The notes beneath the pieces were generated by a model. It saw only the letters and a program-made list of their open reading frames with translations, ran no database searches and was not told the origin of the DNA. Made by a program: the position numbers and the translations under genes. DNA of 64,000 nt from an uncultured Bacteroidota bacterium (GTDB lineage: Bacteria > Bacteroidota > Bacteroidia > Flavobacteriales > Flavobacteriaceae), in contig CACASE010000001.1 in assembly GCA_902535165.1 (NCBI GenBank), forward strand, positions 124,001-188,000, written 5' to 3'. Of the stretch, positions 1-64,000 are shown in pieces (within the stretch, counting starts at the first letter, position 1; every line of letters begins with the position of its first letter).

Positions 1-672
1 TGCAATTGGAAACCAAAGATTTTTTGTGTATACATATGATACTCCAAGTAATATTCCTGCTATAAAAAGCTCTGTAAGTGCAATATAATTTACATTAGGA
101 TTAAAAAAATGTAAAAGTGAAAAAATTGCAGATGAAATAATTAAAGAAATAATTGGGTTAAATGATTGCAGAAGATTCTTTAAAACATAGCCTCTAACAT
201 AAGTTTCTTCAGCAACAGAAACTGCTATAAACAATAGAAATAATAAAATAATATTTTTTAAATCGTAATTAAACTCAATAAATTTAATTTCACCTAATAA
301 TATTAAAATAGTGTAACCAACTGCCATGAGAAGAAGGCCTAGAGTCATGCCTAATATAATATCATTAACCTTTCCTACAAGACTAAAACCTAACTTTATA
401 AAAGGTTCATTATCCACGAATCTCATCAAGATCCATAAAAGCAATATAACACCAATTAAATCAAAGTATTGAATAATTGTATCAGCAGCCAAGAAATCTC
501 TCAAATGTTCAATTTCTAAATATTCATCAAAATCAAAGTCAATAATTCCCCTTTCACCAAGTAAGCTTGATAATCCCACTCCAAAGCCTTGAAAAAAAGA
601 CACAAAAATAAAGAATGGAATAATACTTAAAATGGCTGTAAGCCAGCCCTTGTGGTTGGTAACTTTTTTCAT
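1..672 (-). CDS. CPBP (CAAX/Abi) family intramembrane metalloprotease, C-terminus cut by window edge
   Basis: The reading frame is open from the ATG at 670-672 to the window edge, giving 224 residues of an incomplete protein. It has several membrane segments and the first signature of the CPBP/Abi family, EExxxR (E155, E156, R160), followed by a conserved-looking LHFFNP (H188). In this family the glutamates and histidines form an intramembrane metal site. Bacterial members act on prenylated or other membrane proteins, or in bacteriocin immunity; the substrate here is unknown. The start lies one base after the stop of the serine hydrolase upstream, so the two are almost certainly co-transcribed. 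Family placement is firm; function is inferred. Confidence 0.85.
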   Translation of the reverse strand, partial: MKKVTNHKGWLTAILSIIPFFIFVSFFQGFGVGLSSLLGERGIIDFDFDEYLEIEHLRDFLAADTIIQYFDLIGVILLLWILMRFVDNEPFIKLGFSLVGKVNDIILGMTLGLLLMAVGYTILILLGEIKFIEFNYDLKNIILLFLLFIAVSVAEETYVRGYVLKNLLQSFNPIISLIISSAIFSLLHFFNPNVNYIALTELFIAGILLGVSYVYTKNLWFPIA

Positions 673-673
673 A

Positions 674-2101
674 TTAGTTAAAATCCTTTTTATAAATATT
701 TTGATGTGTTTTGTAAGCTATAACTTTATTATTATCATCTCTAATAATTTTCAATTCTTGTCCTAATTCATTGTTATTTAGAATTTTTTTGAATATGTCT
801 CCCTCAATATGTTTATACAAGCTAATGTATGGGTCATCACTAGGCAATGATACAAGAGCCAAATTATCTCCCCAGGATTGCACATAAGTCTCACTAACCC
901 ACGGTTGTGAAATATACTTCCCCTCAAATTCTTCAAATTTATTTATTTCTTCCCCTTTTTTTAGAGTAACATTACTTAAAATTTCATGAATTCCGTCTAT
1001 ATATTTTGTGGGGGATGTTCCGCTAGAATTAATCATTACAGAGTAAGCAAGTTCTTTATTAGTATTTATATATAATTGAGATCTGTAACCTGGACAAGAT
1101 CCTCCATGGCCAACCCAGTTTTCACCATCAAAATTATAAACTCCAAATCCTAATCCTCTAGTTACAGAAGTTAATTTATCATCCCAATGAATTTCATGCA
1201 TGAGTTTTAAAGTTTGAGGGGATAGAATCTTTTTTTCCAATGACTTTATAAGATCAATTTGCCACCTAGCAAATTTTGCTAAGTCTTCAACATTAGATGT
1301 AAATCCTGCTGCTGCTGCTATTCCATCAGCGTTAAAAAAGTTTACTTTTTCCCTCTCATTATTTCTATTTAGTGAAGAATATCCTAAAGTCAAATTTTTT
1401 CCATAATCCTCAGATGACATATATGTCTTAGTATTATTCATAGACAATGGAATAAGTATGTTTTGATTAACATAATCGTCAAAACTAGTTTGTGTAACCT
1501 CTTCTACTATAAAGCCTAATAAACTGAGACCAAGATTGCTATATTGATAGTATTTCGAAGGAGGATACAACATTTCTTGATTTTCTAACTCATCAATAAC
1601 ATCTTGTTTTGTTGGAAATGGGAAATCTGGCCATGACCAATATGGATGATTAGATTCTCTTGGTAATCCTGATGAATGCGAAAGAATAGACTTAATTGTT
1701 AATTCAGGAGCATCTTTAAAATCATTGTTTATGTCAAACCAAGGTAAAACTTTTTGAATTGGATCATCTAGGTTGATTTTTCCATCCTCAACCAATTGCA
1801 TTATTGCTACAGCTGTAAATAATTTTGAAATTGAGCAAATACTAAAGGTGTTTTCAACTTTCATTGGTTGGACTCCATTAGAAAAACCAAACGAACCAGC
1901 CCATTTAGTTTCGTTTTTATCTGTTACTAAAGCTGTTAAGCCAGGAAGTTTTTCATAATCTTTTTGGGCTTCTAGCCAATAATCAATTAGCTGAAAAGCT
2001 TCTGAGTATTCTTTATTATCAAAATTTATATTTTCTGATTTGTAATAAGTAGAATCACATGAGTAAATAAAAATTAAAATTAGAAGTAAAAAATTTTTCA
2101 T
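674..2101 (-). CDS. Serine hydrolase lipoprotein, beta-lactamase / class C PBP fold
   Basis: This 475-residue protein carries a lipoprotein signal with Cys15 in the motif YSC. The penicillin-binding/beta-lactamase fold shows all three signature elements: SxxK at S90-I-S-K93, YxN at Y187-S-N189 and HGG at H332-334. Such proteins are commonly D,D-peptidases, esterases or amidohydrolases; no sequence feature here decides between them, and a true beta-lactamase role should not be assumed. The last ~80 residues form the small extra domain common in this family. It leads an operon with the CPBP protease and has a TAnnTTTG match 14 bases upstream of its start. A second serine hydrolase lies at 13814-15298. 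Confidence 0.9.
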   Translation of the reverse strand: MKNFLLLILIFIYSCDSTYYKSENINFDNKEYSEAFQLIDYWLEAQKDYEKLPGLTALVTDKNETKWAGSFGFSNGVQPMKVENTFSICSISKLFTAVAIMQLVEDGKINLDDPIQKVLPWFDINNDFKDAPELTIKSILSHSSGLPRESNHPYWSWPDFPFPTKQDVIDELENQEMLYPPSKYYQYSNLGLSLLGFIVEEVTQTSFDDYVNQNILIPLSMNNTKTYMSSEDYGKNLTLGYSSLNRNNEREKVNFFNADGIAAAAGFTSNVEDLAKFARWQIDLIKSLEKKILSPQTLKLMHEIHWDDKLTSVTRGLGFGVYNFDGENWVGHGGSCPGYRSQLYINTNKELAYSVMINSSGTSPTKYIDGIHEILSNVTLKKGEEINKFEEFEGKYISQPWVSETYVQSWGDNLALVSLPSDDPYISLYKHIEGDIFKKILNNNELGQELKIIRDDNNKVIAYKTHQNIYKKDFN

Positions 2102-2114
2102 AAATAGAATTTAT

Positions 2115-2122
2115 CAAATATA
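2115..2122 (-). promoter_or_regulatory. -7 promoter element, TAnnTTTG type, for the serine hydrolase
   Basis: On the minus strand the bases read TATATTTG, a full match to the Bacteroidota -7 consensus TAnnTTTG, ending 14 bases before the serine hydrolase start. No good TTG was found at the expected -33 spacing, so only the -7 half is supported. Confidence 0.45.
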
Positions 2123-2140
2123 ATTTTAATAAGCAATTTG

Positions 2141-2148
2141 TATTTTTG
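2141..2148 (+). promoter_or_regulatory. -7 promoter element, TAnnTTTG type, for the DUF4286 gene
   Basis: TATTTTTG matches the Bacteroidota -7 consensus and ends 5 bases before the ATG at 2154, which would give a very short leader. With the minus-strand element at 2115-2122 it makes a bidirectional promoter region of only 52 bases. Confidence 0.45.
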
Positions 2149-2153
2149 AAAAG

Positions 2154-2468
2154 ATGAATATTTATAACGTGACCTTTATAGTTGAAAATGAAATTGAGAA
2201 AGATTGGGCAGAATATTTAGATAGAGAAATACTTCCTGATCTTGGAAAAAATGTTCATCAAATCGATCTACTAAAAGTTACTTTTGAAGAGGGCACAAAC
2301 AATGTCAAGGGCACAACTTTTACAGTACAGTTTTATTGTATTGACAACGAAATGATTAAATGGGTGAAAGAAATTGGTCACCAAATTTTACTGCAAAAAC
2401 TACACAGGAAATTCACAAAACATTGGGTAGCTTTTGCCAGTAAACTTCAATTTATAAAATCGTATTAA
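2154..2468 (+). CDS. DUF4286 family protein
   Basis: A 104-residue soluble protein with no signal peptide. The opening pattern, a beta strand with NVTFIVE followed by an acidic helix with WAEYLDREILPD, and the overall length fit the DUF4286 family, which is frequent in Bacteroidota and has no known function. The predicted fold is ferredoxin-like alpha/beta, inferred from strand and helix alternation. Its stop codon overlaps the stop of the convergent cupredoxin gene, sharing the four bases TTAA at 2465-2468. Confidence in the gene is high; the role is unknown. Confidence 0.8.
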   Translation: MNIYNVTFIVENEIEKDWAEYLDREILPDLGKNVHQIDLLKVTFEEGTNNVKGTTFTVQFYCIDNEMIKWVKEIGHQILLQKLHRKFTKHWVAFASKLQFIKSY

Positions 2469-2908
2469 TTAACTACTGTAATTACTCCAAACATGTTTGT
2501 ATGCTTTGAACAAACATAATAATAAGTACCAGCAGATGATGGCTTCCAAGTAACATTTCCATTCACAGTACCATTATTAGAAACTCCATTAATTTGATCT
2601 CCGGTACCTAAGCTAGCTTTTGTCTTCAAATAAAAGGGGTGTCCAGATGCCGTAACCATAAAGGTGATTTGATCACCTACTTTAAATTTTATAGCTGGAT
2701 CATTTCCTGAAACGTTACCGTCTCTGTCTTTTCCACTTAATTTATAATCACTCATTCCATTGGATGTTACCGAAATATTGTAACCAGTGACAGATGACTG
2801 ATTATTATTGTTATTATTATAGTTATTAGATCCGTAACCATCGTCTTCAGAACCTGAGGAACAACCCACAATTAATGCTATAATTAAGAAAATTTTTAAT
2901 TGTTTCAT
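2465..2908 (-). CDS. Cupredoxin-like (type I copper) lipoprotein
   Basis: The start is set at the ATG ending at 2908, which begins MKQLKIF and gives a normal lipoprotein signal with Cys16 (LIVGC); the open frame upstream adds 12 unlikely residues. The 147-residue product has an Asn-rich linker (about 30-37), then a beta domain with H90, C133, H136 and M139. These sit in GHPFYL and YYVCSKHTNM, the four-ligand arrangement of plastocyanin/azurin-type blue copper sites. It is probably a small periplasm-facing electron carrier or copper protein on the outer or inner membrane. A paralogue lies at 11583-11960. Copper binding is inferred from the ligands. Confidence 0.85.
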   Translation of the reverse strand: MKQLKIFLIIALIVGCSSGSEDDGYGSNNYNNNNNNQSSVTGYNISVTSNGMSDYKLSGKDRDGNVSGNDPAIKFKVGDQITFMVTASGHPFYLKTKASLGTGDQINGVSNNGTVNGNVTWKPSSAGTYYYVCSKHTNMFGVITVVN

Positions 2909-3013
2909 TTTAATTTTTGATTTATTTTCCAATAATGATGCCAAGTTTATACCTATTCAGTTAATTTATTGTGGCACATCTTTTGTAATGTACAAATCAA
3001 ACAAATACTAACT

Positions 3014-3622
3014 ATGAAAAATCTTATAGTTATTGGTCATCCAGACAAACAATCCTTTTGCTACAATGGAATATTCAAAAAAGTTAAGATTGAAATTGAA
3101 TTAAGAAAAGAAGAATTAGAGGTGATTGATTTATATAGAGATAGTTTTTTAAGACCAAGAAAAAAACTGATAAAAAAGTACCAGAGTTTAGTTACATGGT
3201 GTGATAGGATTTACATAATTTCACCTGTGTGGTGGTTTAGATTGACACCAAGAATGGAAGTTTTTTTTGATGAAGTTTTCACGCCAGGTTATGCATATAA
3301 GTTTGTAAACATAACTAAGACTTACGCTTATCCGGTTCCTTTCCTAAAGGATAAAAAGCTTCGTACCTACATAACACATGGTTCTCCTGCTTTACCCGTG
3401 CTTACTTTGTACGTCAATTCTGTAAAATTAAGACTTGTTATGGGTGTTTACTCATTTGTTTTTGGCTGGAAGCTGTCTTTATTTACAAAAACTAAACAAT
3501 TTTGGTCGGTCCCATTTGTTTCAGACAAAAAAAGAAAAAAATATTTAAAGTCAGTTGAAAGAGATATGAGGAGAGACCTAGGACCATTAACAAAGAAACA
3601 AAAAGAGATATTATCAGCTTAA
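3014..3622 (+). CDS. Flavodoxin-fold NAD(P)H dehydrogenase (quinone) family protein
   Basis: The ATG at 3014 (MKNLIVIGHPDK) is preferred over the upstream in-frame start at 2969, because it places the family's first beta strand at the N-terminus. The 202-residue protein has the pattern of the Flavodoxin_2/NQO1 group: IGHPDKQSF binding the FMN or FAD phosphate, a WCDRIYIISPVWWF strand, and RTYITHGSP around the active site. Members reduce quinones or similar acceptors with NAD(P)H. It is followed 10 bases later by a small membrane protein, so they may form one unit. The electron acceptor cannot be told from sequence. Confidence 0.82.
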   Translation: MKNLIVIGHPDKQSFCYNGIFKKVKIEIELRKEELEVIDLYRDSFLRPRKKLIKKYQSLVTWCDRIYIISPVWWFRLTPRMEVFFDEVFTPGYAYKFVNITKTYAYPVPFLKDKKLRTYITHGSPALPVLTLYVNSVKLRLVMGVYSFVFGWKLSLFTKTKQFWSVPFVSDKKRKKYLKSVERDMRRDLGPLTKKQKEILSA

Positions 3623-3632
3623 TTTTAACACT

Positions 3633-4061
3633 ATGCCAATGAGAATAATGCATAATTTTAACACTAATGATTACCTGGTTAGAATACCGATTTTCATTAT
3701 ATTTTTTTGGTTTGGTTTACTAAAAATATTGGACATGTCTCCTGCACAGCAATTTGTTCAAGATACTGTATATTGGATGCCTTTTTTAAGTGCAGAAAAT
3801 TGGACATATGTTATTGGTCTTTGGGAAATGTTAATTGCACTATGTTTCTTATTCAAGAAAACAACAATAATTGCAATGATATTACTGTTTATTCAGATGA
3901 GTGGTACATTTTTACCATTAGTTATATTACCTGAAGTTACATTTCAAGATTCAAACCCGTTTTTTCCAACTTTAGAGGGGCAATACATAATTAAAAATAT
4001 CATAATTATAACAGCTGCTTTAGTTATAGGTAGAACATATTTGAAAGTTAAATTAATATGA
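3633..4061 (+). CDS. DoxX/DUF417-like small integral membrane protein
   Basis: This 142-residue protein has four predicted membrane segments, with short motifs such as WFGLLKI and the ending LEGQYIIKN before the last helix. Both are typical of the DUF417 (YkgB) branch of the DoxX-like superfamily. The molecular role of that branch is not known; some DoxX relatives take part in redox or quinone-linked processes, which would fit the reductase next door, but this is speculation. Its stop codon overlaps the next small start by the ATGA arrangement, so translation is probably coupled. Confidence 0.7.
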   Translation: MPMRIMHNFNTNDYLVRIPIFIIFFWFGLLKILDMSPAQQFVQDTVYWMPFLSAENWTYVIGLWEMLIALCFLFKKTTIIAMILLFIQMSGTFLPLVILPEVTFQDSNPFFPTLEGQYIIKNIIIITAALVIGRTYLKVKLI

Positions 4062-4174
4062 TAAGTTTAATAGGATATAAAAGCGATATTATAGTGTATA
4101 TATGGATTTTGTTAATTATATATGCTGTTGTTAGATCAATTTTGAATAAATTTAGTAAAAAGAAACAAAAATAA
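4058..4174 (+). CDS. Tiny membrane protein, 38 residues
   Basis: The ATG at 4058 overlaps the stop of the preceding membrane protein (ATGA). The product has one hydrophobic helix (VYIWILLIIYAVV) and a Lys-rich C-terminus, as expected for an inner-membrane protein with a cytoplasmic tail. No family is recognised. Tight packing with two further tiny membrane genes supports it as real. Confidence 0.5.
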   Translation: MISLIGYKSDIIVYIWILLIIYAVVRSILNKFSKKKQK

Positions 4175-4176
4175 TT

Positions 4177-4347
4177 ATGGCAAAATTTTTCTTAAAATAT
4201 TATCCTATCATTTTAGCATTTATTTCATTTTTATTCTCTGTATCTCTGTGGTTTAGCGGAGATAAACTGGGTGGAATATTTGTTGGTATCTGGGTTCCAT
4301 CAATACTGGCATTATCAATTAGTATCAGACAAAGGCGAGGAAAATAA
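4177..4347 (+). CDS. Small two-helix membrane protein, 56 residues
   Basis: It starts two bases after the previous stop. It has two hydrophobic segments (about 9-26 and 33-50) joined by SGDKLGG, then RQRRGK at the end. This hairpin shape is common for unannotated small membrane proteins in Flavobacteriia. No family or function recognised. Confidence 0.5.
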   Translation: MAKFFLKYYPIILAFISFLFSVSLWFSGDKLGGIFVGIWVPSILALSISIRQRRGK

Positions 4348-4353
4348 ACTAAT

Positions 4354-4494
4354 ATGGATTTAATAATTTTCATAGTCGGATTTTTGATTTTTGTAATTTA
4401 TTTAGTTGCATTTCTAACTGTAATTTACAGGCAAAATAAAATTCAGGATGAAGAACTTGAAAATGATCCTGAAATGCCAAATAAAAGCTTCTAA
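4354..4494 (+). CDS. Tiny membrane protein with acidic tail, 46 residues
   Basis: One long hydrophobic helix (about 3-25) is followed by YRQNK and an acidic tail, EELENDPE. The gene starts six bases after the previous stop, the third in a row of tiny membrane genes. The single helix plus charged tail resembles small accessory subunits of membrane complexes, but no partner can be named from this sequence. Confidence 0.5.
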   Translation: MDLIIFIVGFLIFVIYLVAFLTVIYRQNKIQDEELENDPEMPNKSF

Positions 4495-4536
4495 ATCATT
4501 AGCGTTAATGATTTGATTTTTCTATTTTCGAAATTG

Positions 4537-5160
4537 ATGAAAGATTCAGTTGACGAAGAATTTTGGAATTGGACAACTCATTTTGCAGGTATTATCTTAA
4601 CTATAATTGGTACTCCCTTTTTAATTTTTTTTAATAATAATTATACAACGCTAAGTGCTCTAAGTATTATTTTTTTTTCACTTGGACTCTTGCTCGTATA
4701 TTGTTCATCTACTCTATATCATTTTGTAGCTGAATCTAATCTTAAAGAAAAGCTTAGGATTTTTGATCATGTAAGTATCTATTACTTAATTACAGGATCT
4801 TATGCTCCAGTATGCTTAATTACATTATACGATTATTCTGGTTTAACAATTTTTTTTACAGTTCTAACCTTATCAATTATTGGAACTTTATTTAAGATTA
4901 TTAACAAGAATAGATATGAAAAAGCATCTCTTATACTTTATCTTTTTTTAGGGTGGCTTATAATTTTTGACATTCAAACACTATTCAATTTAATTGATGC
5001 CAATGCAAAAAATCTAGTAATCTTAGGCGGAGTCTTCTACACGGTTGGAGTATTTTTTTATTTATCAGAAAGCATAAAGAATAATCATGCTATATGGCAT
5101 GTATTTGTTCTTTTTGGTAGTATTAGCCACTATTTCCTAATGCTTTTTTATATTATTTAA
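4537..5160 (+). CDS. HlyIII/PAQR family integral membrane protein
   Basis: The ATG at 4537 gives 207 residues beginning MKDSVDEEFWN; the frame can also open at a TTG at 4513, which is less likely. Seven hydrophobic segments are visible. Family motifs are present: SSTLYH at the end of the second helix, FDHVSIYYLITGSYAPV, and a late HAIWH followed by SHYF. The Ser, Asp and His residues form the zinc site of the PAQR/hemolysin III superfamily. The name hemolysin III is historical; the bacterial role is unclear, perhaps lipid hydrolysis or membrane homeostasis. The 3' end overlaps the convergent DUF2834 gene by eight bases. Confidence 0.85.
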   Translation: MKDSVDEEFWNWTTHFAGIILTIIGTPFLIFFNNNYTTLSALSIIFFSLGLLLVYCSSTLYHFVAESNLKEKLRIFDHVSIYYLITGSYAPVCLITLYDYSGLTIFFTVLTLSIIGTLFKIINKNRYEKASLILYLFLGWLIIFDIQTLFNLIDANAKNLVILGGVFYTVGVFFYLSESIKNNHAIWHVFVLFGSISHYFLMLFYII

Positions 5161-5476
5161 ATTTATTTTTTAATACTTCGAAATTGTCATAAAAATAAAA
5201 TGGCAATGCTAAAGAAAAACCAACAGTAAACATGCAAAGCATATATTTAAAAATTTTGAAAGGCTTTTTATAAAAGCTATAAATAATAAAAATAAAGAAG
5301 GTAAGTGCTGCGACACCTAAATCAGCAGATAACATTGATGATGCATAATTTGAGTTAGCTTCAGCAAAAAATTCAGTTAAAGACCACTCCCAGTTCTTTT
5401 GTTCTAAATATTTGTAAAGATTATAATATGGAAGTGCAATTCCTAAAAAACATAATAATAAAAATATTTTTTTCAT
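5153..5476 (-). CDS. DUF2834-like membrane protein
   Basis: A 107-residue protein with three hydrophobic helices. The pattern LCFLGIALPYYNL, then an amphipathic stretch with LTEFFAEANSN, then GFSLALPFYFY at the end of the last helix, matches DUF2834, a family of small membrane proteins of unknown function. It is convergent with the HlyIII gene and overlaps it by eight bases. Confidence 0.7.
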   Translation of the reverse strand: MKKIFLLLCFLGIALPYYNLYKYLEQKNWEWSLTEFFAEANSNYASSMLSADLGVAALTFFIFIIYSFYKKPFKIFKYMLCMFTVGFSLALPFYFYDNFEVLKNKFK

Positions 5477-5501
5477 AAGATAGTATTTAATTAAAATTCT
5501 T

Positions 5502-5675
5502 TTATTTTACTTTAAACTTAAAAGTAATTAAGGCTAAAAAAAAGCTCACGAATCCTCCAATTACATATGGGTAATCTATAAATGATAAGTTTGTGTAAAA
5601 TTCATATACTATAAAAAAACAGAAAATTGTAGCAAGCATAAATAATGAAAATAAAATCCATTTTAATATTCTCAT
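5502..5675 (-). CDS. Small two-helix membrane protein, 57 residues
   Basis: The open frame extends upstream to 5729, but the ATG at 5675 (MRILKW) gives a natural N-terminus for a membrane protein. There are two hydrophobic helices (about 4-23 and 33-52) and a final KFKVK. No family recognised. It lies between DUF2834 and the oxidoreductase on the same strand. Confidence 0.5.
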   Translation of the reverse strand: MRILKWILFSLFMLATIFCFFIVYEFYTNLSFIDYPYVIGGFVSFFLALITFKFKVK

Positions 5676-5809
5676 ATTATAAATATAAAAATTAATCTCC
5701 TCCCCAGCTATCTTGAAAAAAATTCCCACACCAAGCTATGCCCAAAGATATAATGTGATAATGACTATAAATCCAATTACCATTTTCTTTTTTATACTCA
5801 CTTATTTCT

Positions 5810-6886
5810 TTAGTTATCAATTAAAACTTGCTTGCCTAACTTGACAGACTTATCGGCTGCTAAAACAATTTTCATGCTATTTATAACGGCTTCCAATTGA
5901 GAATTTAAATCTAGGTCTTTAATGATTGCTTGTAATAGAAATTCTTGTTCAAGCTTACACAATTCATCATGATTTGGCTCATTTGAAGTGTTGACATATT
6001 TATCTTCAAATTTAAATTTACCATCATCGCTACGATCTTGATAATGAATCAATAACTTATTTGTTTTAGTATGACTGTCAATATTTGAACTTGAAATATC
6101 ATCATCATTTTTTGGTTCAACAATACTAACAGATCCCTTTGGTCCAATAACATCTTTAATAAAGAAAGCTGTTTCACTTATCATTGGTCCCCAACCAGAC
6201 TCATACCACCCCACAGAGCCATCTTCAAAGACAACTTGTAAGTGTCCATAATTGTACATTTTTTTATCAATTTCTTCTGTCAATCTTGCGCCAACAGCAT
6301 TAACATAAACAGGTTTTGATTTTGTCATTTGGCACATAATATCTACATAATGAACACCACAATCTACAATTGGGCTTGTAGAATTCATCAAATTTTTGTG
6401 GATAATCCATTGCTCTCCTGAACTTTGTTGATTTAAATTCATTCTCATGACAAGTGGAGTTCCCAAGGAATGTGAAATCTCAATAAGTTTTTTCCATGCT
6501 GGGTGATACCTAAGTATATAACCAACTACTACTTTTTTGTTTTTTTTCTTTGCTAATTCTATTATTTCCAATGCGTCATCAATTGTCTCAGCTAAAGGTT
6601 TTTCTATAAAAATATGAGCTCCATGATTAAGACTTTTAATTGCATAATCTTTATGACTTTCTGTATAGGTATTGATAGATACGACATCCGGATTAGTTTC
6701 TAATAAAGCTTTTTCAAAATTGTCAAATTCTGTAATACCACCTAATTCTTTGGATAAAGGTGATCTTCTTTTAGCTGTATTTGAAACCAATCCAACTAGC
6801 TCAAATTCTGAAATATCATTATAAGCTTTTGCATGAGCACTTCCCATGTTTCCAACACCTACAACAAGTACTTTATATTTTTTCAT
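5810..6886 (-). CDS. Gfo/Idh/MocA family NAD(P)-dependent oxidoreductase
   Basis: A 358-residue cytoplasmic enzyme. The N-terminal Rossmann domain has the dinucleotide motif GVGNMG (residues 10-15), and EKP at 95-97 is the conserved active-site motif of the family. The C-terminal half forms the large beta-sheet domain; DCGVHYVDIM contains the catalytic-type Asp/His arrangement. Members oxidise or reduce sugars, inositols or related compounds. The substrate cannot be deduced, and no sugar-pathway genes adjoin it. It may take part in amino-sugar or glycan metabolism, given the other glycan genes in the window, but this is a guess. Confidence 0.88.
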   Translation of the reverse strand: MKKYKVLVVGVGNMGSAHAKAYNDISEFELVGLVSNTAKRRSPLSKELGGITEFDNFEKALLETNPDVVSINTYTESHKDYAIKSLNHGAHIFIEKPLAETIDDALEIIELAKKKNKKVVVGYILRYHPAWKKLIEISHSLGTPLVMRMNLNQQSSGEQWIIHKNLMNSTSPIVDCGVHYVDIMCQMTKSKPVYVNAVGARLTEEIDKKMYNYGHLQVVFEDGSVGWYESGWGPMISETAFFIKDVIGPKGSVSIVEPKNDDDISSSNIDSHTKTNKLLIHYQDRSDDGKFKFEDKYVNTSNEPNHDELCKLEQEFLLQAIIKDLDLNSQLEAVINSMKIVLAADKSVKLGKQVLIDN

Positions 6887-6947
6887 ATTAATAAAGAAAA
6901 TTAATGATTTTTTAAGATTATAATATGGTAGTTAGTTTAAAAAAAAT

Positions 6948-6955
6948 TAAGTTTG
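6948..6955 (+). promoter_or_regulatory. -7 promoter element, TAnnTTTG type, for the tiny gene at 6974
   Basis: TAAGTTTG is a full match to the Bacteroidota -7 consensus and lies 18 bases before the ATG at 6974. No clear TTG box was found upstream. Confidence 0.4.
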
Positions 6956-6973
6956 CGCAAATTTGAAATTGCT

Positions 6974-7117
6974 ATGAGTATTGATAATCAAAAAAACGGA
7001 AATAATCAGCTTAATTCAATTAGAAATGAATTTAATGATAGAACGAAAAAGAAGTTTTTCTTAGGTAATTCAACTAGGGTTTATTGGTCTAATCATAGAA
7101 GATTTAGAACAATATAA
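6974..7117 (+). CDS. Tiny basic protein, 47 residues
   Basis: This short frame starts 18 bases after a TAnnTTTG promoter match. The product is Asn-rich at the start (QKNGNNQLNS) and basic with aromatics at the end (TRVYWSNHRRFRTI). It has no membrane segment or signal, so it is probably cytoplasmic and may bind nucleic acid; no family is recognised. Together with the next gene it fills most of the 572 bases between the oxidoreductase and the ATP-grasp start. Confidence 0.45.
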   Translation: MSIDNQKNGNNQLNSIRNEFNDRTKKKFFLGNSTRVYWSNHRRFRTI

Positions 7118-7177
7118 ACTAAGATAGCTTGTTGCTTTTATTGTAAATTTTTAAATTTAATAACTAAAGCACTTTGT

Positions 7178-7309
7178 ATGTCAAGTAAATTTTTCGGAAA
7201 TAGAACTGAAAAGCAGTCCATAAAAAAAAAGGGCACTAAACAAAAATTCAACAACAAAAGTAACAAGGCCAAAGCCGGTGGTGTTAGAAAAGTTGGAAGA
7301 GGTGGTTAG
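7178..7309 (+). CDS. Tiny strongly basic protein with GGVRK-GRGG tail, 43 residues
   Basis: The product is dominated by Lys, Arg, Asn and Gly and ends in GGVRKVGRGG. That composition is like ribosome- or RNA-associated tails, so cytoplasmic nucleic-acid binding is a fair inference. It is not the ribosomal protein THX, whose sequence pattern differs. A run of eight or more A residues within the gene encodes lysines. It is unclear whether it shares a transcript with the gene upstream (60-base gap) or the ATP-grasp operon downstream (149-base gap). Confidence 0.5.
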   Translation: MSSKFFGNRTEKQSIKKKGTKQKFNNKSNKAKAGGVRKVGRGG

Positions 7310-7458
7310 AAGGTCTTTATTTGTATTGATAATTTTTGATATAAAAAAAAATAAAAATTTAATTTTTTCATATTAATTTTTGTCAACTTCATAATAATTA
7401 GATTAAATCTGCTCAATTAAATAATACTAATTTTTTGATTTTATACCTTATTGATATA

Positions 7459-8904
7459 ATGAGTTATTCAGCTATTAATCAAATATATAATCAATATAAA
7501 AATACGTACGATGAAATGTATGCTGAAAATGGTACTATTAGAAAAAATTATAGAAAATTTTCTAAACTTCTAAAGAAGCTTTCCATTGAAGACTTAAATA
7601 GTATGAGTGAATTCTCGAGAGATTTCTTTATGAATCAGGGTGTTACATTTACAGTATATGATGACGATCAAGGAGTTGAAAAAATTTTTCCATTTGATAT
7701 TATACCAAGGATAATTGATTATGTTGAATGGAAAAAAATTGAGAACGGGATCAAACAAAGATTAAAAGCTCTTAATCTTTTCATAAAAGATATTTACCAT
7801 GAACAGTTTTTCTTGAAGGATAAGATGATTCCAGCTGAATTAATAGTTTCAAATCCTAATTATCTAAGAATAATGCGCGGACTTAACGTTCCAAAGGATA
7901 TTTATACTCATATTGCAGGAATAGATTTAATTAGAAATGAAAGTGGAAATTTTTATGTTTTGGAAGATAATTTAAGAACTCCTTCAGGTGTCAGTTACAT
8001 GTTAGAAAATCGTGAAATTACAAGGAGGTTATATCCAAAGTTTATACCCAAAAATAAAGTTTTACCAATTAATAATTACCCTACTTTATTATATAATCAA
8101 TTAAAATCTTTGTCTGGTAAAAAGAAACCTGTGATTGTTCTACTCACACCTGGTTTATATAACTCAGCATATTATGAACATACTGCGCTAGCAAGGCTAA
8201 TGGGTGTTGAATTGGTAGAAGGTAATGATTTAGTTTCGGAAAATAACTATGTGTTTATGAAGACAGCTGGAGGTCTTAAAATTGTGGATATTATCTATAG
8301 AAGAGTTGATGATGACTTCCTAGATCCATTAAATTTTAATTCTGCAAGTGTATTAGGGGTTGCTGGAATTATGGATTCATATAGAAATGGTAATGTGATA
8401 ATTGTTAATGCACCAGGGTCTGGAATTGCTGATGACAAAGCAGTGTACACATATGTTCCTGATATGATTTCGTATTACCTAAATGAAAAACCAATTCTTG
8501 AAAATATTAAAACTTTTAAACTATCAAATGAGGATGAAAAAGAATACGTTAAAAAAAATATTGAAAAATTAGTAATTAAAAGAACAGATGGTAGTGGAGG
8601 CTATGGGATGCTGATTGGAAAGGATGCGAGTGAAAAAGAAATTGAAAACTTTATAAAAAAAATTAAGAAAGAGCCTGAAATGTATATTGCACAACCAACA
8701 TTGAATCTTTCAACATCGCCTTGTTTGATTAATGATAAATTAAGGCCGAGGTGTGTTGATCTTAGACCTTTTGCAATTTATGGTTCAAATGGTATCAAGG
8801 TTTGCCCTGGTGGTTTAACAAGAACAGCTTTAAAGGAAGGTTCATTGGTTGTTAATAGCTCTCAGGGAGGGGGTAGTAAAGATACCTGGGTGATAAATAG
8901 TTAA
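7459..8904 (+). CDS. Circularly permuted ATP-grasp family protein (COG2308 type)
   Basis: The ATG at 7459 (MSYSAINQIYNQY) is preferred to a TTG at 7435. The 481-residue product matches the circularly permuted ATP-grasp family (DUF404/DUF407): an N-terminal region with EKIFPFDIIPR; the central NLRTPSGVSYMLENR; VNAPGSGIADDK; and near the end KRTDGSGGYGM and RPFAIYG. ATP-grasp enzymes form amide or peptide bonds through acyl-phosphate intermediates. Here it begins an operon with an alpha-E protein and a transglutaminase, the arrangement described for a putative peptide-ligation and tagging system in many bacteria. The peptide product is unknown. Confidence 0.9.
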   Translation: MSYSAINQIYNQYKNTYDEMYAENGTIRKNYRKFSKLLKKLSIEDLNSMSEFSRDFFMNQGVTFTVYDDDQGVEKIFPFDIIPRIIDYVEWKKIENGIKQRLKALNLFIKDIYHEQFFLKDKMIPAELIVSNPNYLRIMRGLNVPKDIYTHIAGIDLIRNESGNFYVLEDNLRTPSGVSYMLENREITRRLYPKFIPKNKVLPINNYPTLLYNQLKSLSGKKKPVIVLLTPGLYNSAYYEHTALARLMGVELVEGNDLVSENNYVFMKTAGGLKIVDIIYRRVDDDFLDPLNFNSASVLGVAGIMDSYRNGNVIIVNAPGSGIADDKAVYTYVPDMISYYLNEKPILENIKTFKLSNEDEKEYVKKNIEKLVIKRTDGSGGYGMLIGKDASEKEIENFIKKIKKEPEMYIAQPTLNLSTSPCLINDKLRPRCVDLRPFAIYGSNGIKVCPGGLTRTALKEGSLVVNSSQGGGSKDTWVINS

Positions 8905-8905
8905 T

Positions 8906-9838
8906 ATGTTAAGTAGAGTAGCTAATAATTTATTTTGGATGGATAGATATATGGAAAGAAGCTATGGATTATTAAACCTAATAAAAGCTAATTATAATGC
9001 CTCACTAGATTCTGCTGCAACTTCATCATGGCAAGGGATTATCAATTCTTATCTCGGTTCTGATGAAGTTAATATTAACTATGATGAATCTATATCAATA
9101 ATTGATTTTATAATATTTGATACCAATAATAATAATACATTAATTAATATGATCACAAATGCGAGAGAAAATGCTAGAAGTGTTCAAGAACATATTTCGA
9201 GAGAGATATGGCTTTCTATTAATAAATATTTTCTAGATATCTCCAATGATGATTTCTATAAATCTTTTAGAAAGAAAGATCCAATTGAATTTATCAATGG
9301 GCTAATTCAATATCATCATATTTACTACAGTGTAGCAGATGTCACACAAGAGAGAGGTAATGCGTATTGCTTTATGAACCTAGGTAAATATTTAGAAAGA
9401 ATTTTGCAAAGCATAGATTTTTTAAATGTCAAAGTTAATTCATTAAAAAAAGCAGATAACGATTTAATGGAGTCTTATTTTTGGAAAAATCTTCTTGTTT
9501 CAATTGGTGGATACCAATTGTATGTTAAAACATATAAATCTATTTTTAATATTGATAATATAATTGAAATGATTTCAATAAATGAATTTTTTCCAAGATC
9601 AATAAAATTCAGTGTTAACAAGCTTAATACACATATTTATAGATTAGAAAAATTTAATAAACCAGAAAGCAATAATCTAAATTTTCTTACTGGTAAATTA
9701 AAAAATGATTTAAAATACACCAATATTGAATCTATAAATAAAAAGGGAATAAAAAAGTTTGTTGATGAAATTCAATTACAGTTAAATGAAATCTCAAATG
9801 AAATTAACAGAGTCTATTTTTATCAAAATAATTTATGA
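8906..9838 (+). CDS. Alpha-E domain-containing protein (DUF403/COG2307 type)
   Basis: A 310-residue, largely helical protein. It opens with MLSRVANNLFWMDRYMERS, the hallmark N-terminus of the alpha-E family, and has the conserved ENARSVQEHISREIW and NLGKYLERILQSID helices. The family is nearly always found with the permuted ATP-grasp protein, and is thought to be its helical partner. It starts one base after the ATP-grasp stop, and its end overlaps the transglutaminase start by four bases (ATGA). It is longer on the N-terminal half than it is rich in motifs, so the catalytic role, if any, is unknown. Confidence 0.9.
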   Translation: MLSRVANNLFWMDRYMERSYGLLNLIKANYNASLDSAATSSWQGIINSYLGSDEVNINYDESISIIDFIIFDTNNNNTLINMITNARENARSVQEHISREIWLSINKYFLDISNDDFYKSFRKKDPIEFINGLIQYHHIYYSVADVTQERGNAYCFMNLGKYLERILQSIDFLNVKVNSLKKADNDLMESYFWKNLLVSIGGYQLYVKTYKSIFNIDNIIEMISINEFFPRSIKFSVNKLNTHIYRLEKFNKPESNNLNFLTGKLKNDLKYTNIESINKKGIKKFVDEIQLQLNEISNEINRVYFYQNNL

Positions 9839-10794
9839 AAAAATTTTATCTAAAACACTTAACAACCTACAAGTACTCAAATAATGTTACTGAAAGCAAC
9901 AATAAAATTCATTTGTATCCTTATAACGATTTAAATCAGCAAATTGTTAATCACAAGATTACTATCTCTGGAAATCCAGCAATATCAACATATATTGATG
10001 ACTATAACAATAGAGTTGGTTCTTTCAATTATTTACCACCACACAATTTTTTATCAATTCTCTCTGAAGCAGAAATAAATAAGAATAGAATAGTTATGCC
10101 TGAGGATACAATGGACATTAAAAGTCAATGGTCATTTCTGTATCAACTAAAACATTCAATTGATTACTTACCATTTTTAGAGATCGAATTTTTTTCAAAA
10201 ATTAATGAGGCAAAAAAAATTGTCAACACATTAAAATCAGAAAATACATCACCCTACAGGCTTGCTAATAATTTATGTGAATTCATTAATAAGGAATTTA
10301 AATATAAAAAAGGTGTAACTAATATATATACTAAAATTCAAGAGGTTTGGATTTCAAAGGCTGGTGTTTGTCAAGATTTTACAAATATTCTAATTCAATT
10401 GTGTCGAATTGCATCAATACCTTGCAGGTATGTAAGTGGATATGTTTTTGCTACTGGAAGATTACGAGGAGCATCAGCAACTCATGCTTGGGCAGAAATT
10501 TATCTTCCCTATTATGGCTGGATTGGTTTAGATCCAACAAATAATTGCATTGCTGACATTTATCACATAAAACTTTGTGTTGGTAGAAATTATAATGATT
10601 GTTCTCCTGTAAAAGGTGTTTATAAAGGTAATGAAACTCAAATAATGGATGTAAAAGTTGAATTAGATACTAAAAAAATTAAATCAAAACCTTATTATGA
10701 TGATGGAGAGAATATGAAAAGAAAAGAAAAAGAGAACTTCGATGTAAATAGCTTTCAGAAAAATTTACAAATGATTCAACAACAGCAGCAATAA
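9835..10794 (+). CDS. Transglutaminase-like cysteine protease-fold protein
   Basis: A 319-residue protein without a signal peptide. It has an N-terminal beta-rich domain of the bacterial transglutaminase type (residues 1-110), then the catalytic core. The Cys-His-Asp triad is visible as AGVCQDF (C179), ATHAWAE (H217) and GLDPTNN (D233). The last 50 residues are charged and end in a Gln run. In this operon context such enzymes are thought to cleave or join the peptide bond made by the ATP-grasp partner. The start overlaps the alpha-E stop by four bases, supporting translational coupling. Confidence 0.9.
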   Translation: MKKFYLKHLTTYKYSNNVTESNNKIHLYPYNDLNQQIVNHKITISGNPAISTYIDDYNNRVGSFNYLPPHNFLSILSEAEINKNRIVMPEDTMDIKSQWSFLYQLKHSIDYLPFLEIEFFSKINEAKKIVNTLKSENTSPYRLANNLCEFINKEFKYKKGVTNIYTKIQEVWISKAGVCQDFTNILIQLCRIASIPCRYVSGYVFATGRLRGASATHAWAEIYLPYYGWIGLDPTNNCIADIYHIKLCVGRNYNDCSPVKGVYKGNETQIMDVKVELDTKKIKSKPYYDDGENMKRKEKENFDVNSFQKNLQMIQQQQQ

Positions 10795-10858
10795 GTTAGT
10801 TTCAATTATATCTAACTATAATTTTATAATTTTATTTGGGTACAAAAGACAAAATATT

Positions 10859-11254
10859 TTATGCTAATATTAAAAAAAGTTTTAAAACCCAAAAAGTAGA
10901 CCTTACGAAATTTAAACGCAATAATTTTTTATGATTTCTAATATTGAAAGAAGAGTTTAAACTTTGATGTACAGGGACTATTAAAAAAAATGTGGTTAAC
11001 CAAATCAATGTGACAATTGAAGTTGGAAATAAAAATGAGTTATTTATAAATAAGTATAGTGTGGATAATAATTCTAAAATCATAATTGGCCCAACAATAA
11101 ATAACATTTTCTTTGTATAAGCACTGTGAAATGATTTGAATGTAGATTCGGAATAATTTTTGAATGATGGATATATTATAAATTGAACCATAATAGAAAT
11201 GGCAATTAAGTATATATTTGAAAAAATATTTATTTCTAAAATAAATTGCTCCAT
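10859..11254 (-). CDS. Four-helix membrane protein of unknown function
   Basis: A 131-residue protein with four hydrophobic segments. Between the first two helices lies a polar loop with YPSFKNYSESTFKSFHSAYTK, and before the fourth helix a basic stretch with RNHKKLLRLNFVR. These loops recall small DUF1772/DUF4149-like membrane proteins, but no assignment is made. It faces away from the TTG-started gene at 11272, with only 17 bases between starts. Confidence 0.65.
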   Translation of the reverse strand: MEQFILEINIFSNIYLIAISIMVQFIIYPSFKNYSESTFKSFHSAYTKKMLFIVGPIMILELLSTLYLFINNSFLFPTSIVTLIWLTTFFLIVPVHQSLNSSFNIRNHKKLLRLNFVRSTFWVLKLFLILA

Positions 11255-11271
11255 TTTTAATATAAATTAAG

Positions 11272-11532
11272 TTGAAATATATAAATTACTTTTTTCTCTT
11301 TTTTTCAATAATTGCTTTTTTAGGTTTTTTTTTAATTGGAATTTTTAACCAGATAAATTTAATAATTGTGGTTTTATATTTCAATTCTATGATTTTAATT
11401 TCAAATAAAAGTTTGAATATTATTTTAAAAAATTTAATGTTTTTTATTTCAGTGTCAATCTTTATTTATTTGATCTATTTAATTTATATCCACATGAATT
11501 TAGGATCTAATAATTTAGAATTTGCAATTTAA
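11272..11532 (+). CDS. Small membrane protein with TTG start, 86 residues
   Basis: The first usable start is a TTG at 11272, giving the credible N-terminus MKYINYFFLFF; an in-frame stop lies just upstream and no early ATG exists. Three or four hydrophobic helices cover nearly the whole chain, with low-complexity Ile/Leu/Phe. No family recognised. AT-rich DNA can yield such frames by chance, so the gene is moderately supported. Confidence 0.4.
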   Translation: MKYINYFFLFFSIIAFLGFFLIGIFNQINLIIVVLYFNSMILISNKSLNIILKNLMFFISVSIFIYLIYLIYIHMNLGSNNLEFAI

Positions 11533-11582
11533 ATCATTCGCCATGCTTTATTTAGAGGCATGCTTTTTGTAAAGAATTGAAC

Positions 11583-11960
11583 ATGAAAAAAATTTTTATA
11601 TTATCCTTATTACTATTTCAAGTAAATGAATTAGTTGGTCAAGAATTTAAAATAAGTGTAACCGCTGAAAGCAGAAATGATTATAAAATTATTGGAAATG
11701 ATTCAGCTGGTGATGTAAATAGCTTTGATCCAGACTTGGTATATAATCTTGGTTCAAAATTAATTTTTGAAGTTAATGCTACTGGACATCCTTTTTTAAT
11801 AAAAGATCAGGCTGGAACTGGTAAAAAAAATTCTGTTAAAGAAATCGAAAAGAATGGTTTGTCCAAGGGAATAATTGAATGGGAGCCCAAACAAAAGGGG
11901 ACTTACTATTATCAATGTATCAAACATAAAAATATGGTTGGTAAGATTTTAATTAAGTAA
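11583..11960 (+). CDS. Secreted cupredoxin-domain protein
   Basis: The start at 11583 (MKKIFILSLL) gives a 125-residue protein with an N-terminal signal peptide ending near VGQ (residue 20) but no lipobox cysteine. The beta domain carries H69 (GHPF) and C112, H115 and M118 (YYQCIKHKNM), the four ligands of a type I copper site. It is a paralogue of the lipoprotein at 2465-2908, with the same spacing C-x2-H-x2-M, but is soluble in the periplasm rather than anchored. Electron transfer or copper handling is inferred. Confidence 0.83.
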   Translation: MKKIFILSLLLFQVNELVGQEFKISVTAESRNDYKIIGNDSAGDVNSFDPDLVYNLGSKLIFEVNATGHPFLIKDQAGTGKKNSVKEIEKNGLSKGIIEWEPKQKGTYYYQCIKHKNMVGKILIK

Positions 11961-11995
11961 CTGTTTTTAATTTAATTTTACTATCATAATTCATT

Positions 11996-12406
11996 ATGTT
12001 TCAATTTTTAAAAGTTATCCCTATTATTCTGTCAGGTGTTATCATCGGAATAATTTTATATCAATCTTTGCTAATTGCCCCATCAATAAATAAGTTGTTA
12101 AGCACGCAAGATGCCAGTATATATTTAAGGTATGTGTGGCCAAAATTCTTTATTATTATAGCTGCCATTTCTTTAATTAGTTGGATCCTAATCCTGAATT
12201 TTTCACCTGATCAAAATACAGCGAAAATTATTTCAATAATAAGTTTTACTTTAATGGTCATTTGTTATGTTTTAATTCCTATTATGAATTCAGCAAAAGA
12301 TTCGGCTAATGATACTTTATTTATTTTTTTACATGCAACAAGTATGATCTTGACACTTGTTACGTTATTAATTAATATTTTTTTAATTGTAAAGTGGAAG
12401 TATTAA
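11996..12406 (+). CDS. DUF4149-like membrane protein
   Basis: A 136-residue protein with four hydrophobic helices. The pattern PSINKLLSTQDASIYLRYVWPKFF after helix one, and FLHATSMILTLVTLLI in the last helix, agree with DUF4149 (TMEM205-like) proteins, whose function is unknown. It sits between the cupredoxin and a thioesterase on the same strand and may be co-transcribed with them. Confidence 0.6.
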   Translation: MFQFLKVIPIILSGVIIGIILYQSLLIAPSINKLLSTQDASIYLRYVWPKFFIIIAAISLISWILILNFSPDQNTAKIISIISFTLMVICYVLIPIMNSAKDSANDTLFIFLHATSMILTLVTLLINIFLIVKWKY

Positions 12407-12416
12407 TTTTTATATA

Positions 12417-12830
12417 ATGAAAGAGGAATTTCAAAAATATATCGACTATCATAAAAGTAAGGGTGGAACTGGAAAGCTTTATAAGTTTGAGCTGATTGAA
12501 TATAAAACAGGGTTTTTAAAACTAAAAGCATTCTTTAACTCAAATACTCTAAATCCAGTTGGGACCGTACAAGGAGGACAAATCAATTCTATGTTAGACG
12601 ATGTTACGAGTCTTCTTCTAATATATGAATCAAAAGGAACAATTTACCCTAACTCTACAAACCTTCATAGTATTCACCACAGACCACTTTATGAGGGTGA
12701 AGTTGTTACTACTGCTGAAATAATTAAAAAAGGGAAAACCATTGCTACAATGAAGGGTGAAGTATTTTCAATGGATGGTAAATTAGCAGCTACTTTAATT
12801 CATACTGCCGTAATAATGAAAGGTGAGTAA
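12417..12830 (+). CDS. PaaI-like hotdog-fold thioesterase
   Basis: A 137-residue cytoplasmic protein of the hotdog fold. The stretch NPVGTVQGGQINSMLDDV is the equivalent of the HGG-containing helix region of PaaI thioesterases; here the usual His is replaced by Gln (QGGQ), while Asp in MLDD is kept. STNLHSIHHRPLYEGEV forms the following conserved strand. It would hydrolyse an acyl-CoA or similar thioester; the substrate is unknown. The stop overlaps the GTG start of the DUF2237 gene by eight bases. Confidence 0.78.
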   Translation: MKEEFQKYIDYHKSKGGTGKLYKFELIEYKTGFLKLKAFFNSNTLNPVGTVQGGQINSMLDDVTSLLLIYESKGTIYPNSTNLHSIHHRPLYEGEVVTTAEIIKKGKTIATMKGEVFSMDGKLAATLIHTAVIMKGE

Positions 12831-13182
12831 GTTAAATTTATACAATAAAAAATTAGAAACTTGTAGCACCAATCCTTTAACTGGTGCTTATAGAAATGGA
12901 TGTTGTGAAACTGGGCCAAACGATATTGGCACACACACTGTTTGTGCAATTGTGACTGATGAATTCTTAGAATTTTCTAAAAAGATGGGGAATGATTTAA
13001 CAATAGATTATCCTCAATATAATTTTAAGGGTTTAAAAGAAGGAGACAAATGGTGTTTATGTGTATCAAGATGGATTGAAGCACATAAAGCAGGATGCGC
13101 ACCTAAAGTTATACTTGAAGCAACCAATTTAAAGACCCTTGATTATGTTTCTTTTGAAACTTTACTTGAATATAAATATTAA
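12823..13182 (+). CDS. DUF2237 family protein, GTG start
   Basis: The 119-residue product begins at a GTG inside the thioesterase gene. It matches DUF2237: LETCSTNPLTGAYRNGCCETGPNDIGTHTVCA at the N-terminus and GDKWCLCVSRWIEA plus a final half with CAPKVILEATN. Conserved cysteines and a conserved GWDR-like centre suggest a small enzyme or metal protein, but the family is uncharacterised. An intrinsic-terminator-like hairpin follows four bases after the stop. Confidence 0.82.
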   Translation: MSKLNLYNKKLETCSTNPLTGAYRNGCCETGPNDIGTHTVCAIVTDEFLEFSKKMGNDLTIDYPQYNFKGLKEGDKWCLCVSRWIEAHKAGCAPKVILEATNLKTLDYVSFETLLEYKY

Positions 13183-13185
13183 AAA

Positions 13186-13215
13186 AACCCTTAATACTTT
13201 CAAGCACTAAGGGTT
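13186..13215. terminator. Bidirectional intrinsic terminator-like hairpin
   Basis: AACCCTTA (13186-13193) pairs with TAAGGGTT (13208-13215), an eight-base stem with a 14-base loop, flanked by an A run on the left and AT-rich DNA on the right. It lies between the convergent DUF2237 and fasciclin genes, so it can end transcription from both sides. Confidence 0.7.
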
Positions 13216-13237
13216 CTAAATTTAAAACAAACACTAA

Positions 13238-13738
13238 TTACTCCGGCATTATCACACTATCAATTACATGAATCACACCATTTGTTCCTACTACATCTGT
13301 AGCAATTACTTCACTCATATCTCCATTTTGATCTTTTAAAAAAATCTTTCCTCCTTTTGATCTAGCAACAAAAGTTTGACCATTCAAGGCTGTAAGCTTT
13401 ACCCTTCCGTAACCATCTTTTAAAGCTTTTGTAACATCGCTTGCCATCAATTTTCCTGAAACTACGTGATATGTTAAAATATTAGAGAGAGCTCCAACAT
13501 TTTCAGGTTTTAATAAGCTGCCTAAGGTTTCTGAATCAATTTTTCCAAAAGCATCGTTATTTGGTGCAAAAACTGTAAAAGGTCCTTCACCGCTTAGAGC
13601 TCCAACTAAATCAGCTGCTTTTAAAGCAGTTACTAAAGTTGAAAAATCTTTGTTTGACGCAGCTGCATCAACAATAGTTTGAGAAGAAGCTGATAGAGTA
13701 ATAAATAAAGCTGTAATACTTAAAATTAAATTTTTCAT
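13238..13738 (-). CDS. Secreted fasciclin (FAS1) domain protein
   Basis: A 166-residue protein with a signal peptide (to about residue 20, ASSQT) and a single FAS1 domain. Hallmarks are GPFTVFAPNNDAFGKI (motif H1) and ILTYHVVSGKL (the YH motif). FAS1 domains mediate adhesion or ligand binding in secreted and surface proteins. It is monocistronic by appearance: a terminator-like hairpin lies downstream and a 75-base gap separates it from the next gene. The start agrees with a normal N-terminus. Confidence 0.92.
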   Translation of the reverse strand: MKNLILSITALFITLSASSQTIVDAAASNKDFSTLVTALKAADLVGALSGEGPFTVFAPNNDAFGKIDSETLGSLLKPENVGALSNILTYHVVSGKLMASDVTKALKDGYGRVKLTALNGQTFVARSKGGKIFLKDQNGDMSEVIATDVVGTNGVIHVIDSVIMPE

Positions 13739-13813
13739 TTTTATATATTTTATTTGAATCTTCTAGTTAGCAAACTTGGTGCCAGTCATTAAAAATTAAA
13801 TAAATTGTGAAAA

Positions 13814-15298
13814 TTAATTTCTAATATTTTTGATTAAAGATGATGCCAGCTTATTTATATTTTCAAAATATGGATTGCGAGATGTTACATTTGAAAGTAT
13901 AATGATTCCGTTTTTATTTTTTACATCAACTATAATCATCGATGAATAACCACCAGTATTTCCACCATGACGGTACAATCTCTTTTTATTTGACTTTGGA
14001 TTTTCTATAAACCATCCAAGCCCCATGCCTAACCTTGAACTTATTTTGGAAGTTTGTGCTCTTAACAGCTTTAATTCTTTATCTTTTTCATCGAATTGAG
14101 CAATTATAAATTTTGCCATATCCTCAGCATTTGATAAAACTCCCCCTGCTGGACCAAATATCTGCAAATCCCAATTTGGAACTTCATCCCCTTGACTATT
14201 CAGCCCTTTTACCAATAAATCATTTATCTCTTCTTTTTTAAAAGTAGAATTGGTCATTTCGTATTTAGAAAAAATGTAAGAGTCAAACATAGACTTATAA
14301 TCTTGATTGTCTATTTTGCTTAGTGTATATCCAATTAAGGCAAAACCTAAATTAGAGTATAAGAATTTACCTTCAGTATCTTGATTTATTTTAAGAGAGT
14401 CCAATAAATATGTTTCTAAATCATCTACTTTATATTCTTTATATGGATTTAAAGGATTTTTTTCTGAGGAATAGGAAAAGTTATTGGGCATTCTTGGTAT
14501 TCCTGAAGTATGATTAGCTAAGCTTTTAAATGAAATTTGTGCGCTGTCTTTTAATTTTAAATCAAAGTAATTATTGACATTATCATTTACATTAATTTTG
14601 TTTTCAAGGACAAATTTTGAAAGAATATTTGCTGTTAAAACCTTTGATATTGAACCAATTTCAAAAATATTTTTTGAATTATTTACAGTATAAATTGAAT
14701 CATTTTGTCTTTTAATACCGTAGTAATTTGCTTGTCCGTTTTTAATTAGGCCAATTGAAATTTGAGTATTGTTTGGAAGGTATTTTGATTTGTTAAAGAT
14801 TAATTTTTGTTGTTTTTCATTTATTATTTCCTCATGGATTTTTAACTTATTTATTGCTCTTTGAGAAACTGTTTCATCAATATATTGGTCCAGTGAAATA
14901 TCATCTATTTTTTCATCATTATCAACAACTAAATCCAATTGCAAAACTTCTCTTTCAAAAAAAATCTTATACCTTTCAACTGGAAAATTACTTTTTGAAA
15001 ACTTGATAAAATTTAATGTTCCTATTGCAATTTCACCACTCGTTCCTTTATCAAATTTCATAAACTCAAAATCCTTTATTTTACCATGAAAACCTTTCAC
15101 ATCACTAAAAAATTTTAAAACAATATCTGACTTGACTTCATTTTTTAACCTATCGTTGAACATAGAATATATTTGATCATAATTGTTGGAGTTGAAAATT
15201 TCAACAATAGATTTCATTAAAGAAAGGTTATCAGGATTTTTATCTTGAGTGTAGCTAAAAGAAAAAGATAAGATGATTATAATTACAAATTTTTTCAC
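13814..15298 (-). CDS. Serine hydrolase with N-terminal DUF3887-like domain
   Basis: A 494-residue secreted protein: a signal peptide (to about residue 17), a first domain (about 25-135) resembling DUF3887/NTF2-like sequences found before serine hydrolases, and a C-terminal penicillin-binding fold. The signatures are S216-I-S-K219, Y314-S-N316 and H444-G-G. The enzyme could be a peptidase or esterase; activity is not determined by sequence. It lies in a set of four same-strand genes with a Kazal-type lipoprotein (nine bases before its start) and a beta-helix protein, which may be a functional unit. A second serine hydrolase sits at 674-2101. Confidence 0.88.
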   Translation of the reverse strand: MKKFVIIIILSFSFSYTQDKNPDNLSLMKSIVEIFNSNNYDQIYSMFNDRLKNEVKSDIVLKFFSDVKGFHGKIKDFEFMKFDKGTSGEIAIGTLNFIKFSKSNFPVERYKIFFEREVLQLDLVVDNDEKIDDISLDQYIDETVSQRAINKLKIHEEIINEKQQKLIFNKSKYLPNNTQISIGLIKNGQANYYGIKRQNDSIYTVNNSKNIFEIGSISKVLTANILSKFVLENKINVNDNVNNYFDLKLKDSAQISFKSLANHTSGIPRMPNNFSYSSEKNPLNPYKEYKVDDLETYLLDSLKINQDTEGKFLYSNLGFALIGYTLSKIDNQDYKSMFDSYIFSKYEMTNSTFKKEEINDLLVKGLNSQGDEVPNWDLQIFGPAGGVLSNAEDMAKFIIAQFDEKDKELKLLRAQTSKISSRLGMGLGWFIENPKSNKKRLYRHGGNTGGYSSMIIVDVKNKNGIIILSNVTSRNPYFENINKLASSLIKNIRN

Positions 15299-15307
15299 AA
15301 TAATTAT

Positions 15308-15541
15308 TTAATAATCACAATTTTCACCAACATCCTTATTGGTTAATTTCCATTTTAGATTTCCAGCTTTCTCTGCTTTGCAAGAATTGGAATAAACTAA
15401 ATCATTGCATGCGCATACTGGCTCATAAATTTCAGGGCAAATTTGTTCTGGGTCTGGTGCAACAAAACAGTCACCTATAATTTCCATGTCTTCACTGCAG
15501 GAAAAAAAAATAATAACAACAAAAAAGATCTTATAATTCAT
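15308..15541 (-). CDS. Kazal-type domain lipoprotein
   Basis: A 77-residue protein: a lipoprotein signal with Cys15 (FFSC), then one compact domain with six further cysteines (C25, C35, C43, C45, C54, C75). The core PEIYEPVCACNDLVYSNSC is the Kazal signature (C-x7-C-x-C, then YSN.C). Kazal domains often inhibit serine proteases by inserting a loop in the active site. It precedes a serine hydrolase gene by nine bases and follows a beta-helix gene by five, so it may protect the cell from its own or foreign proteases; this is inference. Confidence 0.85.
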   Translation of the reverse strand: MNYKIFFVVIIFFSCSEDMEIIGDCFVAPDPEQICPEIYEPVCACNDLVYSNSCKAEKAGNLKWKLTNKDVGENCDY

Positions 15542-15546
15542 AAAAT

Positions 15547-17559
15547 TTAAAGCGCAGAATTATTTTTTAAAATAAACTTTGAGCTTAATATAATATTTTC
15601 ATTTTCCAACACAACTTCATAAACTCCATTTTTAAGATTTCCATTAAGAGCTATTTGATCATTACCATTGTTAATAGTACCTTTCATCATTTCTCTTCCA
15701 ATTATATCATAAACCACATAATAGTAATTATATTTTATATTATTAAACTCAATTTTATCTTTTATAAATAAGTGTTTTAGTCGTGGTGTATCATTAATAT
15801 AGTTAGTAATCTCTCCATTTTTAGCATTGTTTGCACCAATGTTTGGAGTTGAATTTACAGTTAACGATCTGCCAAAAAAATCTGTCGTCGGAACAGACTC
15901 AACATTTTTAAATATCTCTGAGTCACTCACAGGAATACTAGGATGAGAATAATTGCCAGAATATGGAACACCAGAATTTATTGCGGGACTACTTGCAAGT
16001 AATTGAAAACCTTTAGCTCCTCCCAAATCTTCATTGTAAAAACTAGGATCTCCATAAATACCATTTTCATCCAAATCCTTAAATCTGGTATCTACATTTC
16101 CATGAAACAAATTATTTGTTACAAGTATATTATCATCTACAACTCTGACCTGTTTACCGCCAATTTTGGAGCCATTAACAGAATAAAAAATATTGTTAAA
16201 AATTCTAGTATTATTTGCTCTTATATCAATTGCAGTTCTATATGGACTAGATGATCTATTCACAACAACAGTGTTATTATAAATAAAACTATTGTTAGAC
16301 TCATGACCTGCCTCTCCTCCAATAGTATTACTTAGCCATATTGTATGATTACTGTTAACCCAATTAGGATTTTCTCTCCATCCATCGTTCACACTAATAT
16401 TAAATCTGTAAACCGCAGTTTCATTATCTCCTAAAATTTCTACAAAGCCGCCTTCACAATCTTCCATGTAGTTGTACTGAACAAAGGTGTTTTCATTATG
16501 ATGATCAACATGAATTCCGTGTGAATCAAGAATTCCTCTAATACTGGTAGCTTGATTATATTGGATTATTGTATTGACGCTGTACCAGTTCCAAACTGCA
16601 CTTCCCCTTCCAATCATTCTTGAATTTGTTTTTGCTCCGGGCTGATCAAAAATATTATTTTCAATTAGGCAATTTCTAACTCTTGACGGGAGAATACATG
16701 TACCACCAATTTCCTTAAATTCATTGTTTTTAAAAACAAAGTTGGTATGTCTATTATCGTTTGAATTTCCCCCGATTGAATGTTTTACATGTACACCAAA
16801 TCGTTGTAAGTCAGTAAAATAATTGTCTTCTACAAGAACGTTATTAATGTGGCTTTTATTCCAATCAGTAAAGAATCTTATTCCAGCTACTTCGAAAGCA
16901 TTAAATGCTTGTTGATTAGATGGGTCAACTTGACTAATTGCATAAACATTCTTAAACGTCATATTTCTAAAAACGAAGTTGTTCATAACCTCATCACCAG
17001 TATTATGCACATATATACCAAAGCTGTCTGAATCATCTACATTTGACCTGCTTGACAATCTATTGTTTTGAATTTCCAAGTCGTCAAAAACCATGTTGTC
17101 ATTGTTTAGTATATATATTGCTTCCTGATAATCACCACCACCACCAATTCCAACGCTTCCACTTATTATTGGCTGATTTCCTGAACCGTATGACGTGAAC
17201 ACAATTGGTTTATCTGCAGAACCTGATCCATTCACTACAAGGTGGCCATAAAAAGATTCTCCTTTTTTAAAAAAAATTGAATCCCCCGGAGATAGTTGCT
17301 TACTACTTAATTTTGAAAGTGACTGCCAAGGATTATCCTGAGTTCCACTATTGGAATCACTTCCAATTGAACTCAAATAAAAATTTGTTTGATCATCATT
17401 ATTATCTCCTCCGGATCCGCCTCCACTATCATTATCATTATCTCCACCATTTCCACTATTCCCATTTCCACCGGTATTCGAATCATTTACATCAGCCTCA
17501 CTGCTACAGCTAAATATTATAAAAATTAGGATGAGATACTTAAAAAGATTAATTTTCAT
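15547..17559 (-). CDS. Right-handed beta-helix protein with lipobox and T9SS sorting tail
   Basis: A 670-residue exported protein. It begins with a signal peptide ending in a lipobox-like FSCSS (Cys18), then a Gly/Asn/Asp-rich linker (about 22-55). The body shows repeated short beta rungs (NNFVFRNMTFKNV, FVFKNNEFKEIGG and others) typical of pectate-lyase-like parallel beta-helices such as polysaccharide lyase or alginate-lyase-related proteins. The last ~70 residues (VVYDIIGREMMKG ... NGVYEVVLENE) match the T9SS type A sorting domain. Catalytic residues were not identified, so the polysaccharide substrate is unknown. Its start is 29 bases from the divergent GH16 gene. Confidence 0.85.
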   Translation of the reverse strand: MKINLFKYLILIFIIFSCSSEADVNDSNTGGNGNSGNGGDNDNDSGGGSGGDNNDDQTNFYLSSIGSDSNSGTQDNPWQSLSKLSSKQLSPGDSIFFKKGESFYGHLVVNGSGSADKPIVFTSYGSGNQPIISGSVGIGGGGDYQEAIYILNNDNMVFDDLEIQNNRLSSRSNVDDSDSFGIYVHNTGDEVMNNFVFRNMTFKNVYAISQVDPSNQQAFNAFEVAGIRFFTDWNKSHINNVLVEDNYFTDLQRFGVHVKHSIGGNSNDNRHTNFVFKNNEFKEIGGTCILPSRVRNCLIENNIFDQPGAKTNSRMIGRGSAVWNWYSVNTIIQYNQATSIRGILDSHGIHVDHHNENTFVQYNYMEDCEGGFVEILGDNETAVYRFNISVNDGWRENPNWVNSNHTIWLSNTIGGEAGHESNNSFIYNNTVVVNRSSSPYRTAIDIRANNTRIFNNIFYSVNGSKIGGKQVRVVDDNILVTNNLFHGNVDTRFKDLDENGIYGDPSFYNEDLGGAKGFQLLASSPAINSGVPYSGNYSHPSIPVSDSEIFKNVESVPTTDFFGRSLTVNSTPNIGANNAKNGEITNYINDTPRLKHLFIKDKIEFNNIKYNYYYVVYDIIGREMMKGTINNGNDQIALNGNLKNGVYEVVLENENIILSSKFILKNNSAL

Positions 17560-17588
17560 TTTAAAATTTTTTTCAAATTATTAAAATA

Positions 17589-18530
17589 ATGCATAAAAAA
17601 ATAATCTACATAGCTTTATTCTTTTCTTTTTGTTTTGTTTTTAATTCTTGTACTGGTGAAGATAATTCTGTAAATGAAAATGTAAATACTGGTGATAATA
17701 ATTCTAACAATAACACTAATAGCTCTGGATATATTCCACAAAATTATAGCATGATAAAAGAAGATAATTTCAGCTCGTTTAACACGGAAAATTGGTCTAA
17801 AGGTCTAACTCACGATAGTGATCCTACAATTAGAATGAAGTGGAACAAAAATACAGGTGGAGAAAATTTACTTAATGACAATTATGCTGGATACTTAATG
17901 GATAATAATGTGTATGTCAAGGATGGGCTACTGTATCTCGAAAATAAAAAAGAATCCATATCGGGTACAGATCCTGTAGGTGAATTTAATTATTCCACAG
18001 GTTGGATAAATTCTTTACAAAAAATAAACTTTAATGGAACTGATAATGGAATATATATTGAGTTAAAAGTAAAATTTCCAAAAGGTGATAAAGTTTGGCC
18101 AGCTATATGGCTAATTGATGATTCAGAAAATAGAGTATGGCCACCTGAAATTGATATTTGGGAATATTTTGGCCAGTTTTTTAGAACGAATAGAAAAGAT
18201 GAAATGTGGTTAAGATACATATACGGCTTGTGGAATGATAAATATGATCATAGCTCTGCTCTTGAAAATTTTCAAAGCACATACAATTCCTCAACTCAGT
18301 TTCATATATATGGATTTAATTGGACTAACAATAATATGAAATGGTACATTGATGGGCAATTAGTTCATACAAAAACAAGGGGAGTTGAAGTTCCTAATTT
18401 GGATTGGCCTAATAAAACAATGTGTATGGTAATGAATAATGGGCTCATGAGGGTTGTCGATGAAGGGAACACCACTTTTCCAAATTCATTAATTATCGAT
18501 TACCTTAGAATTTATCAAAAAGATAATTAG
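17589..18530 (+). CDS. Glycoside hydrolase family 16 lipoprotein
   Basis: A 313-residue protein with a lipoprotein signal (Cys21, NSC) and an Asn/Ser linker, then a GH16 domain. The catalytic motif is EIDIWE at residues 187-192, where E187 is the expected nucleophile and E192 the acid/base, in the ExDxxE form with a beta-bulge. Further GH16 features are GIYIELKVKFP, WPAIWLI and HIYGFNWTNNNMKWYIDG. The family includes laminarinases, agarases, porphyranases and carrageenases, so the substrate is likely a marine beta-glycan, but which cannot be decided. It is divergent from the beta-helix gene, forming a small polysaccharide locus without SusC/SusD genes. Confidence 0.93.
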   Translation: MHKKIIYIALFFSFCFVFNSCTGEDNSVNENVNTGDNNSNNNTNSSGYIPQNYSMIKEDNFSSFNTENWSKGLTHDSDPTIRMKWNKNTGGENLLNDNYAGYLMDNNVYVKDGLLYLENKKESISGTDPVGEFNYSTGWINSLQKINFNGTDNGIYIELKVKFPKGDKVWPAIWLIDDSENRVWPPEIDIWEYFGQFFRTNRKDEMWLRYIYGLWNDKYDHSSALENFQSTYNSSTQFHIYGFNWTNNNMKWYIDGQLVHTKTRGVEVPNLDWPNKTMCMVMNNGLMRVVDEGNTTFPNSLIIDYLRIYQKDN

Positions 18531-18538
18531 TAAATTTT

Positions 18539-18625
18539 ATGAAAGAAAAAATTATTAGATCATTAGTTGTAGCTCTTATGTTTTTATTGACTGTAATTAT
18601 TGTTCAATATTTGAGTCAAAGCTGA
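18539..18625 (+). CDS. Tiny membrane protein, 28 residues
   Basis: An ATG eight bases after the GH16 stop opens a frame with the basic start MKEKIIR, one hydrophobic helix and a short end YLSQS. It is too short to assign, but its position and N-in basic layout are those of a real single-helix peptide. Confidence 0.35.
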   Translation: MKEKIIRSLVVALMFLLTVIIVQYLSQS

Positions 18626-18680
18626 AAAAACTTCAAATAATGATTTTGATTTATTAACTTTAAAATAATAAAAGTTTTAT

Positions 18681-19763
18681 TTGGGTCTTTTAATTCTTTA
18701 CGGCTTTCTAACTATATGTTTATCCTTTTTGTGTTCGATTTTGGAAGCTGTCCTTCTAAGCATCAATCCTACTTATATTAAGATAAAAATAAAAGAAGGA
18801 AAAAAATATGCAGAAAAACTTCAAGGCTTAAAAAAGTCAATAGATGAACCACTAATTATAATTTTAACACTTAATACTATTGCTCACACTGTTGGTGCAA
18901 TAATGGTTGGGGTACAAGCTAAAATTGCATATGCTACATTAAATATCGATAATAGTTATTCATTACTAGAAATGTCTGTATCAGAGGATCTTTTAGTAGG
19001 TATTGTATCAACCATAATGACATTTTTGGTATTAATTTTATCAGAGATTATTCCTAAAACTATCGGAGCTAATTATTCACACAAGCTTGCTCCTTTCGCA
19101 ACAGTTTTATTATCCTCAATTCTGCCTGTTTTTAAATACACTGGCTTGCTTTGGATTTTACAATTTTTTACAAGAATAGGATTCAATGAAAATAAAGCAT
19201 CTATTTTTAAAAGAGAAGACATTTCAACAATTGCTGAAATAGCAGAAGAAGAAGGTATAATTAAGGAAAAAGATTCTGACTTTATTCAAAATATAGTTAA
19301 GCTGGAAAATGTACAATTAAAAGAGATTATGACTCCTTTTTCCGTTATGAAGATAGCAAATGAGAACTCTTCGATTACTGACTTTTACAGTAAAAACAAC
19401 AACCTACCATTTTCTAGAATTCCTATTTTTTTAAATAATAAAAATAATATTGATCACTATGTTCTTAAAGACACAATATTGGAGAAAATAATTCAAAAGA
19501 AAGGCTCACTCAAGCTAAGTGATATAAAAAGAAAACTAATAAAGGTTGACTATGAATCTGCAGTCCCAGCATTATTTGATAGATTACTCAGAGAAAGAGA
19601 ACATATATCTTTAGCAACTAATCAAAATGGTGATATTATGGGATTGGTTACTTTAGAGGATATTATAGAAACGGTTTTCGGACTGGAAATTGTTGACGAG
19701 TCAGATACAGTTGTAGACCTACAAGTTCTAGCAAGACAAAAAGGGAACAAGGTAAAAAAGTAG
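18681..19763 (+). CDS. CNNM (DUF21) and CBS domain membrane protein
   Basis: A 360-residue protein that begins at TTG 18681; the hydrophobic N-terminus (MGLLILYGFLTICLSFLCSI) is as expected for the first helix of DUF21. The DUF21/CNNM membrane domain (about 1-185) has the typical TLNTIAHTVGAI and SEIIPKTIGANY motifs, followed by the acidic helix EDISTIAEIAEEEGI and two CBS motifs (about 200-340). The C-terminal CorC/HlyC domain common in longer relatives is missing. CNNM/CorC proteins transport or regulate magnesium, or affect cobalt efflux. Monocistronic, convergent with the CobW gene after an eight-base gap. Confidence 0.88.
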   Translation: MGLLILYGFLTICLSFLCSILEAVLLSINPTYIKIKIKEGKKYAEKLQGLKKSIDEPLIIILTLNTIAHTVGAIMVGVQAKIAYATLNIDNSYSLLEMSVSEDLLVGIVSTIMTFLVLILSEIIPKTIGANYSHKLAPFATVLLSSILPVFKYTGLLWILQFFTRIGFNENKASIFKREDISTIAEIAEEEGIIKEKDSDFIQNIVKLENVQLKEIMTPFSVMKIANENSSITDFYSKNNNLPFSRIPIFLNNKNNIDHYVLKDTILEKIIQKKGSLKLSDIKRKLIKVDYESAVPALFDRLLREREHISLATNQNGDIMGLVTLEDIIETVFGLEIVDESDTVVDLQVLARQKGNKVKK

Positions 19764-19771
19764 AATAAATT

Positions 19772-20974
19772 TTAAATAGTTGATACTGGCCAATTATCAA
19801 TTTTATTGAATTCGCCATTTTTCCACTGTATTAATTCTTCTTCATTCAATAAACAAGATTCCAACTGATTTGTAATTAATTTAACATCTAATTCTTGACC
19901 AATAAATACAATTTCAATTTTTCTATCACCAAATGTAGCTCCCCAATCTGATTCAATTTGTTCTTGATTATTTACAAAAGCTGCATAGTTAATTCTTTCA
20001 GTAAAAGGCATTGATGCCCACCAGACACCAGCAGGATCGCTCTTGATTGAGCCACCAGCAGAGCTCCAAATTAATGCTTGATCAGGCCTCGACGCAATCC
20101 AAAATAAACCTTTGCTTCTGATAATGTTTTTGGGAAAACTACTTTGTATATAATCTAAAAAACGTTCAGGATGAAAAGGTTTTTTTCTTCTAAAAACAAA
20201 AGAACCTATTCCGTATTCTTCAGTTTCTGGAACATGTTCATTTTCTAACTCTTTGATCCATCCAGCTGATGTTTCAGCTTTTTCGAAGTCAAATATTCCT
20301 GTATTGATTACATCATTTAAATTAACTTTTGAATAATTTGTAGGGATAATTCTAGCCTCAGGATTTAGTTTGTTAATAATATCATAAAGATTTCTCAGCT
20401 CAGGTTCTGAAACCAAATCAGTTTTATTAAGTAAAATAACATTAGCAAATTCAACTTGATCAGTCAATAAATTAACAATTGTTCTCTCATCATTTTCAAT
20501 ATCAGTCAGATTCCTATCTGTTAAATATTCAGGACTAGAAAAATCTTTAATAAAGTTAAATGCATCAACAACTGTTACCATTGTGTCAACATAGCTAAAC
20601 TTACTTAAATCGATAGTTCCGTCCTCACTTTCAAAACTAAAGGTTTGAGCTACTGGAATAGGTTCTGAAATACCTGTACTTTCAATAATTAAATAATCAA
20701 ATCTCTCTTCCTTAGCTAATTTCTCAACTTCAATCATTAAATCCTCTCTGAGCGTACAACAAATGCACCCATTACTCATCTCAACAAGTTTTTCCTCAGT
20801 TCTAGAAAGGGTATTTTCATTTTTTACAAGGTCTGCATCTACATTAACTTCACTCATATCATTTACAATGACTGCAGCTTTAAGCCCTTCTTTATTATGT
20901 AAAATATGATTTAATAATGTAGTTTTTCCAGCACCTAAGAATCCGCTTAACACGGTTACAGGTAGTTTTTTCAT
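19772..20974 (-). CDS. CobW/ZNG1-family GTPase, metal chaperone
   Basis: A 400-residue GTPase of the COG0523/CobW family. The P-loop GFLGAGKTT is at residues 11-19, the metal-binding CxCC motif at C70-C73 ([10 protein letters not shown]), the ESTGISEP switch follows, and NKTD is the guanine-specificity motif. The C-terminal CobW_C domain (about 250-360) contains [10 protein letters not shown]. Members deliver zinc or other metals to target enzymes; target choice is not visible. It is preceded by a TAnnTTTG element and, in the same stretch, by the terminator of the upstream gene. Confidence 0.92.
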
Positions 20975-20983
20975 AGTTCACCG

Positions 20984-20991
20984 CAAAAATA
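20984..20991 (-). promoter_or_regulatory. -7 promoter element for the CobW-family gene
   Basis: On the minus strand the bases read TATTTTTG, a full TAnnTTTG match, ending nine bases before the CobW start. It directly continues the T tract of the terminator hairpin at 20998-21023. Confidence 0.55.
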
Positions 20992-20997
20992 AAAAAA

Positions 20998-21023
20998 GGG
21001 AATGACTTTTTTAAACCATTCCC
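20998..21023 (-). terminator. Intrinsic terminator of the gene at 21048-21743
   Basis: On the minus strand GGGAATG (21017-21023) pairs with CATTCCC (20998-21004), a perfect seven-base stem with a 12-base loop, followed at once by seven T residues. This is a standard intrinsic terminator shape, 25 bases after the preceding stop. Confidence 0.8.
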
Positions 21024-21047
21024 CATTTAATTTAAATTGAAGTTTTA

Positions 21048-21743
21048 TTAAAACCCTCCATATTGTTTAAGAATTCTCAAACTATAATTTGTAAGATCCT
21101 CTGTTTTACCTCTGCTCTTAAGATATTCTGATTGGCCATCAGCATTATTTTCCTCAATGTATACCTTCCATAACATTAAAGACTGTAGACTATCAGCCCC
21201 AAAAGCAGCCCAATGTGTTGCTCCACCAGGTGCTCCTACATCGTATGTACCGAAAAGCATTGCATTTCCTTCATAATCCCAAACTTCTTCCATGCCTTTA
21301 GTATGAGCTGGAATGAATTTTTCTGGCTCATAAACAATACCTTCATATAATTGAAAATAGCCTTTGCTAAATGGATCTACACCATTTGAAGATATAATTC
21401 TTCCAGAATAACTATTCCCCGATTTTTCAATTAATTCTCGTCTATCTTCTCTAAACTTTTGCCAATCAGCTCGTGTTTTTGATCCTTCAACCATTCCTGA
21501 ATTTCCTAACTCTCCGAAATATACTATTCTATGAGTTCCTTCAACATCCCCTCGATCCATACGTTCTAGATAAAGACCTCCAGATTTGAATTCAACGCCC
21601 TCAAAAAATGAGTCGTATAAGGCTGCTAGCTCTCCAGCTGACCCTTCTTTAACATCAAAATACTGAACTGTAAAAGTATTTGTTTGTGATAAAGCTATAT
21701 TAAAAAATAAGCTAAAAAATAAAAGTGTAAATAATTTTCTCAT
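21048..21743 (-). CDS. Secreted protein of unknown function, 231 residues
   Basis: The ATG ending at 21743 (MRKLFTLLFF) gives a standard signal peptide ending near ALSQ; an in-frame start six residues upstream is less likely. The mature part shows two similar halves of alternating strands and helices: TFTVQYFDVKEGSAGELAALY and a later half with GMEEVWDYEG. This suggests a dimeric alpha/beta-barrel (ABM-like) fold, but the match is by eye only. A strong terminator follows and no co-transcribed neighbour is apparent. Role unknown. Confidence 0.72.
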   Translation of the reverse strand: MRKLFTLLFFSLFFNIALSQTNTFTVQYFDVKEGSAGELAALYDSFFEGVEFKSGGLYLERMDRGDVEGTHRIVYFGELGNSGMVEGSKTRADWQKFREDRRELIEKSGNSYSGRIISSNGVDPFSKGYFQLYEGIVYEPEKFIPAHTKGMEEVWDYEGNAMLFGTYDVGAPGGATHWAAFGADSLQSLMLWKVYIEENNADGQSEYLKSRGKTEDLTNYSLRILKQYGGF

Positions 21744-21885
21744 AATATAAATTTTATTCAATTTATATTATTTTCAATAAGATTTCTTACACGAAATTTA
21801 AAAATATTAGCTACTTGAAAACTTGATAATTTTTACTAGAATAAATTAAATAATATTTAAAAAACTTTGAGTTTAATTAGATAAT

Positions 21886-22008
21886 TTATTCAAACCATCT
21901 ATAAATTATACTCATAAAATAAGCATTTTTTAAAAGAATTTTAACAATGAAAAATAGAATGGCAAAAATTGAAGTAATGATTCCTGCTTTTTTAAGCCTT
22001 TTCCACAT
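21886..22008 (-). CDS. Tiny membrane protein, 40 residues
   Basis: A basic N-terminus (MWKRLKKAG) leads into one hydrophobic helix (about 10-25) and a short polar end (YRWFE). The start is six bases after the stop of the CIA30-like gene, so it is probably the last gene of that operon. No family recognised. The remaining ~140 bases to the next gene hold nothing identified. Confidence 0.5.
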   Translation of the reverse strand: MWKRLKKAGIITSIFAILFFIVKILLKNAYFMSIIYRWFE

Positions 22009-22014
22009 AATCTA

Positions 22015-22554
22015 TTAATACATGGCTTTTATATACTCAATTTCTAACTTAAAATCTCCTTCTTGTTTTTCAGAAATTTGTATACCTAACTCACTAATTT
22101 TGTCAATGTCAGGCGCTGGATAATCTGAGTAGCTAAATCCTCTCCAGGTTGGCTTAAAATCTTCTAATAAAATCTCAACTTCAGTCCATCTATCTTTTGA
22201 AGAATTGAAGTCAGCTGAATAAGATGCTCTTCTGTTATTTTGTCTAATTCTTAACTTGTATGAATTCCCATCACCTTTTAATTTTATTTTAAATGATTTA
22301 ACACTAGCTAAGGTTTGTTCTTTAAAACGATGTCTTGTTGATGCAAATCCTCCATTATTTTCTAAAGATAAATAACCGCTAAATATTAAATTATTTTCAT
22401 CGTTCATTGATAGTTTTGATTTTGAAATACCTCCCATCACATCATCATTTACAATGCTCCAATTTTGCATTCCGATATTTTGTTTTGGGTTTATTAAATC
22501 AATGCTTTGACTATTCATTGTAACTGAAATTAATATAATAATTAGTTTCTTCAT
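22015..22554 (-). CDS. CIA30 (NDUFAF1-like) family protein
   Basis: A 179-residue protein with an N-terminal hydrophobic stretch that may act as a signal peptide. The pattern NWSIVNDDVMGGISKSKLS, LENNGGFASTRHR and a final beta strand with FKLEIEYIKA is that of the CIA30 family, named for a mitochondrial complex I assembly factor. Bacterial members are galactose-binding-like beta-sandwiches; whether they assist respiration or bind sugars is unsettled. It lies in a same-strand group with two DoxX-like proteins. Confidence 0.85.
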   Translation of the reverse strand: MKKLIIILISVTMNSQSIDLINPKQNIGMQNWSIVNDDVMGGISKSKLSMNDENNLIFSGYLSLENNGGFASTRHRFKEQTLASVKSFKIKLKGDGNSYKLRIRQNNRRASYSADFNSSKDRWTEVEILLEDFKPTWRGFSYSDYPAPDIDKISELGIQISEKQEGDFKLEIEYIKAMY

Positions 22555-22563
22555 TTTTCAAAG

Positions 22564-22911
22564 TTAGTTTAAAGCTTGTAACGAATAATCAAGTATCAGA
22601 GCATTTAATACAAAATAAGTTATTGCTGGAAGGATCCTTGAAATATTATCATTTATTTTAATTCTAACAACAATTGCAAAAAACATCATGATTGACAAAC
22701 AAAGCGATGATGCAATTAAAATTATATTAAATTTTAGACCTAAAATAAGGCCAATAGCACCAAGTATTTGAAGAACTGAAATTGGTTTTCTGTATTTACT
22801 AAACCCCCACCTCTCAAACTCATTCACCATTCTTTTTGATGTTAAAGAATTAAACCCATATACTAGAAATGAGATACCGGTAAAAATTATAATTGCATTT
22901 GCAAATTCCAT
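22564..22911 (-). CDS. DoxX-like membrane protein (first of a tandem pair)
   Basis: A 115-residue, four-helix membrane protein. The stretch NEFERWGFSKYRKPISVLQILGAIGLILG is the DoxX_2-type signature around helix two. It directly precedes the CIA30 gene and follows its paralogue at 22912-23256 with no gap. The two share the WGFSK/YGYSD region and total length. DoxX-like proteins have been linked to electron transfer or membrane complexes; no specific role is visible here. Confidence 0.72.
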   Translation of the reverse strand: MEFANAIIIFTGISFLVYGFNSLTSKRMVNEFERWGFSKYRKPISVLQILGAIGLILGLKFNIILIASSLCLSIMMFFAIVVRIKINDNISRILPAITYFVLNALILDYSLQALN

Positions 22912-23256
22912 TTAGATCATACCATAATTGAATGCAGCAACAAATAATGACATAATTAAGAATATCAATGATGGTAAGAATTTAATTACAGGATTTTGAA
23001 CTTTGAAATGTGAATATTGGGCACAAATCATAAAAAATGCCATTGATAATGCTCCATAAAAAACAACATCATTATACCATATACCTACTAACAAAATAGC
23101 TGAGATAGATATTTTGGAAGATCCAACAACATTTCTAAGTAAATCTGAATAACCATAGTGCTTAAATTCCACAACGATATTATTATACCTAAATGTCCAA
23201 ATATATAATACTGAAACCGCTACAATTACTTGACAAGCTAAAGCTATATTTTCCAT
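22912..23256 (-). CDS. DoxX-like membrane protein (second of a tandem pair)
   Basis: A 114-residue, four-helix membrane protein. EFKHYGYSDLLRNVVGSSKISISAILL aligns with the equivalent region in the adjacent paralogue. Its stop immediately precedes the paralogue's ATG. The two probably arose by tandem duplication and may work as a heterodimer. Function unknown. Confidence 0.72.
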   Translation of the reverse strand: MENIALACQVIVAVSVLYIWTFRYNNIVVEFKHYGYSDLLRNVVGSSKISISAILLVGIWYNDVVFYGALSMAFFMICAQYSHFKVQNPVIKFLPSLIFLIMSLFVAAFNYGMI

Positions 23257-23313
23257 TAATTTAATATACGCAATTTTTATAAAATGGGTGAAATGTAAAA
23301 TTATCTGTATTTA

Positions 23314-24069
23314 TTATTGTCCAATTTCTTTTAGCATGCCAACTAATTTGAAAGGAGCAGACCACTGTGGATTGTGATCAGCTTCTAATTGGAAAATAGG
23401 CCATCCTTTTTTGTTTGCTCTTATTGCTTGAGATGCAAAATCATCATTTTTATAATTACTGTCCTTTTTAACAGTAAGAATATACATTGTGGGTATTTTG
23501 AGCCTTTTAGGATTTTTTAAATGCAACGTATCAGTCCAGGTTTTATAAGATTGAGGAACATCTTTAGGCGGAGATTTATATTTTGGAACCCAGTCTGGAA
23601 TAATAAATCCATTTTTAATTTTAAGTGTTTTGCGATTATTTCTATTTCTAATTGATAAAAGACTTTCATTATCATCAGGAACATATGCGTCTAGGTATAT
23701 CAACTTTGTTATTCTTTCAGGAATCGCATCAGCAACACCGGTAACAACCATACCTCCATAACTATGGCCAATCAAAATAATATTCTCAATATTTTCATAA
23801 AAAATGGTATTTATAACGTCTTTAATATGAGTATATAATCCAACATCTTTACTAGCTAAATGTGCTCTTTCTCCTTGACCTGTCAAAGTAGGTCGATATA
23901 CATTAAAACCAGAATCTGTCAGAAGAGAATCAACTTTTTTAAATGCCCATCCTCCGCCCCAAGCACCGTGTACAATAACATATGTTGGTTTTGATTTATT
24001 CTGTGAAAATAAAAGGTTGAAATGAAAAAAATTAATTAAAAAAAAGACTATTAAAATTATTTTTTTCAT
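23314..24069 (-). CDS. Secreted alpha/beta-hydrolase
   Basis: A 251-residue protein with a signal peptide (to about residue 22, LFSQ). The hydrolase fold is clear: oxyanion loop VHGAWGGGWAF (residues 34-43), nucleophile elbow GHSYGG (S103), an acid candidate in LIYLDAYVPDD, and the catalytic His near 232 (EADHNPQWS). The sequence resembles esterase-like or EstC-type hydrolases with HGAWGGGW. Substrate unknown. It lies four bases after the zinc-ribbon gene's stop, in the same direction, suggesting one operon. Confidence 0.9.
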   Translation of the reverse strand: MKKIILIVFFLINFFHFNLLFSQNKSKPTYVIVHGAWGGGWAFKKVDSLLTDSGFNVYRPTLTGQGERAHLASKDVGLYTHIKDVINTIFYENIENIILIGHSYGGMVVTGVADAIPERITKLIYLDAYVPDDNESLLSIRNRNNRKTLKIKNGFIIPDWVPKYKSPPKDVPQSYKTWTDTLHLKNPKRLKIPTMYILTVKKDSNYKNDDFASQAIRANKKGWPIFQLEADHNPQWSAPFKLVGMLKEIGQ

Positions 24070-24073
24070 TTAA

Positions 24074-24235
24074 CTAAACTATGTTCTTATATGCTTTAGA
24101 AATTACTTTTTGCTTACAATCATAACAAAGTCTAGCATTAGGGTTGCTATTATTTATTCCGCTTGACCATATAAAATCAATATTTTCATTGCAAAAGTTG
24201 CAAACGTATTTGTTTTCAGAATTTAAATCTTTCAT
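24074..24235 (-). CDS. Small zinc-ribbon protein, 53 residues
   Basis: The start overlaps the stop of the membrane gene upstream by the ATGA pattern, which supports it strongly. The protein holds two CxxC pairs: CNFC (C12, C15) and CYDC (C37, C40), the layout of a zinc ribbon. No DNA-binding or enzymatic domain accompanies it. Such small ribbons often act as protein-protein or nucleic-acid adaptors. It is unseen by length-limited gene callers. Confidence 0.65.
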   Translation of the reverse strand: MKDLNSENKYVCNFCNENIDFIWSSGINNSNPNARLCYDCKQKVISKAYKNIV

Positions 24236-24429
24236 TTTTTATAATCCTTAGAGCTAATCATCAAACAAACACCTGCATTTATTAATATAAGAGCTATCGT
24301 TCCAGCTAAAAACCAGTTTTGTTCATTTATTTTTTTAATAATAGACTCTCCCAATACACATAGGCCTGCGCTAAAAAACAAGATTCCTGAAATTGAAATA
24401 AGGTAATAAAGACCATTATATTTATTCAT
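24232..24429 (-). CDS. Small two-helix membrane protein, 65 residues
   Basis: Two hydrophobic segments (about 8-29 and 40-60) separated by ESIIKKINEQN, ending SSKDYKK. Its start overlaps the stop of the DUF2911 gene upstream, and its stop overlaps the zinc-ribbon start, so four genes here form a tightly coupled chain. No family recognised. Confidence 0.65.
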   Translation of the reverse strand: MNKYNGLYYLISISGILFFSAGLCVLGESIIKKINEQNWFLAGTIALILINAGVCLMISSKDYKK

Positions 24430-24947
24430 AAATTTAAAATTTTAAAAGGAATGTCAAAACGCATATATTCCCATCCAAAATGAATTATAGGTTTATCATC
24501 TTTATTAGAAAAAACTATTGAAAAAGCCTCCAAAGATTCTTTTGCTTGTCTTTTTGGGACCTTATATCGCAAAAAATCCATTTCAGAATTGTATGCTCTA
24601 GATCCTCCAAACATTTTCGTGGATGAACTAAGTATAAAGGTGATTTCTTTTTCGTCAGGTAATGTAAAGATCTTATATACTCCTTTTGGAACAATTATAT
24701 TGTTAATTTCAATATCATAATATAAGACCAATTCATTTGCTTCATTAGCACCGGTTCTCCAAATCTCATTTAATTTAATTATGTTTTTTAAAGCTCTTCC
24801 TTTAAGCTGAGGTCTACTGTAAGTAATTGTTGCTACTTGTTCTTGTCGTGAAAAATGTGTTTTGTCCATGGGACTTACATCTAGCTCAGGAAAATTTTGA
24901 GATTGTAGTAAAGCAGGTAACAACAAAAAAAGAATAATTTTTTGCAT
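24426..24947 (-). CDS. DUF2911 family secreted protein
   Basis: A 173-residue protein with a signal peptide (to about residue 16, LLQS). It shows the DUF2911 pattern: SRQEQVATITYSRPQLKGR, then IWRTGANEANELVLYYD, then PKGVYKIFTLP. This Bacteroidota-rich family has no known function; it is a compact beta-rich secreted domain. It starts a four-gene chain of overlapping reading frames ending in the alpha/beta-hydrolase. Confidence 0.86.
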   Translation of the reverse strand: MQKIILFLLLPALLQSQNFPELDVSPMDKTHFSRQEQVATITYSRPQLKGRALKNIIKLNEIWRTGANEANELVLYYDIEINNIIVPKGVYKIFTLPDEKEITFILSSSTKMFGGSRAYNSEMDFLRYKVPKRQAKESLEAFSIVFSNKDDKPIIHFGWEYMRFDIPFKILNL

Positions 24948-25048
24948 AATGAATTTTTCTAAATTTAAAAAATTAGTTTAAAGATATTCTTGCAGCAAAT
25001 AAAAAAGCTGTTATATATAAATATTTTTCATCAAATTCAAATGCATAA

Positions 25049-25537
25049 CTAGTTTTCCAATGATGCGGTATATGCAGCTATTTCATTATTTTCTGCAGTC
25101 TCATCAAAGTATGCTAAAACTTCTACTATTTTTCCATCTTCCCATTTATAATCGAAATGAGCTCTATTTGAATATTCGTTTCCAGTTGTCTGTCCACTAC
25201 CGGTCCAAGTCAACCATGCATTTGTCCAAATACTTCCATCGCTAAAATAATTTGTGTGTATATATATGTCTTCAATATTGATATTTGAGTAAAGAAATTC
25301 GTGGTGTGATTTCCAGCCAGTCATTAAATTATCTTTACCCTCAATAACCATATTGTTAATTCTAGCCACTACATCATCAGAATATTGATCAGAAAAGCTA
25401 AAATCATTTGCGGCATAATTTTCATATTGAATATTAATTTTTGCACTCAAATCATCGTCTGATTTAAGTATGGATTGGTTTGAGTCAGCGCATCCAATAA
25501 TCAATGCACATAATAAAAATGAGTATAAATATTTCAT
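25049..25537 (-). CDS. SnoaL/NTF2-like lipoprotein
   Basis: A 162-residue lipoprotein with Cys16 (IIGCADS). The mature part has the alpha-plus-beta cone of the NTF2/SnoaL type: SAKINIQYENYAANDFSF, a central set of strands (NINIEDIYIH), and a final strand DGKIVEVLAYFDE. Members bind small molecules or serve as enzymes. A pocket residue cannot be named with confidence. Single gene between other lipoproteins; function unknown. Confidence 0.8.
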   Translation of the reverse strand: MKYLYSFLLCALIIGCADSNQSILKSDDDLSAKINIQYENYAANDFSFSDQYSDDVVARINNMVIEGKDNLMTGWKSHHEFLYSNINIEDIYIHTNYFSDGSIWTNAWLTWTGSGQTTGNEYSNRAHFDYKWEDGKIVEVLAYFDETAENNEIAAYTASLEN

Positions 25538-25614
25538 AATTGATTGAATTAAAAATCTAATATAATCAAAGAGTTTTAATTAGCTAATTTATTTCCTATT
25601 TCTAAAGTAAATTT

Positions 25615-25778
25615 CTAATAAAAAAAGGGGGGGGTAAAGATAACTAATAAATATACTGTAGCTGTGAGATATTCATAAGAAAAACTTGGTTTGTTAAACC
25701 AATCAAAATCGATTACAAAAAAAATAATACCTAATAGTGTTGTTAGCCAATATCCATTATTAATAAAAAATTCTTCAT
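25615..25778 (-). pseudogene. Small membrane protein gene with homopolymer frameshift, paralogue of 31830-32018
   Basis: An ATG at 25776-25778 reads only 11 codons before a stop. If one T is added to the run of six T near codon 4, the frame stays open for about 54 residues (MKNFFINNGYW ... FTPPFFY). That product resembles the intact protein at 31830-32018 in length and pattern (MKKFLISNGSTLT; both have a FFV segment and PSFS). The open part lacks its own start and an in-frame stop sits just upstream. It also crosses a tract of eight G (25627-25634). It may be a pseudogene, an assembly error or a slippage-dependent gene. Confidence 0.45.
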
Positions 25779-25782
25779 AAAA

Positions 25783-27219
25783 TTATTTTGGTGAAATATT
25801 ATTTTCATCTAAAAATTTGTTTTTTATAAGTTTAATATTAAAATTTTCAATTTTCGAAATTGAGTTATTCGAATAATCCAATTCACTGTCTACAAGTTTT
25901 TTTGAAAAAATATTTCCAATAAATTCAATATTTTTTCTTTCTCTAAGTTGATTTTTCATATCGCCCTCAAAATAAAATTTATTATTCTCAAAAGTTGTTT
26001 TTACAGGCCAGGGTCCACCCCAATTATCAATCCTAACTAAAGTATTATCAACGTTCGAATTTTTTTTTGGAATTATAATTGTATTATTATATATGTGAGT
26101 ATTTTCAACTGGGCCACTTATATGAAATGTTGGTGAGAAAACTCCTCTTCTACTTGTTGGGTATGGTCTAATCCCATCGTTAATACTTAAATTGTTTCTT
26201 ATAATTGTATTAATTGTTCCAATATTAATATTCTGCCCATATAATGACCCTGCATTACAAACAAGAACAAACCCTCCGTAATTGTCATGACTATAATTAT
26301 TTTGAATAATAGTGCCCACTGAATTCCAATCCGAATCATATCCCTGTGCATCCCATTTTGCTTTATGGCCACTTACTTCATTAAATTGAATAATAGTATT
26401 ATCTGAGCTGAAAGGCCAAATTCCAGCTGCTGCTTCGGAATCAGGGAGTATGTCAGGGAAGTCTCTTAATGTGTTATGTTCTATTATTGCTCCATCACAA
26501 CCAAAAACAACAATTCCGTCACCCGGAACTTTTTCAATTAAATTATTTTTAACAACTACATTTAAATTTGGATACCATTTGTTTCTATCAGCTGATGCTC
26601 TAAAGTTTATCGCATTTCTCTCAGTTCTATATATATGATTATTTAAAATTTGTAAACCGTTAATTCTTGATTTTATTTTTTCACCAAACTTTTTGATTAA
26701 AATGGCAGAACCTCCCCCATCATTTTTTATTAAGCTGCCATTAACGTCACGAATCACCATGTTTTGGATAATTATATTATTTAATTCTCCTGAATTTTCT
26801 GCAAGTATCGTGAGTCCAGTTCTTGCTTCTAATCTTTGTTTTCCTTTATTTGTAATTTCAACTCCATCTATAATTATATGTTCTACATTATTTAAAAGAA
26901 TAGTATATTTTTTTTCTCCGTTTCCATTTATAATTGGTTTTTTACCATTTCCATAGGCCTTTAAACTAATTGGCATACCATCTGTACCGCTTTTATTAAT
27001 TTCAATAACACCATTAAATTCGGAGTTCGCTTTTAAATTTATGGTAGTGCCAGGGTTAAATTTTATTTTACTTAAATTATCAAGAGTTGCCCAAGCATTT
27101 TTTTTTGAGTTTCCTGAATTTTTATCATCCCCCTTACCCGAGTCTATATAAATATTATAATTGTTTATATTAGAACAGCCGAAAAAAATAATTAATAAAA
27201 GAAGAATTAATTTTTTCAT
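25783..27219 (-). CDS. Parallel beta-helix lipoprotein (pectate-lyase-like fold)
   Basis: A 478-residue lipoprotein with Cys15 (FFGC). The opening IYIDSGKGDDKNSGNSKKNAW and FNPGTTINLKANSEF closely parallel the N-terminus of the beta-helix protein at 15547-17559 (YLSSIGSDSNSGT, PGDSIFFKKGES). Repeated rungs such as IIIQNMVIRDVNG and VVKNNLIEKVPGDG build a right-handed helix. Unlike its paralogue it has no T9SS tail, so it would remain a lipoprotein. Polysaccharide binding or lyase action is possible; catalytic residues were not identified. Confidence 0.83.
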   Translation of the reverse strand: MKKLILLLLIIFFGCSNINNYNIYIDSGKGDDKNSGNSKKNAWATLDNLSKIKFNPGTTINLKANSEFNGVIEINKSGTDGMPISLKAYGNGKKPIINGNGEKKYTILLNNVEHIIIDGVEITNKGKQRLEARTGLTILAENSGELNNIIIQNMVIRDVNGSLIKNDGGGSAILIKKFGEKIKSRINGLQILNNHIYRTERNAINFRASADRNKWYPNLNVVVKNNLIEKVPGDGIVVFGCDGAIIEHNTLRDFPDILPDSEAAAGIWPFSSDNTIIQFNEVSGHKAKWDAQGYDSDWNSVGTIIQNNYSHDNYGGFVLVCNAGSLYGQNINIGTINTIIRNNLSINDGIRPYPTSRRGVFSPTFHISGPVENTHIYNNTIIIPKKNSNVDNTLVRIDNWGGPWPVKTTFENNKFYFEGDMKNQLRERKNIEFIGNIFSKKLVDSELDYSNNSISKIENFNIKLIKNKFLDENNISPK

Positions 27220-27233
27220 AAATTTTAAATTTA

Positions 27234-27668
27234 CTAATCTACAATCTCAATTTTTCCGGCAAGAATGAAATATGCAGGAGCTATTGGGAAAAGCCCCAAA
27301 ATTATATGTCCATACATTGCTAAATCTGGAATATAATCAACAGTTGTAGCAAAATAGGCTCCAAAAAAATTAATGATTGATAAACTCACCATTATTTTAG
27401 GAACTGCTGATTTTGCAATGACACTTCCATCTCTAGTCAATGGTGGTAATTTATTTGGAATGACTAGAACAGCTTGAATTAACCAAAGTGAAGCTAATGC
27501 AAGATTAAGAGGGTCAGAACTTCCAAAATAAATAATTATTTGATCAGTTATAATTAATAGAGCTACAATTAAATACCCATAATTAAAATAAAGCCTGTTT
27601 TTTTTTATTATCGAGTAGACAACTAAAATTATGCATAGGGAAAATATTACTGCTTTTATTATTTCCAT
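27234..27668 (-). CDS. Four-helix membrane protein of unknown function
   Basis: A 144-residue protein with four or five hydrophobic segments. A central polar loop (IPNKLPPLTRDGSVIAKSAVPK) separates the helix pairs. No family is recognised. It is 14 bases upstream of the beta-helix lipoprotein in the same direction and may be co-transcribed. Confidence 0.65.
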   Translation of the reverse strand: MEIIKAVIFSLCIILVVYSIIKKNRLYFNYGYLIVALLIITDQIIIYFGSSDPLNLALASLWLIQAVLVIPNKLPPLTRDGSVIAKSAVPKIMVSLSIINFFGAYFATTVDYIPDLAMYGHIILGLFPIAPAYFILAGKIEIVD

Positions 27669-27679
27669 GTTTATTTTTT

Positions 27680-28114
27680 TTAATTGTCTGCACTATGCAA
27701 TTCAAAATATTTGACATCAGCTTTCTTTTCCAAAAGATTAACATCCCACATTACAAAGTTCATAGCGCCATTGTTAATAGCATCTAAAAAATAAAACTTC
27801 ATCAACGCATCAGCTCTTTTCCATGAACCCTTTATTGGAGTGGAGATAAGAGTTCCATCATTTAATATTGTTCTTGCATCACCGTCCAGTGTTCCGCTGG
27901 TTTTTGAAGAGTTTATAGATGCAACTTTGAGCTTGACAAAAACTAAACCGTATCCAGTTATATTGCCTTCAAAATTCATAATTGAGTAGCCATCACCTGG
28001 ACTAACTAAGACTATGTCCAAGGTTCCTCCACCTTTTGGCTCAGACAAATCCTGAGAAAAAGAATGAAAAACAAATGCAAAAGAAAGTAATAGAAATAAT
28101 AAAGTTTTTTTCAT
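27680..28114 (-). CDS. Secreted protein of unknown function, 144 residues
   Basis: Signal peptide to about residue 20 (HSFSQD), then a beta-rich domain (TLDIVLVSPGDGYSIMNFEGNITGYGLVFVKLKV, with SGTLDGDARTIL). The pattern of alternating strands suggests a lipocalin- or avidin-like barrel, but this is only by eye. It starts 12 bases before the membrane protein downstream. Confidence 0.66.
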   Translation of the reverse strand: MKKTLLFLLLSFAFVFHSFSQDLSEPKGGGTLDIVLVSPGDGYSIMNFEGNITGYGLVFVKLKVASINSSKTSGTLDGDARTILNDGTLISTPIKGSWKRADALMKFYFLDAINNGAMNFVMWDVNLLEKKADVKYFELHSADN

Positions 28115-28153
28115 AATAATATTTTTTATTTAAATATAATTAAAGTGAAAAAA

Positions 28154-28444
28154 TTATTTTAAAATTTCAATTAAATTCTCAGGATCTGTAAAAAATGTAA
28201 GAACTAATATTGCAAAAAAACCACAAATTATAAAAAAGGAAATCTTGAATGCGTTCATTGATTTAGTTACCAAATAAATTATTGTTGGAATAATAAGTAT
28301 TAATATGTTATACATAATAACCATAAAAAAAATCATAAAAAATGATTCTCCAGTACTTTCAGTTGAATCAAAATCCCCATAAACTGCAACATTAAATATT
28401 GATACAATTGATGAAATCAGAATGTACTTTAAAAATTTTTTCAT
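28154..28444 (-). CDS. Membrane protein of unknown function, 96 residues
   Basis: The ATG ending at 28444 (MKKFLKYILIS) gives a signal-anchor start; an upstream TTG would add three residues. Three hydrophobic helices, with a polar segment FDSTESTGESF after the first. It follows the TTG-started tiny gene by one base. No family recognised. Confidence 0.55.
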   Translation of the reverse strand: MKKFLKYILISSIVSIFNVAVYGDFDSTESTGESFFMIFFMVIMYNILILIIPTIIYLVTKSMNAFKISFFIICGFFAILVLTFFTDPENLIEILK

Positions 28445-28445
28445 T

Positions 28446-28574
28446 TCAACCAAAAAGCATTCCTAAAATCAGAAGAATTAATAAGAGTAATACAACTATT
28501 TTAAAAATCTTTTTTTGACTTTTATTTAATTTTGGAATAGAGTCGTAGTTATCGTCGAAATTAAAATTATCCAA
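28446..28574 (-). CDS. Tiny tail-anchored membrane protein with TTG start, 42 residues
   Basis: A TTG start gives an acidic/polar cytoplasmic head (MDNFNFDDNYDSIPK), a basic patch (SQKKIFK) and a C-terminal helix (VVLLLLILLILGMLFG). The helix sits at the very end, as in tail-anchored proteins. It is placed between the ABM-like lipoprotein and the 96-residue membrane protein with short gaps. No family recognised. Confidence 0.45.
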   Translation of the reverse strand: MDNFNFDDNYDSIPKLNKSQKKIFKIVVLLLLILLILGMLFG

Positions 28575-28592
28575 AACTATATTATAATTTTT

Positions 28593-29063
28593 TTAATTAA
28601 TACCCCCCACGTAAGACTTAATAAGAGGATTCATTGGTTCAATCTTCTTTTTAAATGATTCATTCACATCACCCAGAACTGTCAATTGTTCAATCTTGAA
28701 TAATTCTCTAAATCTTAAATTTATAGGTGATCCTAAAACCTTATTGCCTAACTCCTCCCAAACATTTGAATTTTTAAAAACTTCTATTAAAGTAGCAGAT
28801 TTTTCATCTTCGTTTAAAAACCACTCAAACCTAACGATTCCAGGATCGTTTAAATCATAGAACAGAGGAGATTGTTCTTCTTTTATAAACTTTTTAATTT
28901 CATCAATATCTGCAGTATATGAGACTTGCACTAAGACAGTTACTTGATTATTATTTTTATTTAATTCTTTTTTCATTATAACTTCATTTAATTCTTTTTT
29001 TTCTGTTTGAATATTACAGGCGTTAAGTAATAACAAACAAAAAATCATTAGTATTTTTTTCAT
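28593..29063 (-). CDS. ABM-like (antibiotic biosynthesis monooxygenase fold) lipoprotein
   Basis: A 156-residue lipoprotein with Cys16 (LLNACNIQ), a Lys/Asn-rich linker and a ferredoxin-like domain. TVLVQVSYTADIDEIKKFI, then DPGIVRFEWFLNEDEKSATLIEVFKNSNVWEEL, is the ABM-domain pattern (strand, helix, strand with a conserved W). A paralogue lies at 36639-37148. Catalysis is not certain; many members only bind ligands. It is divergent from the gamma-glutamyltransferase, with a palindrome between them. Confidence 0.75.
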   Translation of the reverse strand: MKKILMIFCLLLLNACNIQTEKKELNEVIMKKELNKNNNQVTVLVQVSYTADIDEIKKFIKEEQSPLFYDLNDPGIVRFEWFLNEDEKSATLIEVFKNSNVWEELGNKVLGSPINLRFRELFKIEQLTVLGDVNESFKKKIEPMNPLIKSYVGGIN

Positions 29064-29099
29064 ACAATTAAATTAAAAAAATAAATGAAACTAATTTTT

Positions 29100-29117
29100 A
29101 AAGTAATTAATTACTTT
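29100..29117. promoter_or_regulatory. 18-base perfect palindrome between divergent genes
   Basis: AAAGTAATTAATTACTTT is self-complementary over all 18 bases. It lies 37 bases before the ABM-like start and 27 bases before the gamma-glutamyltransferase ATG, a place where a dimeric regulator could act on both promoters. It could also be chance in AT-rich DNA. Confidence 0.4.
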
Positions 29118-29144
29118 TAAATTTCATATTTAAAATAACCCATT

Positions 29145-30830
29145 ATGAAAAATTTGTATTCCATTGTTCTTATACTATTAATATTTCAATCTCATTCTCA
29201 AGACAGAGTAACGGGCGAGCCTTTTTCAACGAGATCTGAAGTCATTGCTGAGAATGGAATGGTTGCAACTAGTCATCCGTTAGCTACACAAGTAGGGATA
29301 GATATTTTAAAAAAAGGTGGAAATGCAATAGATGCAGCCATTGCAGCCAATGCTGCAATAGGTTTAATGGAACCTACAGGGAATGGAATAGGTGGTGATT
29401 TATTCGCTATTATTTGGATGGAAAATGATAAAAAACTTTACGGACTGAATGCCAGTGGTCGTTCTCCAAAAAATTTAAAGCTAGAATATTTTAAAAAAAA
29501 TAATTTCACAAAAATTCCTGCTTATGGTCCGCTTCCAGTGAGCGTGCCTGGATGCGTAGATGGGTGGTTTGAAATGCATGAAAAGTTTGGTGTTTTAAAA
29601 ATGGAGGAGATTTTGGAGCCAGCAATATTATATGCTGAAAATGGATTTCCTGTCTCTGAATTAATTTCTTATTATCTAGAAATCTCGGCCAGAAATTTTA
29701 GTAAATACCCAAACTTCAATGAAACTTATTTAATTAATGGCTTGTCGCCAACTAAGGGGCAAATATTTAAAAATACGGATCTAGCTAATACTTTAAGGAT
29801 TATTTCTAAAGAAGGTAGATCTGGTTTTTATGAAGGAAAAGTAGCAAAAATTATTTCAGAATTTATTATTGATCAAGGTGGTTTTTTATCATATGAGGAT
29901 CTAAAAAATCATAAATCAGATTGGATTGAGCCGGTTTCAACTAATTACAGGGGATACGATGTTTGGGAGCTTCCTCCAAATGGACAAGGAATTGCAGCAT
30001 TACAAATTTTAAATCTTTTAGAAAAATTTGATATCAAATCTATGGGTTTTGGATCAGCTGAATATATTCATCATTTTGTTGAGGCAAAAAAAATTGCATT
30101 TGCTGACAGAGCAAAATACTATGCAGATATGGATTTTAATGATATTCCAGTTGATTACTTGATATCAAAGGAATACGCAGAAAAAAGAATTAAAGAAATA
30201 AATCCATCTAAAGCATCAAGAAGAGTGAGAGCTGGTGATATTGAAAATGGTGATACTATATATTTGACAGTGGCAGATAAAGACGGGAATATGGTCTCAC
30301 TAATACAAAGTAATTATAGAGGAATGGGCTCTGGTATGATACCCCCTGGACTTGGTTTTATGCTACAAGATAGAGGAGAATTATTTTCACTAGATGAGAA
30401 TCATTTTAATGTTTATGAGCCGGAAAAAAGACCCTTCCACACAATTATTCCAGCATTTATAACAAAAAATAACAAACCTTATATCAGTTTTGGATTAATG
30501 GGAGGTGCTATGCAGCCACAAGGGCATGCTCAAATTGTAATTAATATTGTAGATTTCGGTATGAACTTACAGGAAGCAGGTGATGCGCCTAGAATTAGAC
30601 ATGTTTCAAATCAACAACCAACCGGAGGAGAAATGTTTGATGGAGGAGAGCTTTCATTAGAATCAGGATTTGATTACAGGGAAATAAGAAAACTTATGAA
30701 ATATGGACATAAGGTTTTTTTTAGCCTTGGTTCTTTTGGAGGTTATCAAGCTATTAAGTATGATGAAAAATTAGGTGTGTATTTTGGAGCGTCAGAATCT
30801 AGAAAAGATGGCTCGGCTATGGGTTATTAA
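29145..30830 (+). CDS. Gamma-glutamyltransferase, exported
   Basis: A 561-residue precursor with a signal peptide (to about residue 18). The enzyme is made as one chain that cuts itself before a threonine; the site aligns with T371 in NGDTIYLTVADKDGN, giving a large subunit of about 350 residues and a small one of about 190. N-terminal motifs include GGNAIDAAIAANAAIGLMEP and GNGIGGD; late ones include MLQDRG and GGAMQPQGHAQ. It transfers or hydrolyses gamma-glutamyl groups, so it probably recycles glutathione-like peptides in the periplasm. Single gene; divergent from the ABM-like lipoprotein. Confidence 0.95.
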   Translation: MKNLYSIVLILLIFQSHSQDRVTGEPFSTRSEVIAENGMVATSHPLATQVGIDILKKGGNAIDAAIAANAAIGLMEPTGNGIGGDLFAIIWMENDKKLYGLNASGRSPKNLKLEYFKKNNFTKIPAYGPLPVSVPGCVDGWFEMHEKFGVLKMEEILEPAILYAENGFPVSELISYYLEISARNFSKYPNFNETYLINGLSPTKGQIFKNTDLANTLRIISKEGRSGFYEGKVAKIISEFIIDQGGFLSYEDLKNHKSDWIEPVSTNYRGYDVWELPPNGQGIAALQILNLLEKFDIKSMGFGSAEYIHHFVEAKKIAFADRAKYYADMDFNDIPVDYLISKEYAEKRIKEINPSKASRRVRAGDIENGDTIYLTVADKDGNMVSLIQSNYRGMGSGMIPPGLGFMLQDRGELFSLDENHFNVYEPEKRPFHTIIPAFITKNNKPYISFGLMGGAMQPQGHAQIVINIVDFGMNLQEAGDAPRIRHVSNQQPTGGEMFDGGELSLESGFDYREIRKLMKYGHKVFFSLGSFGGYQAIKYDEKLGVYFGASESRKDGSAMGY

Positions 30831-30838
30831 TTCACTTT

Positions 30839-30940
30839 CTAAAAACTTATAAAAGAAAGGTTTAGTTTGATAGAATTGTATAATAGCATAAGCATTCCAA
30901 TAAGTAATGAGACCCCTACTACCCTCAAAAATTTTTTAAT
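30839..30940 (-). CDS. Possible tiny membrane protein with ATT start, 33 residues
   Basis: One base after the stop of the 64-residue membrane gene, an ATT codon at 30938-30940 opens a frame that would read MKKFLRVVGVSLLIGMLMLL and on to ISF. This looks like a true single-helix protein, but no ATG or GTG exists at its start; the first conventional start is a TTG four codons in. ATT starts are rare but known for infC. Convergent with the gamma-glutamyltransferase. Confidence 0.3.
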   Translation of the reverse strand: MKKFLRVVGVSLLIGMLMLLYNSIKLNLSFISF

Positions 30941-30941
30941 C

Positions 30942-31136
30942 TTAAAATATGACTAAAATGATAAATAATGGAATTTGAAGTATGAAAGCTACAATAAGTC
31001 TCTCCTTTAATTTTACGTCTTTTTTCCAACCTCCCCAATTTGAAAATGGAGTTCTTAAATTATTAATTTTGTAGTATGCCATAATGATCAAAAATATTAA
31101 TGCATATCCAAAGATCAATGATATTAATTTACTCAT
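30942..31136 (-). CDS. Small membrane protein, 64 residues
   Basis: Two hydrophobic helices (about 5-20 and 48-63) flank a loop with RTPFSNWGGWKKDVKLKER. It starts three bases after the lipocalin-like lipoprotein stop. No family recognised, but the charged loop and clean start make the gene credible. Confidence 0.6.
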   Translation of the reverse strand: MSKLISLIFGYALIFLIIMAYYKINNLRTPFSNWGGWKKDVKLKERLIVAFILQIPLFIILVIF

Positions 31137-31139
31137 TTT

Positions 31140-31619
31140 TTATTTGATTTTTCTCATTAAATCAGCTCGACCATTTCCGGCAGAGTCCATTGCAGTGAAT
31201 TTTAGAAAATGATCATCTGAAATATCTACTTTAAACTTAACTTCCAAATAATCATTTTCAGGTTTTTTCCACTTTTTAATTGCATTCGGTATCCATGCTG
31301 TACCATACTTTAATTTTTTGACTAATGTGTCATTATACATTTCATATTGTCCTGACTCAGCAAAACCCAAATCTTTATCTTCCATAGTGACTGAATCTAA
31401 ATTAACATTATTAACAAGGGTTATGTAATAATTTACAGCATAAATTTCGTTAAGAACTCCATCATAATTTAGTGTGTCTGTTGCGGCACCAGAATTGAAG
31501 ATAATTTCAGATTGTTTAAACCAGACTCCCTCTATAGGATTGTTCACAATTTTTTTTTCTGGGTTAGAGCAACCTAGAATGAAGTTTATAAATAAAAATA
31601 TGACAAGTAGTTTTTTCAT
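31140..31619 (-). CDS. Lipocalin-like lipoprotein
   Basis: The ATG ending at 31619 (MKKLLVIF) overlaps the stop of the upstream gene by the usual ATGA pattern and gives a lipoprotein signal with Cys17 (FILGC). The mature 140 residues begin NPIEGVWFKQSE, a lipocalin-type GxW start, and continue as alternating strands with a closing EVKFKVDISDDHFLKFTAMD. It fits the small lipocalin-like lipoproteins of Bacteroidota. Ligand unknown. Confidence 0.72.
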   Translation of the reverse strand: MKKLLVIFLFINFILGCSNPEKKIVNNPIEGVWFKQSEIIFNSGAATDTLNYDGVLNEIYAVNYYITLVNNVNLDSVTMEDKDLGFAESGQYEMYNDTLVKKLKYGTAWIPNAIKKWKKPENDYLEVKFKVDISDDHFLKFTAMDSAGNGRADLMRKIK

Positions 31620-31813
31620 TTTTTCCAATCATAATTTTTTATTCTTTTCTGATAATGTTTCTTTGGTTTAGGTAATAAGTTTCTTTTGTAGTAGTTTTTG
31701 TCATCAAATAATTCCTTCTCCTTTCGTTTTTTCTCTTGTTTCATTTCCCACACAAAAGACATGAGATAGGTTAATGATATAATCACACCTATAAAAAGTA
31801 TTAATACATTCAT
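31616..31813 (-). CDS. Small membrane-anchored basic protein, 65 residues
   Basis: One N-terminal helix (about 2-22) is followed by a highly charged tail (KQEKKRKEKELFDDKNYYKRN) with 20 or more Lys/Arg residues. The stop overlaps the lipoprotein start. The layout suggests a cytoplasmic basic tail on a single inner-membrane helix. No family recognised. Confidence 0.58.
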   Translation of the reverse strand: MNVLILFIGVIISLTYLMSFVWEMKQEKKRKEKELFDDKNYYKRNLLPKPKKHYQKRIKNYDWKK

Positions 31814-31829
31814 TTACAAAGCAGTTTTT

Positions 31830-32018
31830 TCATTTTTTATTTTTAAAATAAATACTTAATGAAACTGGTAACACTGAAATTACAAAATATATAACATATA
31901 TCAGACTTGAATTCGAAAAGCTAGGTAAGTAATCACTTGTCAAATCACTCATAACAAAAAAAAATAAAGCTAAAATCATTGTTAAAGTACTACCATTACT
32001 AATCAAGAATTTTTTCAT
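31830..32018 (-). CDS. Small two-helix membrane protein, 62 residues
   Basis: Hydrophobic segments at about 12-24 and 38-56, joined by LTSDYLPSFSNSS; it ends KNKK. It resembles the frameshifted gene at 25615-25778, so this is a small paralogous family in the genome. It is 16 bases upstream of the basic membrane protein and divergent from the cysteine-synthase-like gene. No named family. Confidence 0.6.
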   Translation of the reverse strand: MKKFLISNGSTLTMILALFFFVMSDLTSDYLPSFSNSSLIYVIYFVISVLPVSLSIYFKNKK

Positions 32019-32070
32019 TTGTTCTTTTTTACAATCTTAATTAAGTTAAAAAAATTATATTTAAAAACTT

Positions 32071-32994
32071 ATGAGCGACATATTAAATGCAATTGGAAAT
32101 ACACCAATTGTTAAGCTAAAAAACATAGTCCCGATTGGATGCGGAGAAATTTATGTTAAACTCGAAGCATTTAATCCCACTGGATCAAAAAAAGACAGGA
32201 TGGCACTATCAATGATTTTGGGAGCTGAAAAAAGAGGTGTTTTAAAAAAGGGGATGACTGTAGTAGAATATTCGGGTGGCAGTACTGGTGCGGGTTTGGC
32301 ATTTGTTTGTTCGCTTAAGGGATATAATTTTAGGCTGGTTACTGCGGATGTATTTGGAAAAGAAAAAATTGATTTGATGAGATCATTGGGGGCTAATTTA
32401 GAAATCATCAAAAGTTCAGATGGAAAGATAAATAAAGAGCTGATTACCAAAATGATTAAAAAGGCTGATCAAATTTCAAAAGAACCAAATACTTTTTTTA
32501 CAAATCAACTAAACAACACTGATGTGATAGAGGGTTTTGTTCCGTTAGGAGAAGAAATTTTAGATCAGCTAAATGGGAACATTGATGCAGTGTGCGATAC
32601 TGTTGGAACTGCTGGAACCCTTATGGGCATTGCTAAAGCACTCAAAAAAGCTAAGTCAAATTGTAAAGTTATTGCAGTTGAGCCTTCTAGTTCACCGATT
32701 TTATCCAAAGGAATTAAAGGTTCACATAATGTTGAAGGTGTTGGTTTAGGTTTTGTTCCAAATATCTACGATGATAAGCTCGTTGACAATGTTATATCTA
32801 TAGACGAGAGCGCAGCTCGCAAAATATGTAAAGATCTTGCTAAAAAGGAAGGTATATTTTGTGGCACATCAAGCGGAATGAATGTAGCTGCAGCAATCCA
32901 AATTTCAAAGGAACTTGGTCCTAAATCAAGGGTTGTAACTGTTGCTTGTGATACTGGTTTAAAATATCTTTCTGAGGGATTATTTGACGATTAA
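32071..32994 (+). CDS. PLP-dependent cysteine synthase-like enzyme
   Basis: A 307-residue fold type II PLP enzyme. The lysine that holds PLP is probably K41 in NPTGSKKDR. The substrate-binding loop reads SGGSTGAG in place of SGNTG, and the PLP phosphate loop is GTAGTLMG. GTSSGMNVAAA near the end holds the pyridine-contacting Ser. These agree with the CysK/CysM/cystathionine beta-synthase family; the altered loop means the reaction may not be simple O-acetylserine sulfhydrylation. It stands alone, with no cysE or serine pathway gene nearby. Confidence 0.85.
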   Translation: MSDILNAIGNTPIVKLKNIVPIGCGEIYVKLEAFNPTGSKKDRMALSMILGAEKRGVLKKGMTVVEYSGGSTGAGLAFVCSLKGYNFRLVTADVFGKEKIDLMRSLGANLEIIKSSDGKINKELITKMIKKADQISKEPNTFFTNQLNNTDVIEGFVPLGEEILDQLNGNIDAVCDTVGTAGTLMGIAKALKKAKSNCKVIAVEPSSSPILSKGIKGSHNVEGVGLGFVPNIYDDKLVDNVISIDESAARKICKDLAKKEGIFCGTSSGMNVAAAIQISKELGPKSRVVTVACDTGLKYLSEGLFDD

Positions 32995-33052
32995 TTAAAT
33001 AATTCTCAGGTTTGAAAAATGGTTTAAAATTTTAATTATTTATTTTTAACAT

Positions 33053-35572
33053 ATGAAAAAACTTATTTATTTGTCCATTATTATTATATCTTTTAATTTC
33101 TCATTTGCTCAGGATTATTTTTTAGAAAATTTTGGTCCCTACAATGAAAATATCCAAAGTCCTGAAGAGTTTTTAGGATATGAAATCGGAGATCAACATA
33201 CTAGGCATGATCTAATTTTAGCATACTTCAAATATTTATCCTCTGTTTCTGAAAGAGCAAACTTGATCAACTATGGTAAATCGTATGAAGGTAGAACGCT
33301 TACTCTTCTGAGTATCTCAAATGAAGAAAATTTAAAAAACTTAGAAGAAATAAAAACAGAACACTTAAAGTCTACTATTCCCGGATCGATAAAAACTATT
33401 AACGAAAACTTGCCTATAATAATCAACTTAGGATACGGAATCCATGGAAATGAGCCATCGGCTAGCGAAGCAGCTTTGCTAACTGCATATACTTTGATTG
33501 CATCAAAAAATAAAAAAATTGATCGACTTACAACTAACTCGGTTGTGTTTATTGATCCAACTTTAAATCCTGATGGCAGAGACAGACATTCGCAATGGGC
33601 AAACCAATACAAATCAATAAATTTAGTCGCAGATTCTAATGATGCGGAGCATAACGAATCATGGCCACGAGGACGTACAAATCACTACTGGTTTGATTTA
33701 AATAGAGATTGGCTATTGGCAGTTCACCCTGAAAGCAGAGGAAAACTTAATTGGCTTCATGAGTGGTATCCAAATGTTGTAATAGATGTTCATGAAATGG
33801 GTACAAATAGTAATTATTTCTTTGACCCCATGAAGTCTAGCGCATCTGTAAAGCCATTAATACCTCAAGAAAATGTTGATTTATACCCAATTTTTGCTGA
33901 ATATTATGTTAAATATATGGACAGCATAGGTTCATTCTATTATACCAAAGAATCTTTTGACGAAACTTATCCTGGATATGGATCTACTTACTCTGACTTA
34001 CAAGGTGGACTTGCTTTGCTTTTTGAGCAAGCAAGCTCAAGAGGACATGTTCAAGAAACTAATTACGGCGAGATGACATTTGGTTTTACAATAAGAAATC
34101 AATTTTTGAATGGAATAGCAACTGTAGAGGCTGCTGTTGATAATAAAATGCTTTTAAGAGATTATCAAAAAAGATTCTTTGAATCATCACTTTCAGAGTT
34201 TAAAAATGAGAAGATAAAAGCCTACGAATTTGGGGATATTCATGATAAAAACAGAACTAAAGCTTTTATTGATAAATTGCTAATCCATAAAATTGAGGTT
34301 TATGAGAAAGATGACAAGTTCTTAGTTCCTGTAAACCAACTACAGTCAAGAATGGTCAAGAATTTTTTTGAAACCAATGATAAATATTTAGATAGCGTTT
34401 TTTATGATGCTTCTGCATGGTCCGTATCTAATTTTTATAATATGAAACACAAAGCGGTGAGATCGTTTGATGTTAACAAATTAACCAGGGTTATTAACGA
34501 TATGCAGGTCGATAATCCAAAAGTTTCCAAATCAAACTATGCATATATTTTGGATTGGGACGACTACAACACACCTGCAGCGCTTAATCATCTTCACAAA
34601 AATGAAGTAATTAGTTATTCAGCTTATAAACCATTTTCAATTAAAGTAAATGAAAATGACAATGTCAAAAGTTTTAATCGTGGTACTGTGATGGTTCCAG
34701 TTAGTAAACAAAAAGTTGATTCAGAAAAACTTTTTGAGGTTGTTAAATCAACTCAAGAAAAATTCAATATTCCTGTTTTTAGTACTGAGACTGGGTATAG
34801 TTCATCGGGAATTGATTTAGGAAGTAATTTTTTTAGAATCAATAAAAAAGTAAAAGTTGCGATGCTAATTGGTGATGGGGTGAGCTCATATGAAGCTGGA
34901 GAAGTATGGCATCTATTAGATACAAGGGTGCACATTCCCTTGACCAAAATTAGACTCAATCAATTTAACAGAATCTCTTTGGATAAATATACCACACTTG
35001 TAATGGTTTCAGGAACCTATAATCAGATTTCTGACTCGGGCATTAAAAAAATAAAGGATTGGGTTGGTAGAGGGAATACTTTAATTACTATTGGATCAGC
35101 ATCTGGTTGGGCCATTAAAAAAGAGATTGTAAATGAATCATTAGTTGAAACTAAAAATGATACCATCTTCTCTAGAAAAAGATATATTGATGCAAGAGAA
35201 TATTCTGGAAGAGAAAGAATAGGTGGATCGATTTTGAAAGTAGATTTAGACCTTACCCACCCACTTGCGTTTGGTTACAGGGACCAGTCAATTCCTGTCT
35301 ATAAAAACAACAATGTTTTTTTAAACAAATCAAAAAGCGATTATTCTTCAGTTGCTATTTACTCCAAAAATCCTCACATAGATGGTTATGTGTCTAAAAA
35401 AAACATGGAAAATAATTTAAAGGTCGCTGCATCTTTGATTGTTTCCGATTCAGGTTCTGGAAGAGTTGTGCTTTTTGCTGACAATCCAAATTTTAGAGGA
35501 AGTTGGTACGGAACAAATAAACTTTTTTTAAATGCTATTTTTTTTGGAGCAAATATTTCTGTTCCTAAATAA
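33053..35572 (+). CDS. Secreted M14 family zinc carboxypeptidase
   Basis: An 839-residue exported protein with a signal peptide (to about residue 20). The M14 domain covers about 45-360: zinc ligands H131 and E134 in GIHGNEPSASEA, the Arg/Asn substrate contacts in NRDWLLAVHPES, and third ligand H247 in DVHEMG. A catalytic Glu candidate is in LLFEQASSRG. The remaining half is an accessory region that includes a class I amidotransferase-like stretch (VMVSGTYNQISDSGIKKI). Such enzymes trim C-terminal residues from peptides, probably for nutrient uptake. Single gene, followed by a small thiamine-binding-type gene. Confidence 0.92.
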   Translation: MKKLIYLSIIIISFNFSFAQDYFLENFGPYNENIQSPEEFLGYEIGDQHTRHDLILAYFKYLSSVSERANLINYGKSYEGRTLTLLSISNEENLKNLEEIKTEHLKSTIPGSIKTINENLPIIINLGYGIHGNEPSASEAALLTAYTLIASKNKKIDRLTTNSVVFIDPTLNPDGRDRHSQWANQYKSINLVADSNDAEHNESWPRGRTNHYWFDLNRDWLLAVHPESRGKLNWLHEWYPNVVIDVHEMGTNSNYFFDPMKSSASVKPLIPQENVDLYPIFAEYYVKYMDSIGSFYYTKESFDETYPGYGSTYSDLQGGLALLFEQASSRGHVQETNYGEMTFGFTIRNQFLNGIATVEAAVDNKMLLRDYQKRFFESSLSEFKNEKIKAYEFGDIHDKNRTKAFIDKLLIHKIEVYEKDDKFLVPVNQLQSRMVKNFFETNDKYLDSVFYDASAWSVSNFYNMKHKAVRSFDVNKLTRVINDMQVDNPKVSKSNYAYILDWDDYNTPAALNHLHKNEVISYSAYKPFSIKVNENDNVKSFNRGTVMVPVSKQKVDSEKLFEVVKSTQEKFNIPVFSTETGYSSSGIDLGSNFFRINKKVKVAMLIGDGVSSYEAGEVWHLLDTRVHIPLTKIRLNQFNRISLDKYTTLVMVSGTYNQISDSGIKKIKDWVGRGNTLITIGSASGWAIKKEIVNESLVETKNDTIFSRKRYIDAREYSGRERIGGSILKVDLDLTHPLAFGYRDQSIPVYKNNNVFLNKSKSDYSSVAIYSKNPHIDGYVSKKNMENNLKVAASLIVSDSGSGRVVLFADNPNFRGSWYGTNKLFLNAIFFGANISVPK

Positions 35573-35582
35573 ATTAATTATT

Positions 35583-35843
35583 ATGGATACATCAATTGAA
35601 TTAACTCTTATGCCCTTAAATGATGATTACAAATCAATTATTAAGAAATTTATAATGTCACTAAGAGACAGTCGTTTTCAAATTCTTGAAAACCCACTTA
35701 GTACTCAAATATATGGTGACTTCGAACCAATGATGCAAATGCTTGTAGAAAAAATTAATAGTATTTTTTCAAATTGTGACGGTATTATGGTCAATTTAAA
35801 AATTATAAAAGGAAATAGATTTCATTATAAAGCTGATTTTTAA
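35583..35843 (+). CDS. YkoF/MTH1187-like thiamine-binding family protein
   Basis: The ATG at 35583 is preferred over the longer open frame that begins inside the M14 gene, since it starts the conserved region: IELTLMPLNDDYKSIIKKFIMSL, followed by NPLSTQIYGDF, which is the STQI signature of the thiamine/HMP-binding YkoF-like fold. The 86-residue product would form a ferredoxin-like domain that binds hydroxymethylpyrimidine or thiamine. No thiamine gene adjoins it and the ligand is unproven. Confidence 0.75.
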   Translation: MDTSIELTLMPLNDDYKSIIKKFIMSLRDSRFQILENPLSTQIYGDFEPMMQMLVEKINSIFSNCDGIMVNLKIIKGNRFHYKADF

Positions 35844-35881
35844 AATGAAAAAATTAACTTAAATTTCTATTTTTTTTGACT

Positions 35882-36628
35882 ATGAAAAAAACTACTATTT
35901 CTAAAAATTCAAAACTTAATATTATAAAAAATAACTTGAAATATTTTTTTCAAAGCTTTGTAATAATACTAAGTGTTTTTATTTCTTTCTTCATTGATGA
36001 CATTAGAAAAAGTAATGAAAATATTATAACAAAAAATGACCTTGTTAGTGATTTAATTGTCAGTCTTGAGGATGACCTAACTCAAATTGATGAATTGATA
36101 AAAATATTGCAAAAATCAGAAAAAAATATTTTAGAAATATTAAACGATATAGACCTTAATCATAAAAATCTTTCAAATATTGAAGCCATCAAAATAATTT
36201 TGGACATTGAAGTTGGTTTTTCATTTTTTCCTAAAGACGGTATTTTTGAACAATTAATATCTACAGGAACTTTTGAATTAATTAAAAATAATGAGTTGAA
36301 AAGGCTATTGTTGGAAATGTTTAACCATCAGAAAGATAGAAATTATGCTACATCACAGGAAATTGACCAATGGAACATTATTACAAGAGGTGAAATTTTA
36401 AAGAAGTTTAGAATTAGATTTAGTTATAATTCATTTGATGGCGAATTTTATGGTTCAAGAACATTAAATACATTTGATTTTGATACAGATTACTATTTAT
36501 CAAATGATTTTTACGGATTATTGTCTCAAGCTCAAAATTATTCAAATATGTATATGCGTTTACTGAGTGATATAAAAAAATCATATGATACGGCTAAATC
36601 ACTATCAATCGAGGAGTTAAAAAAATAA
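35882..36628 (+). CDS. DUF6090-like membrane-anchored protein
   Basis: The ATG at 35882 (MKKTTISKNSK) gives 248 residues. A single N-terminal membrane helix (about 23-38, FVIILSVFISFFIDDIRKS) is followed by a long helical domain with a strongly acidic strip (VSDLIVSLEDDLTQIDELIK). This arrangement, one helix then an extended helical periplasmic domain of about 210 residues, matches DUF6090-type proteins of Bacteroidota. No function known. Confidence 0.65.
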   Translation: MKKTTISKNSKLNIIKNNLKYFFQSFVIILSVFISFFIDDIRKSNENIITKNDLVSDLIVSLEDDLTQIDELIKILQKSEKNILEILNDIDLNHKNLSNIEAIKIILDIEVGFSFFPKDGIFEQLISTGTFELIKNNELKRLLLEMFNHQKDRNYATSQEIDQWNIITRGEILKKFRIRFSYNSFDGEFYGSRTLNTFDFDTDYYLSNDFYGLLSQAQNYSNMYMRLLSDIKKSYDTAKSLSIEELKK

Positions 36629-36638
36629 TTAAAAAAAA

Positions 36639-37148
36639 ATGAAGAATATATATATACTACTACTTTTGTTAAGTACACTTTCCTGTACAAATAACCAAAC
36701 CAATATTGAATCTGTAATTGTCAGTGATTCTGAGAACGAAGATTTAATTGTTTTAGTTGAATGGTCTATTAATGAAGGTGCAGAAGTTAACTTGGAAGAA
36801 TGGAATGATGCTTGGTCAAAAATGATTGTTGAAACTGAACCATTAACTACATCCTGGAGGTTTTTTATTAATGAAGATAAATCACGAGTAACTATGTACG
36901 AATCTTATTCCAATTGGAGAGGGTTAATGCATCACGATAAAAGAATTACCGAAGGTGACCTTAAAGACAGATTACCTGAAGTGTTTGCCAGATATAAGTT
37001 TGAAGGAGTTACAGTTCTTGGGCCAGTTACTGATGAGTTAAAACAATTTTTTATAGATATTGGATTTGATAAAGCAATGAATAATTCCGAGGGAAACTTA
37101 ATAGAATTTGACTATAGAACTAGTATTGGGGGTTACACTAAAAAATAA
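36639..37148 (+). CDS. ABM-like lipoprotein (paralogue of 28593-29063)
   Basis: A 169-residue lipoprotein with Cys16 (TLSCTNN). The ferredoxin-like domain has DLIVLVEWSINEGAEVNLEEWND and TSWRFFINEDKSRVTMYESYSNWRGLMHH, corresponding to the strands and conserved aromatic of the ABM domain. The domain design (lipobox, short linker, ABM core, C-terminal extension) matches the lipoprotein at 28593-29063. The last stop base (37148) is also the first base of the ATG that begins a 28-base arm of an inverted repeat. Confidence 0.72.
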   Translation: MKNIYILLLLLSTLSCTNNQTNIESVIVSDSENEDLIVLVEWSINEGAEVNLEEWNDAWSKMIVETEPLTTSWRFFINEDKSRVTMYESYSNWRGLMHHDKRITEGDLKDRLPEVFARYKFEGVTVLGPVTDELKQFFIDIGFDKAMNNSEGNLIEFDYRTSIGGYTKK

Positions 37149-37175
37149 TGAAAAAACTAATTCTACTATTACTAT
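37147..37175 (+). repeat. Left arm of a perfect 29-base inverted repeat
   Basis: These bases start at the last codon of the ABM-like gene and run into the ATG of the glycine-zipper gene; they are exactly the reverse complement of 37341-37369. The arm by itself would encode the nine-residue peptide MKKLILLLL, whose stop overlaps the start of the next gene. Confidence 0.85.
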
Positions 37176-37326
37176 GAAAGAATCTAAAATATCTTTAGGT
37201 GCAGGTATAGGATTACTTGCAGGAATTATAATTGGAAATGCTACAGATAATATTGGTTTATGGATTGCATTAGGTTTATGTTTTGGTGCAGGTATTGGAA
37301 CAGCATTAGAAAAAAAAACTAAATGA
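37174..37326 (+). CDS. Glycine-zipper small membrane protein, 50 residues
   Basis: The ATG at 37174 is in the tail of the left repeat arm. The product has the glycine-zipper pattern GAGIGLLAGIIIGNATDN and GLWIALGLCFGAGIGTA, two helices with G-x3-G spacings, ending EKKTK. Glycine-zipper proteins pack tightly in membranes; related short ones are common in bacteria, without a fixed role. The gene sits inside the 29-base inverted repeat, so it could be moved or inverted with it. Confidence 0.6.
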   Translation: MKESKISLGAGIGLLAGIIIGNATDNIGLWIALGLCFGAGIGTALEKKTK

Positions 37327-37340
37327 AAAGAGTGGAATAA

Positions 37341-37369
37341 ATAGTAATAGTAGAATTAGTTTTTTCATT
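37341..37369 (-). repeat. Right arm of a perfect 29-base inverted repeat
   Basis: On the minus strand this arm opens a signal-peptide-like start, MKKLILLLLFIPLF, and the similarity with the 5' end of the gene at 38320 continues past the arm (about 47 bases, few mismatches). It therefore looks like a stray copy of that gene's 5' end rather than a simple hairpin. Confidence 0.85.
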
Positions 37370-37373
37370 TTTG

Positions 37374-38042
37374 TTATTTGTTAAAGTTTTTTTCTGTTTT
37401 ATTAATCCAATAAATTAATACAGGAACTCCTATTATTGATGGTAAAGCGAATCCTAAAAATGGATTCATAATTTCATATTTACTTATTAGAGTTGAAAGA
37501 AATGCAGTTGATGTGGCAATATAACCTCCAAACATATTACCAATATGAGACAAATACCAATGATAACTTTTATTTGGCTTAATAATAAATGGTTTAAGAT
37601 TCACATATGAGATAAGTAAACCTCCAATTCCAAATCCAACAGATAGTAATGCTCCACCACTAAAAAACCCATTTTCAATTGAATAATAAATACCTAATCC
37701 AATGAAAAAAAGATTTGCAATTCCATTGAATATTCCTGCTGTCCAATCAAACCATTTTGGTTTTTGGTTTTTATGAAGGTTTTTTAACCTCAATTTTCTC
37801 ACACCAGCAAATACACTGTAATAACTTAAAAAGGCAATTAAAAATAAAAATCTGTTAAATCTGTAACTGGCTATAATTATGGCAGTGACAAAAACAATTG
37901 TCATTGAGTAAAAATAGATTTTACCAGATTTCTTATGAATTTTACCGCCTTTTAAACTTAATATTGAAATTAATCCAGTTACTAAAGAAATGAATCCTGC
38001 AGCTATATGGATGATTAGCAATTGGTTTATTAATTCATTCAC
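37374..38042 (-). CDS. DUF2306-like membrane protein
   Basis: A 222-residue protein with six or seven hydrophobic helices. The N-terminus has HIAAGFISLVTGLISIL and KGGKIHKKSGKIYFYSM, the family motif of DUF2306, with His residues that could bind heme or metal. The final segments include SHIGNMFGGYIATSTAFL. Function unknown; some related proteins are linked with redox or regulatory membrane systems. It lies between the inverted repeat and the gene at 38320, on the opposite strand. Confidence 0.75.
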   Translation of the reverse strand: MNELINQLLIIHIAAGFISLVTGLISILSLKGGKIHKKSGKIYFYSMTIVFVTAIIIASYRFNRFLFLIAFLSYYSVFAGVRKLRLKNLHKNQKPKWFDWTAGIFNGIANLFFIGLGIYYSIENGFFSGGALLSVGFGIGGLLISYVNLKPFIIKPNKSYHWYLSHIGNMFGGYIATSTAFLSTLISKYEIMNPFLGFALPSIIGVPVLIYWINKTEKNFNK

Positions 38043-38197
38043 TTATTTGAGCAAATATTAAATATAAAATTAAGAAAAGGAAAAAAGAATAAATAAAGGA
38101 ATCTATGTTTATTTACCGATACAATAAATATACTTGTTTGCTTTTGATTGACTATTAATATCTTTTGTTTTCCTTTTTAGGGGTTTTTTAAAATTGT

Positions 38198-38217
38198 TTA
38201 GTACACTATTAGTACAC
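38198..38217 (+). repeat. Two direct repeats TTAGTACAC, 11 bases apart
   Basis: TTAGTACAC occurs at 38198-38206 and 38209-38217, one helical turn apart, in the 277-base gap upstream of the gene at 38320. Each has a GTAC core. Spacing by about one DNA turn is typical for tandem protein-binding sites; it could equally be a short slippage duplication. Confidence 0.45.
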
Positions 38218-38255
38218 ACTTTGGTCAACAAAAAGTAAAGAAAAACAAAAAAAAT

Positions 38256-38270
38256 GTTACAAAATGTAAC
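38256..38270. promoter_or_regulatory. Inverted repeat GTTACA-AAA-TGTAAC upstream of the gene at 38320
   Basis: Two six-base half-sites separated by AAA form a perfect dyad 50 bases before the ATG. It could be the operator of a dimeric regulator, or a small hairpin; its minus-strand reading is followed by a T run and so also looks like a weak terminator. No other genes were identified in this gap. Confidence 0.4.
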
Positions 38271-38319
38271 GCTAAAAAAAAAGGATAATTTTATATATTA
38301 GGTTGATAAATAACTAATT

Positions 38320-39204
38320 ATGAAAAAACTAATTATACTATTACTATTTATTCCGCTTTTTACTTTAGGTCAATATTCTACTTATTATGGAACTTATGAT
38401 GTTAATGCTTTTGTTGATGTAAATGCAAATGTTAATGTAAATAAAAATGTAAATGTTTCAGGAAATGTCAATAAAACAATAACAACAATTGATTATGGAG
38501 CTCTAGCTAGTGCTAATGCTCAAAGGGAAGCAAACAGAATAGAAAGTTTGAAGGTTGCAAATGAACAACAAAGACAAGCACTAATTGAAATTGCAAAAGA
38601 CCCTAACAAAGCTTTTGATTATGGAATTGATAATAATCTTCAAATTAAAGGAGATAATGCTAAATCTGTTGGTTTTAAAAAATTTGTTCATTACCACAAA
38701 ATACCTAATCAATCATTATTTACAAGAACACAAAAATCTGCATTTAGTTACCAAAATATTAGTGATAATTTTATAAAATCTGAAATAGAATTATTTCTTC
38801 CATTTAAACCTGCCGGTATTAAAGACAAAACCACTCTGGGATATATTAGAGAGAGTTTTGATGGGATTTTTAACAGTGTAGAGGATGTTGCCAAACTTCC
38901 TAAGCTTATTGTAGGAGAATATAATGAAGAAATAAAAGCTTTTGTACATAAAAAAGAAATCAATAAAACCACAATCTATGGAATTGATGGATTCAAGGGT
39001 ACTGTTATCTATGAAAGTGATTATGAGTATGTAATTAAAGACAACTATTATGCTGCTAATAATGGAATAATAGCTTATGCAGGGGCTCGATATTCTGGAG
39101 ATAAAGATGAAATTACATTTGAGGAATTAGAGGGAAGAAGATATTACTTCAGAAAGCTTATTGAGAAAATAATTTCTACTCAAAATGTATATGATATCAA
39201 GTAA
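38320..39204 (+). CDS. Secreted protein with Val-Asn repeat, 294 residues
   Basis: Signal peptide MKKLIILLLFIPLFTLGQ, then a low-complexity Asn/Val stretch VNANVNVNKNVNVSGNVNK (about 33-52), then a helical region (ASANAQREANRIESLKVANEQQRQALIEIAK) and a C-terminal domain of about 190 residues with KTTIYGIDGFKGTVIYESDYEYVI. No known family is recognised. The VN repeat resembles short beta-forming linkers on surface proteins. Single gene; start well supported by the signal peptide. Confidence 0.75.
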   Translation: MKKLIILLLFIPLFTLGQYSTYYGTYDVNAFVDVNANVNVNKNVNVSGNVNKTITTIDYGALASANAQREANRIESLKVANEQQRQALIEIAKDPNKAFDYGIDNNLQIKGDNAKSVGFKKFVHYHKIPNQSLFTRTQKSAFSYQNISDNFIKSEIELFLPFKPAGIKDKTTLGYIRESFDGIFNSVEDVAKLPKLIVGEYNEEIKAFVHKKEINKTTIYGIDGFKGTVIYESDYEYVIKDNYYAANNGIIAYAGARYSGDKDEITFEELEGRRYYFRKLIEKIISTQNVYDIK

Positions 39205-39266
39205 TTTAATAAATCCTTGTTAATTTTGAAAAAGTGATTATATTTACATAACTAACTGATTATCAA

Positions 39267-40658
39267 CTACTTACCAATACAAAAGTTAGAAAAGATATTT
39301 CCTAACATTTCGTCATTTGTTATTTGTCCAGTTATTTCTCCAATTGAGTCAATTGCTTTTCTTAAGTCAATAGACAACAAATCACCAGTTATACCATTTT
39401 CAATACCTTTTTTAATATCAATCAATGATGATTCTGCCTCATTAAGAGAATTGTAGTGTCTGAGATTTGTTACAATTGTTCCATTATTTTCAGATGCTTT
39501 ATTAACACTCAACAACTTAGCTTTTAATGGTTTTAAATAGTCTTTTTGAATTGCTGAAATTTCTAAAATTTCATTAATCTCAAAATCCTTACATGATTTT
39601 AAAAGAGGTTCCATTTTTATATCGCTTTTATTTTTTAAATCAATTTTATTTCTAACTAATAATATTGTTAGATCATCACGATTAAATTCTGAAAGATCAT
39701 TTATAATTTCATCCTTGGTTATATCATTGATGTCAAAAAGATAGATCAAAACTGATGCTTTTGAAATTTTTGATTTTGTAATTTCAATTCCTTTCGACTC
39801 AATTTCATCATCGGTTTTTCTCAAACCGGCTGTATCAACAAACCTATATTTTATTCCATCAATTATAATAGTATCTTCAATTGCATCTCGAGTTGTACCT
39901 GCTATATTACTTACAATTGCTTTTTCTTCATTAAGAAGCAAATTTAACAGAGATGATTTTCCTGAATTTGGCTTACCTGCAATTGCAACAGGAATTCCAT
40001 TTTTAATTGCATTTCCATATTTGAAAGAATCTTTCAGCTCAGCTACTTTAGTGCTTACTCTATCAATCAGATCTAGTAAATCATTCTTATTTGCAAACTC
40101 AACATCTTCTTCTGAAAAATCTAATTCAAGTTCAATCATCGAAGTAAAATGCAGTAGCTCCTCTCTTAAGACTTTTAGATCATTTTGAAAACCTCCTCTC
40201 ATTTGATTTAATGCAATTTTATGCATTGAGGATGAGTCAGAGTAAATTAAATCAGAGACTGCTTCAGCTTGTGTTAAATCAAATTTACCATTTAAAAAAG
40301 CTCTCATTGTAAACTCTCCGGCCTTTGCAAGTCGAATATTATTCGTAAGCAACTTTTCAATAATTGTCTTTTGAATATACGTTGAACCATGACATGAGAT
40401 TTCAACTGTTTCTTGTCCTGTGAAAGATTTCCCCTTACCAAAATAGGATAAAACAACTTCATCAATTATTTCATCATCATAAGTAAAATCTCCGTATATA
40501 ACAGAATGGCTTTTTATATCAGAAACACTAGTCCCAGATCTAGATTTAAAAAATGGCTCAACTTTAATTAATGCATTATCACCTGTAATTCTAATAAGAG
40601 CAATAGCTCCCATTCCTGTAGGCGTTGAAATTGCTACAATATCATCTTTAAAGTCCAT
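39267..40658 (-). CDS. mnmE: tRNA modification GTPase MnmE
   Basis: A 463-residue enzyme of the expected length and domain order: an N-terminal THF-binding domain (MDFKDDIVAISTPTG, with the conserved ETVEISCHGS), a helical domain, an inserted G domain with P-loop GKPNSGKS (residues 228-235) and DTAGLR, and the C-terminal FCIGK, whose Cys is required for activity. With MnmG it modifies U34 of certain tRNAs. It is followed five bases downstream of the GNAT-like gene, probably co-transcribed. Confidence 0.97.
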   Translation of the reverse strand: MDFKDDIVAISTPTGMGAIALIRITGDNALIKVEPFFKSRSGTSVSDIKSHSVIYGDFTYDDEIIDEVVLSYFGKGKSFTGQETVEISCHGSTYIQKTIIEKLLTNNIRLAKAGEFTMRAFLNGKFDLTQAEAVSDLIYSDSSSMHKIALNQMRGGFQNDLKVLREELLHFTSMIELELDFSEEDVEFANKNDLLDLIDRVSTKVAELKDSFKYGNAIKNGIPVAIAGKPNSGKSSLLNLLLNEEKAIVSNIAGTTRDAIEDTIIIDGIKYRFVDTAGLRKTDDEIESKGIEITKSKISKASVLIYLFDINDITKDEIINDLSEFNRDDLTILLVRNKIDLKNKSDIKMEPLLKSCKDFEINEILEISAIQKDYLKPLKAKLLSVNKASENNGTIVTNLRHYNSLNEAESSLIDIKKGIENGITGDLLSIDLRKAIDSIGEITGQITNDEMLGNIFSNFCIGK

Positions 40659-40663
40659 TAATT

Positions 40664-41791
40664 CTATTTAATCTTTTTTGTAAATGTAGCTCTTCTTTTA
40701 TGCAAAGTACTTTCATAATTCTTCCAAAAAGCCTGTATTGCTTTATTCTCAACAAGCTCTGGATTTGTTTCAACTTCAATGATTCCCCGATTATTAAATG
40801 TTTGTTGTAATTCATTAAAAATTACGGCAGTTGCTCCTTTATTTTGATACTTTGGATCTACACCAATTAAATATAATGATACCCTATCATTAAAGTATTG
40901 AGCTTTAAAAAGATGATAATATCCAAGCAGTCCAATCTTTCCATTTATTTTTTTTAGAGCTCTTGAAAAAGAGGGCATAGTAATTAAAAAAGCTATTAAA
41001 TTCCCATCCTTATCTAAAAGACATTTTATGAAATCGGGATGAATATATTTTATAAATTTTTCTTTATAAAAATCGATCTGATATTGTTTAATTGTAACAT
41101 AGGTTTGAAGATTACTATAAGTTAAATTGAGGAGTTCAAACATTTTATCTACATATGGAATAATTTGTTTAGTAGATTTAAAATTTACAACCTTAAGCTC
41201 ATATCTTTTTTGAATTATTTTAGCAAACTTCTTAACCTTCTCAGGCGCATCTTTCTCAGAAAAAATTTTAATTTTATATTCTACCCATTCTGCTAGTTTT
41301 TCAAAACCTAATTCTATTAAATGTTTTTTTTGGTAAGGAAAATGATACCATGTTATCATGGTATTTAATTCATCGTAACCATGAATTAAAAGACCTGCTT
41401 TATCCATGTTTGAAAAACCTACAGGTCCGTCAATAAAATCAAGTTTTCTTTCTTTGCCAAATTCCAGTACTTTTTCAAGTAACTTTTTGCTTACCTCTAT
41501 ATCATCAATTGTGTCATACCAGCCAAATCTTAATTTATTCTTTTTTTGTTCTTCAATTTCCACCCAATTAACAATTGCTGCTATTCTTCCAACTACCTTT
41601 CCGTCTTTGTATGCTAAATAAAACTCCGCTTCTGCATTTTTGAATACAGGATTTTTAGACCTATCCATTGCTTCAAGTTCCTCATTTATAATAGGAGCCA
41701 CCCAATATTCACAGTCTTTATAAAGGTCAAAAGGGAATAGGACAAATTCGTTTTCCAATTTTTTATTTTCGACTGTGATAATTTTTATCAT
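40664..41791 (-). CDS. GNAT-fold N-acetyltransferase-like protein
   Basis: A 375-residue cytoplasmic protein common in Bacteroidota. An N-terminal half (FVLFPFDLYKDCEYWVAPI, FYLAYKDGKVVGRIAAIVN) is followed by a C-terminal half with an acyl-CoA-binding pattern of the GNAT type (YLIGVDPKYQNKGATAVIFNELQQ). The substrate is not known. Its start overlaps the stop of the outer-membrane-like gene by four bases, so it is co-transcribed with that gene and mnmE. Confidence 0.8.
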   Translation of the reverse strand: MIKIITVENKKLENEFVLFPFDLYKDCEYWVAPIINEELEAMDRSKNPVFKNAEAEFYLAYKDGKVVGRIAAIVNWVEIEEQKKNKLRFGWYDTIDDIEVSKKLLEKVLEFGKERKLDFIDGPVGFSNMDKAGLLIHGYDELNTMITWYHFPYQKKHLIELGFEKLAEWVEYKIKIFSEKDAPEKVKKFAKIIQKRYELKVVNFKSTKQIIPYVDKMFELLNLTYSNLQTYVTIKQYQIDFYKEKFIKYIHPDFIKCLLDKDGNLIAFLITMPSFSRALKKINGKIGLLGYYHLFKAQYFNDRVSLYLIGVDPKYQNKGATAVIFNELQQTFNNRGIIEVETNPELVENKAIQAFWKNYESTLHKRRATFTKKIK

Positions 41792-43023
41792 TTTTTTCTA
41801 TCAAGTTTTTTTAAAGCTTTTTGGTCTCTTTTTAATTGTTTTTTATTTTCTCGCAACGATTTATTTAAACTTTTCTTTGATTTTTTGCTTTCTTTTTTAG
41901 CTAATTTCTTTGGGTTTAATTTAGTTTTTTTATTGCTTTTTTTATTTGACTTCTTTTCAACTTTTTGCTGTTTTCTTCTGTTTTTAAGCTCTTCATTAAA
42001 ATCCTTTTTTGCTTGTTTTTCACTTTCAGAAATATCTCTATGCCAATCAAACCTTTGAGAAAAACCTATATTAATATAAGTATAACTCGGCGTAGTTTTA
42101 AAACTTCCTCCAAAATTAAAATCAATTTGAGAGTTTTTAGAAATTAAATTAGCAAAGCCAATTTTAAAATACTCATCACTGTAAACTTTATTATTAAACG
42201 TTTGAAACTCTCCAAAAATACTCCACCTAGGATTTGCTAAATTATATGTAATTGTAAATAAATAATTTATCTTATTGTAGCCAGCCTGAGCAGGCACAGA
42301 ACTTGGCCAAGTAGGATTCTTTAACGCAATTTCATAAAAGAAATTATTTACAACAACCCATCTTCCTTTAAAATGATGCTGAGTTGCAATACCAGCGAAA
42401 GGTGATATTGTTTGTTCTGGATAATAAAAATTATTCCTTCTCATTATATTATCATTGAGAAGATCAGGGTGCAAGGGAAGTTTTAATTTATAAAACGAAT
42501 CATCATATTGAACTCTATTATCAAAATTAAAACTTGATCCAGCTATTACTGAAATTGCAGGAATAAAATCAACCAGTCTAATTTTTCTATTAGCTTTCCA
42601 GCTATAAACATTTTCACTGTGCCATTTTTTATTTATAAATGGATCTAATAAAAGATATTTAAATCCAAGCGTTTGCTTACCGATTAATGTTTCTGAAATG
42701 TTAGTAGAATAGTTGTTTAAGTAATTATTATCAAGAATATTTCTAGTAATGATATTTCCATCCAAAAAAACCTCTAATTTCTCATTAAGAAATCCATATC
42801 GAAATAAGTAATTAAAATTTAAACCCTGAATTTGAGAGTTATTAAGATTTGAGTGCTTAAGTGTCTGGGCAGAAACTGCAGATTCAAACTGTAAGACATT
42901 AACACCAACTGCAAAAGCTCCATGTGATGAGCCTGGCCTATTTGAATTAATTATTTCAGTGTATTGTGAAAATGAGAATATCCCTGTGATCATTAGGAAT
43001 AAAGAAAAAAACCTCTGTCTCAT
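41788..43023 (-). CDS. Outer-membrane beta-barrel protein with Lys-rich tail
   Basis: A 411-residue exported protein: signal peptide to about residue 20, then a beta-rich body (NRPGSSHGAFAVGVNVLQFESAVS opening; alternating strands up to about 330) as in the transporter/phenol-MetA-like barrels annotated in Bacteroidota. The last 80 residues are extremely Lys-rich (RENKKQLKRDQKALKKLDRKK at the end), which is unusual for a secreted barrel. The transported substrate is unknown. It begins the operon with the GNAT-like gene and mnmE. Confidence 0.7.
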   Translation of the reverse strand: MRQRFFSLFLMITGIFSFSQYTEIINSNRPGSSHGAFAVGVNVLQFESAVSAQTLKHSNLNNSQIQGLNFNYLFRYGFLNEKLEVFLDGNIITRNILDNNYLNNYSTNISETLIGKQTLGFKYLLLDPFINKKWHSENVYSWKANRKIRLVDFIPAISVIAGSSFNFDNRVQYDDSFYKLKLPLHPDLLNDNIMRRNNFYYPEQTISPFAGIATQHHFKGRWVVVNNFFYEIALKNPTWPSSVPAQAGYNKINYLFTITYNLANPRWSIFGEFQTFNNKVYSDEYFKIGFANLISKNSQIDFNFGGSFKTTPSYTYINIGFSQRFDWHRDISESEKQAKKDFNEELKNRRKQQKVEKKSNKKSNKKTKLNPKKLAKKESKKSKKSLNKSLRENKKQLKRDQKALKKLDRKK

Positions 43024-43070
43024 ACACTATTAATAAATCAAAGATAATTTAAATTAAAATCTCTCTTTAA

Positions 43071-43098
43071 TTGATTCATTTGATTAATTGTATTTTTG
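43071..43098 (+). promoter_or_regulatory. Promoter of the glycan cassette, TTG and TATTTTTG boxes
   Basis: TTG at 43071-43073 and TATTTTTG at 43091-43098 are spaced by 17 bases and match the Bacteroidota TTG (-33) and TAnnTTTG (-7) elements. They end 16 bases before the ATG at 43115. Confidence 0.6.
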
Positions 43099-43114
43099 AA
43101 TAACATAAAATAGC

Positions 43115-43318
43115 ATGGTAATATTATACATTATATTATTCTTCATAATATTTAGCTACATTCTAAAAAAATTAGCCCCTTATCTAGTCAGGCATATTAT
43201 TAAAAAACATTTAGAGAAATTTCAAAAACATCATAATAAAAAAGAGCCTGAAAAAGATTTTAAATTCAAGAGTAAGAAAAAAGTAGGGGAATATATAGAT
43301 TATGAAGAAATTGATTAA
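43115..43318 (+). CDS. DUF4834 family small membrane protein
   Basis: A 67-residue protein with one N-terminal membrane helix (VILYIILFFIIFSYILKK) and a basic, charged tail ending KKVGEYIDYEEID. This build and its place directly before a YfhO-type gene match DUF4834. Its last 17 bases overlap the next gene, so translation is likely coupled. Function unknown. Confidence 0.75.
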   Translation: MVILYIILFFIIFSYILKKLAPYLVRHIIKKHLEKFQKHHNKKEPEKDFKFKSKKKVGEYIDYEEID

Positions 43319-45707
43319 AAATTATTTGAAGAAATGTTTTTTAATAAATCTATTGTTTATAGGTCTGTTTGCAATAATTTCAGTCATATACTTCTATCCA
43401 TTACTTTCTGGGAAACAAATTAAACAATCTGATATTGATCAATTCTCTGGGATGTCCAAACAAATCGTCGATCACAGAAGTCAGTATAATGAAGAACCTT
43501 TCTGGCTAGACAATGCTTTTTTAGGCATGCCAAGCTATCAAGTTTTGGTTGAATATCCATTTGATTTACTTGACAAGCTTGATAGAGTGATTAGATTTTT
43601 ACCAAGACCAGCGGATTATCTTTTTGTCTACTTGGTTTCATTCTTTTTACTATTACTCACTATGAAAGTAAAAAGCGAGTACGCCTTTGTCGGCGCAATT
43701 GCTTTTGCCTTTTCAACATATCTAATTATAATACTTGGTGTTGGTCATAACACAAAAGCTTTAGCAATCGGTTATGCCCCCATAGTTTTAGCAGGGCTTT
43801 TCAAAATACTTGACAAAAAGTATTTGGTTGGTTTTATTATTGGTGCATTAGGGCTTGGACTTCAAATAAATGCTAACCATTATCAAATGACATACTACTT
43901 TTTAATGTTAGTAGGGTTAATTACAATTATTAATGTATTTGATGATTTTTTTAAGAAAAAAATATCAGATGGGCTAAATAAAATTGGGGTTGTTTGTGCT
44001 ACTACATTGTTTGCAATTTCTTTAAATGCCACAGCTATTTTAGCTACACAAGAGTATAGTGATTTTAGCACTCGAGGAAGTTCTGAAATATCAATAAATC
44101 CTGATGGATCAGAAAAGAAAGATTTATCAGGATTAAGTAATGAATATATTACTGAGTATAGTTATGGAAAACTCGAAAGCTTTAACTTAATTGTACCAAG
44201 GTTTATGGGTGGAGGTTCATCAGAATTAATTGATAAAGATTCAGATTTTGTTAAAGAGCTAAAGAATTATGATAATGAAAGTGCAAATATTATTTATCAA
44301 AATGCACGCTTATATTGGGGGAATCAACCAATAGTTGCTGCTCCAGCATATATTGGAATAAGTGTTTTCTATATTTTCTTATTAGCTCTTTTTTTTATTG
44401 ACAAAAGACATTTAAAATGGGTAATACCGGCTATCATTTTTTCATTGACTTTATCGTGGGGAAAAAACTTTCAATTCTTGACAGATTTCATGATTAATTA
44501 TTTTCCGTTTTATGATAAGTTTAGAGCGGTATCATCTATTCAGGTTATTATAGAATTCATTATTCCATTAATAGCCACTATTGGATTATTTAAGTTTTTT
44601 CAAACAGATGTCATCGATAAAGAAAAAATGAAAAAACTATTATATACATCCTCAATATTCATTTTTATACTTGTTTTAATGTTTTTATTTGGAAATCAAA
44701 TTTTTGAGTTTAAATCTGAATTTGAAGTGTTTTCAAATTATCCTGAAATACTTGACTTAATCGTTAAAGAGAGACAAGCTGTATTTAAATCTGATATGAT
44801 CAGATCCATAGTTATAGTATGTATAATTGCATTGTTATTTTGGATTTCAACAAAAAAATTAATTAAGAAAAGCTATAGTTTGTCATTGATAGGCCTTATC
44901 ATATTATTTGATCTATGGAATATTGACATGAATTATGTTAATGAAGATAACTTTTCAAGACCCTCAGCAGTTAAAACTCCTTTCACCTCAAATGGAATTG
45001 ATGAAGAAATAATGAAGGACAAATCAAGTTTCAGAATTTATGAATCCTATCGTGGTTTTGTTAATGGTAGATCTTCATATTTTCACAATTCTATTTCAGG
45101 ATATCACGCTGCAAAACCTAAAAGGATGCAGGACATTTATGATTTTTATTTGTCAAAAAATAAATTCAATATTTTAAATATGCTAAATGTTAAGTACATA
45201 GTTGATTTAAATGAAAATAACGCATTAGGTTTGAGATTGAATGAGGAAAATTTAGGTGATGCATGGTTTATAGAAAATATAATTAATGTAAATAACAGTA
45301 ATGAAGAGATTTTATCTCTCAATGATTTAAATTATTCTAGAGACTGTTTAAGTAAAGATTTACCAAACAAAACATTTACTTTAAGTGAAACTGATAATAT
45401 TGTATTAAATAGCAGAAAATCTAATGAACTAATTTATAATTATACAGCAAAATCAGAGAGTTTTATTGTTTTTTCTGAGGCATATTATTCGAAAGGTTGG
45501 CAGGCATACATAGATGGACAAAAAGTTAACCATTATAAAATCAACTATTTGTTAAGAGGAATGGAGGTTCCCAAAGGTGATCACGAAATCAAATTCGTAT
45601 TCAATCCTGGAATTATTAAAACAGGCTCAATAATTATGGCTTCATCAAATTTTATACTTTTAGTTTTAATTGGTTTATTTTTTAGAAAAGAAAATCTTGA
45701 TGTATAA
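43302..45707 (+). CDS. YfhO family multi-spanning membrane protein
   Basis: An 801-residue protein with about 12 or more membrane helices and a soluble C-terminal domain. YfhO-family hallmarks: the N-terminal loop GMSKQIVDHRSQYNEEPFWLDN, a DNYNGMP-like region (FLGMPSYQVLVEYP), an internal loop (RNENSLE-like stretch), and the ending YYSKGWQAYIDGQKVNHYK and VPKGDHEIKFVFNPG. The fold resembles GT-C glycosyltransferases that use lipid-linked sugars, so it may decorate a surface glycan. It begins the glycosylation part of the operon. Confidence 0.88.
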   Translation: MKKLIKNYLKKCFLINLLFIGLFAIISVIYFYPLLSGKQIKQSDIDQFSGMSKQIVDHRSQYNEEPFWLDNAFLGMPSYQVLVEYPFDLLDKLDRVIRFLPRPADYLFVYLVSFFLLLLTMKVKSEYAFVGAIAFAFSTYLIIILGVGHNTKALAIGYAPIVLAGLFKILDKKYLVGFIIGALGLGLQINANHYQMTYYFLMLVGLITIINVFDDFFKKKISDGLNKIGVVCATTLFAISLNATAILATQEYSDFSTRGSSEISINPDGSEKKDLSGLSNEYITEYSYGKLESFNLIVPRFMGGGSSELIDKDSDFVKELKNYDNESANIIYQNARLYWGNQPIVAAPAYIGISVFYIFLLALFFIDKRHLKWVIPAIIFSLTLSWGKNFQFLTDFMINYFPFYDKFRAVSSIQVIIEFIIPLIATIGLFKFFQTDVIDKEKMKKLLYTSSIFIFILVLMFLFGNQIFEFKSEFEVFSNYPEILDLIVKERQAVFKSDMIRSIVIVCIIALLFWISTKKLIKKSYSLSLIGLIILFDLWNIDMNYVNEDNFSRPSAVKTPFTSNGIDEEIMKDKSSFRIYESYRGFVNGRSSYFHNSISGYHAAKPKRMQDIYDFYLSKNKFNILNMLNVKYIVDLNENNALGLRLNEENLGDAWFIENIINVNNSNEEILSLNDLNYSRDCLSKDLPNKTFTLSETDNIVLNSRKSNELIYNYTAKSESFIVFSEAYYSKGWQAYIDGQKVNHYKINYLLRGMEVPKGDHEIKFVFNPGIIKTGSIIMASSNFILLVLIGLFFRKENLDV

Positions 45708-46260
45708 AAAACTTCCAACACATCGATATAAAAAAACATTAAAGATGCTTAAAGAAGTATGCCCAGCTCCATCTGTAATATTTGATCTTGGAGTAAGAAA
45801 TCCTTTTTCAGAGATAATGAAACAAAATAATTATAAGGTATATAACACTAGCGGGGAAGACTTAGATGATAATCATCAACTTAATATTCCAGATGATGTT
45901 GATTTGGTAACAGGATTTGAAATTCTAGAGCATTTGGTTTCACCCTATCCTCTTTTGAAAAATATGAAAGCTAATCGAATTTTATTAACAGTACCAATAA
46001 AACTATGGTTTGCAAAAGCCTATAAAAGTAAGACTGATCCACTTGATAGGCATTATCATGAATTTGAGCCATGGCAATTTGATTGGTTATTAGAAAAATC
46101 TGGGTGGAAAATTATTAAAAAACAATATTGGAAAAATCCTTCAAAAAAATTTGGAATTCGTCCACTTCTAAGAAAATTTACAAATAGATATTATGCTGTA
46201 TATGCTGAAAGATCAAAAGAGAGTTATACAAACTATTATAAAGGAGTGTTGAACCTATGA
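45700..46260 (+). CDS. Class I SAM-dependent methyltransferase-like protein
   Basis: The ATG at 45700 (MYKKLPTHRY) overlaps the YfhO stop by eight bases and gives 186 residues. The core resembles a SAM methyltransferase: IFDLGVRNPFSEIM in place of the usual DxGxGxG, then DLVTGFEILEHLVSP (motif IV/post I type), and LLTVPIKLWFA. The glycine motif is degenerate. It lies within a glycan assembly cassette and may methylate a sugar, or be inactive. Its stop overlaps the next start by four bases. Confidence 0.75.
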   Translation: MYKKLPTHRYKKTLKMLKEVCPAPSVIFDLGVRNPFSEIMKQNNYKVYNTSGEDLDDNHQLNIPDDVDLVTGFEILEHLVSPYPLLKNMKANRILLTVPIKLWFAKAYKSKTDPLDRHYHEFEPWQFDWLLEKSGWKIIKKQYWKNPSKKFGIRPLLRKFTNRYYAVYAERSKESYTNYYKGVLNL

Positions 46261-47435
46261 AAATTGGGATGATTTTAGATGCCGAGTATCCTGATGATGC
46301 TAGGATTACAAATCAATGTGACGAGCTGACTAAATACAATCATGAAGTTCATTTATTTTGTCTCTCATATAAAAAGTCATTTGTCAATAATGAAATAATT
46401 AATAAAATTAATGTTCACAGATATTATTGCAACAAACTAACTTATAAACTTTCAGCTTTAGCTAATGATCTTAGTTTATATAGTATTTTTTTAAGTAAAA
46501 AAATCTTAAAATTTATTGAAAATTCTGGTGTTGAAATTTTACATGTTCATGATATTCAAATTGCTAAAGCTGCAATTAAAGCAGCCAATGAATTTGGGAT
46601 TGAATATAATATAGATCTTCATGAAAACAGGCCAGAAATTATGAAATTTTACAAGCATGTAAATTCTTTTTTTGGAAAGCTATTTATAAGCCCCAAAAGA
46701 TGGAAAATAGCAGAAGAGTGTTTTGTCAAAAAAGCAAACAAAATAATAGTAGTGACTGACAGAGCAAAAGAAGAGCTTTTAAGTAGGGTTAACATTGATC
46801 AAAAAAAGATAATTGTATATCCAAACACTGTCAGAACTGATTTTTACAAAATCAAAAAGGCAGATAGAAATTTAGAAAAAAAATATTCAAAAGAATTTGT
46901 AATTACGTATGTTGGTAATACATCTAAAAGGAGAGGTCTTTTAACAGTCATTGATTCGTTGAAGATTATTGAAAAAACTATTCCAAATATTAAATTGTTA
47001 ATTATTGGAAAAAGCTCCTTTGATCATGTAATAAAGGATAAAGTAAAACAAAATCAAATTGAAAAATTGGTAGATTTTATTGGATGGATAAAAGAAAGTG
47101 ATATACCTAATTATCTATCCATAACAAAACTAGGATTATCTCCACTACACAAAAATATTCATCATGACACTACTTACGCAAATAAAGTTTTTCAATATAT
47201 TTCAATTGGTTGCCCAGTTGTTAGTAGTAATGTGATAGCCCAATCTGAGCTTGTAAAAAAATATGAAATTGGGGTAATTTTTGAAGACAATAATGTATTT
47301 GACTTGTCAGATAAAATTATTGAACTACACAATGATAAAAACCTATATAGTAGGCTAAAACAGAATTGTCTTGATAGTATTGAAAAACTAAATAATAGTG
47401 TAATTTCAAATCAACTTATTTCTATTTATGAGTAA
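46257..47435 (+). CDS. Glycosyltransferase family 4 protein (first)
   Basis: A 392-residue GT-B enzyme. It begins MKIGMILDAEYPDDARI and has the C-terminal domain features YVGNTSKRRGLLTVIDSL, and a late EXnE-type stretch with ANKVFQYISIGCPVVSSNVIAQSEL. These are GT4-type nucleotide-sugar binding elements. It acts in the cytoplasm on a lipid-linked or surface glycan; sugar unknown. Its stop overlaps the start of the following glycosyltransferase by eight bases. Confidence 0.88.
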   Translation: MKIGMILDAEYPDDARITNQCDELTKYNHEVHLFCLSYKKSFVNNEIINKINVHRYYCNKLTYKLSALANDLSLYSIFLSKKILKFIENSGVEILHVHDIQIAKAAIKAANEFGIEYNIDLHENRPEIMKFYKHVNSFFGKLFISPKRWKIAEECFVKKANKIIVVTDRAKEELLSRVNIDQKKIIVYPNTVRTDFYKIKKADRNLEKKYSKEFVITYVGNTSKRRGLLTVIDSLKIIEKTIPNIKLLIIGKSSFDHVIKDKVKQNQIEKLVDFIGWIKESDIPNYLSITKLGLSPLHKNIHHDTTYANKVFQYISIGCPVVSSNVIAQSELVKKYEIGVIFEDNNVFDLSDKIIELHNDKNLYSRLKQNCLDSIEKLNNSVISNQLISIYE

Positions 47436-48729
47436 AAAATCTATTGGAATATTAGCTTATTATTGGCCTCCAGCAGGTGGGTCAGGAGTTCAAAGATGGC
47501 TAAGATTTTCAAATCATTTATGCGATTTGGGTTGGGATGTTCATGTCTTCACATTTAAGAACCCAAAATATCCAATTTTAAATAATAGCAATGTAGAGAA
47601 AATTAATCCACTAATAAAGGTGAATAAAATAAAAGGATTTGAATTCCCATCTTTTTTTACAAAACTTTCAAGTGAAGAGAGTGTATATTACCACATGGTA
47701 AGTAACAGAAATTCATCTTTAAGTAATGCTTTCGTAAATTATCAAAGGCTCTCCCAAGGAAGGTATTTTAATCACATGCTACGTGAATTATTTTTATTTC
47801 CAGATGCAAGAAAATTTCTAATTAATCCAACATTTAAGTTTTTAAAAAAGTATTTTAAAGAAAATAATTTAAATACTTTAATAACAACTGGTCCTCCACA
47901 TTCAATGCATTTGGCTGGCATGAAACTAAAACAAGATATTGGTATAAATTGGATTGCAGATTTTAGAGACCCTTGGTCAAATTTTTTTCAAAATAAGCTT
48001 CTAAACAAACTTGAATCTACAATGAAAAAGCATGTAAAAGCTGAAAATGAGGTTTTAAAAAATTGTAATGCTGCATTTACTACTTCTCAATCTTTGAGAT
48101 CAAAGTTTTTAGAAAGAAACTCTAATGTCTTTTATATCCCAAGTGGTTATGAAGAAAAAATTGAACCATTAAATCATGATAAATTTAGAATTCTTTATGC
48201 AGGGTCAATGAAAGATATTCAAAACCCTAACAATCTTTGGTTGGCCCTACATGAACTCATCAAATCTGATGAAGTATTTAAACAAAATGTTGAAATTATA
48301 CTAATTGGGAATATTGATAGATGGATCATTAACTCAATTGAATTTAAAAAAATCCGTGATCGAAAGATATTATCATACATCCCCAAAAAAGAGCTTGATA
48401 TAGAAATATCTAAAGCTGAACTATTAGTAGTTTGCTCTGTAAATTATCCTGATTCGAATGATATTGTCCCTGGAAAGTTTTTTCATTATTTGGCAGCAAA
48501 CAAAAATATTTTAGGTATATCAAATAAAGGGAGTGATTTAGAAAAAATAATTAATGAAACAAAGTCAGGGATGTCTTTTGATTTTAATAATTATGATGAT
48601 TTAAAAAATTATATTTATAAATGTTATCAAAATTTTATAAAGGGAGAAAGGCCTAAAAATAAATTAAACGAAAACTACTTATCAATGAGTATTGCCAAAG
48701 AAATTGATAAAATAGTTTCAAATATTTAA
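47428..48729 (+). CDS. Glycosyltransferase family 4 protein (second)
   Basis: A 433-residue protein. The N-terminal YYWPPAGGSGVQRW is a typical GT4 opening in Bacteroidota, and the C-terminal half has ILYAGSMKDIQNPNNLWLAL and SYIPKKELDIEISKAE, with PGKFFHYLAANKNIL as the E/X7-type motif region. The sequence is related to but distinct from the preceding GT4 protein, so the two probably add different sugars. It lies one base before the flippase gene. Confidence 0.88.
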   Translation: MSKKSIGILAYYWPPAGGSGVQRWLRFSNHLCDLGWDVHVFTFKNPKYPILNNSNVEKINPLIKVNKIKGFEFPSFFTKLSSEESVYYHMVSNRNSSLSNAFVNYQRLSQGRYFNHMLRELFLFPDARKFLINPTFKFLKKYFKENNLNTLITTGPPHSMHLAGMKLKQDIGINWIADFRDPWSNFFQNKLLNKLESTMKKHVKAENEVLKNCNAAFTTSQSLRSKFLERNSNVFYIPSGYEEKIEPLNHDKFRILYAGSMKDIQNPNNLWLALHELIKSDEVFKQNVEIILIGNIDRWIINSIEFKKIRDRKILSYIPKKELDIEISKAELLVVCSVNYPDSNDIVPGKFFHYLAANKNILGISNKGSDLEKIINETKSGMSFDFNNYDDLKNYIYKCYQNFIKGERPKNKLNENYLSMSIAKEIDKIVSNI

Positions 48730-48730
48730 A

Positions 48731-50200
48731 ATGGGAATTGTATTTAACCAATCATATAAAAATATAATTATAATATCAATTGCTATATTGATTGGGGCTG
48801 TCAATACTTTATATTTTTACCCTGTTTTTCTTAAAGAAGAATATTATGGTCTAGTAGTTTTTCTACTTGCAACATCAAACCTGTTAATGCCTTTAGTTGC
48901 ATTTGGAAGTCAACATACAATCATAAAATACTACAGCTCTTATTCAAATAAAAACGAAAGAGACTCTTTTATGTCTTCGGTTATTTTAATTCCATTATTC
49001 ACAATTATTCCAATATCACTACTTGTAATTGAATTTCATGACCTAATTGGAAAATTTCTATCTGTTCAAAATCCTATAATTGATTCCTATGTATGGGTTA
49101 TTTTTTTAGTTGCATTTGCAACTTCATATTTTGAAGTATTCTACTCATGGGCAAGGGTCCAACTTAAATCTGTATTTGGAAACTTTTTAAAAGAAATTTT
49201 TCCAAGGCTATCAGTTTTTTCTTTATTGATATGTGTTTACTTTGGCCTAATAAACAAAGAAGAATTTGTTTGGTGGCTGACTGGACTTTATTATTTAAGA
49301 CTTTTTATAATGATCATGTATTCATTTAGCCTATACTTTCCTAAAATTACTTTCAGCTTGCCGAGAAATATTGGGAGCATACTAACATATTCATTTTATA
49401 TTTTTTTGGCTGGCTCAGCGGCAAGTATATTGATTGATATTGATAAATTTATGATTCCCCAAAAAGAGGCTATTAGTCAAACAGCATTTTATGCTGTTGC
49501 AGTTTTTATAGCTACTGTAGTTGAAATTCCAGGAAGAGCTATGTTTCAAATAATAAACCCTTTAGTTGCAAAGGCGCTAAACGAAAACAACCTTAAGGAG
49601 CTTAGTAACTTATATTCTAAAAGCTCTATCAATTTATTGATTGTTGCAGGATTATTTTTCCTTTTGATTAATATAAATATTGAACCCTTTTATAATCTCA
49701 TGTCAAATCCATCATATGGTGATGCAATATGGGTTGTTTTAATGATATCAACTAGTAAGCTTATTTTAATGAGTTTTGGATGTGGACCTGCAATACTAGC
49801 TACAGCAAAATTTTATAAAATAACATTACCCTTTTCTATTTTAATGGCAATTGCTGTTTACTTTTTAAATGATATTCTTATCGATATCTATAGCATAAAT
49901 GGCGCTGCACTATCAACACTAATTGTTGTTTTTGTTTTTACTGTTCTAAAAACTTTATATATAAAAATTAAACTTAATATATCCCCTTACTCAACTAATT
50001 CCATAAAAGTTTTAGTAAGTATTTTAGTTGTATATTTTTTACTTAACTCTTTCGATTTAAAACTAAATAGTATTTTAGAAATTGCTGTAAATACTTTTTT
50101 TATCTTGTTTTTGTATTTAGTTATTATATATAAACTTGAAGCATCAAAAGCTATAAATAGTTTTATAAATAATTTATTGAAAGGAGAGTTTAGACTTTAA
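48731..50200 (+). CDS. Wzx-like polysaccharide flippase
   Basis: A 489-residue protein with about 12-14 membrane helices. The N-terminal YKNIIIISIAILIGAVNTLYFYPVFL and the central FYAVAVFIATVVEIPGRAMFQIINPLVA match polysaccharide-type flippases of the MOP superfamily, which move lipid-linked oligosaccharides across the inner membrane. It ends the cassette. The last 27 bases overlap the uvrA gene on the opposite strand, in a convergent arrangement. Confidence 0.9.
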   Translation: MGIVFNQSYKNIIIISIAILIGAVNTLYFYPVFLKEEYYGLVVFLLATSNLLMPLVAFGSQHTIIKYYSSYSNKNERDSFMSSVILIPLFTIIPISLLVIEFHDLIGKFLSVQNPIIDSYVWVIFLVAFATSYFEVFYSWARVQLKSVFGNFLKEIFPRLSVFSLLICVYFGLINKEEFVWWLTGLYYLRLFIMIMYSFSLYFPKITFSLPRNIGSILTYSFYIFLAGSAASILIDIDKFMIPQKEAISQTAFYAVAVFIATVVEIPGRAMFQIINPLVAKALNENNLKELSNLYSKSSINLLIVAGLFFLLININIEPFYNLMSNPSYGDAIWVVLMISTSKLILMSFGCGPAILATAKFYKITLPFSILMAIAVYFLNDILIDIYSINGAALSTLIVVFVFTVLKTLYIKIKLNISPYSTNSIKVLVSILVVYFLLNSFDLKLNSILEIAVNTFFILFLYLVIIYKLEASKAINSFINNLLKGEFRL

Positions 50201-52951
50201 AAATTTTGAAAGCAAAGATTTTTTTTCTTTAACTAATTTTTCTGGTGTACCTGTGAACACAACTTGTCCACCTTTATCTCCACCATATGGTCCTAAGTCA
50301 ATGATATGATCAGCTGACTTAATTAAATCAATATTGTGTTCTACAACAATTATAGAATGTCCAAAATCAATTAAAAAATTAAAAGATTTAATCAGCTTTT
50401 TTATATCATGAAAATGTAGGCCAGTTGTTGGCTCATCAAAAATAAATAATGTGCTTTCTTTGTTTTTTCCTTTTAGTAAAAAAGATGCCAATTTTATTCT
50501 TTGAGCTTCTCCGCCGGATAAGGTCGAGGATGATTGACCTAAATTTACATAACCCATACCAACATCAATCAAGCACTTTAATTTATTTGAGATCTTAGTT
50601 TGATTATTATTGAGAAAAAAATCATATGCATTATCAATGGTCATATTCAAAACGTCATCGATATTCTTGTCCATATATTTGACTTGTAAAACTGTTTTTT
50701 TGAATTTTTTTCCTTTACAGGCCTCACATTTAAGTCTTATGTCAGACATAAATTGCATTTCAATTTTTATCTCTCCCTCACCCTTACATTCATCACATCT
50801 TCCACCATCAACATTAAATGAAAAATGCTTTGGTTTTAGATTAAATTGCTTTGATGATTTTTGATTTGAAAAAAGGGTTCTTATGTCGTCATAAGCTTTA
50901 ATATATGTTGCTGGGTTTGACCTTGAGGAAGTTCCAATAGGGTTTTGATCAATATATTCAATGGATGTTATTGATTCGAGATTCCCGCTTAAATTATCAA
51001 ACTCACCGGGCTTTTCTTTGAAAATTCCCTTTTGTTTTAGTAATGAAGGATAAAGTATTTTTTTAACTAATGTTGTTTTTCCGCTTCCTGAAATTCCTGT
51101 TATACATACTAAGGAATTTAAAGGAATATCCACGTTTATATTTTTTAAATTATTTTCTCTACAACCTCTAAGCTTAATTTTATTTGAGGACTTTCTTCTA
51201 AAAGAGGGTATTTCAATTAAATTATTTTGAGTTAAATAATCTACAGTTAGTGAATTAGAGTTTAATAATTTATTAATAGAACCTTGAGCAATAACATTAC
51301 CACCCTGTGACCCAGCACCTGGGCCTAAATCAATAATTTCATCTGCAGCTCTAATAATGTCTTCATCATGCTCAACTACTAAAACAGAATTGCCTAATTC
51401 TTTAAGATTTTTAAGAATTTTAATAAGTCGTGTTGTATCTTCCGGGTGTAGGCCAACACTTGGTTCATCTAATACGTATATTGAGCCTACTAAAGCGCTA
51501 CCTAGGGATGTAGCTAGGTTAATTCTTTGGGTCTCTCCACCCGAAAGTGTATTTGATTTTCTGTTTAATGTTAAATAAGAAAGACCAACATCCCTTAAAA
51601 AAGTTAGTCTACTTACAATCTCATCAACAATTCTTTTACTTTTTTTTGTATCTGATTCAGATAAAGATAACTCGTTGAAAAACTTCAAGTTTTTTTCAAT
51701 TGACATATCAACCAAATCAAGAACTGATTTGTTATTTATTTTAACATAGTCAGCTTCTTTTCTCAATCTCTTTCCTTGGCAATCGCTACATTTTGTACGA
51801 CCTCTATACCGAGATAGCATCACCCTGTTTTGAATCTTATACATTTTTTTTTCGAGCTTTTTAAAGAAGAAATCAATCCCTTTAAAATGATCATTACCGG
51901 TCCATAGTAAATCTTTCTGAGCCTTAGTTAGTTTATAATATGGCCTATGAATTGGAAAGTCAAATAAGTTTGCATTTTTAACTAAAAGTTGTTTGTATTT
52001 TTTTAGTTTTTTTCCACGCCATGGTGCAATACAATCATCATAAACTGATAAACCTTTATTAGGAATAACAAGGTCAGGGTCAATACCCATTATATCACCA
52101 TATCCTCCACAAGTTTTACATGCTCCAAACGGATTATTGAAACTAAATAAATATTCATTAGGCTCAATGAAATCTATACCATCTCTCTGAAATTTTTTGG
52201 AAAAAAAATGATATTTATTATCATTTAAAGTTTTGACAAATATTTCATTATTACCCTGAAAAAAAGCATTCTCTATGGAATCAATTATCCTATTCAAATA
52301 GTCTTCATCATTGTTGTAAACCGATCTATCAATAACTAAAAAAAATGAATCTTTAATATTTAAATCTACAGCTTCTAAAATATTTTTGGTTTCACCTTCA
52401 TGTTCAATTCTTGCATATCCTTGATCAAAATAAAACTGAAAAAAATCATTAGTATTTGATGCTTCACTAAGTTGTATTTTAGCTAGAATTAAAAACTTAT
52501 CTCCTTTTTTAAATGATTTTATAAAATCCATTACTGAATCTGTAGAGTCTTTTGTTACTTTTTCATTTGATATAGGCGAATATGTGACTCCAATTCTTGA
52601 ATATAAAAGTTTAATGTAATCATATATCTCAGAACTAGTACCAACAGTGGATCTTGGGTTTGAGTTATTAACTTTTTGCTCAATAGCAATTGCTGGTGAA
52701 AGCCCTTCAATTTTTTTTACTTTAGGTTTATTTAGTTTACCTAAAAATTGCCTAGTATAGGAAGATAGACTTTCGATAAATCTTCTCTGCCCCTCAGCAT
52801 AAATTGTATCAAAGGCTAAACTTGATTTACCAGATCCAGAAAGTCCAGTTATTACAATCAGCTTTTTTTTTGGGATTTTTAAATCAATATTCTTAAGATT
52901 ATGCATCTCTGCACCTTGAATAACAATTGATTTATTTGATATTTTACCCAT
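50174..52951 (-). CDS. uvrA: Excinuclease ABC subunit UvrA
   Basis: A 925-residue protein, close to the usual length. It has two ATPase halves: Walker A GLSGSGKS near residue 35 and GISGSGKT in the second half; signature LSGGETQR and LSGGEAQR; and zinc-finger cysteine pairs (CKTCGGYG, CSDCQGKR, CDECKGEG, CEACKGKK). It scans DNA for bulky lesions in nucleotide excision repair, together with UvrB and UvrC, which are not in this window. The 3' end overlaps the flippase gene by 27 bases. Confidence 0.98.
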   Translation of the reverse strand: MGKISNKSIVIQGAEMHNLKNIDLKIPKKKLIVITGLSGSGKSSLAFDTIYAEGQRRFIESLSSYTRQFLGKLNKPKVKKIEGLSPAIAIEQKVNNSNPRSTVGTSSEIYDYIKLLYSRIGVTYSPISNEKVTKDSTDSVMDFIKSFKKGDKFLILAKIQLSEASNTNDFFQFYFDQGYARIEHEGETKNILEAVDLNIKDSFFLVIDRSVYNNDEDYLNRIIDSIENAFFQGNNEIFVKTLNDNKYHFFSKKFQRDGIDFIEPNEYLFSFNNPFGACKTCGGYGDIMGIDPDLVIPNKGLSVYDDCIAPWRGKKLKKYKQLLVKNANLFDFPIHRPYYKLTKAQKDLLWTGNDHFKGIDFFFKKLEKKMYKIQNRVMLSRYRGRTKCSDCQGKRLRKEADYVKINNKSVLDLVDMSIEKNLKFFNELSLSESDTKKSKRIVDEIVSRLTFLRDVGLSYLTLNRKSNTLSGGETQRINLATSLGSALVGSIYVLDEPSVGLHPEDTTRLIKILKNLKELGNSVLVVEHDEDIIRAADEIIDLGPGAGSQGGNVIAQGSINKLLNSNSLTVDYLTQNNLIEIPSFRRKSSNKIKLRGCRENNLKNINVDIPLNSLVCITGISGSGKTTLVKKILYPSLLKQKGIFKEKPGEFDNLSGNLESITSIEYIDQNPIGTSSRSNPATYIKAYDDIRTLFSNQKSSKQFNLKPKHFSFNVDGGRCDECKGEGEIKIEMQFMSDIRLKCEACKGKKFKKTVLQVKYMDKNIDDVLNMTIDNAYDFFLNNNQTKISNKLKCLIDVGMGYVNLGQSSSTLSGGEAQRIKLASFLLKGKNKESTLFIFDEPTTGLHFHDIKKLIKSFNFLIDFGHSIIVVEHNIDLIKSADHIIDLGPYGGDKGGQVVFTGTPEKLVKEKKSLLSKFLKSKLSFQ

Positions 52952-52954
52952 AGA

Positions 52955-54166
52955 CTATTTAGCTATCCACAAATAAGGGTCCAAAGGTTTAGTATTTTCA
53001 AAAATACTAAACTGTAATGTTGTTTTTGATTCCTGATCATTATTAAAAGCATTGCCTATGACCTGTAATGAATTTACATTATCACCTTTTTCTACATTAA
53101 CCCGTGATAAATTTTTGTAGGCAGTAATATAATTTCCATGTTGTATTAAAACTGTTAAATTACTTGACTTGAATTTCAAAACAGAGAGAACCTTTCCATT
53201 AAATACTGATCTAACCTCAGCATTTTTTGTTGTGGCAATAACAATTCCATTGCTTTGAATTTTTGTAGTTCTAACTACTGGGTGTGGTTGAAGACCAAAT
53301 CTTTGTATGATTACACCTCTTTCTACAGGCCATGGTAAATTACCTTTATTCAATAAGAAATTTTTTGCTGTTAACACTGCTTCTGGTGTTAGCTTAAATA
53401 CATCATCATCAGAATCTTTATTTGATTCTTTAATTGCAAGTTTAATTAATCTCTCAATTTCTTTATCTAATTGATTTGATAATTTTTGTTTTTTATCAAT
53501 TTCATTTTTATAGCTCTTTTCTTTTCTTTTTAAACCACTGATTAAACCACTTTGTTTTTCTTTTTCTTTTGATAGATTTTTTTCTTCCATTCTATTTTCG
53601 ATCAATAAACTTTCCTTTTTACTTATACTTTTATTAATAGTATCATTAATTATTTTTATTTCATCAATGCTAGAGCTTATTTTATTAGCATAATTTCTTC
53701 TATTTACAGAATATTGATTCATATACTGAGTTCGTTTAAGAGCCTGTAGAAAATTATCTGAAGACAATAAAAACATTAATTTACTCTCTTTCAATCGGCT
53801 TTTATATGAATTAAAAACCATTTTTGAGTAATCATCTTTTGCCTTCTCTACTATTATATTTAGTTCAGAAACCTTATTCTCATTTTCAGATATTTCATTA
53901 ACTAGCATATTAATCTGATCGTTTGTTATTTTAATTAAATCTTGATTCCTATTAATTTTTATAGAGATATTTTCTAAATCTCCATAAGCCATTTTTGTTT
54001 TTTTAGTGTTATCAATTAATAAACTATTAATTTCTTTTATTTCATTTTTTAATTTAAGTCTTTGAGATTCTAGTTCTTTAATTTTTGATGTTTGGCTATA
54101 TAAAAAAGTAAATGACGATGTTAAAATACACGCTGAAAGTAATATTATTTTTTTTCTAAAAATCAA
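52955..54166 (-). CDS. EnvC-like murein hydrolase activator, degenerate LytM domain
   Basis: A 403-residue exported protein: a signal peptide, then a long coiled coil (about 27-235, in the pattern seen in EnvC) and a C-terminal M23/LytM-like domain (about 275-403). The catalytic histidines are altered: HGNYITAYKNLS keeps one His, but the last motif reads LQFSIF where active enzymes have LHFEI. This agrees with EnvC/NlpD-type proteins that activate amidases at the division site instead of cutting peptidoglycan. Overlaps the DUF4292 gene by four bases. Confidence 0.85.
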   Translation of the reverse strand: MIFRKKIILLSACILTSSFTFLYSQTSKIKELESQRLKLKNEIKEINSLLIDNTKKTKMAYGDLENISIKINRNQDLIKITNDQINMLVNEISENENKVSELNIIVEKAKDDYSKMVFNSYKSRLKESKLMFLLSSDNFLQALKRTQYMNQYSVNRRNYANKISSSIDEIKIINDTINKSISKKESLLIENRMEEKNLSKEKEKQSGLISGLKRKEKSYKNEIDKKQKLSNQLDKEIERLIKLAIKESNKDSDDDVFKLTPEAVLTAKNFLLNKGNLPWPVERGVIIQRFGLQPHPVVRTTKIQSNGIVIATTKNAEVRSVFNGKVLSVLKFKSSNLTVLIQHGNYITAYKNLSRVNVEKGDNVNSLQVIGNAFNNDQESKTTLQFSIFENTKPLDPYLWIAK

Positions 54167-54942
54167 AATTTTATTTTTCTATAATTGTTAGGAATTTCAA
54201 ATGGAAATAAGATTTCATCACTGGTATTAGTTGAATTAGTTGACATGTATAAATTAATTAAATTTTTACCATCATTAACCACAATTTTTGAACTGGTATA
54301 AAGCATTGAATTGTTTGTTTCTTTAAATTCTTTATAATAAATACTTAATTCTCTTCCCAATTCAATTTGTTTGATTTCTTGAGCTATTAATTTATTTAAG
54401 TTAGTATCTACAAAAAGACTTACTGAAAACTCATCATTGACATATTCATAAACAATTAAATTTTTATCAATTTCATATGTATCATAATTATATATACTAA
54501 TTATTTCATTTATAGGCTCTCCAATTAAAATATTCTGAATTTGATTAAAGTCTAACGTAAATCCAAGCTTATCATAAATATCACCAAAGTCAGTACTGAA
54601 AAAAGTTTTATCAATTTTCTGATAGCCTAAAATTTTATCAGGTTCAATTAAAATTTTAAATAATGGAATTATAAAGCCACCCGAGATTAAAATTTTTTTA
54701 TTTTTTCTAATTTTAATACTAATATCAAATGAATAATTAGAATTGTTATATTCAAGATTAGCATTATTTGATAAAACCAAAGTATTAAAATCGAATAGAT
54801 TTAATTCATCAGCTTTAAAAGATGTTTTTGTGTATTGTTGTTTATTGTTGTAATTAAAATCTGAGAAATCCTTGTTTTTATTTTTGGTTTTAATGCCACA
54901 ACCTCCAATGATTAAACATAATAATAGGATTTTTAACCTCAT
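54163..54942 (-). CDS. DUF4292 family lipoprotein
   Basis: A 259-residue lipoprotein with Cys15 (IGGCGIK). After an Asn/Lys-rich linker it has a LolA-like beta pattern: LEYNNSNYSFDISIKIRKNKKILISGG and PLFKILIEPDKILGYQKIDK, as in DUF4292. The family usually lies beside the EnvC-like gene and is thought to act in envelope lipoprotein or outer-membrane handling, but this is unproven. The stop overlaps the envC-like start by four bases. Confidence 0.82.
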   Translation of the reverse strand: MRLKILLLCLIIGGCGIKTKNKNKDFSDFNYNNKQQYTKTSFKADELNLFDFNTLVLSNNANLEYNNSNYSFDISIKIRKNKKILISGGFIIPLFKILIEPDKILGYQKIDKTFFSTDFGDIYDKLGFTLDFNQIQNILIGEPINEIISIYNYDTYEIDKNLIVYEYVNDEFSVSLFVDTNLNKLIAQEIKQIELGRELSIYYKEFKETNNSMLYTSSKIVVNDGKNLINLYMSTNSTNTSDEILFPFEIPNNYRKIKF

Positions 54943-54955
54943 TTATGTTAAGTTA

Positions 54956-55390
54956 TTAATTTAGGCCTGTACTACCAAAGCCACCTTCGCCTCGATGTGA
55001 TGTATCGATAGATTCAACCTTATTCCAAATTATACTTTCATGTTTTGCAATTACCAGCTGAGCAATCCTATCCCCTGATTTTACAATAAAATCATCATTT
55101 GAATGATTGATTAAAATAACTCCTATTTCACCTCTATAGTCAGAATCGATTGTTCCTGGCGAATTTAAAACTGTAATCCCCTTTTTTAATGCTAGACCAC
55201 TCCTAGGTCTAACTTGTGCCTCAACACTTTCTGGTAGTTTGATATGAATACCTGTACTTATTAGCTTAAACTCCCCTGGCTCAATAATAATAGGTTCCTC
55301 CAAGTAAGACATAAGATCCATGCCTGCAGAAAATTTTGTTTGATAAGTTGGATTTGGATTATCTGATTTGTTTACTATTTGAATTTGCAT
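54956..55390 (-). CDS. dut: dUTP diphosphatase
   Basis: A 144-residue trimeric-type dUTPase. All five family motifs are visible, including [32 protein letters not shown] and the C-terminal [10 protein letters not shown] that closes over the active site. It cuts dUTP to dUMP and PPi, keeping uracil out of DNA. It is 13 bases upstream of DUF4292, and nine bases after atpG, on the same strand. Confidence 0.97.
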
Positions 55391-55398
55391 AACAAATC

Positions 55399-56259
55399 TT
55401 AGCCTTTTAATGCTTCTGCACCTGAAACTATTTCTAAAATTTCATTGGTAATTGCAGCTTGTCTTGCTTTGTTATATGTCAAAACTAACTCATCTTTTAA
55501 TTCTGTAGCATTGTCAGTTGCTTTATGCATAGCTGTCATTCTAGCCCCATGCTCACTTGCAAATGAATCTCTAAGGGCTTTAAATAATTGTATTCTTAAG
55601 GATTTCGGTACTAATTCACTAACAATTTGTTCCATCGAAGGTTCAAAAATATAATTTTGTAGAGCCTCAGATTCTGAATCATTAACTATTGGTAATAATT
55701 GTTCTGATTTAATAATTTGATTAGCAGCATTTTTGAAGCTGTTATAAATTATTTCAACATGATCATATTTTTCGTCTGCAAAATCCTGAACAATTTGGTC
55801 AATAATCGGACTTGAGTTTTCATATGAAAGTTCATCAAAAATTTCACTTTTATTTTGAATGATATTTTCTGTTTTAGACAAAACATCATTTGCTTTTTTT
55901 CCTATAACGATGAAATAAAACTCAGCATTAGAGAACTTTTCTAAGGATTTTAATGATTTTGATTGCTTAACAATATTTGAATTAAAAGCTCCACAAAAAC
56001 CTCTGTTAGATGCAATAGCAACTATCAAAACTTTTTTTATTGGTCTTTGTGCTGCCAAATATGAAATATTTGAAGAAGAAATAACATTTGTAAAACTTGA
56101 CATCAACTCATTTAATTTTTCTGAATAAGGTTTCATTGCTGTAATTGCATCTTGAGCTTTTTTAAGTTTCGCAGCAGAAACCATTTTAATAGCACTTGTT
56201 ATCTTCATTGTCGAAGTAACAGATGAAATTCTATTTCTTATTTCTTTAAGATTAGGCAT
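55399..56259 (-). CDS. atpG: ATP synthase F1 gamma subunit
   Basis: A 286-residue protein of the right length with typical ends: [36 protein letters not shown] at the start and [24 protein letters not shown] at the end, the coiled-coil rotor that fits into the alpha/beta ring. It is the last structural gene of the operon; atpD and atpC, which often follow elsewhere, are absent here and are probably at another locus, as is common in Bacteroidota. Confidence 0.98.
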
Positions 56260-56263
56260 CTAA

Positions 56264-57841
56264 TTATTCATATGTAGCAGATAAATCCGAAGCAACTTTT
56301 TCTAAAGTAGAAGTTACTTCATCAGTTAATTTACCTTGCTTAATTTGATTTAATATTTTTTTGTGTTTTAGGTTCAAAAGCTCAATAAATTTCTTTTCAA
56401 AATCCTTTACTTTTTCAACCGGAACACCTTTTAATAAATCTTTTGATCCTAAATAAATAATTGAAACTTGATCCTCAACTTTAAAAGGATCATTTTGAGC
56501 TTGTTTTAGAATTTCAACATTTCTTTTACCTTTTTCAATTACACTTAGGGTTACTGGATCTAAGTCAGAGCCAAATTTAGCAAATGCTTGTAATTCTCTA
56601 AATTGAGCTTGATCCAACTTTAATGTTCCAGCAACTTTTTTCATGGACTTAATTTGTGCAGATCCACCAACTCTTGAAACAGAGATACCCACATTAATAG
56701 CAGGTCTAACACCTGAGTTGAAAAGATCAGACTCTAAAAATATTTGACCATCTGTAATAGAAATAACATTTGTAGGTATATATGCTGATACGTCACCTGC
56801 TTGTGTTTCAATAATTGGCAATGAAGTTAAAGAACCACCACCCTTTACAATTGGTTTAAGTTTTTCAGGAAGATCATTCATGTTTTTTGCAATACCATCA
56901 TCGTTGATAACCTTAGCAGCTCTTTCCAATAATCTTGAATGTAAATAAAATACATCACCTGGATAAGCTTCGCGGCCTGGAGGTCTTCTTAAAAGAAGTG
57001 ATACTTCTCTGTAAGCAACTGCTTGTTTAGAAAGATCATCATAAATAATTAATGCAGGTCTTCCTGTATCTCTAAAAAATTCACCAATAGCAGCACCAGC
57101 AAATGGAGCATAAACCTGCATGGGGGCGGGATCAGATGCATTTGCTGCAACAATGGTTGTGTAGGCTAAAGCACCTTTTTCTTCAAGTACTTTTGCAATA
57201 GCTGCGACAGTGGAGGCCTTTTGTCCAATTGCCACATAAATACAGTAGACAGGTTCTCCCGCGTCAAAAAATTCTTTTTGATTCAAAATGGTATCAATAC
57301 ATACTGTTGTTTTTCCCGTTTGCCTATCACCAATCACTAATTCTCTTTGGCCTCTACCAATTGGAATCATTGCATCAATTGATTTAATACCAGTTTGAAG
57401 GGGTTCGTTAACAGGCTGTCTATATATAACACCAGGAGCTTTTCTTTCCAATGGCATCTCATACATCTTACCTTCAATTTTACCTTTACCATCAATTGGT
57501 TGTCCTAATGTATTTACAACTCTTCCAACAACTCCTTCTCCAACATTAATTGAAGCAATTCTATTTGTTCTTTTTACAGTATCTCCTTCTTTTATCTCTT
57601 TGGACGGACCTAACAAAACGACACCAACATTATCTTCTTCAAGATTTAATACGATTCCCTCCATTCCATTATCAAACTGCACTAATTCACCATATTGAAC
57701 ATTTGAAAGACCATAAACCCTTGCAATACCATCACCTACTTGCAAGACAGTTCCTACCTCATCTAATGATGGGCCAACTTTTGATCCCGTTAATTGATTC
57801 TTAATAATTGCTGATATTTCAGCGGGCTTAATATTTGCCAT
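56264..57841 (-). CDS. atpA: ATP synthase F1 alpha subunit
   Basis: A 525-residue protein. Walker [10 protein letters not shown] lies near residue 172; the arginine-finger segment [12 protein letters not shown] and [14 protein letters not shown] near residues 370-390 are the alpha signature. It is the non-catalytic, regulatory nucleotide-binding subunit of the F1 head. Gaps to atpG (four bases) and atpH (three bases) show tight operon structure. Confidence 0.98.
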
Positions 57842-57844
57842 AAT

Positions 57845-58393
57845 TTATTGTATTGTTATGTTTAAAAATTCTTGTTCCAACTTTTTAAGTTGATCTTTAA
57901 AACTAGCATTGTATTGTAAATCTCCTACTCTTAATATAAATCCGCCAACAATTTGTTTATCAACTATATTGGTTAGATTAACATTTTTTGATGTTAGTTC
58001 TTTTACTTTTTGTTCTATTTCATTTAACTTATTAGGTTCAACTTCTGAGGCGGTTGTTAGTGTAACTTCCTGGTTACCTACATAATCATTATATAAAACT
58101 GTAAAACTTTTGGAAACATCGTCAAAAAGATCAATTCTCCTGTTTTTCATTAATAGTTTGATTAGGCTTTTACTCGAATCATTAAGATCCTCAAAAATCT
58201 CGTTTAGAGTAGCTAGTTTATCACTGTCTTTGATAACCTTGCTATCAATAAAAAGCTTAAGCTCTTCAGATTGATCAAAAGTATTATTGATAAATGACAT
58301 ATCATTATGTGCTGCTTCAAGTTTGTCATTATCATCCTTACATGACAATAATAAAGCCTTAGCGTACCTGAATGCTACTCTGTTATAATTCAT
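57845..58393 (-). CDS. atpH: ATP synthase F1 delta subunit
   Basis: A 182-residue helical protein. It starts MNYNRVAFRYAKALL and has the C-terminal IVDKQIVGGFILRVGDLQYNASFKDQLKKL, the family signature (GG.. r.gd.yd.S). It links the F1 head to the b subunit stator. The start overlaps the atpF stop by four bases. Confidence 0.96.
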   Translation of the reverse strand: MNYNRVAFRYAKALLLSCKDDNDKLEAAHNDMSFINNTFDQSEELKLFIDSKVIKDSDKLATLNEIFEDLNDSSKSLIKLLMKNRRIDLFDDVSKSFTVLYNDYVGNQEVTLTTASEVEPNKLNEIEQKVKELTSKNVNLTNIVDKQIVGGFILRVGDLQYNASFKDQLKKLEQEFLNITIQ

Positions 58394-58890
58394 TTAAGTT
58401 TTACGTCCTTTAATAATTCATCAACAATTTTCATTTGCTTATCATTTTCTGAAAGCTTCTCATTTAGAAGTTTCTCGGCAATTTCAATAGAAAGACCTGC
58501 AACTTGCTTTTTAATCTCAGAAACAGCAGCATTTTTTTCATTTCTAATTGCTTCATTAGCGCTTTCAATGATTTTTTCTGCTTCTTTTTTAGCTTCATCT
58601 TTAGATTCATTTATGATTGCTTTCTTTAAATCTCTAGCTTCTTTTAAAATTGAATCTCTTTCAATTCTGGCCTTTTTCATGATTTCTTCATTATCAGCTT
58701 GTAATAATTGCATCTCTTCTCTTGCTTTTTCAGCAGATTCAAGAGCATCTTTAATTCCTTCTTCTCTTTCATTTATTGTATCTAAGATTGGCTTCCAAGC
58801 AAATTTTTTCAACAAAAAAATTAAAGACAAAAAAATTAAAGAGTGCCAAAAAAATAGCCCAAGTGAAAATTCTTCTAGTAATTTTTCCAT
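58390..58890 (-). CDS. atpF: ATP synthase Fo b subunit
   Basis: A 166-residue protein with one N-terminal membrane helix (LFFWHSLIFLSLIFLLKKFAW) and a long charged coiled coil (about 30-130), the normal form of subunit b in Bacteroidota. It forms the peripheral stalk. A 55-base gap separates it from atpE. Confidence 0.96.
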   Translation of the reverse strand: MEKLLEEFSLGLFFWHSLIFLSLIFLLKKFAWKPILDTINEREEGIKDALESAEKAREEMQLLQADNEEIMKKARIERDSILKEARDLKKAIINESKDEAKKEAEKIIESANEAIRNEKNAAVSEIKKQVAGLSIEIAEKLLNEKLSENDKQMKIVDELLKDVKLK

Positions 58891-58945
58891 AATAAATAAA
58901 ATTAGAATTACTCCAGTTTTTTTGAAGTAAGACTGTTAGTTAAAT

Positions 58946-59155
<210 letters not shown>

Positions 59156-59171
59156 TTAACATAATTTAAGT

Positions 59172-60244
59172 TTAATGTTCATGCTCTTCATTTGCAAATC
59201 CAAAATATAAAGCAGACAAAATAGTAAAAATGTAGGCCTGTAAAAGCGCTACAAAAAGTTCAATAATCATTAATAAAAAGGCTAGAACAAATGAAAGCGA
59301 ACTGCCGATCCAGTTGTAAAATATAAACATAAGCCCTATTATACTCATGATTACTATGTGACCCCCTTGCATATTAGCATACAATCGAATCATGAGGGTT
59401 AACGGTTTTATAAAAACGCCTAAAAGTTCTATTGGTGCTAAAATAAGTCTGATAGGCTTTGGTACTCCAGGCATCCAAAAAATGTGTGCCCAATAATTTT
59501 TATTAGCTGTAACGTTTGTAATAATGAACGTTAACAAGGCTAGCGAAAATGTAATTGCAATATTTCCAGTAACATTAATCCCAATTGGTGTCAAACCTAA
59601 TAGATTTAGGAATAATACAAAAAAGAAAATAGTCAAAAGAAAGCTCATATATTTCTTATAATTCTTGCCAATATTTGGTCTAGCAATTTCATCTCTAACG
59701 TATAAAACTATAGGTTCAAAAAACCTCCCCAATCCTTTTGATATCCCTTTATTAGTCTTATATGATTTAGCTAGACTTATAAATAACCATAACATAAATA
59801 TTGCAGTAAAAATCATGACAACAACATTTTTAGTTATTGAAAAATCAATTGGTTTCTCATTAATTAATTTATTGGTGTCATCATAAATAAATGTTCCTTC
59901 ACTATCTGTTTTATAGATTCTATTTTTATCATAATACATTCTGTAGTAGTTATCATTACTAGAAACCACTTTTTACCATGTTTAAACTCTGATGACATGA
60001 AAAACTTAAATCCATTATCATAAAGAATTACAGGTAAGGGAATTTCAATATATACTTTTTCACCATTCTCTTTGGTATAAGATGCAACTCCAAAACTATG
60101 TGAATCTTTAAGGTGGTGTGTAATATATTCTTTGATTTCTTCTTTAATTCCGCCACTTTTTTCAGGGTCTTTATCAATCGAATAGCCGTGGGCAGATAGG
60201 CAAAAAACTAAACTAAGTGAAAGAAAAAAATTTGCAAAATTCAT
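59172..60244 (-). CDS. atpB: ATP synthase Fo a subunit, split by a -1 frameshift
   Basis: The gene reads 92 codons from the ATG at 60244, with a signal peptide and the Bacteroidota-type N-terminal domain (EIKEYITHHLKDSHSF, IPLPVILYDNGFK, FMSSEFKHGKK). At AAG (59971-59969) the frame must shift back by one so that the protein continues as VVSSNDNYYRMYYDK and then the membrane core (PNIGKNYKKYMSFLLTIFF, MIRLYANMQGGH with the essential Arg, and YIFTILSALYFGFANEEHEH). Unshifted, it ends at 59864. The fused product would be 357 residues. The run at the shift has five A residues; six would restore the frame. Confidence 0.9.
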
Positions 60245-60275
60245 ATGAGAATATCGGCAACAATAAACAATGCCG

Positions 60276-60283
60276 CAAAGTTA
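60276..60283 (-). promoter_or_regulatory. -7 promoter element, TAnnTTTG type, before atpB
   Basis: On the minus strand TAACTTTG matches the -7 consensus, 31 bases before the atpB ATG. It lies in the 62-base gap after atpZ and could start the atpB-E-F-H-A-G transcript. No TTG box was found at the standard spacing. Confidence 0.45.
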
Positions 60284-60306
60284 AGACATTAACTCAAAAA
60301 ATAAAG

Positions 60307-60546
60307 CTATTTATCTAATTTCTTTAACTGTTTATAAACAACAAAAAATGCAATTGCAAATCCAATTAAAGACATTATTATAATGAAGGTTTTTTCAAGG
60401 TTGTAATAAGAATCTATCCATTTGCCAATCCTTGAAAAAATAAAGATAGTGATCCCCATTTCAAAGCTGATCAACGCAAATGTTGCTAATGTACTACGCT
60501 GTTTTTTCAGCTTCTGGTTTTTTATCGTTAGCACTTTCGCTTTCAA
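60307..60546 (-). CDS. atpZ: AtpZ/AtpI-type small membrane protein
   Basis: The frame from 60546 gives 79 residues; the first codon is TTG and the 5' 53 bases overlap the bactofilin gene, so the true start may be later (GTG or CTG a few codons in). Two membrane helices follow the basic N-terminus KKQRSTLATFALISFEMGITIFIFSRIGKWID and end in YKQLKKLD. AtpI and AtpZ precede ATP synthase operons and take part in c-ring assembly or ion entry. Position before atpB supports the call. Confidence 0.8.
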   Translation of the reverse strand: MKAKVLTIKNQKLKKQRSTLATFALISFEMGITIFIFSRIGKWIDSYYNLEKTFIIIMSLIGFAIAFFVVYKQLKKLDK

Positions 60547-60904
60547 CAGCTTTTAGTTGTTTTCCAGTTTTCATAACAATGGTTGCATCTACTTGAGCTC
60601 CTTCTTCAACTGAAAGTTTTGCTGTAGTTATATCTCCTTGAATATATGATTCCGACATTAATGAAAGGGTTTCGGAGATTAGAATCTGTCCACTGATTGA
60701 ACCTGATATGTCTGCATTAGAACAGCTTAATTTCCCTGTAATTTTTCCAGATTTACCAACCACAACTTTTCCTGTTGTAGTAATATTACCTTCGACATTA
60801 CCGTCAATTCTAAAATCAGCTTTGGAAATAATATCCCCTACTATTTTAGTAGATGATTCAATAACATCAACTGAGGGGGATGAGAAAAATTTATTATCAG
60901 CCAT
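60494..60904 (-). CDS. Bactofilin family polymer-forming cytoskeletal protein
   Basis: A 136-residue protein. The bactofilin domain (about 18-105) shows a chain of short beta rungs: STKIVGDIISKADFRIDGNVEGNI and KSGKITGKLSCSNADISGSISGQI, with the DUF583 pattern of Gly every 8-10 residues. Bactofilins polymerise without nucleotides and help shape the cell or hold proteins at its pole. It lies between atpZ and the SprE/PorW-like gene. Confidence 0.93.
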   Translation of the reverse strand: MADNKFFSSPSVDVIESSTKIVGDIISKADFRIDGNVEGNITTTGKVVVGKSGKITGKLSCSNADISGSISGQILISETLSLMSESYIQGDITTAKLSVEEGAQVDATIVMKTGKQLKAVESESANDKKPEAEKTA

Positions 60905-60907
60905 AAT

Positions 60908-63250
60908 TTATTTTTTTAGTTCGTCTAATGTTTTAAAAATCAGCATATTAATATACTGGGGCGTTGAAATTACGAAATATTTATTATTTGACAATATTTT
61001 GTTTTTCTTAATTAATTGGCTCACAAAATCTTTAGATTCTAAAATTGATTTAAAACCATAAAAAGAAAGCAAATTAGTAGCGCTGTCATATTTATCAATT
61101 TTATATTCATTAAGCTCTAGGGTATTTAGATTGAATTTCGTATCAATTTCAAAAAAAACAATAAAGGATGAATCATTAATTGACATGGATTTTTTAGCAT
61201 TTAGTTGATCTAAAAAAACTAATTTTTCCTTCAACACTTGTGAAAGCTCAGGATAAAACTGAATTAATTCGTTCAATGAATTAATATAACTATCTATGCC
61301 TTTTTCCTTAGCCTCTAGTTCTGCCTTAAAAAGTAGTAAATTAAACCTGTTAGTTCTTGGAATAGATGTAGGTAATATTGAATCGATTGACCTTACAACA
61401 TAATCAATTTTATTACTTCGTGCTTTCTTTTTCAGACTTTCAATGTAGTTCTCAATATTAACTTTATTTTGATTTTGTAATTCGTAATTTGATAGAGTTT
61501 TAGCAATTGAAGAGCTGGAATAATTTTGAACAATATTTGTTTTTATCTGATTTGCAATTTTTGGGTTTTTAAATTCTTTCGTATTGTAAATTCTGTATAA
61601 ATAGTATTGACTTTGCAGGTATTCTAATTCACTTGCTAATTCACTATTAATTTTATTAAAGTTTTCTATAGAGCTATCTAAGTCATTAAAATACTCATAA
61701 AAGTAAAGTCCCTTTTTATAAAAATTTGAATTTTTAATTTTATTCAAACTATCTTTTCTCGACTTAGAATAAGGTATTAGTTTAATTAGTTGATCAATAT
61801 CCCTATCTACATTAAAATTTGAAAACTTAGGTTCATCTTGCTCTTTTTGAATATCAATAAAATTAACTTTAGAAAGCCTCCAATTATCAACTCTCTCTCT
61901 TTTTCCCCACACATTTTTAAATTTCTTTAATCCACTTGCAATAGCTGAATTATTGTTAAAATAAAAGACAGAATTAGTTTTTAATCTACTTTCAATTGAT
62001 GGTTCATTAACAATTTTTGTTTTATTAACTTTTTCTAAATATAATTTTTCATAAAGATCTTCTTGGGTGAATGTGCTCAAGAAAAATAATGAATCAATTA
62101 AATTGTTTTCTTTTTCTAGCTCAGAAACAATATTTAATTTTTCTCTTTTTTTGCTTAGGATAAAATATTTTTTTGATTGATTGTCTAAAAGATTAATTAC
62201 ACTATCTAAATAATTATTCGCTATCAAATATTCTTTATCTGACAAGTTCAAGTTGTACAACTGCTCATAAACTTTTTCATTTAATTTATCATCATTCTGA
62301 TTTAATTTCAATGCTTCCTTGAATAATGAAGAGGCATAATCAACATTACCTTTTTGAAACTGATTTGCAGCATAATAATATTTAATTTTGGCGAGACTTA
62401 GAAAATTCCTTGGTCTATTTAATTCTTTTATAAAAAAAGATTGGTCATATGAATCTAAATTTATTAAGCTCAATTTTAATTTAGCATCTAAATATATTTC
62501 TTCAAATTTTGATGCTTTTGTATTCAAAGAGCTTTCTAAGTATAACAAAGTAGAATCTTTTTCACTTAACTCATTATATGATTGGGCAATTATAAAATTT
62601 AGTCTTCTTATATTTTCATTATTATTTGAAAAGCTTAAAGCATACTTTAAAGAAGATATAACTTTATTTAAATCGTTCTTTTTTGAATATGCCTCTGCAA
62701 TGATTTGATAAATAATTGATTTTTCTGAATCAGAAATTTTAAACTTTTTTTGTTCTTTTTCAACATAAGATATTGCGCTCTCGTACTGCTCTAGATTAAT
62801 AAAAATTAAGGCCCTATAAAAAAGTGCATCAAACCAAAATTTGGATTTTTCGTTTTGTTTGAGAATATAATTTAATGCTTGAATTGAAGATAAATATCTT
62901 TTGTCATAATATCGTGACTTTCCAAGTAGAAGGTATGCTTGATTTATGTATTCACTATCTATATTATTATCATCTCCCATCTTTTGAATAACTTTTATAG
63001 CTTTTTCCTCAGATTTTAAAAAGTTTTTAGAAGGATAATCAGGCAGTGTATTTGTGATGTTATTTTCTGTTAATACTGGAATTATTTCCCAGAAATTCTC
63101 ATTATATGATTCTTTTAATTGACTTATTCCTTCATCTAAAAAAAGTTCCCCGTTGTATAGTATATTATATTTTGATGATACAGATTTGTATGCTTGGCAT
63201 GATACAAGCGTAAATATCAATAGTATAAATATTTTATAATTTCTAAACAT
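60908..63250 (-). CDS. SprE/PorW-like TPR lipoprotein of the type IX secretion system
   Basis: A 780-residue lipoprotein with Cys18 (TLVSCQAY). The N-terminus SSKYNILYNGELFLDEGISQLKESYNENFWEIIPV is the SprE/PorW opening; the body is a set of TPR-like helical repeats (AYLLGKSRYYDKRYLSSIQALNYIL, IAQSYNELSEKDSTLLYLESSL). SprE/PorW is an outer-membrane lipoprotein needed for T9SS secretion and gliding in Bacteroidota. Its presence agrees with the T9SS sorting tail at 15547-17559. It starts 41 bases from the divergent ferredoxin gene. Confidence 0.82.
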   Translation of the reverse strand: MFRNYKIFILLIFTLVSCQAYKSVSSKYNILYNGELFLDEGISQLKESYNENFWEIIPVLTENNITNTLPDYPSKNFLKSEEKAIKVIQKMGDDNNIDSEYINQAYLLLGKSRYYDKRYLSSIQALNYILKQNEKSKFWFDALFYRALIFINLEQYESAISYVEKEQKKFKISDSEKSIIYQIIAEAYSKKNDLNKVISSLKYALSFSNNNENIRRLNFIIAQSYNELSEKDSTLLYLESSLNTKASKFEEIYLDAKLKLSLINLDSYDQSFFIKELNRPRNFLSLAKIKYYYAANQFQKGNVDYASSLFKEALKLNQNDDKLNEKVYEQLYNLNLSDKEYLIANNYLDSVINLLDNQSKKYFILSKKREKLNIVSELEKENNLIDSLFFLSTFTQEDLYEKLYLEKVNKTKIVNEPSIESRLKTNSVFYFNNNSAIASGLKKFKNVWGKRERVDNWRLSKVNFIDIQKEQDEPKFSNFNVDRDIDQLIKLIPYSKSRKDSLNKIKNSNFYKKGLYFYEYFNDLDSSIENFNKINSELASELEYLQSQYYLYRIYNTKEFKNPKIANQIKTNIVQNYSSSSIAKTLSNYELQNQNKVNIENYIESLKKKARSNKIDYVVRSIDSILPTSIPRTNRFNLLLFKAELEAKEKGIDSYINSLNELIQFYPELSQVLKEKLVFLDQLNAKKSMSINDSSFIVFFEIDTKFNLNTLELNEYKIDKYDSATNLLSFYGFKSILESKDFVSQLIKKNKILSNNKYFVISTPQYINMLIFKTLDELKK

Positions 63251-63290
63251 TTTTTTATAAACCTATTATTTTCATAATATTGCAATCAGA

Positions 63291-63578
63291 ATGCCAGGTA
63301 ATACAAAAGTAACTTTAATTTTAGATGGTGAAAAAAATGATTTCACCATGGAAAATGATAGCAATATATTAGATGAAGCACTGTCTAATGGAATCGACGT
63401 ACCTTATTCTTGTCAAGGTGGAGTGTGTTTGACTTGTATGGGTAAGGTTAAAAATGGAAATGTAGAAATGGAAGAAAACGGAATGCTTTCAGACGATGAA
63501 ATTGATGAGGGACTAATCCTAACATGTATATCAAAACCTGCCTCAGACGAGATTATAATTGATTATGATGATGTTTAA
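63291..63578 (+). CDS. Plant-type [2Fe-2S] ferredoxin
   Basis: A 95-residue protein. Cys ligands are C41, C46, C49 (SCQGGVCLTCMG, C-x4-C-x2-C) and C79 (ILTCISKP), the plant-type cluster binding arrangement. It is a small soluble electron carrier; the partner reductase is not in the window. The stop shares bases TTAA (63575-63578) with the stop of the convergent glycosyltransferase gene. Confidence 0.95.
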   Translation: MPGNTKVTLILDGEKNDFTMENDSNILDEALSNGIDVPYSCQGGVCLTCMGKVKNGNVEMEENGMLSDDEIDEGLILTCISKPASDEIIIDYDDV

Positions 63579-64000
63579 ACAATAATTTCGTTAACTCTTC
63601 CTAATATTTCTTCCACACTAATTGTCCTCATAGCATTCTCATACCCTTTAATCATTTTATTTCCATAAATTGAATTTGGAATTAGAGGATATTCATCGCG
63701 GTTAGCGCAGAATTGATTTTCAATTTTATAATTGAATGTTGTAAATCCAGCATATGGATGTGTTAATCCCCACAATGTTACAACAGGAACATTGTATACC
63801 GATGCAATATGACCGTTAGCAGAATCCATGGAAATCATCAAATCTAAATTTGATATAAGTGAAATTTCATTTTCAAATCCATTTAAAGCTTCACAAGAAT
63901 AAACATTTTTAAAAGCGGATGACCATCTATTTATTGTCTCCATTTCAAGCTTTCCATGTCCAAATAAAATAATATTATTTTTTTCTTGTAAATAGGAGAC
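63575..64000 (-). CDS. Glycosyltransferase family 9 (heptosyltransferase-like), N-terminus cut by window edge
   Basis: The frame is open to the window edge; 141 residues of the C-terminal half are visible, beginning with VSYLQEKNNIILFGHGK. GT9 hallmarks are present: SNLDLMISMDSANGHIASVYNVPVVTLWG and THPYAGF, which bind the nucleotide-sugar. Such enzymes add heptose or other sugars to lipopolysaccharide core. The last ORF start in view (63943) is internal and not the true start. Confidence 0.9.
   Translation of the reverse strand, partial: VSYLQEKNNIILFGHGKLEMETINRWSSAFKNVYSCEALNGFENEISLISNLDLMISMDSANGHIASVYNVPVVTLWGLTHPYAGFTTFNYKIENQFCANRDEYPLIPNSIYGNKMIKGYENAMRTISVEEILGRVNEIIV

Follow-up and report, generated by a model that had tools for sequence, protein, structure and literature searches.

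Does the atpB gene of this uncultured marine flavobacterium, which occupies two reading frames in the deposited sequence, represent a broken gene, a recoded gene, or an error in the sequence? The window, i.e., the whole stretch of 64,000 nucleotides that was analysed, is part of a 191,750-base contig in a draft genome of 1.32 Mb (40 contigs, 82% complete). Its atpB is located on the minus strand in two ORFs (Table 1). The 5′ ORF is opened by an ATG at 60244; codons 1–92 (to 59969) encode the signal peptide and N-terminal domain of ATP synthase subunit a, and the final 34 codons are out-of-frame nonsense ending at a stop at 59864. The membrane core of subunit a is found in the −1 frame, from a GTG at 59969 to 59172, and matches the Pfam family ATP-synt_A (PF00119) with 184 bits against a curated cut-off of 33.9. 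The two frames meet without loss at AAAAAG (59974–59969). The sequence-only reading, which had described an atpB split by a −1 frameshift at a five-A run, was exact in both coordinates and frames.

Table 1. Features of the atpB locus and the neighbouring operon segment (positions are those of the window).
Feature	Coordinates	Strand	Basis
Small membrane-protein ORF directly upstream of atpB, AtpI/AtpZ kind (putative)	60307..60546	-	Position and sequence
atpB 5′ part	59864..60244	-	ORF of 126 aa; coordinates and alignment to intact relatives
Five-A run, the frame break	59970..59974	-	Six A in the eight nearest homologues
atpB 3′ part: remaining N-terminal segment and membrane core (PF00119)	59172..59969	-	265 aa from GTG, E = 4.6e-54
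atpE (subunit c), next operon gene, open and uninterrupted	58946..59137	-	Named by sequence
atpF, atpH, atpA, atpG, each open and uninterrupted	55399..58890	-	Named by sequence and order

A −1 fusion at AAAAAG is predicted to yield 92 + 265 = 357 residues, which is the length of the product of the nearest intact relatives when read from the homologous ATG (e.g., ...SSEFKHGKKVVSSN...). In tblastn, four relatives each gave two abutting pieces (frames −1 and −3) joined exactly at the A run, an agreement beyond chance. By ORF order, with the neighbours named by sequence instead of family search, atpB precedes the genes for subunits c, b, delta, alpha, and gamma. Since atpE, atpF, atpH, atpA, and atpG are all open, the operon segment is otherwise intact. 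An intact second atpB, which the sequence-only reading had considered as a reason to regard this copy as a pseudogene, was not found in the 82% complete assembly, where the sole PF00119 match is the window atpB; the status of a spare pseudogene was rejected on this basis. A search of viral contigs for the atpB join gave no match.

Comparison with relatives narrows the defect to a single base. The window has five A at the break, whereas the eight nearest homologues have six, the result that had been proposed as the sign of a sequencing error. With the AtpB of Bacteroidota/Flavobacteriales (F-type subunit a, PF00119), the window shares the signal peptide, the N-terminal domain (HHLKDSH...LPVILY...FMSS), and the core, and DNA identity reaches 97.9% (over 959 bases, with the closest homologue, L010). 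It differs from them in an A run that is one base shorter, which breaks the frame in the deposited sequence; in the 87 alignment columns shown around the site, the missing base is the sole difference from L010. Of the 22 other species in the genus, 20 gave an atpB match, each passing through the site in one open frame, 331 to 384 codons long (the shortest being cut by contig ends), compared with 266 codons in the window by the tool's count. In a second scan, which shares part of its genomes with the genus scan, all 80 atpB loci stay open upstream of the core match for 60 codons or more. Across 396 genomes of the order, only the window's match, among those listed, has an open frame no longer than 266 codons, and two other atpB matches among those listed contain one in-frame stop.

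The comparison also yielded several side observations. One in-frame TAA is present in the atpB matches G029:C2:77234-78013, G212:C2:43988-44719, and G317:C67:7092-7835 from other genomes of the order, which could be similar assembly errors or alignments overrunning an end. One of the eight nearest homologues, L045 (NYXO01000055.1), is placed in the MAG ‘Euryarchaeota archaeon isolate ARS96’, although its atpB protein is 93% identical to that of the flavobacterial window; this contig is very likely mis-binned. Among close relatives, the N-terminal part of subunit a (59969–60244 in the window, and its homologues), and above all the signal peptide, is more variable than the core.

Substitutions relative to L010 bear on the age of the break. 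In the core, 228 codons show 12 synonymous substitutions and not one amino-acid change. The N-terminal part has one synonymous and five amino-acid changes in 90 codons; three of the five fall in the signal peptide, and at three of the five (positions 5, 53, and 60) the window residue is that of other relatives. Neither half of atpB, as judged from these substitutions, is decaying. Because of this and the absence of amino-acid changes in the core, the break is either extremely recent or technical.

The gene is otherwise under selection, and its homopolymer differs in length from the one in every close relative, as expected of an artefact. The one-base gap is very probably a product of sequencing, amplification, or assembly. 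The locus would then be an ordinary atpB for which the deposited sequence is short of one base in an A6 run, a base most likely lost when the DNA of an uncultured marine flavobacterium was amplified, sequenced, or assembled. In the living cell, atpB would most likely be one 357-residue frame, like that of its relatives. What counts against an artefact is that a run of five or six bases is not hard for short-read sequencing, and that the contig is otherwise clean, with no other split gene found. When the contig was scanned with the proteins of relatives, the sequence open to comparison came to about 127 kb and held no split gene besides atpB, the comparison covering this one contig and only those parts with homologues from relatives. 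The idea of a generally error-ridden window was rejected, as comparison with the relatives turned up just this one split gene on the contig. In relative G014, taken as the control, the frame seemed to change at two minor places over 146 kb, the mirror image of the atpB split not counted. The GORG-Tropics single-cell workflow has been benchmarked at an average of 3.0 indels per 100 kb (PMC11247762), a rate that the single split gene in about 127 kb does not exceed. Among the nearest relatives are uncultured marine Bacteroidetes, many with AG-/AH- names of the kind given to single-cell genomes, and MAGs labelled Cryomorphaceae or Flavobacteriaceae. These kin, together with the 40 contigs and low contamination, suggest that the window genome is a single-cell assembly, and the kin also point to a GORG-Tropics-like workflow.

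A real one-base deletion in a single cell or strain, i.e., a very recent loss of atpB function that would soon be lost or reverted, comes second in likelihood to an artefact but is unlikely. Replication slippage is common in A runs, and a break that is single and clean, with no other split gene in about 127 kb, would suit such a deletion; it would, however, have disabled the sole atpB copy found, in an operon segment that otherwise remains intact and with neither half of the gene in decay. Loss of atpB in an aerobic marine flavobacterium should be severely harmful, so cells carrying it should be rare.

It is highly unlikely that the full protein is restored from a gene with truly five A by slippage at the run, whether through ribosomal −1 frameshifting or during transcription. 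The frames do join exactly at AAAAAG, where the lysine tRNA in the A site would be able to pair again with AAA after a −1 step, but the site reads T_AAA_AAG, which confirms the earlier remark that a full X_XXY_YYZ heptamer is lacking, and a slip would leave the P-site tRNA on TAA. Like the A_AAA_AAG of E. coli dnaX, the site places the lysine codons AAA AAG where the shift would occur; it differs from dnaX in having T for the first A, hence no complete heptamer, and no downstream stem-loop that could be found. No stimulatory RNA structure was detected downstream when 59980–59885 was compared with shuffled sequences (z = 0.05 for pseudoknot-free folds). In the 147 ORFs of at least 150 codons on the contig (51,947 codons), in-frame AAA AAG is preceded by T 37 times and by A, giving the stronger A_AAA_AAG, 38 times. 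With 37 in-frame occurrences, T_AAA_AAG is commonplace rather than distinctive in a genome this rich in A+T. Conservation is expected of a recoding site that matters, and the frame break with its shift site was found in none of the 20 genus species with a match, the 80 loci, or the eight nearest homologues.

In E. coli and Buchnera, insertions during transcription increase exponentially as runs lengthen (PMC5574713), which makes five A a poor substrate. The closest parallel in the literature is chloroplast atpB (subunit beta), studied in Oenothera and tobacco, where frameshift mutants are partly corrected by recoding at longer oligo-A ([11A] in the mutant; PMC8254509). The plastid atpB of Oenothera I-iota resembles the window atpB in that an A run of an ATP synthase gene carries an indel, but it encodes another subunit, has a longer run and a +1 insertion, and its recoding was shown experimentally, whereas the window offers no evidence of correction (PMC8254509). 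Correction in the chloroplast gene needs a long homopolymeric stretch: it was strongly reduced when the run was broken by AAG codons, and in E. coli only about 5% of activity was left in −1A constructs, which have a single base deleted (PMC8254509). Of the two sources of the break offered by the sequence-only reading, an assembly indel (five A for six) agrees with the eight nearest homologues, while slippage is unsupported. It is highly improbable that five A are real in the population and that all subunit a of this bacterium's only ATP synthase comes from low-level slippage at a minimal T_AAA_AAG site.

That subunit a is truly two proteins, the second starting at the in-frame GTG (59969) that opens the core ORF, is hardly credible, as the signal peptide and most of the N-terminal domain would be missing from the core fragment, the first fragment would finish with 34 nonsense residues, and the relatives keep one chain, with a split in none of them.

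Since the gene is whole in every relative and the site bears no mark of programmed shifting, the split atpB is most likely an error of sequencing, amplification, or assembly rather than new biology. In draft genomes of uncultured bacteria, a single-base indel in an A run can mimic recoding of an essential gene, and caution is needed when such cases are read as biology. Were the run of five A genuine and corrected, the cell would rely on a shift site of unusual weakness for an essential respiratory enzyme, and recoding specialists would be surprised.
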